From contig JADFLH010000013.1 of the NCBI GenBank assembly GCA_022564515.1, forward strand, positions 1 through 32,883: DNA of 32,883 bases, written 5' to 3'. The notes under the pieces were generated by a model. It made no database searches. It saw only the letters and a list, made by a program, of their open reading frames with translations, and was not told the origin of the DNA. Shown here one piece after another: positions 1-32,883 of this stretch; the stretch's first letter is position 1, and each line of letters begins with the position of its first letter. The DNA comes from Nitrososphaerota archaeon. GTDB taxonomy: Archaea; Thermoproteota; Nitrososphaeria; Nitrososphaerales; Nitrosopumilaceae. Position numbers and translations under genes: made by a program.

Positions 1-93
1 GGAAGATGTGAAGAACTTAGATTTGATGATAAAATTAATCTTTGTGCAAATTGTGGGTATCGAATTTCAAGGACTAGTAAGTCATATGAGTGA
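1..93 (+). CDS. C-terminal end of a zinc-ribbon-like protein (partial)
   Basis: An open frame enters from the left edge and stops at TGA 91-93, giving 30 residues. They include a lone Cys (RCEEL) and a CANCGY knuckle, which looks like the distal half of a zinc ribbon. The stop overlaps the ATG of the next gene (86-88), so the two may be translationally coupled. The function cannot be named from this fragment. Confidence 0.5.
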   Translation, partial: GRCEELRFDDKINLCANCGYRISRTSKSYE

Positions 94-367
94 AATTTCA
101 CAATTAATCAACGTTGTAAAAGAATCAGCTTGTGATATCTACAAGGGATTAGGAGCTGGTTACAATGAAACTATCTATGAAGAAGCTATGGCATTAGAGT
201 TTAGAGAGAGAAAAATCAATTATGATGTAGAAAAAAACACCGAGATATTCTATAAGGGTGTCAAAGTTGGTATCCATAGGCTTGATTTTATTGTAGAAAA
301 CAAACTAGTAGTGAATTGTCTACTAGTAAGTTCGTTTGTAAAGAAACATATCTTTCCAGAAATCTAG
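86..367 (+). pseudogene. GxxExxY-family protein, truncated
   Basis: From ATG 86 the product has 93 residues. The N-terminal two thirds carries the GxxExxY family signature: GLGAGYNETIYEEAMALEF, then a YKGVKVG strand and the RLDFIVENKLVV strand. This family is related to PD-(D/E)xK nucleases, and its members are usually about 120-130 aa. After the Asp-containing strand the expected Glu-Leu-Lys motif and C-terminal half are missing. The reading instead runs NCLLVSS to a stop. The break coincides with a perfect 7-bp inverted repeat, CTAGTAG (305-311) and CTACTAG (320-326). The reading frame can be extended upstream to 8, but ATG 86 begins the conserved domain. I infer a non-functional remnant. 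Confidence 0.6.
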
Positions 368-439
368 GTACATACTATTGTAACTGTTTATCTTCAAGGG
401 TTAAATTAGAATTAAGTAGAAGTATTTCATCATAATATT

Positions 440-928
440 ATGGGTAAACAACTTTGTTTTCTTTGCAGTAAAGGAATGGGATGGAGAGAAATAAAAAGTT
501 CACCAGAAGACCTTGAAATGAGAAAGATGGAAATTCCTCAAAATATGACTGAGAATGATAGAGTTTGTCTGGATTGTTATGTAAAATTAGAAGAACCCCA
601 TCAACAACAAGAACAAGAACGAAAACAAGAACTGAGTCAAGAAAAAATTGCAGAATTTAAAGCAAGATATGATGAAATTAATGATAGGTCAGAAGAATAC
701 AAAAGACATTGGGACAAGGGTGGTGTTATTCAATTCAAGAATGAGAGAATTGCCATTTTACAGAGAAAGTTTGGACAACAAGTTCAATTCATTGTTGCTT
801 ATGATGATTTAGTAAAAGAGGGTTATAGATTAATGGCAATTGATGAAGGAAAAGAGGCTAGTGGTGGTGGACGGGCAGGTGGTGCTAATGCATATTTTTA
901 TTTCCAAAAGGTAAAATCTGATAGTTAA
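440..928 (+). CDS. Cys-rich coiled-coil protein of unknown function
   Basis: 162 aa from ATG 440. Two Cys pairs near the N-terminus (CFLC at residues 6-9 and CLDC at about 43-46) look like a small zinc-binding fold. Residues about 50-95 are Gln/Glu/Lys-rich and probably helical or coiled coil. A compact C-terminal part follows, with a GGGRAGG stretch before the end. It does not match a family I recognise. It lies between the truncated GxxExxY gene and the integrase remnant, so it may be accessory cargo. Function unknown. Confidence 0.6.
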   Translation: MGKQLCFLCSKGMGWREIKSSPEDLEMRKMEIPQNMTENDRVCLDCYVKLEEPHQQQEQERKQELSQEKIAEFKARYDEINDRSEEYKRHWDKGGVIQFKNERIAILQRKFGQQVQFIVAYDDLVKEGYRLMAIDEGKEASGGGRAGGANAYFYFQKVKSDS

Positions 929-986
929 TTATAACGAAAAAGAAATTTTCGGTTCTTTGTTCTTTAATTTTTTAAAATCTATGAGT

Positions 987-1406
987 TCAGTCTTCGTATA
1001 GTAATTTTTTTAGTTTTTGGAATTTCTCACTCTTTAAAAATTCTTTATCAGGATCATTTTCTAATGATTTAACATATTCACGTTCAGATGCAATAGCACG
1101 TTTTAATGACTCGCTATTTCTTTCAACAACTCTGTCATTGACTTCTGCAAGAAGTTTCTGATGGTATTCCTCAATTTTTACTGCTATCCCATCATCCATT
1201 TCTTCCCTTGCTCTTTGAAGTTCATCTCTCAATCTTGATGTTTCATCACCATTGTTGAGATAGTTTGAAACTCTTGAAAAGATGTTGATCAGTTCTGATG
1301 CTTTGCTGTACTCCCTTCTTGATTTTTCTGGATATAGTTTGTCTTGTTTTTCATAGGAATCACTCCACCTTATGACCAATAACAAGGTCACAAACGTAAT
1401 CAGCAC
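987..1406 (-). pseudogene. Integrase remnant: C-terminal tyrosine and coiled-coil tail
   Basis: This piece contains the WSDSYEKQDKLYPEKSRREYSKAS segment (written here only to locate the Tyr nucleophile) followed by a long Glu/Lys/Arg-rich helical tail of about 90 residues. The hydrophobic MLITFVTLLLVIR start is an out-of-frame reading of the HxxR...GH region and not a membrane segment. A C-terminal coiled coil after the Tyr occurs in some thaumarchaeal integrases, as far as I recall. Confidence 0.6.
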
Positions 1407-1442
1407 AATCAGAAACCAAGAGTGTTGACTTTAGCAAATCTC

Positions 1443-2633
1443 TTAATTCATGACCGTTTTTTCGCTTCGGTCTTGAAGCCTGTTTCCTGCAATGGTTTCC
1501 TGTATTCCTGCCTTTCTTGCCAGTCTTGGAACTAGCCTCGAAACCCAATCAATTGATAACATTTCATTATTTCTTGTAACAAACATTGGATTTCCATTTT
1601 GAATAAAATCTGATTTGCCTCTAAGGGATGACTCATCAACGCCTTTTCTCGTATTGGTCTTGATGTAAACATCGTGCCTGTAGTTGAGGTATTCTTGTAT
1701 TGATTTTATTGCATCACGTTCCAAGTAGCCAGTATGCGTGTAACCTGTTTTCACTCTGGATAATCTGATTGGAACTGGACATTTTGACAAATCCCAATTC
1801 TCATAGTCAGTCATTCCAAACCATTTTACTAACTGTTCCCACGCTTGGAAGTTGAATCTGTCTGCAAATGTTGAGGAATCTAATCCACGATGAAACTTGC
1901 ATAATACAACTACTTTTTCTAACGGACTTGCTTTTCCTTGAACAATTATTTTATGAACATCATCAAGAGATACTGTCGCATTTTCATTTTCTTCAGAATA
2001 ATCTGCATGATTATTGTAAGGACTATACTTGAATTTGATAGGACTGTTATTCTTTTCAAAATATGATAAGATTGCACAATGTTTGTTGACCATGTATTTT
2101 GCACTACATTTTTTGTGCATATCATCCATCAAGAACATCTTGATTATTCTAATAAAATCAGAATCAGCGTTCATTGAATCCTGAAATAGTTTTAGGAAGT
2201 GTTCTATTCCTTGTAAAGTAACCTTTGTTTTTTCTCTTTTGAAAACATCAACATCAATCTGTCTTGTAATTGTAAACTCGAAGGTCTTGCCATATAACCA
2301 GTTGTTAAAGTAGTGTAATTGTAAAAGATAATGCCTTCTTGTAGTGTTGTCTTTGTGTTTTTTTGATCCTAGATTCTTGTATTTCCCACCCCTCAACTGA
2401 TTGGCAAAATATTGCATTGATTCAAGATTGGAAAAATCAATAAATGATATTGGTTTTGTTTCGACATATTTTAGCAGACCAAGTTCTCTGCCAATCTTGA
2501 TCCCTTTTGAAACCGTAAATTGACAAGCATTGATTTTGTTATTGCTTCGTCTGGTCAGTTTATCTGCGTTGGTTTCGATGAATTGTTTTGGTTGGAATTG
2601 ATCCCCTTTTTTGAACAGTTTAACACATTCCAA
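1443..2633 (-). pseudogene. Integrase remnant: core-binding and first catalytic part
   Basis: This is the longest uninterrupted piece of the broken integrase (396 codons from a TTG). It carries the SAM-like core-binding domain and the first catalytic Arg (HRGLDSSTF) and Lys (RVKTGYTH). It ends prematurely at TVMN just after the A6 run. In-frame coding sense continues upstream of the TTG to a TGA at 2679-2681, which shows the real start lies further upstream in another frame. Confidence 0.65.
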
Positions 2634-2731
2634 AACAGCAGGTGTTGCCTTGATCCTCCGTGTTTTTCTGGTTGATATTCATCAATTACTAGATAGATTT
2701 TGCTTGGCATGAGGGGTATAATTCTAGTAAT

Positions 2732-2741
2732 TGTATAAAAG
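2732..2741. promoter_or_regulatory. TATA box shared by divergent integrase remnant and cdvA
   Basis: TGTATAAAAG reads as a TATA box on plus and as CTTTTATACA on minus. The minus reading lies about 26 nt from ATG 2710 of the integrase, which fits a leaderless start. The plus reading would give cdvA a leader of roughly 40 nt before GTG 2803. Confidence 0.45.
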
Positions 2742-2802
2742 AATGTTCGTTAAACAAGTGTCAAATTATTCTTACCAAAAATAGAAACCTTACTAACACT
2801 TA

Positions 2803-3690
2803 GTGGGTTATACAGATCCTAAAAATTATGGCATGAGCAACAACAATATCGCTCTAGTTGGAAAACAAGTAAAGGATATGTATGGTACCTACATAGGTAG
2901 AGTCATCGGAACTATTACCGACATTGATGGCACCACACAGACAGTAGGCATTGACTGCGGTTCAAAAGGTCTACAGCAAATTCCTTTCGAACAAGTTGTA
3001 GTACAAGGAGATTTTGTTATTTTCATTCCTAAATGGAGACTTGAATCACAAAGGGTTTTACGAGAAAAAGGATTGACAATTAGACGCTTGAAGGCTTTAA
3101 TGAATATTGTTTCTGATAATGACGAAATGAAAGAAGATGCAGAAATAATTCATGAAAAATACAAATCACATCTTTCAACGTTAGAAGAAACTGAAAAACA
3201 AATCAAGGCAAAGCTAGAATCAAGACTTGAAGAGCTAAGCGAACAAATGAAATCAATCAAGATGCTTATATTTGACGCAAAAGTTCAATGTAAGAGCAAC
3301 GAAATTTCTGAACAAACATTTGAATCAGTTAAGACACTGTCAACAGAATTAATTGAGCACATAACTCATGAATCAGCTGAAATTTCTAATGTGCAAAGAC
3401 GTATTACTGATCTAAGTATGGAAGTTCAACAGGTCACTGAACTGCCTAAAGAAAAACTTCAGGAGTCTGCCGTTATTTATTTAAATACCCAGAACAATGA
3501 ACCTTCGACTGAAGCAGAACTTCCACAAGTGCCAACAAATGAACCGATTCCAGAACCAGTATCTGAACCTACTACAAACACAGTAAATTCACAACCGATT
3601 CCAGAATCATCCCAACTGAAAGCGGAGACACAGGAAAAGGAAAAGGAAACAGAAGAGTCTGACTGGTTGGCAAGAATGGAAGCACAATAG
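2803..3690 (+). CDS. cdvA: CdvA, cell division protein A (PRC-barrel, coiled coil)
   Basis: 295 aa from GTG 2803; ATG 2833 is an alternative that would drop ten residues. Residues about 18-78 form a PRC-barrel (GKQVKDMYGTYIGRVIGTI through FVIFIPKW). A long helical/coiled-coil region covers about 85-215, a Pro/Glu/Thr-rich linker about 230-285, and the C-terminus ends DWLARMEAQ. This order matches archaeal CdvA, which binds the membrane and DNA at mid-cell and recruits CdvB (ESCRT-III) through a C-terminal peptide. The family is known for standing apart from cdvB/cdvC in Thaumarchaeota, and neither is nearby here. That the terminal peptide is the CdvB-binding motif is inference. Confidence 0.85.
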   Translation: MGYTDPKNYGMSNNNIALVGKQVKDMYGTYIGRVIGTITDIDGTTQTVGIDCGSKGLQQIPFEQVVVQGDFVIFIPKWRLESQRVLREKGLTIRRLKALMNIVSDNDEMKEDAEIIHEKYKSHLSTLEETEKQIKAKLESRLEELSEQMKSIKMLIFDAKVQCKSNEISEQTFESVKTLSTELIEHITHESAEISNVQRRITDLSMEVQQVTELPKEKLQESAVIYLNTQNNEPSTEAELPQVPTNEPIPEPVSEPTTNTVNSQPIPESSQLKAETQEKEKETEESDWLARMEAQ

Positions 3691-3753
3691 CTTTTTAATT
3701 CGTGTTTTTTCTTTTGGAAATTTTCTATGGTTTTCTATTTTTGTATTTTCAAA

Positions 3754-3777
3754 TTAACATTTGATACGAACTTTAAA
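3754..3777 (-). repeat. 24-bp intergenic dyad element, copy 1
   Basis: On plus it reads TTAACATTTGATACGAACT followed by TTAAA, with the core in the orientation TTTGATACGAAC. It starts 63 nt after the cdvA stop and is the only copy with this orientation on plus. The strand given refers to the CAGTTCGTATCAAATGT reading. Confidence 0.7.
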
Positions 3778-3796
3778 TGAGAAATTTACATTAGCA

Positions 3797-3889
3797 TTAG
3801 TAATGGGAACCACATTTTACTTTACCATTCCAAAAAATGTGTTTACATGATGTAATGCATACCACTCCATCGTGATAACGAGCTGCCAT
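3797..3889 (-). CDS. Possible 30-residue Cys/His-rich micro-protein
   Basis: A short minus-strand frame from ATG 3889 (or TTG 3892) to TAA 3797-3799. The peptide has Cys at 11, 15 and 26 and His at 6, 17 and 29 (VVCITSCKHIFW, then KCGSHY). This could hold one zinc ion. It fills part of the 338-base gap between cdvA and fen1. It is too short to prove from one sequence. Confidence 0.4.
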   Translation of the reverse strand: MAARYHDGVVCITSCKHIFWNGKVKCGSHY

Positions 3890-4028
3890 CAATCTAGGCT
3901 GATTTTTTCTAAAAACTAGGCAAATCTGTAAAATCCCAATTTGGCATGTAAAATCATCGATTATTTTATGTATTTAGCTCCATTGACACGTGTAAAGTCA
4001 GCTATTGCAAATTATGTGTTCTATTGGT

Positions 4029-5054
4029 CTATGAGAACCACTTTTCTAGCGTTTGACTCTTTCGTTCAATTGATTTTTTTAATCTGTTTAGTGATGTCTG
4101 CACTCGGTCAAATGAAAAACTCCGTTCATCTACTAGATATTTGATGATTGCATCGAAATTGATTGTTTCGAATTTAATTTCAGAAACATGGGCAACTTTT
4201 GGTTCTAGAAATATCCTTCGAATTTGCTCATAATCAACTTCAGATAATTTATCCTGAATCTGAGGAATCTTTTCAAGTTTTGAGTGTTCTTTGATCATTT
4301 TAAGTGCAGTTTTGGGTCCTATTCTTGGAAAACCATCTGGATTGAAATCTGTACCAATTAAGATCCCAATATCAACAATCTGTTCTCTAGTTACTCCTAA
4401 TTCTTTGAGAGTCTTTTCATAATCAATAATTTCTGGAACAATCTCGATGTATGTATTTCGATTGGGAATTTTTCTTCTTCCACTATTTGAAAAATTTCTT
4501 ACCAGTCTTTTTGCACCAAATAAAACCGAGTCAAAATCTTGGCTTGCTGTTGCATACGCTTGACCTGTTTTTGTTAAATGAGCTGCAGTTGACTCTCCTT
4601 CTGAGGGCGCATCGATATAGGGAATTCCAAACAAACTTAAGATTTTCTTAGAATCTTCTACCATAGTGTCTTTCATAACACTTGTTTGCTGAGCATATTT
4701 TCTTGCATCCTGAAGGTTTCCTTGAGATATAGCTTTTTCATATTTTATCGTGGCGTCTCTTTTGATCTGTCTTCTTCGTTCTATTTCTACTGACTTTAAT
4801 GATGGTGGTTTACCATCAAAAACATAAACGGGTTTGATTCCAATGGAAAGGAACCTTATATTTCTATAAAAAAGACCACTTAGATGACTTGTAACTCTAC
4901 CATTTGAATCAGATAGATAACTCCCATCAGGACCTCTGATAATTGCTAAAAATTGGTAAATTGCATTGTATGCATCAATTGCAACCACCTTTGAAGCAAA
5001 AAATTCTAAATTTGTCTTCTCTCTTACTATGAGTTGTTTAAGCTTTAATCCCAA
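4029..5054 (-). CDS. fen: Flap endonuclease 1 (FEN1)
   Basis: 341 aa from TTG 5054 (MGLKLKQLI), the usual archaeal length. It removes 5' flaps during Okazaki-fragment maturation and base excision repair. Active-site acidic residues are visible at D27 (AIDAYN), D80 (VFDGKPP), E152 and E154 (PSEGES), D173 and D175 (SQDFDS) and D236 (GTDFNP). The helix-hairpin-helix region follows ([10 protein letters not shown]). The C-terminus ends SQTLEKWFS, a PCNA-binding box in which Ser stands where Gln is common. It converges on cdvA. Confidence 0.95.
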
Positions 5055-5285
5055 TGTGAAGAAATGGTATTGATTGCTTACTAATGGTTTTTGTCTTAAC
5101 CGTTTGAAATTTCATACATTGTATATTAAGGGATGAAAATCTTACCTAATGAGATGGCTGTATGTGCTTCTAACAACACCTCATTGCTCATGCTGGGATA
5201 TACCTTATTTACTTGAGGTTTCGACCGTTTGTACATTTCATTACATACACCCAATCTTAAGTCATTATTAGGCTAGTATTGTATT

Positions 5286-5341
5286 CCCTCAAGCAGTTCT
5301 CATACTGCTCAATGCCCTCGATTTGCGTATATGCTTGAGGG
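5286..5341. repeat. 10-bp perfect inverted repeat (hairpin)
   Basis: CCCTCAAGCA and TGCTTGAGGG are exact reverse complements separated by 36 nt. The 3' arm is followed by ATTTTCTATATTTC on plus. The left arm overlaps a second hairpin, AGCAGT-TCTCAT-ACTGCT, so both cannot form together. Confidence 0.7.
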
Positions 5342-5444
5342 ATTTTCTATATTTCATATTAGAACAAAAAATTAAACACTACATCAATGAATTCCGAGGT
5401 TTTATCTAGGGCTTGATTTTTCATGAAAAGCGAATTGATTTTTC

Positions 5445-5455
5445 AAATATAAATA
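5445..5455 (+). promoter_or_regulatory. TATA box of the 5477 gene
   Basis: AAATATAAATA is centred about 27 nt before ATG 5477, which predicts a leaderless transcript. Confidence 0.6.
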
Positions 5456-5476
5456 ACGTCTGACTGCTGAAAAATC

Positions 5477-5689
5477 ATGGGGGTTATTGCAAAGGGAGCA
5501 AAATGTAACGTTGATGGATGTACAAACGATGGTGTTAGATCTTTAAACACAACAAAGGTTGAGAATGCTGGAGTCGAGGTAAACTCTGTAGGCAAAAAAA
5601 CCGTTCTATGCAAGCCGCATTACAAAGAATATAAAAAAGGATCTAAAGACGACAGAGACCTTGAACGAGCAAGATATGACAAGTTTTAA
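5477..5689 (+). CDS. Small zinc-binding protein of unknown function
   Basis: 70 aa from ATG 5477. Cys at residues 10 and 15 (KCNVDGCTND) and a later CKPHYKEY give four likely zinc ligands (C, C, C, H). The C-terminus is highly charged. The fold resembles the small Cys/His proteins common in this archaeal group, but I cannot name a family. A TATA box at leaderless spacing supports real expression. It converges on the deoxyhypusine synthase gene with only 8 nt between stops. Confidence 0.7.
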   Translation: MGVIAKGAKCNVDGCTNDGVRSLNTTKVENAGVEVNSVGKKTVLCKPHYKEYKKGSKDDRDLERARYDKF

Positions 5690-5697
5690 TTTATTTT

Positions 5698-6795
5698 CTA
5701 TTTTTTCTTTCGTGGTTTGTGTTCATAAAACTTCTGTTCTGTTTTCAAATAATCATTACTAAGCTTTTTGTAGAATCTATCCAATTTTCCATAAAGTCGT
5801 TTTGGTTTTCTCCGTTTTTGATTACTTAATACATACAAAGCAAGTATAGGAAATGCAACAGTTACATCTGCATAGACAATAACCATGTCTTTATGGGGGT
5901 CTTGGATCTTTCCCCATGTCTTTCCTTCTTCAAGTGTTGCTCCTGATAATCCCCCCGTATCAGGTCTGGCATCAGTAATTTGAATAATATAGTCTTGTCC
6001 TCCATCCCCACTTCTTAAAATTTGATCTAATAGTGGGCCTGTTTGTTGTGCAGTATTTTTTGGAGCTCCTCCACCAAGTTCAACTATCCCAGATTTTTTT
6101 GAATTATAGAGGATAGATGCTTGTTCAATAATTTCACGAACAAAATCCAAATTATAATTTTTGTTATGTAGACGATGAACTGCTAAATTTAAAGCAAGTG
6201 ATGAATCTTTCAGAGTCGAAACATAGACTGGAACATCATAATCATATGCTGCTACGACGAAGCTTTTCTCAGGATATTTAGCATTTTGTTTACTTATTTT
6301 TCCCATAAAATTACAAAATTCAGAAGTAGTAAATGGTTTATCTGTAAAATTATCCTTAAACATTTTTTGGACAACTTGATCTTGTGCTTCAAGAGTTTCG
6401 TAAAATTTTAGGTATACATCTCTAATTCTTACTATGTTGTTATCAAACAATTTCATATCATCCACATCAAAATGACCTTGTTTGATAGGTAAGCCCCACG
6501 CAAAGTGGTCCTCGTGATAAACATTAGCACCAGTAGTAACTATCCAATCCACAAAACCTCTTTCAATCAGGGTCTGAAAAATTCCTCCAAATCCTACTGG
6601 TGTCATTGCGCCTGATATTGTAAGGCAAATTGTTGCATCCTCTTTGATCATTTTTGCATAAAGTTTGGCTGCTTCCCCCAACTGCCTTCCATTGTATCCT
6701 GAGCTTGCGTAAATTTCTACAAGATCTTCAATACTCATATTAGGTTCAAGTTTAATGTGGGGAATGTTTTTTCCTTTAAAATTATGATGATCCAC
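5698..6795 (-). CDS. dys: Deoxyhypusine synthase
   Basis: 365 aa from GTG 6795. It transfers the aminobutyl group of spermidine to a lysine of aIF5A, the first step of hypusine formation. Family motifs are present: TISGAMTPVG (59-68), TTGANVYHEDHF (87-98), ELGGGAPKN (239-247) and GKTWGKI (291-297), in which K296 aligns with the lysine that forms the enzyme intermediate. The C-terminus is unusually basic and ends KPRKKK. Agmatinase, which supplies putrescine, is encoded 3 kb downstream. A homospermidine-synthase-like paralogue is the alternative, but the SGAM and WGKI motifs favour DHS. Confidence 0.9.
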   Translation of the reverse strand: MDHHNFKGKNIPHIKLEPNMSIEDLVEIYASSGYNGRQLGEAAKLYAKMIKEDATICLTISGAMTPVGFGGIFQTLIERGFVDWIVTTGANVYHEDHFAWGLPIKQGHFDVDDMKLFDNNIVRIRDVYLKFYETLEAQDQVVQKMFKDNFTDKPFTTSEFCNFMGKISKQNAKYPEKSFVVAAYDYDVPVYVSTLKDSSLALNLAVHRLHNKNYNLDFVREIIEQASILYNSKKSGIVELGGGAPKNTAQQTGPLLDQILRSGDGGQDYIIQITDARPDTGGLSGATLEEGKTWGKIQDPHKDMVIVYADVTVAFPILALYVLSNQKRRKPKRLYGKLDRFYKKLSNDYLKTEQKFYEHKPRKKK

Positions 6796-6846
6796 GAATA
6801 AAAAAAATTATTGTGCTAATTAATACTTGCGATTATTTTTTTAGTT

Positions 6847-7239
6847 ATGAAAATAGCTCGAATAATTAGTTATATGAAGATTATAGATATTCCAAAACCC
6901 AATCGAGTAAATCGCAAACCAGATGAGATAAAAACCATTTTTTCATCAGGAAATTTTTTTGAACAAGGATTTTTGGTTAAGAAGGTGGAACTAAGATTAT
7001 ACAAAGAAAAGAATGATGAAAAATTAGGACCTTATTCCTTGATTACAACACTAATTGAGACTGATAAAGGCTCTATTGAAATGATTTATGATGAAGGTTT
7101 CAGAGGTGAGAACTCTCTAGAACAAGCCTCAGAACTATTAACAAAAAACTTGGGAATATCGGGACTAGTTTTGAGGTCTCTGATCTCATTAAAAGAAGAA
7201 TTAAAAAAAAGTGATGTTTCTAACAAAAGTTCTGTGTAA
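6847..7239 (+). CDS. Conserved-looking protein of unknown function
   Basis: 130 aa from ATG 6847; a second ATG at 6874 (MKIIDIPKPNR) may be the true start. It reads as one small alpha/beta domain with alternating strands (KKVELRLYKE, YSLITTLIET, SIEMIYDEGF) and a final helical stretch. There is no membrane segment or metal motif. It is divergent from the DHS gene, and its 3' end overlaps the CAP-domain gene by 20 nt in convergent orientation. Confidence 0.6.
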   Translation: MKIARIISYMKIIDIPKPNRVNRKPDEIKTIFSSGNFFEQGFLVKKVELRLYKEKNDEKLGPYSLITTLIETDKGSIEMIYDEGFRGENSLEQASELLTKNLGISGLVLRSLISLKEELKKSDVSNKSSV

Positions 7240-7867
7240 TATACAACTCGTTATTTGAAATTACTGCTCCAATTCCTTCATTTTCATAAAAGCTGTAGAG
7301 CAGATTTTTTCTATGTTCTGGACTTAGCATCCAAGATTCCACAATCCTTTTCCCAAGGCCTGTTGGTTCCCCTAAACCTGAAATTAATGCCAAGTTTTCT
7401 CCTCCTTTCAATATTTTTCCATCTGGTATCGATATATTACATTCAAAATTTACATCTGCATACCTATCAACTACATCTTTTCCATCTGGAGTGTAATGAG
7501 AATAATAAATTCTGTTTATCATATCGTGACTGTGTTTTTTTGCAATTTCTGCCAAACTTGAGTCCCATGCAACTGGATTCAATCCATGTAAATCCCTTTG
7601 CTCATTTACGAACCAATGAACCTCAAGGGCGATTTTTTCTGTATCAATCACAGCTTCTTCTGTCACCAAAAATGATTTAATCAAAACATTTTCAGACATC
7701 GCAAAATTCGAATTTGAAATTATATGTGAGATAGATTTAGCTATACTATCACTTCCAGAATTTGCAAAAATTATTGCCATACTGGCCATCAAAACTAGTA
7801 TCACTGCTAACCATGCTATAGTTGACAAATCTGTTCTAATCTTGAGATAATAGTTTTCAGTTTTCAT
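7220..7867 (-). CDS. Membrane-anchored CAP (SCP/PR-1-like) domain protein
   Basis: 215 aa from ATG 7867. One hydrophobic segment at residues 16-36 (IAWLAVILVLMASMAIIF) probably anchors the protein with its domain outside the cell. Residues about 90-215 form a CAP domain: VNEQRDLHGLNPVAWDSSLAEIA, KKHSHDM with YYSHYTPDG, KGGENLAL, ESWMLSPEHRKNLL and a terminal YITQNFC (separate motifs in order). The conserved His and Glu residues of the CAP cavity are present. Extracellular CAP proteins in prokaryotes are little characterised. The function here is open. Confidence 0.8.
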   Translation of the reverse strand: MKTENYYLKIRTDLSTIAWLAVILVLMASMAIIFANSGSDSIAKSISHIISNSNFAMSENVLIKSFLVTEEAVIDTEKIALEVHWFVNEQRDLHGLNPVAWDSSLAEIAKKHSHDMINRIYYSHYTPDGKDVVDRYADVNFECNISIPDGKILKGGENLALISGLGEPTGLGKRIVESWMLSPEHRKNLLYSFYENEGIGAVISNNELYITQNFC

Positions 7868-8026
7868 GTTTTGTATGTATTTTAAAGATACATAGGATTA
7901 TGGCATTAATACGGCAAATCACAAACAATGATTTGGAATAAAGTTACCTAAATTCTGAGCCAAACTTACCATTATGTGTAAAAACCTTAGCACAAGATTT
8001 AATTCAATTATTATTTGTGTCAAGCT

Positions 8027-9877
8027 GTGCGAATTTTACAATTACACTGTGATAACATAGAATATACCCCTACGAAAAAAGAGATATCTTCAGCAGAAGA
8101 AATCACTCCAGAGATAAAACGGTTTGATGAAGTGGTTGTTGCCTTTATAGCTGTAGAAGAAGGTGATGATTCTTCAGTTGCAAAAAAAGCAATGAATGAA
8201 ATCACAGATTCAATGAAAAAAGTAGGTTGCAAAAAACTCCTTCTTTATCCATATGCCCATCTTAGTTCAAAACTTGCATCTCCAACTACTGCTCTCAGTA
8301 TTTTAAAACAAATGGGATTGCTAGGAACCGATTTAGAAATTTCCAGAGCTCCTTTTGGTTGGACAAAATCGTATAAAATTCAGGTCAAAGGACACCCTCT
8401 TGCAGAAACTTCTAAAACCATAACAAAGGAGGATATCCAAGAAGAAATATCTGAGGCAGTGATATCAGAATCAAAAATCAAATCTTATTGGTATATTCTG
8501 ACATCTGATGGAACAATGCACGAATTTTCAGATTTTGATTTTACAAATTATCAAAATTTAGAAGTGTTAGCAAAATACGAATCAGATAAAAAGAAAAGTT
8601 TTGAGGAGCCTTCCCCTCATGTTAACTTAATGAAGAAATTGGCGATTGCAGATTATGAACCTGCATCTGACTCTGGCAATATGCGATTTTATCCCAACGG
8701 TCGATTGATAAAATCTCTAATGGAACAACTTGTCACAAAACGAGTTAGAGAATATGGTGGGTATGAAGTGGAAACTCCAATCATGTATGATTCACATCAT
8801 CCAAGTATGGAAAGCTACTTCAATAGATTCCCTGCACGACAATACAGCATTGACTCTGAAGGAAAACAGCTTTTCCTAAGATTCGCTGCATGCTTTGGCC
8901 AGTTCTTAATGGCTGCTGATTTTCAAATGTCATACAAGAATTTACCATACAAGTTATACGAACTAACAAGATATAGCTTTAGGCGGGAACAATCCGGAGA
9001 ACTTGTAGGATTACGACGTTTGAGAGCTTTCACGATGCCTGATTGCCATGTGTTTTGTAAAGATATGCCACAAGCAATTAGTGAGCTAAAAAAACGCTTT
9101 GATCTTTCAAAAGATGTAATCAAAGAATTAGGAATTAGTGACAAAGATTATGAACTGGCAATTCGTTTCACAGAAGAGTTTTACAACCAAAATAAAGAGC
9201 TAATTGTTGATTTTGTTAAAAAAAATGGAAGACCTGTCTTAGTTGAAATGTGGAAGGAAAAATTTTTCTATTTTGTCTTCAAGTGGGAATTTAATTACAT
9301 TGATAATTTAGGAAACGCCTCTGCATTATCTACTGATCAAATCGATGTTGAAAATGCTAAACGATTTGGTATTGAATTTGTAGATGAAAACAATAAGCCA
9401 CAATACCCAATAATCTTGCATAACTCTCCATCTGGAGCAATAGAGCGAGTGATTTATGCACTATTGGAAAACGCGGCTAAACAAGCAAAGGAAGGAAAAA
9501 AACCTCAATTACCACTTTGGCTTTCACCCACCCAAGTTCGAGTTATTCCATTAAAGGAAGATTTTTTGGAATTCAGCAAAAGTTTGGCATCAAAGATTTC
9601 ACAGAATGATATTAGAGTGGACATAGATGATAGGAATGAAACTATTGGAAAAAGAATACGAGAAGCTGAGAAAGAATGGATTCGGTACATATTGGTAATT
9701 GGAGAAAAAGAGGTAAATTCAGAAAAACTCAGCATTAGGGATCGACAAACAGGCGAAACTCGTGAATTGTTTTTTCAAGCTTTTTTAGATCAGATCAAAA
9801 ACCAAACAAAAGATAAACCGTTCTCTCCACTAAATTTACCAATGTATCTATCCAAAAGACCTCAAATCATGGTCTAG
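8027..9877 (+). CDS. thrS: Threonyl-tRNA synthetase, archaeal type
   Basis: 616 aa from GTG 8027. The product then begins MRILQLHCDNIEY, as in archaeal ThrRS; the frame opens at TTG 8015, which I judge too early. An archaea-type editing domain covers about residues 1-140. The class II catalytic core has motif 2 (FRREQSGELVGLRRLRAF) and motif 3 (GAIERVIYALLE). Zinc ligands are the Cys of AACFGQF, the His of MPDCH and the His of ILHNSP. An anticodon-binding domain follows from about LPLWLSPTQVRVIPL. It charges tRNA-Thr and clears mischarged Ser. Confidence 0.95.
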   Translation: MRILQLHCDNIEYTPTKKEISSAEEITPEIKRFDEVVVAFIAVEEGDDSSVAKKAMNEITDSMKKVGCKKLLLYPYAHLSSKLASPTTALSILKQMGLLGTDLEISRAPFGWTKSYKIQVKGHPLAETSKTITKEDIQEEISEAVISESKIKSYWYILTSDGTMHEFSDFDFTNYQNLEVLAKYESDKKKSFEEPSPHVNLMKKLAIADYEPASDSGNMRFYPNGRLIKSLMEQLVTKRVREYGGYEVETPIMYDSHHPSMESYFNRFPARQYSIDSEGKQLFLRFAACFGQFLMAADFQMSYKNLPYKLYELTRYSFRREQSGELVGLRRLRAFTMPDCHVFCKDMPQAISELKKRFDLSKDVIKELGISDKDYELAIRFTEEFYNQNKELIVDFVKKNGRPVLVEMWKEKFFYFVFKWEFNYIDNLGNASALSTDQIDVENAKRFGIEFVDENNKPQYPIILHNSPSGAIERVIYALLENAAKQAKEGKKPQLPLWLSPTQVRVIPLKEDFLEFSKSLASKISQNDIRVDIDDRNETIGKRIREAEKEWIRYILVIGEKEVNSEKLSIRDRQTGETRELFFQAFLDQIKNQTKDKPFSPLNLPMYLSKRPQIMV

Positions 9878-9952
9878 CAAATTACATTAAAACTAAATTT
9901 TGACGCATCGATTTATTACACAGTACATTTTGGATCTGGCTGGGATTAAGAC

Positions 9953-10819
9953 TTGAGCTTTCTTGATTTGTATTTGAATAGAACTCACTTGATATCGAGC
10001 TCTCAAGAGTATGGTGAACCTGTAGCTATAATTTTTGGTGTTCCATTTGATTCCACACATTCCTATAAACCTGGTACTAAATTTGGACCTGATGCAATAA
10101 GAGACACATTTAACAATATTGAGATATTTCATCCACAACTTCAACTTGATCTTGAATCTGTCAATATTGAAGATCTAGGAAATACAAGGCACACTGTTGT
10201 TGCCGAAGAAATGCTTACTATGGTACAAAAAATTACTACAGAACTTCTACAACGAAATAAACAAATTGTAATACTAGGTGGAGAACATTTGATAACATTG
10301 GGATCATACACAAGTTTCCCAAAGGAAACAGGCTATCTTGTGTTTGATGCTCACTATGACTTACGTGATGAATATGCTGATAATAAACTAAGTCATGCTG
10401 CATATCTTAGAAGAATTGTAGAAAAACGTGGTGCTGAAAACATCATCCATGTTGGAGCTCGTGCATTTGTGAAAGATGAACTTTCTTTTCTAACAGAACA
10501 TAACATAAAAATAATTTCTGACAAGGATATCCGGGAAGGTTATGGACCAAAACTTGTCAAAGATGCTATTTCTACTTTTGATAAAATCTACACTAGTTTT
10601 GATCTAGATGTTTTAGATCCTGCATTTGCTCCCGGTGTAGGTAATCCAGAAGCAAATGGTATTACCTCAAGAGAATTTTTTGATATGGTATATTCTATTG
10701 AAGGTACAAAAGTAACTGGCTTTGATATAGTAGAATTAAATCCTAATTATGATAGTGGGGCTACTGCTTCACTAGCCGCAAAAATCATGTCAATTATGAT
10801 CGCCTTGAATTTGAAGTAA
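9953..10819 (+). CDS. speB: Agmatinase / ureohydrolase family enzyme
   Basis: 288 aa from TTG 9953, the first possible start after an in-frame TAA at 9947-9949. All six binuclear manganese ligands are visible: H112 (GGEH), D132, H134 and D136 (FDAHYDLRD), and D217 and D219 (SFDLDVLDP). The family splits agmatine to putrescine and urea, or related guanidino compounds. Agmatinase is the likeliest call, since putrescine would feed spermidine and the nearby deoxyhypusine synthase. Substrate is inferred from family, not from a specificity motif. Confidence 0.85.
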   Translation: MSFLDLYLNRTHLISSSQEYGEPVAIIFGVPFDSTHSYKPGTKFGPDAIRDTFNNIEIFHPQLQLDLESVNIEDLGNTRHTVVAEEMLTMVQKITTELLQRNKQIVILGGEHLITLGSYTSFPKETGYLVFDAHYDLRDEYADNKLSHAAYLRRIVEKRGAENIIHVGARAFVKDELSFLTEHNIKIISDKDIREGYGPKLVKDAISTFDKIYTSFDLDVLDPAFAPGVGNPEANGITSREFFDMVYSIEGTKVTGFDIVELNPNYDSGATASLAAKIMSIMIALNLK

Positions 10820-11142
10820 TTGTTGTGTTGTTTTTATACAAATTTTGTTTCCAATTTTCAAGGAAAGATTACTTATTTTATAATACTTTGAATTCCCAGA
10901 CAAGTTGAATACTATATCTAACACCTTCTTCTAAATTTTTTATATATTACAACCATACGATTATCTCACTAACCAAGACCGTCACTGTCATTTCTTCAAA
11001 CTCAGACACGGAATTCTGTGAAAGTGTGTTATTTGATGCAGTTTTGGTCAGATAGATTGTATATTTTCTGACAGTCTGTTCACTTTATTCCTAAATGCAC
11101 TTCTGAGATGAAAAGTAATAATTCTGAAAAAATGATATTACA

Positions 11143-11166
11143 ATGACAGTTCGTATCAAATACAAT
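11143..11166 (+). repeat. 24-bp intergenic dyad element, copy 2
   Basis: The core ACAGTTCGTATCAAATAC is well kept, but the flanking arms are degraded (ATG at left, ACAAT at right). It stands alone in the gap between speB and the exported CFI-box gene. Confidence 0.65.
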
Positions 11167-11209
11167 TTTGAACTATTTCAAAATCTTCGAATTCATTATT
11201 TCTGGAAAT

Positions 11210-11219
11210 TGAATAAAAG
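11210..11219 (+). promoter_or_regulatory. TATA box of the CFI-box protein
   Basis: TGAATAAAAG lies about 30 nt before ATG 11245. It supports that start over the in-frame ATG at 11143. Confidence 0.5.
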
Positions 11220-11244
11220 AAGAGGATCAGTTTATTTATCTTCG

Positions 11245-12417
11245 ATGATACAACCACTGTCAGTGAATGTAAAGGTTAAAGTAATTACACTGTTTTTGGT
11301 GATGGTAGGTGCATTTATCTCCCCTACTTTTGCACAACAGTTTCAAGAACCAAATTATGTCATACGTGGTGGAGAAGTTTTAGGTTTTGCGATAGACCAA
11401 GAAACTACAACCCTAACAATTTTGCTAGAACCCAAAGCCGGTGGGGAATTAACCATAACATTACCCAGAAATTTGATCGATGCAAAAATTGATTCTGTGG
11501 ATAGTGATTTTATCATCTTAGTCGATGATTTAGGTTATCTTTTCTTTGAAGAAATAACAACATCATTTGATAGAACGGTTATAATTCCATTTCGACAATT
11601 TAACACTGAAATAAAAATAATAGGAACACATGTTTTTTCTCAAAGATCTACTTTATCAACTGCTGATCCACAACAACCAATAGACGATAAGATAAAATCA
11701 GAACTAAGGTCAGAAATACCTGATGGCCAAGCAAAACTTTTGATATTGTCTGACACTCAATGGTCAGGTGCACTTCAGGCTTCTGGTTTTGATTATACCG
11801 AATTAAGTGGTCAACATCATAGGACTATCATTTTTGGATGTGAAACCTCCATATTCCGTGGGGGAATTTTTGCAGCAAAAATTCAAAAAATAACAGAAGA
11901 TGGTTACGTGAAAATTGTTGTAATTCAGAATCAAAGAATTCTGGCACAGGGGTTAACAGAAGCACAATTTGGAGAAGTAATCATAAATGGTGACTGTGAT
12001 TCAAATGGCCCTAGAGGAGGTGGGTGTCTCATCGCTACGGCTACCTTTGGTTCAGAATTAGCCCCCCAAGTCCAAGAACTCAGAGAATTGCGAGATAATA
12101 CATTACTTCAAACAAGTTCTGGCTCTGCATTTATGGACGGATTCAATTCATTCTATTATTCATTTTCCCCAACAATAGCAGACTGGGAAAGAGAAAATCC
12201 TGTGTTAAAGGAAACAGTAAAGCTGATGATAACACCATTACTTACATCGCTTTCAATTCTAAACTATGTAGATATGGATTCAGAAGCTAAAGTGCTAGGA
12301 TATGGAATTGGTTTGATACTTTTGAATATTGGAATGTATTTTGCTGCACCAGTTGTAGCCATGATCCATCTGAAAAAGAAATTCCATAAACATTTGATAC
12401 AAACTGTAAAGAAGTAA
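11245..12417 (+). CDS. Exported protein with CFI-box C-terminal domain
   Basis: 390 aa from ATG 11245. A signal peptide (VKVITLFLVMVGAFI, then SPTFAQQ) directs export. Residues about 35-250 are beta-rich and unknown. At 257-268 the sequence GGGCLIATATFG opens a CFI-box domain: the Cys-Ile-Ala-Thr-Ala start, LAPQVQELRELRDN, YYSFSPTIADW and a final hydrophobic stretch (GYGIGLILLNIGMYFAAPVV). This domain is found at the C-terminus of many bacterial and archaeal surface proteins and may serve in anchoring or sorting. The exported location is well supported; the role is unknown. Confidence 0.75.
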   Translation: MIQPLSVNVKVKVITLFLVMVGAFISPTFAQQFQEPNYVIRGGEVLGFAIDQETTTLTILLEPKAGGELTITLPRNLIDAKIDSVDSDFIILVDDLGYLFFEEITTSFDRTVIIPFRQFNTEIKIIGTHVFSQRSTLSTADPQQPIDDKIKSELRSEIPDGQAKLLILSDTQWSGALQASGFDYTELSGQHHRTIIFGCETSIFRGGIFAAKIQKITEDGYVKIVVIQNQRILAQGLTEAQFGEVIINGDCDSNGPRGGGCLIATATFGSELAPQVQELRELRDNTLLQTSSGSAFMDGFNSFYYSFSPTIADWERENPVLKETVKLMITPLLTSLSILNYVDMDSEAKVLGYGIGLILLNIGMYFAAPVVAMIHLKKKFHKHLIQTVKK

Positions 12418-12488
12418 AATGATTTTGAATTAATTTGGAAATTTCTTTTAGTTCCTAAAAAAAATCATTTTATCACTACAACTAAAAT

Positions 12489-12499
12489 CAATATAATGG
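12489..12499 (+). promoter_or_regulatory. TATA box of the 12522 two-gene unit
   Basis: CAATATAATGG is centred about 28 nt before GTG 12522, leaderless spacing. Confidence 0.5.
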
Positions 12500-12521
12500 A
12501 TTACATTTTGTGTAGATCATC

Positions 12522-13772
12522 GTGACTTTTTCAAAACCAGATAGTATTAAATTTAGTTTTAATACGATTGCAATAGATTTGCCAGAATTAGAAGAATTTG
12601 CAGAAGCTTTGATAGGACAGCTGGAAGTTGAAATTTCAGAAGAAAAAGATATTGCCGGACTAGCCTCAAAAATCAGCGAAGACGCCAGTTTTACACTCAA
12701 ATTTGATGAGATTGAACAAATTTCAGAACAGTTACTGCCTGAACTAAAGCAAAAAGCTTCAGAGTTTTTAGGAATTCCAGTTTCTGATGGAATAAAATTA
12801 CAATACCCAGAGCTAAAAGATTTCAAACAATTAAAAGGAAAAAAAGTATTCTGTACAGATAATGCAAGAGAATATGTTGATGATCTATTCAATGCAGTTG
12901 CAAACGAAGACCTAAAACAAATCATCAAACTAATCAAACAAGACACTGCAAAGTTTCTTGTTTACTCTACTTATGCAAAGATGTACATCTCAAAAATTTC
13001 TACAACCTATGGCGATTATCTTAGCAATGCAATTTATCTTAACAAGTTCATTCTGTCAAGCTATCCACAAATCATTTTATACAAACAAGGAGCTCCATAC
13101 GAACCAAATTTTGATAATGTAAGAGCTGGATATATTGGTGCACTAAAAATGACCATTCTAGAAGAAATGATTCATTCAGTACAAGAAAATCTACAAAAAA
13201 TAAACAAAGAGGCCGTAATCCAAGTAAATTCCATAAATGAAGAACTAGCAAAAATCATTCTAGACCTTGATAATAAAACAGCAACCGGATTATCAGAGTA
13301 TCTACAACTACAGCCAGTGCCAGATGACTTTCCAATTGCAAAGCGAGCAAATCTTTTCTTTATGCTAAATCCAGATCACTTTATCTTAGAACTATTAGGT
13401 CCTGATGTAATGACATATTCGCGTGTAGAAGTTGACCCTAAAATTTTGGAATTTGTCCCCAATCTTTTAGATATATACAAACGATGGTTAATACCAATAC
13501 AAACTCACCACGCAGCCTTTACCACCATGGAGGGAATGGCAGAATTCTCAGTACAAAATATACTAAAAGATGATAAAGACTTTCAAAACTATCTTGCCAC
13601 ATTCATGGGAACTGATTTTTCCTCATACCAAGTCAGAAAAAGCATGGGAAAAGACTTTACACAAGCCATTTATGAAAAATTTGGCAAGAAAACCTTCAAG
13701 ATGGTAATTGAAAATCCTCCATCTACGAGGGAATTAAAGGAACCACAACTTTATCTCAAGAGAGTCCAATAA
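12522..13772 (+). CDS. Large conserved-looking protein of unknown function
   Basis: 416 aa from GTG 12522. It has no signal peptide and no membrane segment. The first 130 residues are acidic and helical. The centre contains ILEEMIHSVQENL and the C-terminal third HHAAFTTMEGMAEF. An EExxH followed by a distant HH and a Glu is suggestive of a metal site, perhaps a degenerate metallopeptidase, but it is not a standard HExxH. It is followed 12 nt later by the SirB1-like gene, so the two are probably cotranscribed. I do not recognise the family. Confidence 0.7.
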   Translation: MTFSKPDSIKFSFNTIAIDLPELEEFAEALIGQLEVEISEEKDIAGLASKISEDASFTLKFDEIEQISEQLLPELKQKASEFLGIPVSDGIKLQYPELKDFKQLKGKKVFCTDNAREYVDDLFNAVANEDLKQIIKLIKQDTAKFLVYSTYAKMYISKISTTYGDYLSNAIYLNKFILSSYPQIILYKQGAPYEPNFDNVRAGYIGALKMTILEEMIHSVQENLQKINKEAVIQVNSINEELAKIILDLDNKTATGLSEYLQLQPVPDDFPIAKRANLFFMLNPDHFILELLGPDVMTYSRVEVDPKILEFVPNLLDIYKRWLIPIQTHHAAFTTMEGMAEFSVQNILKDDKDFQNYLATFMGTDFSSYQVRKSMGKDFTQAIYEKFGKKTFKMVIENPPSTRELKEPQLYLKRVQ

Positions 13773-13784
13773 CCAGATTAAAAA

Positions 13785-14609
13785 TTGAATGAAAAATTTG
13801 ATCCTTTTGTTGCAGAATGGATTTCATTTGCTACAAATCCCAATTACAACTTGATTGAAAAATGTCTAAAGATGTCACAGCTTTTAGAATATCCCAAACT
13901 TGATGTGGATGAGTATATTAAAAAAATTGATGAGATTGGAAAATCATTAAAACTAGATTTAAACGAATCAAAAAATCCCACATATCTAATTTCAATGCTA
14001 AATGAACATTTGTTTTCACGTTATGGATTCAAGGGAGATGAAGAGGACTATTACAATCCCAAAAACAATTTTTTAAATGAGGTGATTGATAAAAAATCTG
14101 GAATTCCGATTACTCTTTCTATAATTTATTCCCAAGTTGCAAAATACATTGGAGTGGAACTTGAAATCGTTGGCTTTCCAAGTCATGTAGTTGTAAAGTA
14201 TCATGAAGAAATGATTTTAGATCCCTTCAATGGAGGACGATTGTTATCTGTTGATGATCTTCAAGAAATACTTGATAGGAATTTTGGTGGACAGGTAAAG
14301 TTTTCTTCAGAGTTTCTAAATGAGATTGATGATAAGAAAATACTTGTTAGGATTGTAAGAAATTTGAGAAATTCATACGCTCAATCTTTTGCATATGAGA
14401 AGGCAGTAAGATGCACCAACATGGCACTTGGGTTAGAACCGAACTCTCCTGAAGATGTTAGAGATAAAGGAATTTTAGAAGAAAGATTGCTCCACTATGA
14501 AACAGCTCTAAGATATCTTAATCGGTATCTTGAAATAAATCCAAATGCAGAAGACGTTGATTTTATTTTGGAATTAATAAAAAGTGTAAGAAATAAAATT
14601 AATCAATAA
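13785..14609 (+). CDS. SirB1/YchA-like transglutaminase-fold protein with TPR tail
   Basis: 274 aa from TTG 13785. The centre matches the SirB1 family: YYNPKNNFLNEVIDKKSG, IPITLSIIYSQVAKYIG, VGFPSHVVVKY and ILDPFNGGRLL. His and Asp of the transglutaminase triad are kept (SHVV, LDPF), but the position of the nucleophilic Cys is in GIPITLS, with no Cys. The protein is therefore probably a binding module and not an enzyme, as is usual in this family. Residues about 195-260 form two TPR-like helical pairs (AYEKAVRCTNMALGLEP, YETALRYLNRYLEINP). It follows the 12522 gene by 12 nt. Confidence 0.8.
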   Translation: MNEKFDPFVAEWISFATNPNYNLIEKCLKMSQLLEYPKLDVDEYIKKIDEIGKSLKLDLNESKNPTYLISMLNEHLFSRYGFKGDEEDYYNPKNNFLNEVIDKKSGIPITLSIIYSQVAKYIGVELEIVGFPSHVVVKYHEEMILDPFNGGRLLSVDDLQEILDRNFGGQVKFSSEFLNEIDDKKILVRIVRNLRNSYAQSFAYEKAVRCTNMALGLEPNSPEDVRDKGILEERLLHYETALRYLNRYLEINPNAEDVDFILELIKSVRNKINQ

Positions 14610-14769
14610 TTGAACTTACATCCGAACCTTTTTTAATTGTGGAAATTTCGTATCGTGCAATTTTGTTTCTTAGTGCTTTTTTGAGAATGTCAACTTCAGC
14701 TCTCAGTGTGGCAACCTCATCTTCTAGTCTTGCTATTCGCTCATAGACTGTTTCGACCTCTGCACTCAT
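14599..14769 (-). CDS. Small coiled-coil protein, 56 aa
   Basis: ATG 14769 to TAA 14599-14601. The peptide starts MSAEVETVYERIARLEDEVA and continues with heptads of Leu/Val (TLRAEVDILKKALRN), a short coiled coil, then a basic segment and a DVSSIID end. Convergent overlap of 11 nt with the SirB1-like gene. It could be an oligomerising partner or regulator. It is short, but codon-like composition and a clean start support it. Confidence 0.6.
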   Translation of the reverse strand: MSAEVETVYERIARLEDEVATLRAEVDILKKALRNKIARYEISTIKKGSDVSSIID

Positions 14770-14830
14770 AGAAATTAAGGGAAGAAAATGACCTTAAAAA
14801 GTTATAGGTGAATTTATCCACATGCTTAAT

Positions 14831-14992
14831 CTATAAATCAAATTCTTGATTGCATGCAGGACATTTTCCTTTTTCTTTGCCGGTTGGACCAATAATAAAA
14901 ATTCGGCCTATTGTTTTACATAGTGAACACATTCCAGTCGTGACATTTTTTGGTCCTGTTTTGACAATCTTTTGGGTTTTTCTACGCCCCAT
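14831..14992 (-). CDS. Small zinc-ribbon protein, 53 aa
   Basis: ATG 14992 to TAG 14831-14833. A basic N-terminus (MGRRKTQKIVKTGPKN) precedes a zinc ribbon made of CSLC and, 22 residues later, CPAC. Such proteins are often nucleic-acid binding. It sits 51 nt downstream of tRNA-Ser on the same strand and 61 nt upstream of the 56-aa coiled-coil gene, so these may share transcription. Confidence 0.7.
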   Translation of the reverse strand: MGRRKTQKIVKTGPKNVTTGMCSLCKTIGRIFIIGPTGKEKGKCPACNQEFDL

Positions 14993-15043
14993 TATTAGAG
15001 AAGTTACAAAGGCGTCTTTTAAGTCTAATTTTTTTTAAAAAAA

Positions 15044-15130
15044 TGGCGCGGAGAGGGGGATTTGAACCCCCGAGTCCTTGCGAACATGGGATTAGCAATC
15101 CCACGCCCTACCATGCTAGGCGATCTCCGC
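15044..15130 (-). tRNA. trnS: tRNA-Ser (GCT anticodon)
   Basis: The minus strand folds as a class II tRNA. The acceptor is GCGGAGA/TCTCCGC with discriminator G, and CCA is encoded (15044-15046). The anticodon loop TTGCTAA gives anticodon GCT for AGC/AGU codons. The long variable arm (ATGTTCGCAAGGACT) and the T-arm GGGGGTTCAAATCCCCC are present. Confidence 0.95.
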
Positions 15131-15269
15131 ATGCGCTTGCTAAACTTTTGTGTTAAGTAAACCTTTTTTCGCCTATAGTTTCAGAAATGGTCAGAAAGAA
15201 GAATCTTAAAATTTCATCACTAGTTTCGAGCAACAGAACTAAGGCTGAAAAACAAGTATGAATTGATAA

Positions 15270-15290
15270 ACCATATATCAAATGTAAATT
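15270..15290 (+). repeat. Degenerate copy of the 24-bp element
   Basis: TATCAAATGTAAAT (15276-15289) matches the 3' half of the element; the CAGTTCG half is lost. It lies about 4 nt beyond the stop of the phosphoesterase gene, the same relative position as the better copies. Confidence 0.35.
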
Positions 15291-15293
15291 TAT

Positions 15294-16040
15294 TCATTCT
15301 TGGCCAAATTGGGAATAGTTTTTCACAATATTCTCAAGTGGTGTTCTTTGTCCACCAACGATCTTTAGATCAACTGCTACTTTTTTCCCTTTAATTGTGA
15401 TGATGTTGTAAGTATTTTCAAAAAGTCCTCTAACTCTTTCTGATGATACAGTTCCTGCATTTACAATCTGCAAGTTTCCAAAATTCCAAACCCATGGTCT
15501 GTGTTTGTGTCCACACAAAACAATATCTACATTTGTTTGTAAAATTGTTCTAAGCACATCACCAGCATCAATTGCAGTTACCCTGTCTGAACCTGTATCA
15601 GGGATTCCAACAAGATGATGGTGCATAGCGAGTATCTTTACTCTGTCTTTGTACTTTATCATGGTACGTTCAAGCCAAAGGTTTTGTCTATATCCAACTT
15701 CACCTTCATTTCTGTCAGGCCTCGCTGTCCCAAGTGTGACAAGAACTATATCACTCCCAAGCTCGTTTATGGTTTCAAAGGGAAAGAATTTTTTGAATGC
15801 CAGATAACCTGTATTTCTATAGTCATGATTTCCGCTAATTGTGATAATTTTTTTTGTTTTAAGTTTTGAAACAAGTTTTTTGCACTCTTTGTATTCGTTT
15901 ATCAATCCCTCGTTGGTAAGATCGCCAGTAATTATGATAGCATCAGGTTTAAGATCATTTACTTCTTGTACTACCTTTGCAAACGTTTTGGGTCGGAATT
16001 GAGAACCAATGTGAAGATCTGATAATTGTACTAGTAACAT
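15294..16040 (-). CDS. Calcineurin-like metallophosphoesterase
   Basis: 248 aa from ATG 16040; TTG 16046 two codons earlier is possible. All metal-binding motifs are in order: SDLHIG, GDLTNEG, SGNHDYR, MHHHLVG and CGHKHRPW. This pattern is close to the Icc/CpdA-like phosphodiesterases, which act on cyclic nucleotides or other phosphodiesters. Substrate cannot be read from sequence. It is divergent from the isocitrate dehydrogenase gene, about 100 nt apart. Confidence 0.85.
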   Translation of the reverse strand: MLLVQLSDLHIGSQFRPKTFAKVVQEVNDLKPDAIIITGDLTNEGLINEYKECKKLVSKLKTKKIITISGNHDYRNTGYLAFKKFFPFETINELGSDIVLVTLGTARPDRNEGEVGYRQNLWLERTMIKYKDRVKILAMHHHLVGIPDTGSDRVTAIDAGDVLRTILQTNVDIVLCGHKHRPWVWNFGNLQIVNAGTVSSERVRGLFENTYNIITIKGKKVAVDLKIVGGQRTPLENIVKNYSQFGQE

Positions 16041-16107
16041 TTCCAATATTTTGGAAATTCGGATTAATAAATTAGTTCTAAATTAATGATCAAAAAGTGA
16101 GAGTACA

Positions 16108-16116
16108 ATTAAATAC
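16108..16116 (+). promoter_or_regulatory. TATA-like element of icd
   Basis: ATTAAATAC is centred about 29 nt before TTG 16141, consistent with a leaderless mRNA. Confidence 0.4.
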
Positions 16117-16140
16117 ACTTGATCTTGAAATCCCGCTGTC

Positions 16141-17169
16141 TTGGGAAAAAAAGCAGCCGTAATCAAAGGAGATGGAACAGGACCTGATCTTGTTGATGCC
16201 ATGCTTCACGTTTTAAAGTCGTGCAATACCCAAATTGAACTGATTTTATGTGAAGCAGGATCTGAACAATGGGAAAAATTTGGTGGAGATACCTACATTC
16301 CAGATTCTACGGCAAAGATAATGGAGGAAAGTAATGCCTGTTTTAAGGGGCCTACAACTACCAATCCTTCACCAGAGGCTCCAAGAAGTGTTGCGGTCTC
16401 TACCAGACAAAAGTTTGAGCTTTACGCAAACGTGCGGCCAATTAAAACATATGATAGGTTATCCCCTGATAAAAAATTAGACTTTGTTTGCTTTAGGGAG
16501 GCAACTGAGGGGTTGTATTCGGGAATAGAGTTTGATATCTCAGATGATTCGGCTATAGCAATTAGAAAAATCACACGAAGGGGATGTAAAAGAATTGTAG
16601 ATGCTGCTTTTGATTGGGCAAAAAAACATGAATTGAAAAAAATTATTGGCATTACAAAAAGGAATATACTAAAAAAAACTGATGGGATTTTTTGGGGAGA
16701 AATTGAACGAGCATCAAAAGAAAATCCTGAAATCGAAATTGAGGAATACTATATTGATAACATGACGCAGCAATTAGTAAAAAATCCAGAAAGGTTCAAC
16801 AACAGTGTCTTACTTAGTACCAATCTGTTTATGGATATTATTTCAGAGTGTGCATCAGGCAACATTGGCTCTATAGGAAATGTTTACTCTGCAAACATTG
16901 GGAATTCTTATGCCATGTTTGAGCCAGCACATGGTAGCGCACCAAAATACAAAGGGATGAACAAGGTAAACCCAACTGCAACGATACTGTCAGGTGCATG
17001 GATGGTTGAATATCTTGGAGAGCCAGATATCAAAAAAGCAATCTTTGAGGCAGCTGATCAAGTAATTAATGAAGGAAAAACTGTTACATATGATCTTGGT
17101 GGCAATAGTGGAACAAAGGAAATGACAAATGCCATTGCAAACCTTGCAAAAGAAAAATTACTAAAATAA
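16141..17169 (+). CDS. icd: Isocitrate dehydrogenase (isocitrate/isopropylmalate DH family)
   Basis: 342 aa from TTG 16141. It probably oxidises isocitrate to 2-oxoglutarate in the TCA reactions that supply biosynthesis. Motifs: [12 protein letters not shown] at the N-terminus, substrate-site Args in [27 protein letters not shown], and the cofactor loop [12 protein letters not shown] with [11 protein letters not shown]. Lys-Tyr after GSAP resembles NADP-dependent enzymes. The sister activities, 3-isopropylmalate and homoisocitrate dehydrogenase, share the fold. The YSGIE segment favours isocitrate. Confidence 0.8.
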
Positions 17170-17197
17170 AGTGTTCATTTACATTTCATAACAACTA

Positions 17198-17752
17198 TCA
17201 ACATGACTTGTGAGCCTCTATCAAAATTAGCTCTTCAAAAAATAATTTCTTCCTAGCCAGAATTTCTGCATCAAATCCCTCATTCCGAGTATTTTCAACA
17301 AGCTTTTCATAATTGGAAAGGGATGAGGTAACAAACAGAAATTTTCCACCTCGTTTGAGACAATTTTTGGCAGATTTGATAATCTTCATAGGCACTTTTA
17401 GTCCTTCTGGCCCTCCATCTGTTGCAATATCCAAAATTTCGTCCGATGCCAAGTAGGGCATGTTGCAAATTATAAGATCAAATTGCTTTGAAAGTACATC
17501 AGCTGCATTACAGCAAACAAGATTTTTAGTTTTATTTGATTGATTTTGTAATGCTTCAAAGTTTATGTCCGTTCCAACAACAAAATGAAATGATCTTGAA
17601 AGAACCTTTGTTAGATAACCAGAACCACTACCGATGTCTAATGCAGCATCCCCTTTTTCATTTTTTATGTGATCTTCTAAAAAGTAGGTATCTTCTGCTG
17701 GACTATATGTTTCATTTTTTGATAATTTGTTTTGCAATTTTGATAATCTCAT
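17198..17752 (-). CDS. HemK/Mtq2-type glutamine methyltransferase
   Basis: 184 aa from ATG 17752. The SAM site is ALDIGSGSGYLT, preceded by TYSPAEDTYFLEDHI, a mark of the archaeal/eukaryal HemK2 (Mtq2) group that methylates the GGQ glutamine of release factor aRF1. The substrate-gripping NPPY motif reads NMPYLASDE here, with Met in the second position. The gene overlaps the end of ksgA by 41 nt and a GGAG directly abuts its ATG, so the real start may be slightly further in. It is the last gene of the L21e operon. Confidence 0.8.
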   Translation of the reverse strand: MRLSKLQNKLSKNETYSPAEDTYFLEDHIKNEKGDAALDIGSGSGYLTKVLSRSFHFVVGTDINFEALQNQSNKTKNLVCCNAADVLSKQFDLIICNMPYLASDEILDIATDGGPEGLKVPMKIIKSAKNCLKRGGKFLFVTSSLSNYEKLVENTRNEGFDAEILARKKLFFEELILIEAHKSC

Positions 17753-18419
17753 CTCCTTTTAATTCATCAAGTCTTTTAGTAGAATCAACACTTTTGCCAA
17801 ACCGTGCTAAAATGTTCTGAAGTGTTTTTCTTCTGTATGAAAACATTTTGTTTACTATTTTTATAGTTTCTTTAGAAACTGGTTTCCTGCTTTTTAATTT
17901 CAAAACCACTGAATCCACCTTTGGCTGTGGAACAAAATTACTTTTGTGAACCTTTGCTATAGTCTCAATATCCAATGCATGTTGAGATAAAATAGAAATT
18001 GCTTTGCGTTTCTTTTTAGAGTTTGTTACAAGTTTTTCTGCAAATTCTTTTTGAACCATTATAACAGCTCGCGAAAATTTTTTCTGGATCAGCCATTCAA
18101 TAGCATCTCTGCTTTTTGAGTAAGGCAAGTTTGATACAAAAACAGAGAATTTTTCCTTTGATTTGAATCCATCTTTGTTCTCTAACTTTAGATTTGAAAA
18201 ATTTGAAATCATAGTTTGTGCATAATGATATAGTTTTTTGTCTGATTCGTAAGATACCACATTTTTTGCTGATTTGCACAAAAGTGTGGTAAGAATACCC
18301 ATTCCTGTTCCTATCTCTAGTACATCATCATGTTTGTTGAGGTGAGCGGCTGATACAATCAATTCAGCGATTTTTTTAGATTTTAAAAAGTGCTGCCCAA
18401 GTTTCTGGCGTTTTTTCAT
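17712..18419 (-). CDS. rsmA: 16S rRNA dimethyladenosine transferase KsgA/Dim1
   Basis: 235 aa from ATG 18419. It dimethylates two adjacent adenines in the 3' hairpin of 16S rRNA. Motifs: KLGQHFLKSKKIAELI, VLEIGTGMGILT (SAM site), SNLPYSKS (catalytic NLPY), and FVPQPKVDSVVLKL with SYRRKTLQNIL in the C-terminal part. It is somewhat shorter than bacterial KsgA. Its ATG overlaps the stop of the DUF655 gene by 4 nt, which indicates coupled translation. Confidence 0.9.
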   Translation of the reverse strand: MKKRQKLGQHFLKSKKIAELIVSAAHLNKHDDVLEIGTGMGILTTLLCKSAKNVVSYESDKKLYHYAQTMISNFSNLKLENKDGFKSKEKFSVFVSNLPYSKSRDAIEWLIQKKFSRAVIMVQKEFAEKLVTNSKKKRKAISILSQHALDIETIAKVHKSNFVPQPKVDSVVLKLKSRKPVSKETIKIVNKMFSYRRKTLQNILARFGKSVDSTKRLDELKGDEIIKIAKQIIKK

Positions 18420-18982
18420 CGTTTTACGAAGAGATTCATTCGTGTTTCACCTGTAATCTCCTCCATAATTCGCTTTGAAATTTGCTTTTGCGGATCTTTT
18501 AATCCAATTCTTTTCTGAAGGTCTTCAAGATTTTCAAACTTTTTCTTTTCTCTTTCTTCAAGCATTGCCTTCATGTAGGTTTTGCCAATTCCTGGGATTA
18601 ATTCAAGGGCATGAATTCTTGGGGTTAGTGGTCGTGCATTGTTTAGATAATCAACAAACCTTTGTTCATTTTCTGTTACAATTTTTTCAACAACACCCTG
18701 AAGCTCTGTTTGTGCTGATGAAGAAATACTTTTGTAATCCATTTTGCCTAAAACAGAAAGAACTTTAGTTCTTCCTTCCTTTCCAATGAAAATTTTTTCA
18801 CCAACATCAAAACTAGAATTTGGAACTCCAAGAATTTCAAGCAAGGTTAATCTATCTTCTCCAATCGCGGTGACGATAATTCCTTCACGTCCTCGTACTG
18901 TTATTGATTTTTTTCTTGGATTAAAGTCTAATACGTAAGCGTGTTCCTCATACTTTCTAGGTGGGTTATATGCCCTTTCCAA
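18416..18982 (-). CDS. DUF655 RNA-binding-like protein
   Basis: 188 aa from TTG 18982. It has an S1/OB-like N-terminal region (KKSITVRGREGIIVTAIGE, VGEKIFIGKEGRTKV) and a helix-hairpin-helix part (ALELIPGIGKTYMKAMLEE). This matches archaeal DUF655, always found between rpoF and ksgA in this operon. It is presumed to bind RNA or DNA; no activity is established. It begins 19 nt after rpoF and runs into ksgA. Confidence 0.85.
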   Translation of the reverse strand: MERAYNPPRKYEEHAYVLDFNPRKKSITVRGREGIIVTAIGEDRLTLLEILGVPNSSFDVGEKIFIGKEGRTKVLSVLGKMDYKSISSSAQTELQGVVEKIVTENEQRFVDYLNNARPLTPRIHALELIPGIGKTYMKAMLEEREKKKFENLEDLQKRIGLKDPQKQISKRIMEEITGETRMNLFVKR

Positions 18983-19001
18983 AAAAATTCCACCTTGCTA
19001 A

Positions 19002-19328
19002 CTACGATTTCTCCTTGATAATTTTCAGAATCTTCTTTAGTGTTTCAGCAAGGATGAGTTTTTTCCAACCGAAGGTGAAAGAACGAAGTTCCGCTAATGT
19101 TGTTGGCATAATGCTTACTAATTCCGCAGCTTCATCTTCTGTTAATTCACAATCTTTTATGAGTTGTTCTCTCATTTTTTTGGCATTTTTTGGTTCAAGC
19201 TTTGTAAATTTTGAAGCATAGTCAAAAGTCCAGCGTTGAATTTGGTCCATAGATTCTATATCTACTTTGCCTAAAATTTCTTTAACCTCTGAAATAGAGA
19301 TAGGTTTTTTCTTTTTTAGCTCTTCCAT
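19002..19328 (-). CDS. rpoF: RNA polymerase subunit RpoF (Rpb4)
   Basis: 108 aa from ATG 19328. It is the Rpo4/Rpb4 partner of RpoE in the polymerase stalk. The sequence has the HRDC-like helical core (ISISEVKEIL, TFDYASKFTKL, LTEDEAAELVSIMP). It begins 3 nt after the L21e stop, in the conserved order L21e-RpoF-DUF655. Confidence 0.9.
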   Translation of the reverse strand: MEELKKKKPISISEVKEILGKVDIESMDQIQRWTFDYASKFTKLEPKNAKKMREQLIKDCELTEDEAAELVSIMPTTLAELRSFTFGWKKLILAETLKKILKIIKEKS

Positions 19329-19331
19329 TTT

Positions 19332-19631
19332 CTACACACCGAACGGTTTGATATGGTCAAATCTAGTGATTAAGGTTTTCGTCTTGTTACCTAGTTTGAC
19401 ATCCAAGGTAATAGCACGTCGTCCAACAGCACGAACTGTACCAACTTTTCCGTGATATCTTCGATGGGGCATTCCCTTATGTTGCCTTGGATCGATTTTG
19501 ATCAGAGCCTTATCCCCCTCATGATATTCTCTAAGAAGAAATGATACTCCCCGAGGTTGTTTTTTGGTCAAAACTGATCTTGATTTGTGCCTAAATCCAT
19601 AAGAACGACCATGGGGCTTCTTTGTAGTCAT
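19332..19631 (-). CDS. rpl21e: Ribosomal protein L21e
   Basis: 99 aa from ATG 19631. Family features are KPHGRSYGFRHKSRSV at the N-terminus, KIDPRQHKGMPHRRYHGK, the VGTVRAVGRRA core, and HIKPFGV at the end. It is the first gene of a five-gene operon (L21e, RpoF, DUF655, KsgA, HemK) that ties ribosome, polymerase stalk and rRNA/release-factor methylation. Confidence 0.97.
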   Translation of the reverse strand: MTTKKPHGRSYGFRHKSRSVLTKKQPRGVSFLLREYHEGDKALIKIDPRQHKGMPHRRYHGKVGTVRAVGRRAITLDVKLGNKTKTLITRFDHIKPFGV

Positions 19632-19655
19632 ATTTGACTAAAACTTTTCAAGCCC

Positions 19656-19666
19656 TATTTTAATAC
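19656..19666 (-). promoter_or_regulatory. TATA box of the L21e operon
   Basis: On minus it reads AGTATTAAAATA, about 29 nt before ATG 19631, leaderless spacing for the operon. Confidence 0.5.
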
Positions 19667-19808
19667 TATGTAATAAAAAAGCAGTAATGATTAAGAAATT
19701 AAGCTATCATCTCCTGATTTTGAGAATTTTAAACTAAACAGAGTAAATGCCAACATTTTGTTTTACGATGAACAGTTAATCAGAAATTTTGTAATTTACT
19801 ATGATTGA

Positions 19809-19832
19809 TCTACAGTTCGTATCAAGTGTTAA
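19809..19832 (+). repeat. 24-bp intergenic dyad element, copy 3
   Basis: ACAGTTCGTATCAAGTGTTAA differs from the consensus by one base in the core. It lies 10 nt beyond the stop of the modular exported protein gene on minus. Confidence 0.75.
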
Positions 19833-19842
19833 TGAAGGAACA

Positions 19843-21189
19843 TCAAGCTTGTAACAAAGACAGTTGTCCAGATGCACTTAAAGACCATTGACCTGAGATC
19901 TTACTGTTTTTTATGATTTCCAATTCGATTGGTTCTGTTCCAAAGTCTCCTTCAAGTGCTGAATCAAAGTCTATAGATAGTCTGATCGTGTTTCCATTTC
20001 CAACACTGTCAATGGCCTGTAAGATTAAAACCATAGAGTCTTTTTCTCCTGAAGGACCTGTTGATGAAATCCTTGCTTTTCCAAAGACAACATCATAAAT
20101 ATTATCTCCGACAAATATTTCTCCTCCTGTTACCTTAAACTTTGAAACTTTAGACGTTGTCACCAAATTTTCAATAAAGATTTCACCTGAAACAGCAGTT
20201 GTTACAGATTCATCAAAGAGGGATGAAGCCATTCCATCAATGGAAATACTGTATGAATTGAATACAGGATCGATTTTTGGTATGTTTCCAAAGTATTCTC
20301 CAGTTTCAACCTTTTTTAACAAAGTTTGTAGCCGTTGTTCCAAATCTGTGATTCTTTGTTCTAACTTTTGTATGAGGTCTTCAGCTCTTTGTAATGCTTG
20401 AGATTCCTTTTCAGCAAGTCTTACTTCAAGATCTATTTGTTTTTCAGCTAACCTTGCCTCTTTTTCAGCAAGTCTTGCTTCTCTCTCAGCTTGTTTTCCA
20501 CCTAGTAGAGATTCCACCTCAGCTGTCACCATTGGACCACCTTCTCCATCACAAGAACCCACATAATCTCCATGAGCTATATGTTTGCTGACAGCAGGGT
20601 CACCTATGGTAATTGTATGAGCTTTGCTTGGATTGCCTGGAGGAACATGACAAATTACTGTTTTATCACCTGGTGGTCCTCCATTCCCGTCCTCACCATT
20701 CTCTTCTTCAAACTCTATCTCTGTTGCAAGCAAAACACAATCTTCGGTGAGTGTACCTTCAACCTCAACTTCATCATCTACTTTTAAAACACTGAATTCT
20801 GCAAAGTTTTCGAATTTTGTATTTCCATCAGTGTTTATAGTACATATGCCATCATCCTCTGTTTCGAGTGTAAAGGATGTGTCTGAAATTCCAGTAATTT
20901 TTCCCTTAAGTTCTACTTTCTCTTCTTCATCCTCTTCGGCTTCCACGTCACCTGAAATACCTATCTTTTCTTCTAGTGTGATTTCTATCTTTTCTTGAGC
21001 AAAAGCAAAATTACCTAATGGTAGTTGAAAATCGTTAGTAATATCCTGATTAAGATTTGGTGGAATGGATGGATAACTTGCTAAACCTAAAACTAGAACT
21101 GACATAAGAAAAATACAGCTAATATTAGAGATCAATGTGAAGTATCGATCTGATGCATTAAATTTAACAGTTACGTAGTATTGATTCAA
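19843..21189 (-). CDS. Modular exported protein: DUF5666-like, HGDY motif, coiled coil
   Basis: 448 aa from TTG 21189; an inner ATG at 21105 is possible. A hydrophobic stretch at about 19-38 and NFAFAQ at about 60-65 look like an export signal. Residues about 90-160 form a small beta domain (LKGKITGISDTSFTLET, VDDEVEVEGTL) like DUF5666. Residues about 178-213 carry VICHVPPGNPSKAHTI and HIAHGDYVGSC, a Cys/His motif seen in secreted proteins. Residues about 225-295 are a coiled coil with REARLAEKEARLAEKQ repeats. The rest is a beta-rich C-terminal domain. The combination suggests a surface-anchored stalked protein. Role unknown. Confidence 0.75.
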   Translation of the reverse strand: MNQYYVTVKFNASDRYFTLISNISCIFLMSVLVLGLASYPSIPPNLNQDITNDFQLPLGNFAFAQEKIEITLEEKIGISGDVEAEEDEEEKVELKGKITGISDTSFTLETEDDGICTINTDGNTKFENFAEFSVLKVDDEVEVEGTLTEDCVLLATEIEFEEENGEDGNGGPPGDKTVICHVPPGNPSKAHTITIGDPAVSKHIAHGDYVGSCDGEGGPMVTAEVESLLGGKQAEREARLAEKEARLAEKQIDLEVRLAEKESQALQRAEDLIQKLEQRITDLEQRLQTLLKKVETGEYFGNIPKIDPVFNSYSISIDGMASSLFDESVTTAVSGEIFIENLVTTSKVSKFKVTGGEIFVGDNIYDVVFGKARISSTGPSGEKDSMVLILQAIDSVGNGNTIRLSIDFDSALEGDFGTEPIELEIIKNSKISGQWSLSASGQLSLLQA

Positions 21190-21267
21190 AAATTCACATG
21201 ATACTTGTAAAAAATTGTTATATTATTTTATGACACTACCATTTCATAAACAACTCTAGACAGAATT

Positions 21268-21281
21268 ACCGAACTTTCGGT
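21268..21281. repeat. Short hairpin downstream of radA
   Basis: ACCGAA-CT-TTCGGT is a perfect 6-bp inverted repeat 84 nt beyond the radA stop. Without a T run it is a weak terminator candidate. Confidence 0.3.
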
Positions 21282-21364
21282 CAAGAATTATGTAATGACC
21301 AAGACTTGTCTAGTTTTAGGCATAAAATAGTGTGTCCCCAAAGTGGGAGGCTACGTGTAAACAC

Positions 21365-22420
21365 TTACTCGGAATCTGGTTCAGAGTCAGTGATGTCTTT
21401 AGAATCAATAGATTCTGGAGTGTCTTTTTTGGTTGTAGTTTTCTTTTTTCTTTTACCTTCTTCATCAAGATCAACAACTCCAGCTTCTCCCAATGCAAAG
21501 ATTACTTCCGTTTCTGGATGATGTGGACTATCAATCATTCTCGCAATTCGTTTTTTGCCAGATTTTTTGAAGTAAATTCTGTAAGTACTTGTATGTGCAA
21601 AAATATTGCCTCCTACTGGACGAGTTGGATCACCAAAGAACACGTCTGGTGCTGCCATCACTTGATTTGTTGCAATAGCAGCAATGTTGTAAATTTCAGC
21701 AATTCTTACCAAGAGATGCAAAAAATGATTGAGTTTTTGCTGTCTTGCTGCCAGAGTTCCTCTTCCAAGATATTCTGCTCTGAATAGACCTACTGCCGAA
21801 TCAACAATAATTAACTTGATGTTGTTTTTTTCAATTACTGGACCAGCTTCTTCTAGAATAAGTGTCTGATGTGCGCTATTGTAGGCTCTAGCAACAATTA
21901 TGTTCTCAAGAACTTTTTCAGGATCCATTTCGTTAGCCTTTGCTATAGTCACTATTCTTTCTGGCCTGAAGGTGTTTTCTGTATCTATGTATAATACACC
22001 GCCTCCTAAACCACCTTCCTCTTTTGGTTTTTGAACAGTGATACACATGGTATGACAAAATTGTGTCTTTCCACAACCAAATTCTCCATATACTTCGGTG
22101 AGTGCTTGTGTTTCAACTCCACCATCAAATAATGTATCAAGACTATTAGTACCAGTTGTAATTTTACCTATATCCTGTCTTCTTTTGTAAATATCAGTTG
22201 CACTCTCAAAATCTTTAGCGATTAATCCTTCCTCAACAAGCTGTTTACGAGCCTTGTTGACTATTTTTTCTGCTATCTCTTTATCCATACCTGTAATTTC
22301 AGCAATTTCTACAGGACCTCTTATAATTAGATCCATTATGTTATGAATGCCGGCATCAGTTAGTTTTCTAGTAGTTACTGGACCTACGCCTTCTAAACTA
22401 TCTAATCTCAAATCTTCCAT
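21365..22420 (-). CDS. radA: DNA repair and recombination protein RadA
   Basis: 351 aa from ATG 22420. It is the archaeal Rad51/RecA recombinase that forms filaments on single-stranded DNA. An N-terminal helix-hairpin-helix domain (LEGVGPVTTRKLTDAGI) precedes the ATPase core with Walker A GEFGCGKTQF, the ENTFRPERI segment, Walker B LIIVDS, and L2-region ATNQVMAAPDVFFGD. The last 30 residues are an extra tail, first Lys-rich (GKRKKKTTTKKD) and then acidic (DITDSEPDSE), beyond the usual RadA end. Confidence 0.97.
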   Translation of the reverse strand: MEDLRLDSLEGVGPVTTRKLTDAGIHNIMDLIIRGPVEIAEITGMDKEIAEKIVNKARKQLVEEGLIAKDFESATDIYKRRQDIGKITTGTNSLDTLFDGGVETQALTEVYGEFGCGKTQFCHTMCITVQKPKEEGGLGGGVLYIDTENTFRPERIVTIAKANEMDPEKVLENIIVARAYNSAHQTLILEEAGPVIEKNNIKLIIVDSAVGLFRAEYLGRGTLAARQQKLNHFLHLLVRIAEIYNIAAIATNQVMAAPDVFFGDPTRPVGGNIFAHTSTYRIYFKKSGKKRIARMIDSPHHPETEVIFALGEAGVVDLDEEGKRKKKTTTKKDTPESIDSKDITDSEPDSE

Positions 22421-22470
22421 TTCATCATAAAGTAATATACGGTACTATTAGAAAGTAGGTAATTATAGAA

Positions 22471-22656
22471 TCACCTTCTTCTTCTTCTTCTTTGCCCTGG
22501 TTTGTTTTGACCGGGAGTTCTATTCAAAGTGAATCTCTTACGAAAATTGCTTTTGTTTCTAAGACTAGAGTGAGTACCAATTCTTTTTCTTCCCTCTACT
22601 TTTGGTGTCTGACCTCTTACTTTTCCCGCTTTAGTAAGCGATCCGTGAGTTGCCAT
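22471..22656 (-). CDS. rps30e: Ribosomal protein S30e
   Basis: 61 aa from ATG 22656. It starts MATHGSLTKAGKVRGQTPKV and ends GQNKPGQRRRRRR, both typical of S30e (FAU C-terminal part), a basic small-subunit protein. It lies 50 nt upstream of radA on the same strand, and the two may be cotranscribed. Confidence 0.92.
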   Translation of the reverse strand: MATHGSLTKAGKVRGQTPKVEGRKRIGTHSSLRNKSNFRKRFTLNRTPGQNKPGQRRRRRR

Positions 22657-22712
22657 AATTTATCATTTTTTGAATTGAATTTATGTATTTGTATAAAATT
22701 TATCAGGTTTTA

Positions 22713-22742
22713 CGCCTGAATTGTCCATGCTAAGACTTTAGG
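22713..22742. repeat. Imperfect hairpin upstream of rps30e
   Basis: GCCTGAA and TTTAGGC pair at six of seven positions across 16 nt, in the 260-base gap between rps30e and the thioesterase gene. No gene was found in this gap. Confidence 0.3.
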
Positions 22743-22915
22743 CAGTATCGATATTTACATTTCGTATAAAATGCTAAACTCTTGAAAGTATATGGTACTT
22801 TTCTTTGTGTTTTGCGTTACGAGAAGATGTGTCAAGCTTTAGATTACAACAAACACTCAAAATCCCGATAATATGAGAATGTCTGATCATCTTGAAAAGA
22901 GAAAAAAGTCCAGCC

Positions 22916-23362
22916 ATGTCTAAATCTGAGATGACGGTACGAATGTTTCCATCAAACGCAAATCCATCTGGAAATGTTTTTGGGGGATATATTCTAAAAC
23001 AAATTGATCTAATTGCAGGTTTAGTGGCACAACGACATGCACAAACCAATGCTGTTACTGCGTCTATTGATCGAGTTAATTTCCTAAAGCCTGTCTTTGT
23101 AGAAGATGTATTGGTGCTACATGCAAGACTTAATTATGTTCATAGATCATCCATGGAAATTGAAATTAGCGTATCCGCTGAGAATTTGGCCAAAGGAACT
23201 AGTACCCTAACAGGAACTGCATTTGTCACCATGGTCGCATTAGATAAAAATAGTAAACCTACCCAAGTTCCAGAATTAATACTTGAGAGTGAAGAGGATA
23301 AAAGAAAATTTGCTGAAGGAAAGTTAAGAATGGAGCAAAGAATTAAAGAACGCAATTATTGA
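22916..23362 (+). CDS. Acyl-CoA thioesterase, YciA-like hotdog fold
   Basis: 148 aa from ATG 22916; a TTG at 22892 would add eight residues, less likely given the TATA-like ATAATAT near 22868. The hotdog helix NVFGGYILKQIDLIAGLVAQRHA carries the catalytic Asp (split here as NVFGGYILKQ and IDLIAGL). ASIDRVNFLKPV and AFVTMVALD complete the acyl-CoA hydrolase pattern. It would release free fatty or organic acids from CoA. Substrate unknown. Archaea of this group lack fatty-acid membranes, so short acyl-CoAs are plausible. Confidence 0.85.
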   Translation: MSKSEMTVRMFPSNANPSGNVFGGYILKQIDLIAGLVAQRHAQTNAVTASIDRVNFLKPVFVEDVLVLHARLNYVHRSSMEIEISVSAENLAKGTSTLTGTAFVTMVALDKNSKPTQVPELILESEEDKRKFAEGKLRMEQRIKERNY

Positions 23363-23377
23363 GATGTTCAACCTAAA

Positions 23378-24436
23378 TTACATTTCATAACATTTAGAAA
23401 AGTGCAACAGTTTTCTTTGTATTCTTAAAATTCCAAAAATTGCTGATAAGGAAAGAGTGAAGATTAAAAATGTAAACGAACCAAATTCTGGAATATAATT
23501 TGAATTATAGTATGATTCGTTCAATCCACTGACACTCAGTCCTGGTACCACTCCTCCACCTATAACGTATATTCTGTCATTTACAGTAGCTGATCCAAGA
23601 CCATGGCGTGCCGTTGGCATCGGTATACGAGTTTGCCAACCTTGTTTTGGAATGTATTGTTCGTTTTGATCAAATGTTCCAAATGGCGACTCTCCTCCAA
23701 AAACAATGATTGTTCCGTTAATTGGTGATGATGTCAAACCACCTCGCGGTGTTGGCATTTCTTCTAATATTTCCCATCTGTTAGTTTGTGGGTCATACAC
23801 TTCATTGGTTCCAAGATTCAAAGCCATTGTCATCACTCTCCCACCAATAACATACATCTTTTTTTCAATAACAGCGGAGGTTAAGTGTTCACGTGCAGTT
23901 GGCATTGGAGCCTTGGTTTGCCAAGAGTTTGTTTTTGTATCAAATGCCTCATTTACTGAAAGAGTGATTGTATTTGCTCCTCCCACTGCATACAAGGTAT
24001 TTCCAATAAACTGTGCAGTTAATGCTCCTCTTGGTGTTGGCATCGGTGGGCCTATACGCCAGTTGTCTGTTACAGTATTATAAATAAACAACAAATCTAC
24101 GGGTTGCCAACCATTCTTGTAACCTCCTACAACATAGATCTCTCCATTATAAGCTGCTGCCCCAACATGATGTAATTCTTCTGGAATGGCTGAAACAGAA
24201 TTCCAAGAATTGTTTATCGTGTCAAACTCTTCAATGATGTTTGTTGTTCTTCCATCTCTATCAAAGCCACCTATCAAGTAAATTTTCTCTTCAACAGAAA
24301 CTGCTACAATCTCTGTACGTGGAGTGGGCATGGGTGTCAATGATTCCCAAATTTCCTTAGGAAGTTCCTCCGCAAGAGCTTCTTGAAAGATGATAATTAA
24401 CAAAAGCAAAATAAGAATTGAAGGAATTTTCAACAA
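23378..24436 (-). CDS. Surface Kelch-repeat protein with PEFG-CTERM anchor
   Basis: 352 aa from TTG 24436. A signal peptide (IPSILILLLLIIIFQEALA) is followed by six Kelch repeats, each with MPTPR or MPTAR, a beta strand and a YxxGG turn (YLIGG, YVVGG, YAVGG, YVIGG, IVFGG, YVIGG), enough for a beta propeller. At 316-319 comes PEFG, then a membrane span (FTFLIFTLSLSAIFGIL) and a basic RIQRK. This is the PEFG-CTERM signal, the thaumarchaeal relative of PEP-CTERM, recognised by an archaeosortase-type enzyme. It is probably a cell-surface adhesin-like or binding protein. Confidence 0.88.
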   Translation of the reverse strand: MLKIPSILILLLLIIIFQEALAEELPKEIWESLTPMPTPRTEIVAVSVEEKIYLIGGFDRDGRTTNIIEEFDTINNSWNSVSAIPEELHHVGAAAYNGEIYVVGGYKNGWQPVDLLFIYNTVTDNWRIGPPMPTPRGALTAQFIGNTLYAVGGANTITLSVNEAFDTKTNSWQTKAPMPTAREHLTSAVIEKKMYVIGGRVMTMALNLGTNEVYDPQTNRWEILEEMPTPRGGLTSSPINGTIIVFGGESPFGTFDQNEQYIPKQGWQTRIPMPTARHGLGSATVNDRIYVIGGGVVPGLSVSGLNESYYNSNYIPEFGSFTFLIFTLSLSAIFGILRIQRKLLHFSKCYEM

Positions 24437-24508
24437 AATCTTTATGGCATCATTCTATCTAAACCAAATCAATTAAAGACCAAGACTTTTTTGGATTTTT
24501 TTGATACA

Positions 24509-24532
24509 TTAACAGTTCATATCAAGTTTGGT
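24509..24532 (+). repeat. 24-bp intergenic dyad element, copy 4 (degenerate)
   Basis: TTAACAGTTCATATCAAGTT keeps the left arm and most of the core (TTCATATC in place of TTCGTATC); the right arm is lost. It lies between the divergent Kelch and acs genes, 71 nt before acs. Confidence 0.6.
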
Positions 24533-24568
24533 AGATTCTCAAAAATGAGATTTTGATATTCTCTTTAT

Positions 24569-24579
24569 CAATATAAATT
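24569..24579 (+). promoter_or_regulatory. TATA box of acs
   Basis: CAATATAAATT is centred about 29 nt before ATG 24603. It supports that start over TTG 24591. Confidence 0.55.
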
Positions 24580-24602
24580 GGTAAATCTATTTGGAAGGCA
24601 TA

Positions 24603-26519
24603 ATGGATTCCAATAGTTTTCACATTGGTCTAGGTAACAATGATACTGAAACAAGAAAAAAAGCAGATTCAGATTTTGTTTTGTTTTGGAATGACCAGGC
24701 CAAGAATTTATCTTGGTTTAAACCATGGGAAAAAACTTTGGATTGGAAACCACCATTTGCAAAATGGTTTGTTGGTGGAATTCTTAATGCGTGCTACACA
24801 ACTCTGGATGTTCACCTAGAGAAAAGATCTCAGAAACCTGCTATCTTGTGGGAAGGTGAAAATGAAGAAAAAAGAGTTTTGACATATAGAGATCTCTGGA
24901 TACAAGTTTGCAAGTTTTCAAATGTTTTAAAATCATTAAGCATTAAGAAAGGTGACCGCATTACAATATACCTTCCTATGATTCCAGAATTACCTATATC
25001 CATGCTTGCATGTGCAAGAATTGGAGCAATACATTCAGTAGTGTTTTCAGGATTCAGTTCAAATTCTCTTAAAGATAGAATTAATGATTCAAAGTCAAAA
25101 ATTGTCATTACTGCTGATGGGGGATATAGACGAGGGGCCGTTGTTAAGCTAAAAGATGTAGTAGATGAGGCGATCAAAGAACTTGAATTTGTAGAGAATG
25201 TAATTGTTGTTGAGAGGGCAAAAAACAAAGTCAGTATAAACTCTAAAGATAAATGGTGGAACGTGTTAATGAAAGATTCTTCTTCGAAATGCGAACCTGA
25301 AAAAGTTGAAAGTACTCATCCTCTGTACATACTTTATACATCTGGCACTACTGGAAAACCTAAAGGAGTTCTTCATGGTACAGGAGGATACCTAACTTAC
25401 CTATATTCCACATTCAAGTGGGTCTTTGACATAAAAGATTCTGATATTTATTTTTGTACTGCGGATATAGGATGGGTTACAGGCCATAGCTATATTGTTT
25501 ATGGTCCATTGCTTCATGGTGCAACCCAAGTCATGTATGAAGGTGCTCCAGATTTTCCAAATCCTTCAAGATGGTGGAAAATAATTCAGAAATACAAGGT
25601 CACAATTCTTTATACAACACCAACAGCACTTAGGATGTTTATTCGATTCGGTGAATCAATTCTTAATTCCATTGATTTATCCTCTTTGCGCTTGTTAGGT
25701 ACAGTTGGAGAACCAATCAATCCAGAAGTGTGGCGTTGGTATTTCGAAATAATTGGAAAGAAAAAGTGCCCCATCGTCGATACTTGGTGGCAGACCGAAA
25801 CTGGAGGAATAATAATTTCTCCTCTTCCTGGACTTGAAACAGTTCCACTCAAGCCAGGTTCTGCAACGCTGCCAATTCCAGGGATAAATGTTGCTGTACT
25901 AGATGAGAATGGAATGGAGCTACCAACTAACACAAAGGGATACCTAGTTATTCGAAATCCATGGCCTGGAATGCTTTTGACATTATGGGCTAATGACGAA
26001 AAATACAAGAAAGTGTATTGGTCTAAATACAAAAATATCTACGACGTAGGAGATTTTGCAATAAAAGATAATGACGGCTACTTTTGGATACTTGGAAGAG
26101 CAGACGATGTCTTAAAGATAGCAGGACACAGGATAGGTACTGCCGAGGTAGAAAGCAGTACTGTGTCACACCATGGTGTGGCAGAGGCTGCTGTATGTGG
26201 AATTCCTCATGAGATAAAGGGCGAAGTCATCATTGCATTTGTTGTTTTAAAAGAAGGAATCCAAAAAAATGATAATTTAAAAAAAGAAATTATTAATTCC
26301 ATTCGTACTGGGGTCGGCCCTATCGCAACTCCAGAACAACTTTACTTTGTTCCAAAGCTACCAAAGACTAGAAGTGGTAAAATAATGAGACGTCTACTCA
26401 AGGCTATTGCAATGAATGAGAAAATAGGAGATGTCAGTACCCTTGAGGATGAAGCCGCAGTAAGTGAGATACAGGATACAATTGAAGAGCTTAAACATTC
26501 AATTCAACAAAACAAGTAG
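24603..26519 (+). CDS. acs: Acetyl-CoA synthetase (AMP-forming)
   Basis: 638 aa from ATG 24603. It makes acetyl-CoA from acetate, ATP and CoA through an acetyl-adenylate. Motifs: YTSGTTGKPKG (ATP loop), DTWWQTETGG (with the Trp that keeps the acyl pocket small and favours acetate), GRADDVLKIAGHRIGTAEVES and, near the end, PKTRSGKIMRRLLKAI with the catalytic Lys that acetylation silences in homologues. Propionate or 3-hydroxypropionate are possible alternatives in this lineage because of its 3-hydroxypropionate/4-hydroxybutyrate cycle. Confidence 0.92.
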   Translation: MDSNSFHIGLGNNDTETRKKADSDFVLFWNDQAKNLSWFKPWEKTLDWKPPFAKWFVGGILNACYTTLDVHLEKRSQKPAILWEGENEEKRVLTYRDLWIQVCKFSNVLKSLSIKKGDRITIYLPMIPELPISMLACARIGAIHSVVFSGFSSNSLKDRINDSKSKIVITADGGYRRGAVVKLKDVVDEAIKELEFVENVIVVERAKNKVSINSKDKWWNVLMKDSSSKCEPEKVESTHPLYILYTSGTTGKPKGVLHGTGGYLTYLYSTFKWVFDIKDSDIYFCTADIGWVTGHSYIVYGPLLHGATQVMYEGAPDFPNPSRWWKIIQKYKVTILYTTPTALRMFIRFGESILNSIDLSSLRLLGTVGEPINPEVWRWYFEIIGKKKCPIVDTWWQTETGGIIISPLPGLETVPLKPGSATLPIPGINVAVLDENGMELPTNTKGYLVIRNPWPGMLLTLWANDEKYKKVYWSKYKNIYDVGDFAIKDNDGYFWILGRADDVLKIAGHRIGTAEVESSTVSHHGVAEAAVCGIPHEIKGEVIIAFVVLKEGIQKNDNLKKEIINSIRTGVGPIATPEQLYFVPKLPKTRSGKIMRRLLKAIAMNEKIGDVSTLEDEAAVSEIQDTIEELKHSIQQNK

Positions 26520-26609
26520 GATTTGTTTGAATCTCTAAAATACAAAGACCAAGTTAGGTTTGATTTGGGTGCCGCATGTAAGGCCGATAATTTTTGTTCA
26601 ATATGTAAT

Positions 26610-26647
26610 GGGCCTTCGAGGTGATTTGTCAAGTTAGTTTAAGGCCC
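26610..26647. repeat. 7-bp inverted repeat GGGCCTT/AAGGCCC
   Basis: Perfect arms surround a 24-nt loop that includes AAGTTAGTTT. The loop and the right arm resemble units of the repeat cluster at 27684-27830. Confidence 0.6.
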
Positions 26648-26803
26648 CACCATTTTGTTACGAGTCGATACGAATCTAGAGGGATTCTTGTCAAAAATGA
26701 GCTGTGTCTTTGCATTTTTTGTTCGTAAAGTGTAGGGTACAAGGGTGTCAAAGAGGTATTCCTTTGATAACATCATGTGTTGTTCTTGCGGTGGATGTAC
26801 AAA

Positions 26804-26813
26804 TACTTAAAAA
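26804..26813 (+). promoter_or_regulatory. TATA-like element of the 26838 gene
   Basis: ACTTAAAAAC stands about 29 nt before ATG 26838, leaderless spacing. Confidence 0.4.
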
Positions 26814-26837
26814 CTATTTCTAAATGTCGAATTATAT

Positions 26838-27146
26838 ATGAAAGAATATGCTGATGAAGAAGGTCTACTTATAATTATAAAAGCCTCTGAATTATCTGGA
26901 GAAATTGCAACACTTACCTGGAATTGGAACAATTATTCAGATCCTGTTAAAGAAGCATACGAACTAATGGATAAGGTTCACAAACTTTTTCTAGAAATTC
27001 CTGAGTATGAACAAAGAATTGGCTCTAAACTTAATGAGTACCATAGAAATAAAATTAATAATGCAATAGTAGATTTAAGAAAACTACTTCCTTATATGAA
27101 GAACAAAATCAAACCTTATGAAAGTTTAGAAAATATAGTCGATTAA
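26838..27146 (+). CDS. Small helical protein of unknown function
   Basis: 102 aa from ATG 26838. It is mostly helical and rich in charged residues (EAYELMDKVHKLFLEIPEYE, NAIVDLRKLLPYMKNKI), with no Cys, membrane segment or known motif. It may be a bundle-forming or partner-binding protein. A TATA box at leaderless distance supports expression. Confidence 0.6.
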   Translation: MKEYADEEGLLIIIKASELSGEIATLTWNWNNYSDPVKEAYELMDKVHKLFLEIPEYEQRIGSKLNEYHRNKINNAIVDLRKLLPYMKNKIKPYESLENIVD

Positions 27147-27157
27147 ACAAGCGTCAA

Positions 27158-27181
27158 TTTTCAGTTCGTATCAAATGTAAA
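27158..27181 (+). repeat. 24-bp intergenic dyad element, copy 5
   Basis: TCAGTTCGTATCAAATGTAA has a perfect core, followed by an A8 run. On minus this gives a T8 run just after the stop of the VOC gene, 7 nt away, and so could be part of its terminator. Confidence 0.8.
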
Positions 27182-27188
27182 AAAAAGA

Positions 27189-27590
27189 TTAATGATGATC
27201 TTGTTTCAATAATTGCCAGATTCCAATAACATTGCCTTCAGTATCTGCCACTCTGGCGTACAAACCAAAGTCGCCCACTTTCATCGTAGGCATTACAACT
27301 TTACCTCCAGCCGATTCTATCTTTTTTATGTGTTCATCTACTGATGGAACAGCTATGACAATTACAGGGTGTTCTCCGGTTGGATCCTTCTTCAAAAATC
27401 CACCATTAATTGCTCCAAGTTCGGTAGGCATCATTGTTTTTGGATCAGTTTTGCAGGTAGTAGCTATATAGTAATCCATATCTGCAAACTTGTTTATTTG
27501 CCATCCAAAAACATCTTGGTAAAACTTTTGAGCTCTTTGTTGATCATCATATGGAATCTCAAAATGTACTACTTTGTTCATTGCTACCAT
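27189..27590 (-). CDS. VOC (glyoxalase/bleomycin-resistance) family protein
   Basis: 133 aa from ATG 27590; the ATG three codons later (27581) is equally likely. The paired beta-alpha-beta-beta-beta modules are clear: VVHFEIPYDDQQRAQKFYQDVFGW at the front (written as VVHFEIPYDD and QKFYQDVFGW), GAINGGFLKK in the centre and VADTEGNVIGIWQ at the end. His, Glu and Glu positions could bind a metal. The family covers lyases, dioxygenases and binding proteins, so the reaction is not assigned. Confidence 0.85.
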   Translation of the reverse strand: MVAMNKVVHFEIPYDDQQRAQKFYQDVFGWQINKFADMDYYIATTCKTDPKTMMPTELGAINGGFLKKDPTGEHPVIVIAVPSVDEHIKKIESAGGKVVMPTMKVGDFGLYARVADTEGNVIGIWQLLKQDHH

Positions 27591-27683
27591 ACCAAAAGTT
27601 GAAAGTATTAAATTTTCTTCCTAATTCGTAGTCCTATCTAAGATTATTCTGTGTAATCCATACAGGATTATCCAATCCAATTA

Positions 27684-27830
27684 GGGACTTTACTAAATTA
27701 GTTAAAGCCCAATACTCCAGCAGGGCCTTATCATTTTGGTTTAGAACTCTAAAAGTTCATCTCTCCAGCAGTGCACTAGTAAATCAGTTCAGTGCTCTAA
27801 CACCATCATAGGGATTTACAAAATTAGTTT
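27684..27830. repeat. Cluster of degenerate palindromic/tRNA-like units
   Basis: Unit 1 at 27684-27710 runs from GGGACTTTACTAA to TTAGTTAAAGCCC and is almost fully palindromic. A second unit follows CTCCAGCAGGGCC, a third CTCCAGCAGTGC (with GCACT...AGTGC arms), and a fourth begins GGGATTTAC and ends AGTTTAACACCC. The shared pieces are CTCCAGCAG and AGTT-AA-CCC. The AGTT-AA pieces look like tRNA D-arms. Confidence 0.45.
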
Positions 27831-27914
27831 AACACCCTAGTATCGGAACTGCCAAGGTTCGAATCCATTGAGATTCAGCTCCCTTTATGGGGAATAATTT
27901 GGGCGCAATTACAA

Positions 27915-27938
27915 TTAACAGTTCGTATCAAATGTTAA
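27915..27938 (+). repeat. 24-bp intergenic dyad element, copy 6 (best match)
   Basis: Arms TTAACA (27915-27920) and TGTTAA (27933-27938) are exact reverse complements around the core GTTCGTATCAAA. It lies 18 nt beyond the stop of the cupredoxin gene on minus. Confidence 0.85.
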
Positions 27939-27956
27939 GGAAAAGGTACCGTAAGG

Positions 27957-28475
27957 CTACGCTGTTGGCAAAACCATCAGATATCCTTCCATTGCTGGAC
28001 GATGAACATCACAAGACATTTTGAAAGTCCCTGCTACGTCTGCTACAAATGAAATTTCTTTAAGCTCACCACGATGGATATCAAATTCATCAACATAATT
28101 TTCAATAGATATTTTGTGTAAAGCTCCGTTGATTCCCAACATTTTGATGTTTACAGTGTCCCCTTGATTCACTACAATTACAGAAGGTGAAAAGGTATAT
28201 GTCTCCACAACCCATTTGCCTGTTTCGTCAGGAGGTTTTAATTCGTAGCCTCCACCCTCGGGCAGAGCTTCTGTCGGAAATGGCTCCTTTTCGATATTGG
28301 TGGATCCTTTTGGTTCAACGAGGTTGACGTAAATCGTTCGTTCGATTGGCTCTGAGCTAACAGTAGGTAATTGTTGTGTCGTCGTAGTTTGCGTTGCTGA
28401 ATAGCCTATTGAAGCTATTGCAATTACGATCGCAGCTATTGCGATTCCTATTGCTATGCCACTTACGTTAGCCAT
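27957..28475 (-). CDS. Membrane-anchored cupredoxin (blue copper protein)
   Basis: 172 aa from the start at 28475. An N-terminal membrane anchor (IAIGIAIAAIVIAIASIG) is followed by a Thr/Gln/Pro linker and a cupredoxin domain from about residue 45. Copper ligands are H120 (GALHKI), C155 and H158 (SCDVHRP) and M162, the type 1 set with C-x2-H-x3-M spacing. Ammonia-oxidising archaea use many small blue copper proteins as electron carriers on the outside of the membrane, and this is probably one. Its partner is unknown. Confidence 0.9.
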   Translation of the reverse strand: MANVSGIAIGIAIAAIVIAIASIGYSATQTTTTQQLPTVSSEPIERTIYVNLVEPKGSTNIEKEPFPTEALPEGGGYELKPPDETGKWVVETYTFSPSVIVVNQGDTVNIKMLGINGALHKISIENYVDEFDIHRGELKEISFVADVAGTFKMSCDVHRPAMEGYLMVLPTA

Positions 28476-28537
28476 ATTATGTCATGATATCAAAATGATT
28501 TAAACAATATTCGAATCTATAAAACAGATTTTTCTCG

Positions 28538-28561
28538 TTAACAGTTCGTATCAAATGTAAA
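28538..28561 (+). repeat. 24-bp intergenic dyad element, copy 7
   Basis: TTAACAGTTCGTATCAAATG continues TAAA, followed by more A to make an A8 run. Only the right arm differs from the best copy. It lies between the cupredoxin gene and tRNA-Arg, about 190 nt 3' of the tRNA. Copies 5 and 7 share the A8 tail. Confidence 0.85.
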
Positions 28562-28751
28562 AAAAAGTAAAGTGATTTGGAATTAGTTTGAGAAATGTGT
28601 AAAGCAGATTTTTGTAACGTCTCTTAGTTGATGAATGTCTTATGGAATCCAGGAATAATTGATAAGGATCAGTACGTGTGTTTATCTTATCTAGTGTAAT
28701 TTCCACGGGATTCTATACGTGTGCGCCCTATTTTATCCCCATGGAAGTATA

Positions 28752-28826
28752 CGGGCCCGAAGGGATTTGAACCCCCGACCTAACGCTCCGCAAGCGTTCG
28801 CACTATCCATGCTATGCAACGAGCCC
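28752..28826 (-). tRNA. trnR: tRNA-Arg (GCG anticodon)
   Basis: The minus strand gives acceptor GGGCTCG with CGGGCCC and discriminator G. The anticodon stem AACGC/GCGTT encloses TTGCGGA, hence anticodon GCG reading CGC/CGU. The T-arm is GGGGTTCAAATCCC. CCA is not encoded, unlike tRNA-Ser in this window. Confidence 0.95.
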
Positions 28827-28893
28827 ACAAAATTAGCAAGATTTACCTTTAATTTTGCTTGCGTATTGTTTGCTTGAGGGATTAAACTCTATT

Positions 28894-28917
28894 TGCACAG
28901 TTCGTATCAAATGTAAA
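28894..28917 (+). repeat. 24-bp intergenic dyad element, copy 8
   Basis: ACAGTTCGTATCAAATGTAA has a perfect core with a degraded left arm. It lies 21 nt beyond the stop of the 28939 gene on minus and downstream of a GCTTGAGGGATT motif shared with 5333-5344. Confidence 0.8.
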
Positions 28918-28938
28918 TCAGAATTATTGGAAGTAAAA

Positions 28939-29247
28939 CTATTCCAATTTTTCTATTGTTTCCAAAAGTTGTTCATGATGGCTTGAAGTAAGTTTATCTA
29001 TTTTCTTTTTTATATTTGGAGTAAACTCTTCATTGGGAAACTCTGAATGAAAAGCCTTTTCAATTTCCTTGTCAACTTCTTCTCTAAGAAAAGTTCGTAG
29101 ATTTTCGAGTCGATTTTCATAATCAAGTTGCATCTTTAACATTTCCATGAATTTAGGATCTAGGTTGTGTAAAAGTTTAATCCATTTTTGCATAATAGTT
29201 TCTATTTCTTTGCGAAAAGCGTCAGAAAATTCCAATAAACTTAACAT
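28939..29247 (-). CDS. Small helical protein of unknown function
   Basis: 102 aa from ATG 29247. The frame opens at 29334, but that would leave almost no room for the promoter of the divergent DPS-like gene (TATA 29307-29314). The product is almost entirely helical, amphipathic and Glu/Lys-rich (FRKEIETIMQKWIKLL, ENLRTFLREEVDKEIEKAF), with no Cys or membrane segment. It ends SSHHEQLLETIEKLE. It resembles a bundle protein; the role is unknown. Confidence 0.6.
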   Translation of the reverse strand: MLSLLEFSDAFRKEIETIMQKWIKLLHNLDPKFMEMLKMQLDYENRLENLRTFLREEVDKEIEKAFHSEFPNEEFTPNIKKKIDKLTSSHHEQLLETIEKLE

Positions 29248-29306
29248 CAATCTATTATTATTTAAAATAATTTCTGAGTGAAATTTTCCAAAAACACTGA
29301 TCCATG

Positions 29307-29314
29307 TTAAATAA
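29307..29314 (+). promoter_or_regulatory. TATA-like element of the DPS-like gene
   Basis: TTAAATAA is centred about 28 nt before ATG 29338, leaderless spacing. Confidence 0.5.
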
Positions 29315-29337
29315 GACGACCCATAAATAATCACAAC

Positions 29338-29931
29338 ATGTCGACAAATTACAAAGAAAAGATAGGAGAACTTGTAGGAATTGAAGTTATAGAAAAAAAT
29401 GGTATAGACGTAGAGAAACTCAGAAAACTCATTTTAGCTGGAGTCGGAGCTGAATTTTTCACGTATTATTACTATACAATACTACGAATGCATTGTACGG
29501 GTCGTGATGGTGAAGGCATTAAAGAAATAGTCGAAGATGCCAGAATAGAGGACAGAAATCATTTTGAAGCAATGGTTCCAAGACTTTATGAGATTGGAGG
29601 AGCACTTCCAAGAGACGTTAGAAACTTTGCAGACCTCGCAGGTTGTCCTGATGCATTTCTGCCAGACGACTGGGAAAATGTAGAAGAGATTTTGAAAGTT
29701 CTTCTTGAAGCAGAAAGATGTGCAATTCGTTCTTGGGGTGAAGTATGTGACTATACTGCCAGTAAGGATCACCGAACTTATGCCATAGCTCAGGCTATAA
29801 TGCAAGAAGAGATAGAACACGAAGCTTGGTTTGTAGAACTGCTTACAAAGAGACCTTCAGGACACTTTAGAAGATCATTTGTTGGACAGTCTCCACACAC
29901 GAAAGGACATGGTGGCCTCCAACACCTGTAA
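29338..29931 (+). CDS. DPS-like ferritin (DPSL, thioferritin type)
   Basis: 197 aa from ATG 29338. It probably oxidises Fe(II) with peroxide and stores the iron in a cage, protecting DNA. Ferritin-fold ligands: E39 (GAEFF), E71 and H75 (RIEDRNHF), E124/E126 (LLEAER), E157 and H161 (EEIEH). C128 and C137 ([13 protein letters not shown]) match the Cys pair that marks archaeal DPSL near the iron site. The C-terminus is Gly/His-rich ([11 protein letters not shown]), perhaps an extra metal site. It starts a same-strand redox trio with Rieske and peroxiredoxin genes. Confidence 0.88.
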
Positions 29932-29966
29932 CAATCTATAAAATTCCCTTTTTATTTTTATTTATC

Positions 29967-30326
29967 ATGTTTAGAGTCTGTAATGTTTCTGACATTAATG
30001 AAAATTCCTTGAACAAATTCACCATCGGAAAAAAAGATATTCTTGTGGGTAAGCTAAATGGAAAATTATTTGCATGTGATAATTCATGTCCACACAGGGG
30101 GGCATCATTGCATAAAGGAGCCTACAAAGGTAACAATGTAGTCTGTTACATGCATGATTATGAATTCGATGTTATAACAGGTAAATTGACAAATATGAAA
30201 TCCTGGAAAAAAAGTGATACTTGGGTAGAACAAAATCAAGCATGGAGAGAATCTGGGAATTTAATCATGTATGATATAGAGATAAAGCAAAATGAAGTGT
30301 ATGTTAAAATCCCACCAAATCAATGA
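29967..30326 (+). CDS. Rieske [2Fe-2S] ferredoxin
   Basis: 119 aa from ATG 29967. The Rieske cluster motif is complete: C41-P-H43-RG and C60-YM-H63-DYEF, spacing CxH-x16-CxxH. There is no signal or membrane segment, so it is soluble and cytoplasmic. It probably passes electrons to an oxygenase or reductase; the partner is not visible. It begins 35 nt after the DPS-like gene. Confidence 0.92.
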   Translation: MFRVCNVSDINENSLNKFTIGKKDILVGKLNGKLFACDNSCPHRGASLHKGAYKGNNVVCYMHDYEFDVITGKLTNMKSWKKSDTWVEQNQAWRESGNLIMYDIEIKQNEVYVKIPPNQ

Positions 30327-30390
30327 ACCGATCAAGTTTTTATTCAGAATTAAAAATAATTAATTAGGGAAATTCATTGTTACACATATT

Positions 30391-30849
30391 ATGATCAGCG
30401 AGGGGGAATCTGTTCCAAAATTTGAATTAGATGATGCTGATGGTAACAAAGTAAAATCAACTGATTTTAAAGGAAAAAAACACGTGATTTACTTTTACCC
30501 AAAGGACTTTACTCCTGGGTGTACTGCCGAAGCTGACGAATTTTCAAAAGATTATAAGAAATTCAAAAAGGCTGGAATCGAAATAGTGGGAATAAGTCCT
30601 GATGATGTTGACTCTCATAAAAAGTTCTGTGAAAAAATGGGAATTCCATTTTTTTTACTTGCAGATTCCAACAAGGAGGTTTCAAAAAAATTTGGAGTAT
30701 GGGGAAAAAAGAAATTCATGGGAAGAGAATACATGGGGATTAATAGAAGCACTTTTCTAGTCAATGAAAAAGGAAAGATTTTCAAGGTTTACCCAAAGGT
30801 AAAACCAACTGGTCATTCAAAACAAGTACTAGAAGATTTTTCAAATTAG
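30391..30849 (+). CDS. bcp: Peroxiredoxin, Bcp/PrxQ type, without the usual resolving Cys
   Basis: 152 aa from ATG 30391. It reduces hydrogen peroxide and alkyl hydroperoxides. The peroxidatic Cys is C44 in FTPGCTAEADEF. At +5, where PrxQ proteins usually have the resolving Cys, stands Asp49. The only other Cys is C80 (HKKFCEKMG), which may substitute, or the enzyme may work as a 1-Cys form. VIYFYPKDFTPG and GINRSTFLV are family motifs. It completes the DPSL-Rieske-peroxiredoxin set. Confidence 0.92.
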   Translation: MISEGESVPKFELDDADGNKVKSTDFKGKKHVIYFYPKDFTPGCTAEADEFSKDYKKFKKAGIEIVGISPDDVDSHKKFCEKMGIPFFLLADSNKEVSKKFGVWGKKKFMGREYMGINRSTFLVNEKGKIFKVYPKVKPTGHSKQVLEDFSN

Positions 30850-30878
30850 AAAATAAATAATTAAAAAAAATTTGAGGA

Positions 30879-31676
30879 TTAGAATCCTTTTGGTAAGGTG
30901 CCTTTAGAATTAGGTTTTTGAGTTTGTTCTTGAGCTGTTGCGCCCGCAATTTGCAATCCATAACCAGTAAAGGTTTTGTCAGAAGGATGATAGCTAAGTC
31001 TCTCTCTAGTTGCAAAGTATTGATTAGAGGGAGCAGTGAAACCAGTAATCTTCTCTTTTTGTAGATTCCAATCCTGTGTTGGTGCTGTACCGGTTGGTGC
31101 AATTCGTCTACCATGGTACCTATTTGGATTAGGTGAATAACCAGGAGTTTTTTCCTTATAGTCATGAGTGTTTGTCATCGGATAATTCTGCCAAGCCTTC
31201 TCTAATGCTTGTGACATAGTGACGAGTGATGGCGGGGTCGGTTCGGCTTTTTTTGGTGGAGGTGGCGGAGGCGGTGGCGCTTGTGGTTTAAATTGTTTTG
31301 GAAGTACTTTATCTGCGGGTTTTGGCGGAGGGGGTGGCGGAGGGGGTGCTGCCTTTGTTTCAATTTTTGGAGGTACAAGAAAAGTTGGTATTTGCACAGC
31401 TGGTTTTGTAGGTCTAGGTTGCCAGGACATAACACTGGCATTTTCGGGCAGATTGCTTACCAATGCTTGTGGTTTAATCAATTTTGGTGTAGGTGCCTTA
31501 GTTTTTCGTGATGGAGATACTGCAGGTACGCCTGAAAGGGCCGACAGTTTGGCTTCAAGTTCCGCAATTTTTTTTTCTAAATTTTTCTTAGTTAATGCTT
31601 TGGCTTTGCTTTTAGTTTTTTTTGTTGTTTTAGTTTTTTTTGTCGTTTTAGTTTTTTTGCGTTTACGAATAGCCAT
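30879..31676 (-). CDS. Lys-rich/Pro-rich low-complexity protein
   Basis: 265 aa from ATG 31676. Residues 1-35 are Lys/Thr repeats (KTKTTKKTKTTKKTK), histone-tail-like, followed by a short heptad helix (NLEKKIAELEAKLSAL). Two tracts of eight prolines (111-118 and 134-141) are each followed by Lys and Pro, and lie in similar context. The last 120 residues are Tyr/Asn/Pro/Thr-rich (HDYKEKTPGYSPNPNRYHGRR). There is no signal peptide. It may bind nucleic acid through the N-terminus and a partner through the prolines. Function unknown. Confidence 0.65.
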   Translation of the reverse strand: MAIRKRKKTKTTKKTKTTKKTKSKAKALTKKNLEKKIAELEAKLSALSGVPAVSPSRKTKAPTPKLIKPQALVSNLPENASVMSWQPRPTKPAVQIPTFLVPPKIETKAAPPPPPPPPKPADKVLPKQFKPQAPPPPPPPPKKAEPTPPSLVTMSQALEKAWQNYPMTNTHDYKEKTPGYSPNPNRYHGRRIAPTGTAPTQDWNLQKEKITGFTAPSNQYFATRERLSYHPSDKTFTGYGLQIAGATAQEQTQKPNSKGTLPKGF

Positions 31677-31810
31677 ATGAATTTTCTACATAAGGTGTAG
31701 TTTATTTACATTGTGATCATTTTCATTCGTGAAAAATCCCAAGATATTGTTACAATCTTGATCATAAAATTCCACCAAGTTTTATATGCCCATAATGCAA
31801 AAGATAGCTG

Positions 31811-32188
31811 TTGGATGATTTTGAAAAAGAATATCCAGGGTTTGACTGGAAAAACACACCTGCTTATAAGCATCCCCGTGGAAAGGATTGCCCTTGTCCT
31901 AAGCATGAGTACATTAGAGAACAGATCAATTTCACAAAACAAGTAAATGCAAGGGGAAAAGAGGTAACAAGAGTCACTCTGAAATTTTGCCCCGATCATT
32001 ACAGAGTATACATGGATGAAGTTATTCCAGCTATGCCACTCAAATACAAATTATTAACAAAGATCGCACTAAAGCTTGGAGCAATTCAAATTCATAAGTT
32101 AAATCATTTGCAATCAGATTTATGTTTCTATTGTAAGTTTGGTTCAGGCGGCCACGGAAAAAAGAGCGAACTCCCTCCAATCGGTTAA
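31811..32188 (+). CDS. Cys/His-rich protein of unknown function
   Basis: 125 aa from TTG 31811. Three Cys clusters are spread over the chain: DCPCPKHEY near 27-35, FCPDHYRVY near 59-67 and DLCFYCKFG near 103-111, separated by helices. Together they offer six or seven metal ligands, possibly two zinc sites. It converges on the 32201 gene with 12 nt between stops. I do not recognise the family. Confidence 0.6.
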   Translation: MDDFEKEYPGFDWKNTPAYKHPRGKDCPCPKHEYIREQINFTKQVNARGKEVTRVTLKFCPDHYRVYMDEVIPAMPLKYKLLTKIALKLGAIQIHKLNHLQSDLCFYCKFGSGGHGKKSELPPIG

Positions 32189-32200
32189 ATTTAAAATTTC

Positions 32201-32431
32201 TTAAACTGGGCCAATCAAAACTTTTGGTCTGTTTGGAGTATCATGATGACATCGCTTACCACATAATGGGCAAGACTTTCTATCTAAGAAAATGCACTGA
32301 CAGATATGAGAATTCAAGTAAGACTCTGCTGTTTTGCCGTATTCACCTGTACCATTACAAAATGGGCACTCTGACCCTAAGAGTTCAATAATTCCATCAC
32401 CTTTACACATTACACATTTTCGCTCTGTCAA
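32201..32431 (-). CDS. Small DnaJ-type zinc-finger protein
   Basis: 76 aa from TTG 32431. It has CVMCKGDG and CPFCNGTG, the CxxCxGxG repeats of the DnaJ Cys-rich domain, then CQC and SCPLCGKRCHH. It has no J-domain, so it is a stand-alone zinc-finger protein and may bind RNA, proteins or a partner. It is divergent from the UbiD-family gene. Confidence 0.7.
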   Translation of the reverse strand: MTERKCVMCKGDGIIELLGSECPFCNGTGEYGKTAESYLNSHICQCIFLDRKSCPLCGKRCHHDTPNRPKVLIGPV

Positions 32432-32515
32432 TAAAATTATACCTTTAATTCTCGATTAAAAGGCCTGTGTTAATATTTTTTCTTAATGACAAAATATTAG
32501 ACAAATCTAGTTAAG

Positions 32516-32523
32516 CTTATACT
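32516..32523 (+). promoter_or_regulatory. TATA-like element of the UbiD-family gene
   Basis: CTTATACT is about 25 nt before GTG 32545, leaderless spacing. Confidence 0.45.
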
Positions 32524-32544
32524 GCTCATCTAAAAATCAGAGAC

Positions 32545-32883
32545 GTGCCAATAGAAGATATATCACAGTTTATCGAAGAGTTAGAAAAAGATGGTGAATT
32601 AAAACGAGTAAAAACCGAAGTTGATGCTAATTTAGAGGTAGCAGAAATTTTGAGGAGGACGATGTATTCTCAGGGTCCTGCAATTCTTTTTGAAAATGTA
32701 AAGGGCTATGATATGCCAATACTTGGAAATGCATTTGGTTCTTTGAAAAGGTTAGAGATTGGATTAGAAACTACAGACTTTACTGAAATCGGTCAAAGGA
32801 TTGTAGACCTAACTAAAATGGAAATGCCGTCTGGAATATTAAACAAAATCAAAAAACTTCCAGAGCTTTCTAAAATGAGTGAA
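32545..32883 (+). CDS. ubiD: UbiD-family decarboxylase (5' part; cut by window edge)
   Basis: 113 codons from GTG 32545 are open to the right end. They begin MPIEDISQFIEELEKDGELK and continue VDANLEVAEILRR, GPAILFENVKG, and MPILGNAFGSLKRLEIGL. This is the N-terminal pattern of the UbiD family, prenylated-FMN decarboxylases that act on ubiquinone/menaquinone precursors and other aromatic acids. The catalytic Glu/Arg region lies beyond the window. The prenyl-FMN partner (UbiX) is not seen here. Confidence 0.85.
   Translation, partial: MPIEDISQFIEELEKDGELKRVKTEVDANLEVAEILRRTMYSQGPAILFENVKGYDMPILGNAFGSLKRLEIGLETTDFTEIGQRIVDLTKMEMPSGILNKIKKLPELSKMSE

Follow-up and report, generated by a model that had tools for sequence, protein, structure and literature searches.

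Integrated elements of Thaumarchaeota have been surveyed by Krupovic et al. (2019, PMC6563490), who describe cryptic elements with a tyrosine-recombinase integrase, short direct repeats and few recognisable genes, and who place 15 of 68 integration sites in intergenic positions. Traces of inactivated integrase genes are described for Ca. Nitrosocaldus cavascurensis (PMC5797428). Suicidal archaeal integrases of the SSV, pTN3 and pT26-2 types, as presented in PMC8371274, are not whole when integrated, since the act of integration itself cuts the gene where the attachment site lies. In an archaeal alpha-fucosidase gene, a single -1 shift at a stretch of A has been described (PMC8211752), and a conserved site is given as a mark of programmed frameshifts (PMC3711429).

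The locus described here lies in a window of 32,883 nucleotides, the whole stretch of DNA that was analysed, corresponding to the entire contig C74 of an 80-contig genome (1.5 Mb, 95% complete). Its minus-strand gene at 2710-987 is a tyrosine-recombinase integrase that is read across three frames in four in-frame stretches. The element is like the cryptic ones described in PMC6563490, but in contrast to those its integrase is broken. It shares inactivated integrase genes with Ca. Nitrosocaldus cavascurensis as described in PMC5797428, a member of the same phylum but of a different order. Like the suicidal integrases of PMC8371274, the gene is not whole when integrated; here, however, the interruptions are small frame changes, and the attachment site of an intact relative lies outside the gene. 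The window and the alpha-fucosidase gene of PMC8211752 both show a change of frame at a stretch of A, whereas the window has three changes of two kinds that are not common to the relatives compared.

We conclude, with a probability of about 0.85, that this integrase gene belongs to a small element integrated just upstream of cdvA in a Nitrosopumilaceae-type genome, and that the gene has recently decayed. A decayed integrase is an ordinary case; a possible case of recoding is resolved here as ordinary gene decay, an intact counterpart being present at the same position on the chromosome of a relative.

The integrase gene is divided into four stretches

Aligned frame-aware to L002, an intact relative, the gene showed exactly three frame events (-1, -1 and +1) and no stop inside the stretches, with 319 of 538 aligned residues identical (59% overall). 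The same number of frame events was obtained in the window integrase when the more distant L003 served as reference. All four stretches lie on the minus strand. Stretch 1 (2660-2710) encodes the first 17 residues (MPSKIY...PEKH) and aligns to the start of L002, and stretch 2 (1458-2657), the longest with 400 residues, contains HRGLD and RVKT and is 62% identical to the integrase of genome G031 over residues 2-393 of a 396-aa query. Stretch 3 (1366-1458) comprises 31 residues with HELRD and IGHKV, followed by stretch 4 (987-1364) with SDSYEKQ, which includes the catalytic tyrosine, and the C-terminal tail. HRGLD, RVKT, HELRD, IGH and SYEKQ, which we take to be the catalytic Arg, Lys, His-x-x-Arg, His and Tyr of tyrosine recombinases, were all found, in this order, both in the window stretches and in the aligned relatives; in the window they are spread over three stretches and not contained in one frame. 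The earlier note had claimed that three frame changes split the gene and that the rejoined reading restores the tyrosine-recombinase motifs. Both claims were borne out, and alignment to intact integrases, which the note had proposed as a check, showed L002 in one frame against the three stop-free frame events of the window. Stretch 2 ends short of HELRD, the IGH histidine and the catalytic tyrosine, and its product would not be expected to catalyse recombination.

The window stretch had no match in Pfam (hmmscan) at E 0.1 or in PHROGs at E 1, and three weak matches in NCBIfam, including a XerA-type recombinase at E 0.05. The PF00589 profile scored one of five relatives above its cut-off (L009, 37.3 bits against 27.1, E 3e-9), the other four (L002-L005) reaching 13.8-23.9 bits.

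Intact and broken relatives

A search of 61 genomes, including the window's own, gave integrase matches in 8, and a scan of genome contigs identified 19 loci with related integrases, mostly labelled Nitrosopumilus, Nitrosarchaeum, Nitrosopumilaceae or Thaumarchaeota. One of the loci, L018, lies on a contig titled Deltaproteobacteria and bears an integrase of the thaumarchaeal family, possibly a binning error. A scan of viral contigs with the window integrase stretch found no relative. The frame-aware alignment took in 23 relatives (L002-L005, L008, L009, L011-L015 and L017-L028); L010 and L016, apparent repeats of L003 and L004, were excluded, as were the more distant L006 and L007, whose frames stay open for 427 and 514 aa.

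Of these 23 relatives, 17 were free of frame and stop events; one of the 17, L019 (frame of 348 aa), was aligned only over residues 85-386 of 553. L004 showed a single event close to its end, yet its own 494-aa frame is open. The remaining copies carried frame and stop events that together numbered 2 in L021, 1 in L022, 3 in L027, 7 in L028 and 4 in L008, so that breakage is not uncommon in this integrase family. In L003 coordinates, the window events fall at about residues 17, 389 and 426, and those of L008, L022 and L028 between 71 and 333, so that none of these three shares a break site with the window; for L021 and L027 the reference was L017, and their event positions are not in L003 coordinates. 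Three frame events in the window against none in the 17 relatives is the pattern of a pseudogene, whose breaks are not common to its intact homologues.

The same comparison bears on an option raised in the earlier note, namely a role of the frame changes in decoding, with ribosomes shifting at A runs to yield the full protein. Break 2, of the -1 type and at an A run, has a superficial likeness to the archaeal alpha-fucosidase case (PMC8211752), but the intact relatives, including the one at the same chromosomal site, are read in a single frame, and the broken ones placed in the same coordinates as the window have their events elsewhere. Moreover, one protein would require two shifts of -1 and one of +1 in series, and the break site is not kept among the relatives, whereas a conserved site is described as marking programmed shifts (PMC3711429). 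On these grounds we consider decoding by frameshifting highly improbable and do not retain it.

The breaks and the A runs

Break 1 (2658-2667, minus strand) has one base fewer than L002 and was placed at about 2658-2659, adjoining the A5 run at 2663-2667; it was placed after the run because the Lys-His past the run still matches L002. Break 2 (1457-1462, minus strand) lies inside an A6 run and again has one base fewer than L002, although alignment to the more distant L003 put the event about 20 bases away. The codons of L002 at break 2 are GAA AAG AAC, with a G within the stretch and no such A run; therefore the present A6 run need not derive from a longer one, and loss of an A would be one possible history among others. 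Break 3 (about 1365-1371, minus strand) has one base more than L002 and lies in a mixed stretch, not in a homopolymer. Judged from these alignments, one and at most two of the three breaks would be at an A run. The claim that two breaks are at A runs was therefore supported for break 2 but not for break 1, which is best placed just past its run. Likewise, the description of both as single-A losses agrees with one base fewer at each, although with the G of L002 at break 2 it would be one possible history among others.

Breaks at or beside short A runs could also suggest phase variation, in which the runs reversibly change length and switch the integrase on and off, and one or two of the breaks have such a position. 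Runs of 5-6 are, however, common in this genome (847 of at least 5 in the 87.8 kb compared), break 3 is not at a run and L002 lacks such a run at break 2, so that we regard phase variation as highly improbable and set it aside.

Age and constraint

At the 38 columns that do not vary among the remaining 15 sequences, the window integrase departed once, compared with 0-4 departures for the others in the same test; there is no excess of changes at invariant positions. In relative-rate tests against L002 (n=10), eight gave chi2 values of at most 1.6, and outgroups L024 and L026 gave 4.59 and 3.69, the window side having changed more. L002 is 36% diverged from the window integrase, a distance at which a slight relaxation of recent date would escape detection. 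We counted these two values, and the limit set by this distance, against the decay reading. With transitions weighted twice, 5% of random substitutions in the stretches would produce a stop. Because no stop was found, neutral change since inactivation is estimated at less than about 58 substitutions, or 3.4% of sites (95%). Compared with the split from L002, inactivation is probably a recent event.

Sequencing error versus real breaks

The earlier note had reported no similar break in the housekeeping genes of the window, and this holds for the 32 comparable genes (24,159 bases, with 217 A/T runs of at least 5), each of which matched relatives in a single frame; the comparison covered genes of 80 aa or more with matches, and thus left out unmatched open reading frames such as 5477-5689 and 7220-7867. 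We also compared a 421,397-base sample of the window's own genome with a sample of G031, in which 95 genes were comparable. The integrase had three frame events, and the other 94 genes together had two, at query residues 18 and 24; start sites are uncertain near gene starts. Stop events in the 94 genes numbered three: two lay inside insertions, at residues 19 and 53, and the third was 12 residues away from an end. The compared set contained the 847 A/T runs mentioned above, the integrase's own included. Since the 94 other genes show so few events, three in one gene are rarely expected from random error, and general sequencing error is an unlikely cause.

An intact gene might have been broken in the data by base-calling slips at A runs, or by strain-mixed assembly near the contig end. 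Consistent with this, break 2 lies in the A6 run and break 1 beside the A5 run, the amino-acid sequence of the integrase shows no loss of constraint, and the contig end together with a near copy on contig C9 hints at difficult assembly. Against it stand the 94 other genes, with two frame events, both near starts, despite 847 A/T runs, and the 217 runs in 32 unbroken window genes. The chance that all three random events would fall in the integrase among the compared window genes was p 0.0003, and two of 14 runs were broken against none of 217 (Fisher p 0.003, a post hoc test that counts break 1 as in a run). Break 3, in addition, is not at a run. Taken together, we give an origin of the breaks in sequencing or assembly, error at the integrase alone included, a small chance. 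Homopolymer error, offered in the earlier note as an option, thus fails as a general cause, with only two frame events in 94 other genes and one break outside any run. The alternative named there, decay of the element, is favoured by the existence of intact relatives, including one at this very site on the chromosome, by family copies broken elsewhere and by neighbouring genes that look shortened.

The site upstream of cdvA

The divergent neighbour of the integrase is cdvA (2833-3690, plus strand; PF18822 CdvA, E 1.8e-25), a host gene outside the element. In G031, a single-contig complete genome from another genus of the family, the intact 570-aa integrase L002 likewise begins upstream of cdvA and is oriented divergently from it. 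Among the 27 integrase loci checked (L002-L028, with available flanks), cdvA adjoins L002 only. About 13.8 kb beyond the G031 integrase lies a 97-aa gene and then a gene that we take to be thyX-like. Among five loci listed, this pair directly adjoins cdvA in G005, G002 and G003, and in G016 other genes stand next to cdvA instead. The G031 element, of about 13.8 kb, is bounded by direct repeats that match at 15 of 16 bp, GTGAATTTAATCTTAC and GTGAATTTAATGTTAC; an equally good match was obtained in 1 of 200 shuffled pairs, and G013, from the same genus as G031, has an undivided site with GTGAATTAATTCTTAC. A suicidal integrase with the attachment site inside the gene was considered and rejected, as the G031 repeat sits outside the gene, upstream of the start codon of the intact integrase.

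In the window, the candidate attachment site on the cdvA side is 2760-2775 (plus strand), homologous by position to the G031 site. The other candidate end in this genome is 4737-4752 on contig C9, adjoining a homologous 93-aa gene. The two candidates match at 12 of 16 positions across the two contigs, a level reached by 122 of 200 shuffles and thus no better than chance, so that the proposed site in this genome rests on position. By analogy with G031, where the site is shown, the element would have integrated just upstream of cdvA. Once it was integrated, its integrase would no longer have been needed for it to stay, three small indels could then have accumulated, and the element would now be unable to excise by itself.

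The block at 2776-2832 upstream of cdvA contains words resembling CTTACnAAA and TTACTAACAC, together with a TATA-like stretch. By eye, it is similar in most of 19 relatives (L030-L048), with the candidate attachment site at its edge.

A candidate attachment site just upstream of cdvA that is common to two genera is mildly new, and the position is indicated as a target of archaeal integrases. The term cdvA is absent from the main text of PMC6563490, and the text of PMC5797428 that concerns cdvA treats cell division genes and not an attachment site. More speculatively, and with considerable doubt, one family of Nitrosopumilaceae elements may, across more than one genus, attach at the edge of the cdvA-upstream block. 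Integration would then replace whatever precedes the cdvA promoter, with a possible effect on expression of the gene, and the present element would have been trapped by decay of its integrase.

Neighbouring genes and the contig start

A PDDEXK_3 family gene (86-367, plus strand) matches profile positions 2-85 of 117 (E 6e-17) and is apparently shortened at its C-terminal end, an assessment that rests on the Pfam profile because a search of 60 other genomes found no relative. For the gene at 6083-6388 of contig C9, two longer homologues align only through their last ~98 residues (131-229 and 501-597). A frame change near its start was suspected, but the alignment did not reach across one, and the gene is shown only to be shorter than these homologues. 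Both genes, which are assigned to the element, thus look shortened. The 162-aa gene at 440-928 (plus strand), by contrast, is open over its full length, matches a 154-aa frame of G035 over residues 1-157 with 51% identity and appears whole, which we counted against decay. Judging by these genes, the element looks worn in parts and not throughout.

The contig start (1-127, plus strand) is a near copy, with 125 of 127 bases identical, of C9 6744-6870 (L066) in the same genome. Past the shared 127 bases the contigs differ and C9 runs into other genes, a further point against decay. The near copy may reflect strain variation, rearrangement or a repeat; if the left end of the window and C9 meet there, the element would measure about 4.8 kb.

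Two observations concern the remainder of the window. The gene after cdvA in G031, G005 and G002 is one that we take to be acetyl-CoA-synthetase-like; in the window it lies 21 kb away (2833-5054 versus 24603-26519), and the gene order has therefore changed. The segment at 28929-30364 is 90% identical to the same-genus genome G003, whereas other long matches between the window and that genome are mostly at 71-87%, which suggests strong conservation or recent exchange.
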